Part shown: piece by piece, positions 1 to 5,001 of the stretch
Position numbering within the stretch: position 1 is the first letter of the stretch
How the letters are laid out: each line of letters starts with the position of its first letter
The notes under the pieces: model-generated
Told to the model about the DNA's origin: nothing
What the model saw: the letters and a program-made list of their open reading frames with translations, nothing else
Database searches by the model: none
Program-made: the position numbers and the translations under genes
Source: an uncultured Eubacterium sp.
GTDB lineage: Bacteria; Bacillota_A; Clostridia; Lachnospirales; Lachnospiraceae
Direction: 5' to 3'
Length of the DNA: 5,001 bases
Assembly: GCA_948759685.1 (NCBI GenBank)
Contig: CAQBGY010000289.1
Coordinates: 1 to 5,001 of the forward strand

Positions 1-215
1 AATTACAGGAGCAGGATAATTTTGTCTCTTTATGGAGTGATAGTACAATTAAGAAAATTCGGCAGGTACTTATTAGAATGTTGGTTGAAAATGGTTATTT
101 GGATCATATTAAATCAGAACATCTTAACCCGGTATTGCTTAGTTCCGTGCTGGAAAATGGAATACGAAATAACAATGATGAAAGAGTGCTTCCGGCATTT
201 AATTGTTTTATGTAG
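1..215 (+). CDS. brxA: BrxA (DUF1819), BREX protein, C-terminal fragment cut by the window edge
   Basis: The reading frame is open from base 3 to the TAG at 213-215 and gives the last 70 residues of a protein whose start lies left of the window. The translation contains SLWSDSTIKKIRQVLIRML near its beginning and ends in DERVLPAFNCFM. A W-x-x-ST-x-KK helix, a 'L-x-E-x-G-Y-L' segment and a terminal 'ND-x-R-x-LPAFNCF' are what I know from the C-terminus of DUF1819/BrxA proteins, which are normally about 200 residues long. BrxA is a small helical DNA-binding protein of BREX phage defence. In the E. coli system it is reported to be dispensable for host methylation. The stop is 12 bases before the brxB ATG, so the two genes share an operon. 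An overlapping open frame with a TTG start at 22-228 encodes nothing family-like and is a shadow of this gene. The identification is firm mainly because brxB and brxC follow in the expected order. Confidence 0.88.
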   Translation, partial: LQEQDNFVSLWSDSTIKKIRQVLIRMLVENGYLDHIKSEHLNPVLLSSVLENGIRNNNDERVLPAFNCFM

Positions 216-220
216 GGAGA
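214..220 (+). promoter_or_regulatory. Ribosome binding site that fixes the brxB start
   Basis: AGGGAGA overlaps the brxA stop codon region and ends 7 bases before ATG at 228. This spacing favours the ATG over the in-frame TTG at 225, which would lengthen the protein by one residue. Overlap of the site with the brxA stop suggests that ribosomes finishing brxA help start brxB. Confidence 0.7.
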
Positions 221-227
221 ATAATTG

Positions 228-785
228 ATGAGTGAATTAAATGAAAGACTGGACAATCTGAAACAGGAAATTCAACAGGAAGAGTTTCTTGAGGGAAAGG
301 GATTGAGCAATGAGGTGAATATCCGTATTTTTTGTTATGATCCCAAAGAAGAGATGACCGTTCGTCACTTTATAGAGCAGTTAATGGTTGATCAATCATT
401 AGAATGTCATTTGATACAATGCAATTTGTATCAGATATTTCTCAAAATATGTGATGAAAAGCGCATTACAAACGGTGCGCCTGCTATGGAAGAAAAAAAG
501 GGAAAGGATTACCTGCTACAGCAGATACAACGTTTTGCAAATAACAAGGCTTTTGTGGAACAGATACAATACGGACCACATAACGCGGGAGATGTGCTGA
601 TGCTCACTGGAATAGGAGAAGTATTTCCATTTATGAGAATCCATTCATTATTGGAGGCATTACAGCCAGAATTTTCGGATATACCGATACTGGTATTTTA
701 TCCAGGGAAATATGATGGAAGATTTGTAAGGCTGTTTGATCAGTTAGAACCGAATCCGTATTACAGGGCGTTTAACATTGTTTAG
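228..785 (+). CDS. brxB: BrxB (DUF1788), BREX protein
   Basis: This is a complete 185-residue protein of the DUF1788/BrxB family, close to the usual length of about 190-200. Family hallmarks seen are the N-terminal LNERLDNLKQEI helix followed by FLEGKGLSNE (residues 20-29), then IFCYDPKEE (34-42). The C-terminal half contains LTGIGEVFPFMR (126-137), FYPGKYDG (157-164) and the closing YYRAFNIV (178-185). No signal peptide or membrane segment is visible, so it should be cytoplasmic. BrxB has no assigned enzymatic activity. In E. coli BREX it is needed, with BrxC, PglX and PglZ, for both host methylation and phage exclusion, and is thought to act as a structural partner in that complex. It sits 12 bases after brxA and 14 bases before brxC. 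The ATG at 228 was chosen because of the AGGGAGA upstream; a TTG lies one codon earlier. Confidence 0.95.
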   Translation: MSELNERLDNLKQEIQQEEFLEGKGLSNEVNIRIFCYDPKEEMTVRHFIEQLMVDQSLECHLIQCNLYQIFLKICDEKRITNGAPAMEEKKGKDYLLQQIQRFANNKAFVEQIQYGPHNAGDVLMLTGIGEVFPFMRIHSLLEALQPEFSDIPILVFYPGKYDGRFVRLFDQLEPNPYYRAFNIV

Positions 786-799
786 AAGGAGAGCTGCCA

Positions 800-3700
800 A
801 TGATAATTCAAAATATGTTCTATGATGATATCAATCGTAAAATCAACGGAGTGGTTAAAGTAGACCAAAACACAGACGAGGTTTTGAAACAGGAAGTAAA
901 GGAATATGTCATAACCAAAGACATTCGCAAACATTTGATTGACTTTTTTAATCATTATGGCAGTTCTTTTGAAGAACCGACAGCGGATGTGGGTGTGTGG
1001 ATATCAGGTTTTTTTGGAAGTGGTAAATCTCACTTTTTGAAAATGCTTTCTTATTTATTAGAGAATAAAGAGATAAATGGCAGAACTGTAGAGGACTATT
1101 TCCGCGAGAAATTTGATGATGAGGCGACCTTTATGTCTATAGCAAGGGCAATTGGCGGCAAAAATCAGACAATATTGTTTAATATAGATATTGAGGGATC
1201 TATCAATAAGGATAAAACGGCAGTTCTTCGCGTGTTTGCCAAAATGTTCTATAACTACCTTGGATTTTATGGCGAAAATCTGAAGGTAGCGAAGTTGGAA
1301 CAGTTTATTGAAAGGCAAGGTAAAACAGCAGAATTTCGCAGAGTATTTGAGGAGAAAAATGGTGCATCATGGATAGAGTCACGCGATGCATTTGCGTTTT
1401 TTGAGGATGATGTTGTTGATACTTTGATGGAAGTATTGGGAATGAGCGAGACAGCGGCGCATAACTGGTTTGACGGGACAGAGACGGTGGAAACCAGCAT
1501 AGCGCAGCTTGTCTTGGAAATAAAAGAATATATTGATACACAGCCAAAGGATTTTCGCCTTTTATTTATGGTAGACGAGGTGGGGCAGTATGTGGGAGAC
1601 AGTATTGATTTATTGATGAATCTGCAATCTTTTGTGGAAAAAATCGGAAGTGAATGTGGCGGCAGGGTATGGGTGGTATGCACCGGACAAGAAGCCATTG
1701 ATGAGATTATCAAGACAAGACAGGATCAATTTTCACGTATTCAGGCCAGATTCAGCACCAGATTATCTCTGACATCGTATTCTGCGGATGAAGTGATTCA
1801 AAAACGTATCCTGCGTAAGAAAGAAGATGCGTTTATTTCTCTGGAAAAAGTATATAACGAGAATGATTCAGTGCTTCGGAATCTCTTTACTTTTACAGAT
1901 TCTGTTTTGGATATGAAAGGGTATGGGAGTTCTGTAGAGTTTGCGAAGAATTTTCCGTTTGTACCATATCAGTTTATTATTATGCAGAAAGTTTTCTCTG
2001 AAATCCGCAAGCATGGTAATTCGGGCAAGCATCTTTCTGGTGGAGAGCGGTCTATGCTGTCAGGATTTCAGGAGGCGGCACAGAAGATAGAAGATAAGAG
2101 TGAGTATGCGTTAGCTCCATTTTATCTGTTTTATGATACAGTACATACGTTTCTTGACAGTTCTATTCGCCGTGTCATTGAGCGTTGTCAAAAGGCGGCT
2201 GACAATAAAGATGGAATTGAGCAGCAGGATGTGTCGGTGTTAAAACTCCTGTATTTAATCCGTTACATAGATGATATAAAGGCAAATCTGGATAATATTG
2301 TTATTTTAATGGCAGATGATATCCGGGTAGATAAAATCATTATGCGCGCTCAGGTAAGCGGATCGTTAGATCGTCTGTTGAGCCAGAACTATATTGGAAG
2401 AAGTGGTGATACTTATAATTTCCTTACCGATGAAGAACAGGACATTCAGAAAGAAATCACGAATACGATGGTTGATACTTCAACAATTGTTGGTAAAATT
2501 GCGCATATCATATTTGGTGAAATATATTATACGAAGAAGTATCGTTATGAAAAATATGACTTTGCCTTTGACCAGATGGTAGATTATACTGCGGTAGGCG
2601 CTTTGACAGGCGATATGCGTCTTAGGATTATGACTGTGGCGACAGAGTGGGCGGAAAAGACAGAACTTCGTATGCTGGCAGAATCAGCAAAGCAGGCAAT
2701 TGTGGTACTTGCGGAAACGCCATATTATGAATATTTGGAAAGCGCCGAGAAGGTGTGGAAATATAAGAAACAAAGAAATATAGCACAGTTGCCGGAATCT
2801 GTGAAGAATATTATCAAGAATCATCAAAATGAGGCGGAAAGATACGAATCAAGTGCAAAGGAACAATTAGAAAAGGCAATTGAGGGTGCAGCTTTTTATG
2901 TAGATGGGGAACATATTGAGATAAACAGCGGGAATGCCAAGAGCAAACTGGATCAGGCACTGGAATATCTAGTGACACATGTATATAGTGAATTGGGTTT
3001 GATTTCAAAAAATGCAGAGTCAGATGCAGATATTATTGCGATTCTTACAGGTGCAGTAAATATGCTGCCCGGTACTGAACCAAACCGTGATGCGGCAGCT
3101 AAAGTAGAAGAATATTTAGAAATGCAGGAAAGAAAGCATCTTCCCACTTCTATGGCTGATGTGCAAAGTCGCTATCAGTCTATTCCTTATGGGTGGAAAG
3201 AGATTGATATTGCGGCAGTATGTGCAATGCTGATTGTGGAGCAGAAAGTGACAATCAAGTATGCAGGTTCTACAGTACAGCCCAACAATCCAAAACTACC
3301 CGATATGCTTCGCAAAAAGAGTGAGATTGGAAAAACGCAAATATCCAAACGACAGGTAGTATCAGCAGCCAGAATGAAGGCAGTAAAAGAGTTATTACGG
3401 GATTATTTTAGCCAGATGGATGTTCCGTCAGACGAGGATGGATTGATTGCCTTTATGATTGAAAAATTTGAGGGGCTGCGGACTCACTATGAGGAATTGC
3501 TCAGAAGATATGAAGGGCATAACTATCCGGATAAACCAGTGGTTAATAATGCACTTGCAATTGTGAGGGATGTATTATCACAACAGAAGGATAATTTGGC
3601 GTTCATTGAACGTGTGCTTCAAAAGGAAGACAGCCTTTATGATACACAGGAGGCAATGCAAAGAGTGGAGGCTTTCTTTAAAACACAGGTTAGTATATTT

Positions 3701-4327
3701 GATGCAGCAGTGAAATTTGAAACAGAGCTGCGAAATGATTTGGATTATATTCGTAAGGATGAGGAAGCGAATACTGCTTTAAGTACAATACGTCTTATTA
3801 CGATGCTGCCAACAAGCGGGAAATATCAGTATGGCAGGATTCCGCAGCTGAATGATTTAATTGCAAAAGTAAAAACGTCTCATGACAAAATGTTAATTGA
3901 GAAACGAAAAGAACTTTTGGATATTGTTCAGCAGTGTATGGGAGAGATTCATCAGGCAGGCAACGGAGATGCAAAAGTAAAGACGATCATTGAAAGGTCG
4001 GATATATATTATACACAGCAGAAAGAGAAGATTGCAGAGACGATGAGCCTTGCATTGATGGAGGGGTATCCGATACCAATGTGGAATTATCGGGATGATG
4101 CTGTGTCTAAGATAGAGGGCGCATTGGAGCCTCCAAAACCTATAGAATCGCCAAAGCCTATGAACACAAATACAACATCGAAGAAAACATATAAGCCTAT
4201 TTTCCGCCAGTCCTTACTGAAGGCAGCAAGACTTGAAAGCGAGGACGAGATTGATATCTATGTGGATAAGCTCAGAGAACAGTTAAAGACATTGTTAAAA
4301 GGTTCGGATGGGATTGAATTAAAATAG
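800..4327 (+). CDS. brxC: BrxC, BREX P-loop ATPase
   Basis: This complete 1175-residue protein matches the usual length of about 1200 for BrxC, the large ATPase of BREX. The family works with BrxB, PglX and PglZ in site-specific methylation of host DNA and in blocking phage replication. The Walker A loop is GFFGSGKSH (residues 70-78, catalytic Lys76). The Walker B strand is LLFMVDE (254-260, Asp259/Glu260). A WVVCTGQE strand (291-298) fits a sensor position, and RIQARFSTRLSL (313-324) holds candidate arginine-finger residues. HLSGGERSM (411-419) resembles an ABC signature but is at a position where BrxC proteins have a similar conserved motif. Residues about 527-549 look like a winged-helix hairpin. 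The second half is mostly helical, and a proline-rich linker (about 1111-1126) precedes a conserved helical tail (1128-1175). The AAGGAGAG at 786-793 supports the ATG at 800. No frameshift or loss of key residues is seen, so the ATPase appears intact. Confidence 0.96.
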   Translation: MIIQNMFYDDINRKINGVVKVDQNTDEVLKQEVKEYVITKDIRKHLIDFFNHYGSSFEEPTADVGVWISGFFGSGKSHFLKMLSYLLENKEINGRTVEDYFREKFDDEATFMSIARAIGGKNQTILFNIDIEGSINKDKTAVLRVFAKMFYNYLGFYGENLKVAKLEQFIERQGKTAEFRRVFEEKNGASWIESRDAFAFFEDDVVDTLMEVLGMSETAAHNWFDGTETVETSIAQLVLEIKEYIDTQPKDFRLLFMVDEVGQYVGDSIDLLMNLQSFVEKIGSECGGRVWVVCTGQEAIDEIIKTRQDQFSRIQARFSTRLSLTSYSADEVIQKRILRKKEDAFISLEKVYNENDSVLRNLFTFTDSVLDMKGYGSSVEFAKNFPFVPYQFIIMQKVFSEIRKHGNSGKHLSGGERSMLSGFQEAAQKIEDKSEYALAPFYLFYDTVHTFLDSSIRRVIERCQKAADNKDGIEQQDVSVLKLLYLIRYIDDIKANLDNIVILMADDIRVDKIIMRAQVSGSLDRLLSQNYIGRSGDTYNFLTDEEQDIQKEITNTMVDTSTIVGKIAHIIFGEIYYTKKYRYEKYDFAFDQMVDYTAVGALTGDMRLRIMTVATEWAEKTELRMLAESAKQAIVVLAETPYYEYLESAEKVWKYKKQRNIAQLPESVKNIIKNHQNEAERYESSAKEQLEKAIEGAAFYVDGEHIEINSGNAKSKLDQALEYLVTHVYSELGLISKNAESDADIIAILTGAVNMLPGTEPNRDAAAKVEEYLEMQERKHLPTSMADVQSRYQSIPYGWKEIDIAAVCAMLIVEQKVTIKYAGSTVQPNNPKLPDMLRKKSEIGKTQISKRQVVSAARMKAVKELLRDYFSQMDVPSDEDGLIAFMIEKFEGLRTHYEELLRRYEGHNYPDKPVVNNALAIVRDVLSQQKDNLAFIERVLQKEDSLYDTQEAMQRVEAFFKTQVSIFDAAVKFETELRNDLDYIRKDEEANTALSTIRLITMLPTSGKYQYGRIPQLNDLIAKVKTSHDKMLIEKRKELLDIVQQCMGEIHQAGNGDAKVKTIIERSDIYYTQQKEKIAETMSLALMEGYPIPMWNYRDDAVSKIEGALEPPKPIESPKPMNTNTTSKKTYKPIFRQSLLKAARLESEDEIDIYVDKLREQLKTLLKGSDGIELK

Positions 4328-4362
4328 AACAAATAGGAATGATTCTATAACGGAGGCAGGGT

Positions 4363-4872
4363 ATGGATATTGAAAAAATAAAAGAGGATTTAAGCATATG
4401 CTATCTTAAAACAATAGCTGCCGTTAGAGGAATTGCAGTTGAGCGGATAGAACATGATGAGGATAGTGTTGATGTCGTTATAAAAAAGATTTTAAATATA
4501 GATAAAAATGTGTCATTCAATTCGCAGATTAGTGTACAACTGAAAGCAACATCTTCCAAATCACAATATGGCATAGGCAAACAGGAAATCTCGTATAAGT
4601 TAAAGGTGAAAAATTATAACGATTTATGTATGCCTGCTACGATGCCCAGTATGTTGGCATTGCTGATCCTGCCGGAAGAGATGGAAGAGTGGACGAAATG
4701 GACACCGGATGAATTGATGATTAAAGGAAAAATGTTTTGGCTATCATTACAGAATCAAGAAGAGTCTGATAATAAAGATAATGTTACGGTTAAAATTCCT
4801 AAGGAAAACATTTTGAATGCGGACACCATTGAAAATCTGATCAAAAAAGCGGCTGAGGAGGGGATTTTATGA
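4363..4872 (+). CDS. DUF4365-like protein, possible PD-(D/E)XK nuclease domain
   Basis: This is a complete 169-residue cytoplasmic protein, not a core BREX component. It resembles small DUF4365-type proteins. An N-terminal helix with Glu5 and Glu8 leads into YLKTIAAVRGIAVER, followed by DSVDVVIKK with Asp37 and ISVQLKAT with Gln59 and Lys61. Asp, then a strand with Q-x-K, is the layout of a PD-(D/E)XK nuclease core, so Asp37 and Lys61 are candidate active-site residues. Further landmarks are LKVKNYNDL (80-88), LALLILPEEMEEW (98-110), FWLSLQ (125-130) and VTVKIPKENIL (141-151), which I associate with the same family. DNA cleavage is inferred from fold similarity only. The gene starts 35 bases after brxC, with GGAGG at 4352-4356 placed 6 bases before the ATG, and no terminator lies between, so it is probably co-transcribed with BREX. 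Its stop overlaps the start of the next gene. It could instead be a nuclease-fold protein without catalysis. Confidence 0.85.
   Translation: MDIEKIKEDLSICYLKTIAAVRGIAVERIEHDEDSVDVVIKKILNIDKNVSFNSQISVQLKATSSKSQYGIGKQEISYKLKVKNYNDLCMPATMPSMLALLILPEEMEEWTKWTPDELMIKGKMFWLSLQNQEESDNKDNVTVKIPKENILNADTIENLIKKAAEEGIL
4855..4863 (+). promoter_or_regulatory. Ribosome binding site inside the upstream gene, for the overlapping downstream gene
   Basis: GAGGAGGGG lies within the last codons of the DUF4365-like gene (encoding its EEG segment) and ends 5 bases before the ATG at 4869. It is a near-ideal Shine-Dalgarno sequence. Together with the ATGA stop/start overlap it points to translational coupling and supports 4869 rather than the later ATG at 4896 as the start. 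Confidence 0.75.
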
Positions 4873-5001
4873 TATATTCTGTAAATTTTGTGGATATGAC
4901 ATTGAAATTAAATCCTCTGGCTGTGACAAAATATCTATCAGAAACAAATTGGGAGCTATACCCAATCAAAAGAAATGATATTAAAATTTTTCAATACAAA
5001 A
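4869..5001 (+). CDS. Unrecognised protein, N-terminal fragment cut by the window edge
   Basis: The frame opens with ATG at 4869 and stays open to the end of the window, giving 44 residues and one extra base. It begins MIYSVNFVDMTLKLNPLAVT and continues with KYLSETNWELYPIKRNDIKI. The stretch 'NP-x-A-V-x-x-YL-x-x-x-x-W' recalls a family of unnamed bacterial proteins that start with a 'YL-x-x-x-GW' helix and that I remember next to DUF4365-like genes; I cannot confirm this from the sequence. It is not the start of a recognisable PglX methyltransferase: no SAM-binding motif is reached in this fragment, and the sequence is unlike the PglX N-termini I know. The start overlaps the previous stop by ATGA, so the two proteins are probably made in a coupled ratio and may act together. 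An in-frame ATG at 4896 is the alternative start, but the strong upstream ribosome binding site favours 4869. No function is assigned. Confidence 0.8.
   Translation, partial: MIYSVNFVDMTLKLNPLAVTKYLSETNWELYPIKRNDIKIFQYK

What the first reader, a model, noticed from the sequence alone, without database searches (positions are those of the whole stretch)
4363..5001. Two-gene DUF4365-like module inserted behind brxC in a BREX operon
The core order brxA-brxB-brxC is normally followed by pglX. Here a nuclease-fold-like gene and an overlapping partner take that position, on the same strand, 35 bases from brxC and with no terminator between. BREX loci are known to carry extra restriction genes inside the operon, so this pair is a candidate accessory defence module sharing BREX expression. 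I do not know of a described function for this pair in BREX. The same pair may exist on its own elsewhere, which would make it an independent defence system that has been nested here.
Basis: partly seen in the sequence, partly recalled or inferred. Interest (0 to 1): 0.75.

Follow-up and report, generated by a model that had tools for sequence, protein, structure and literature searches.

The report
Two-gene nuclease module nested in BREX
A mobile pair of genes, a predicted DNA-cutting enzyme and its partner protein, sits inside a bacterial anti-virus operon as a probable second layer of defence; the pair is already listed as an untested defence candidate and here it is given a likely mode of action.

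Summary
After brxA-brxB-brxC come a 169-aa DUF4365 gene (A, 4363-4872) and an overlapping partner (B, from 4869, cut by the window end). In two relatives, 99.3% and 98.2% identical, pglX, pglZ and brxL of BREX-1 follow B. So, as far as relatives show, this is neither a remnant nor an odd pglX.

The pair is PADLOC's candidate PDC-M02. In 25 of 25 intact loci A lies directly upstream of B. In 23 of these no BREX gene was found; many lie on plasmids, viral contigs or mobile elements.

A is predicted as a PD-(D/E)XK nuclease, closest in fold to the DREN nuclease of SPARDA, with D/QxK in all 26 intact copies aligned. B ends in a predicted OB fold; the rest is unassigned.

In 56 Bacillota BREX loci brxC is followed by pglX in 40, pglZ in 1 and another ORF in 15; the brxB-brxC junction of the same loci shows no such insert. 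pEFER's BrxU uses the same place. The brxC-pglX junction is a recurrent cargo site.

Most likely: an independent backup nuclease system sharing BREX expression. Defence activity, and B as trigger, are inferred.

The parts
3..215 (+). 3' end of brxA
   Evidence: PADLOC BrxA E 7.4e-18 on residues 2-69
225..785 (+). brxB
   Evidence: Pfam BrxB E 5e-37; PADLOC BrxB E 3.8e-81
800..4327 (+). brxC, 1175 aa
   Evidence: NCBIfam NF033441 1196.2 bits, cut-off 400
4352..4356 (+). GGAGG, likely ribosome-binding site of gene A, 6 nt before its ATG
   Evidence: read from the sequence
4363..4872 (+). Gene A: 169-aa DUF4365 / PDC-M02A protein, predicted PD-(D/E)XK nuclease of DREN type
4471..4473 (+). codon of D37, predicted metal-binding residue of A
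   Evidence: D in 27 of 27 aligned copies; corresponds by motif order to D41 of NbaSPARDA DREN (PMC12205087 passages)
4537..4545 (+). codons of Q59-L60-K61, the QxK motif of A
   Evidence: Q and K in 26 of 27 copies, the exception being truncated L044; compare NbaSPARDA Q60/K62, TmuRE Q62/K64
4855..4863 (+). GAGGAGGGG, likely ribosome-binding site of gene B inside the end of A
   Evidence: read from the sequence
4869..5001 (+). Gene B, first 44 codons (PDC-M02B; 405 aa in L001); ATGA overlap with A at 4869-4872
   Evidence: PDC-M02B E 1.4e-11 on 43 aa; the 133 bases are identical in L001 and L034

Best explanation
The pair is an autonomous, mobile two-gene anti-phage nuclease system (PADLOC candidate PDC-M02) carried as cargo in the brxC-pglX junction of a BREX-1 operon, where it is probably transcribed and translated with BREX. 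Shown by computation: pair identity, unit conservation, standalone occurrence, operon-like integration, predicted nuclease fold and conserved motif of A, predicted OB-type fold at the C-terminus of B. Inferred: A and B form a complex in which A is inactive until B engages a phage-made DNA structure, probably single-stranded DNA bound by its OB fold, with the conserved N-terminal part of B (signature [RK][FLM]G[QH]T[EK]xGS[FY]) holding or assembling A. A then cuts DNA, as DREN does in SPARDA once it is assembled into tetramers. In BREX it would act as a second layer against phages that evade or block BREX.
Confidence: 0.6

Rival explanations
1. Modification-dependent (type IV-like) restriction: B's N-terminal part reads modified bases in phage DNA and A cuts it, complementing BREX as BrxU does.
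For: Same junction as BrxU, which cuts modified DNA and protects independently of BREX. A belongs to DUF4365, assigned to the Mrr subfamily of PD-(D/E)XK nucleases in PMC6299218 (passages).
Against: Pfam found no modification-reader domain, nor any domain over its cut-off, in the 13 B proteins scanned. This does not exclude an undescribed reader.
Confidence: 0.2
2. Guard or toxin-antitoxin-like unit: B restrains A and releases it when BREX or host replication is blocked, giving abortive infection (as PARIS does for restriction inhibitors).
For: PARIS-type ATPases occur in BREX loci (AriA-like gene in L090; PMC12839542 section 35). Tight gene overlap and A-B co-divergence.
Against: In 23 of 25 intact loci no BREX gene was found, so it cannot depend on watching BREX only. 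No toxicity data.
Confidence: 0.13
3. The pair has become an integral BREX component in this lineage, needed for BREX restriction or methylation.
For: Overlapping codons between A and B and between B and pglX, and the island shared by two genera with the pair inside.
Against: L085, whose brxC is 85% identical, has pglX starting 28 nt after brxC without the pair. Accessory ATPase and DUF4435 genes in Salmonella BREX were dispensable for methylation (PMC9009780 passages).
Confidence: 0.05
4. Chance or degraded remnant: the ORFs are decaying or B is an unusual pglX.
For: None found; the window's own right flank is unseen.
Against: Intact in the relatives, pN far below pS, pglX follows B.
Confidence: 0.02

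Closest known systems
PADLOC PDC-M02 (A and B), phage defence candidate
   Same: Both genes match its models strongly, same order.
   Different: By its models this is a member. The PADLOC output gives no function. I did not find the BREX-nested state in my paper searches: 'DUF4365' with 'BREX' 0, 'PDC-M02' 0, 'DUF4365' 10 papers by listing, and a BREX accessory-gene search of which 20 of 77 papers were listed.
DREN (DUF4365) nuclease of SPARDA short-Argonaute systems
   Same: Predicted fold, Pfam family and D/QxK motif.
   Different: A is the nuclease alone (169 aa), with no room for a fused APAZ; its partner B is not recognised as an Argonaute by Pfam and ends in an OB-type fold.
BrxU in the BREX locus of pEFER
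   Same: Accessory nuclease gene placed between brxC and pglX.
   Different: BrxU is a single GmrSD-family DUF262/DUF1524 protein; A and B share neither domain.
ATPase + DUF4435 pair in Salmonella StySA BREX
   Same: Two-gene accessory module inside a BREX operon (PMC9009780 passages). That this pair is PARIS is recalled, not from a call.
   Different: Lies between pglX and pglZ, and is an ATPase plus DUF4435.
Auxiliary and backup PD-(D/E)XK effectors of BREX (PMC12839542)
   Same: General class: PD-(D/E)XK nucleases embedded within BREX core loci (abstract, passages, section 35 read in full).
   Different: DUF4365, PDC and SPARDA have 0 occurrences in its main text; its supplements could not be read.

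Membership tests
BREX type 1 | brxA, brxB, brxC in order | tested here: met
   Window
BREX type 1 | pglX, pglZ type A and brxL downstream | tested here: met
   In relatives only: NF033452, TIGR02687, TIGR02653 over cut-off for L001/L009; L034 by PADLOC. Not visible in the window itself.
PADLOC PDC-M02 | PDC-M02A and PDC-M02B adjacent | tested here: met
DUF4365 (PF14280) | score over the curated cut-off | tested here: met
   71.7 against 24.3 bits
SPARDA | DREN-type nuclease domain with D/QxK | tested here: met
   Predicted fold and motif
SPARDA | nuclease fused to an APAZ domain | tested here: not met
   A is 169 aa and DUF4365 covers residues 8-162, leaving no room for a second domain
SPARDA | APAZ-type domain in the partner protein | tested here: inconclusive
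   B has no Pfam match over a cut-off; SPARDA chains do not appear among the 50 rows shown for B, but residues 1-290 were barely tested
SPARDA | short Argonaute encoded beside it | tested here: not met
   The neighbours are brxC and pglX; no Piwi match in B or in the five L001 genes after B scanned by Pfam. Not all neighbours of all pair loci were scanned.
GmrSD / BrxU | DUF262 and DUF1524 domains | tested here: not met
   Absent from A and B by Pfam
PARIS | AriA ATPase plus TOPRIM nuclease | tested here: not met
   No such domain in A or B by Pfam
Anti-phage defence system | protects cells against phage | not testable with these tools
   Needs plating assays

The most novel reading that the evidence does not exclude
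A DREN effector system without Argonaute: the SPARDA-type nuclease is switched on by an OB-fold partner that senses phage single-stranded DNA instead of by a guide-loaded Argonaute, and BREX carries this unit in a dedicated exchangeable slot between brxC and pglX.
Probability: 0.33. Interest if true: 0.68.

Novelty: new member of a known kind. Interest (0 to 1): 0.45.

Why it matters
It gives an uncharacterised, widely spread defence candidate a concrete, testable nuclease-plus-sensor model. It also shows that the brxC-pglX junction of BREX repeatedly takes up other genes (15 of 56 loci), several of them matching known or candidate defence families, while the neighbouring brxB-brxC junction does not. 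That junction is therefore a place to look for new defence systems.

Tried and rejected
Searches that gave nothing: PDB sequence search with both alignments, 0 hits each at E <= 10; Pfam on B of L001, L002, L003 and on ten further B proteins, nothing over a cut-off; NCBIfam on A and on two B proteins, nothing; the PHROGs families that match well are of unknown function. A resemblance of B's first 70 residues to a HicA-like fold occurred to me from memory and found no support in Pfam; dropped. SPARDA chains are not among the rows shown for B, which does not exclude them.

Rejected: unusual pglX, BREX remnant (see rivals). Loci left out of the count of 25 intact pairs: L004 (contig ends inside A), L022 (plasmid record cut at its origin; the same plasmid in a second record is counted as L040), L011, L053 and the short genome-search loci (duplicates), L036 (two fragments of B, no A), L044 (A truncated), L045 (A in two pieces), L052 (230-aa B fragment, no A found), L039 (weak hit in a long ORF). 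Of 11 plasmid records I fetched 8 and of 2 phage records 1; H2, H4, H9 and H13 were not fetched. In the junction count L075 and L108 (contig ends) were dropped; the 30 loci of each brxC search are the best-scoring ones, from 40 of 397 and 46 of 398 genomes over the cut-off, and the two lists share L083 and L091. Of 267 plasmid records with a brxC match I read 8.

Full report
What is in the window. The + strand carries the 3' end of brxA (3-215), brxB (225-785), brxC (800-4327), a 169-aa ORF A (4363-4872) and the start of ORF B (from 4869, cut at 5001). brxA, brxB and brxC are confirmed by models. A is DUF4365 (PF14280, 71.7 bits against a cut-off of 24.3) and PADLOC PDC-M02A (E 1.3e-50); 43 visible residues of B match PDC-M02B (E 1.4e-11). 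35 bases lie between brxC and A. A has a GGAGG site 6 nt before its ATG, and B a GAGGAGGGG site inside the end of A, with an ATGA overlap. In 4100-5001 no +-strand terminator-like site was found; one terminator-like site lies on the - strand inside B. Two promoter-like sites were found (shuffle mean 3.4), one on each strand, both inside A.

The right flank. No genome is held for the window. A genome scan with A gave four loci. L001 (Lachnospiraceae bacterium A4) is 99.26% identical over 4998 bp without gaps; L034 (genome G384) is 98.2% over 4773 bp, with the brxA end apart at 94.6%. In L001, B is 405 aa and its stop overlaps the start of pglX (TAATG; same in L034). pglX is NF033452 (1418.7 bits, cut-off 500), pglZ is TIGR02687 and brxL TIGR02653, all over their cut-offs. 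In L034 the order is brxA, brxB, brxC, A, B, pglX, pglZ, brxL without other genes between (ORF map; PADLOC). L001 has four further genes and a transposase-like stretch between pglX and pglZ (the transposase label is read by eye). G384 and G001 fall in different genera, as neither is in the other's genus list; PDC-M02B is in 1 of 10 genomes of the first genus and 1 of 38 of the second. So the island with the pair inside seems to have moved between genera (inference).

The pair as a unit. I collected pair loci from genomes, plasmids (11 records, 8 fetched), phages (2 records, 1 fetched) and IMG/VR (12 distinct loci). In 25 of 25 loci with both genes intact A lies directly upstream of B on the same strand, overlapping by 1-22 nt in 24 (by the first possible start codons) and one base apart in L046. 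Not counted: four loci with a broken or partial pair (L036, L044, L045, L052) and the cut or duplicate loci listed under Tried and rejected. A and B diverge together: r 0.837 over 24 loci, 0 of 5000 permutations reaching it. This shows joint inheritance; it does not prove contact. Comparisons of L001, L002 and L003 show strong purifying selection on both (A pN 0.18-0.25, pS 0.84-0.87; B pN 0.17-0.24, pS 0.69-0.76; synonymous sites near saturation).

Where it lives. [quoted passage not shown] stretches of 7.6-21 kb). Others lie 49 nt before a type I RM operon (L002), beside DUF262 genes with an Abi gene 4 kb on, on an Entomospira plasmid, on Phaeobacter, Gluconobacter, Paenarthrobacter, Caballeronia and Methylobacterium plasmids, at the end of a mycobacterial prophage record, beside a phage-type integrase (L033) and in an element with MobA/MobL relaxase and topoisomerase genes (L032), beside a Ppl gene (L037) and bSEFIR and caspase genes (L038). 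In L003 the neighbours that I saw look ordinary (by eye). It is rare: 5 of 397 genomes of the family of G001, one of them a decayed copy, and 4 of 398 genomes of its phylum, one of them a weak hit; G001 is in both counts.

The junction. I read the gene after brxC in the best-scoring brxC loci of two surveys. Family of G001: 29 informative of 30: pglX in 19, pglZ in 1, another ORF in 9. Phylum: 27 informative of 28 new: pglX in 21, another ORF in 6, L115 being read from only 296 nt. Together 15 of 56 hold an insert; two are this pair. Control: in the same 58 loci brxB lies directly before brxC in 56; the other two are no inserts of a foreign gene between brxB and brxC (L119 has a broken brxC whose first piece is counted; L068 lacks a recognised brxB there and also has pglZ after brxC). 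Of the seven other inserts in the first survey six were scanned: bSEFIR in L078, and in L073 after a small protein; HEC-01A in L069; an AriA-like ATPase in L090; small proteins without a match in L073, L074, L086. L076 has the same arrangement as L073 by sequence. Inserts of the second survey were not scanned. Of eight plasmid BREX loci read out of 267 records, pglX follows brxC in seven and BrxU is in between in pEFER. [quoted passage not shown]

Literature. 'DUF4365' with 'BREX': 0 papers; 'PDC-M02': 0; 'DUF4365': 10 papers by listing, of which I looked into three on Argonautes. PMC12839542 describes auxiliary PD-(D/E)XK and other nucleases embedded in BREX loci (abstract, passages, section 35), with no mention of DUF4365 in its main text; its supplements could not be read. 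PMC9009780 (passages) reports an accessory two-gene region in Salmonella BREX between pglX and pglZ, and partial termination between brxC and pglX, of which I saw no sign after brxC here. PMC11514479 uses PADLOC's PDC label for candidates (passages). So the kind (accessory nucleases nested in BREX) is known and the pair is catalogued; this placement and the DREN/OB reading of the pair are what I did not find in these searches.

Mechanism. Shown by computation: nuclease fold and motif, pair unit, operon-like integration, cargo junction. Inferred: complex formation, B as DNA sensor, activation of A by assembly, backup role. I give 0.6 to the whole statement; the nesting of an independent module alone I would put near 0.85 and the ssDNA-sensor step near 0.4.

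Noticed in passing
L001 11392-11546; L034 10637-10791: B of the BREX-nested copies carries a 77-nt direct repeat with a start-to-start spacing of 78 nt, in frame (81% and 84% identical), at the join to the OB-type fold; it adds about 25 residues (405 aa against about 380 in most relatives aligned).
   Followed up: partly
L001 15480-20308: Between pglX and pglZ: Eco57I-type methylase, a 774-aa protein with two HATPase matches, a 213-aa protein and an HNH protein, absent from L034; a possible second cargo module.
   Followed up: partly
L009 6623-7849; L034 from 19328: After brxL lies a 408-aa gene matching PADLOC candidate PDC-S54 (E 3.2e-102) in L009; an ORF with a similar start follows brxL in L034.
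   Followed up: no
L001 11724-15392 against L034 10969-14571: pglX is only 69.6% identical between the two islands while brxC, pglZ and brxL are 97-99%, as if pglX had been exchanged (change of target site?).
   Followed up: no
L073 961-1440, L074 1058-1438, L086 989-1447, also L076 (- strand): A small 127-162-aa protein with a hydrophobic-looking start follows brxC in four BREX loci, twice before a SEFIR-type gene; no Pfam or PADLOC match for the three scanned.
   Followed up: partly
L010 3092-3610: A second DUF4365 gene in G001 lies between type I RM genes for the specificity subunit and, one gene on, the R subunit; no PDC-M02B match was found there.
   Followed up: partly
L036 1490-2016: Two fragments of a B gene without A in genome G284: a decayed copy.
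   Followed up: no
L039 315-5312: The OB region of the B profile weakly matches (E 6.5e-4) inside a very long ORF of genome G581.
   Followed up: no
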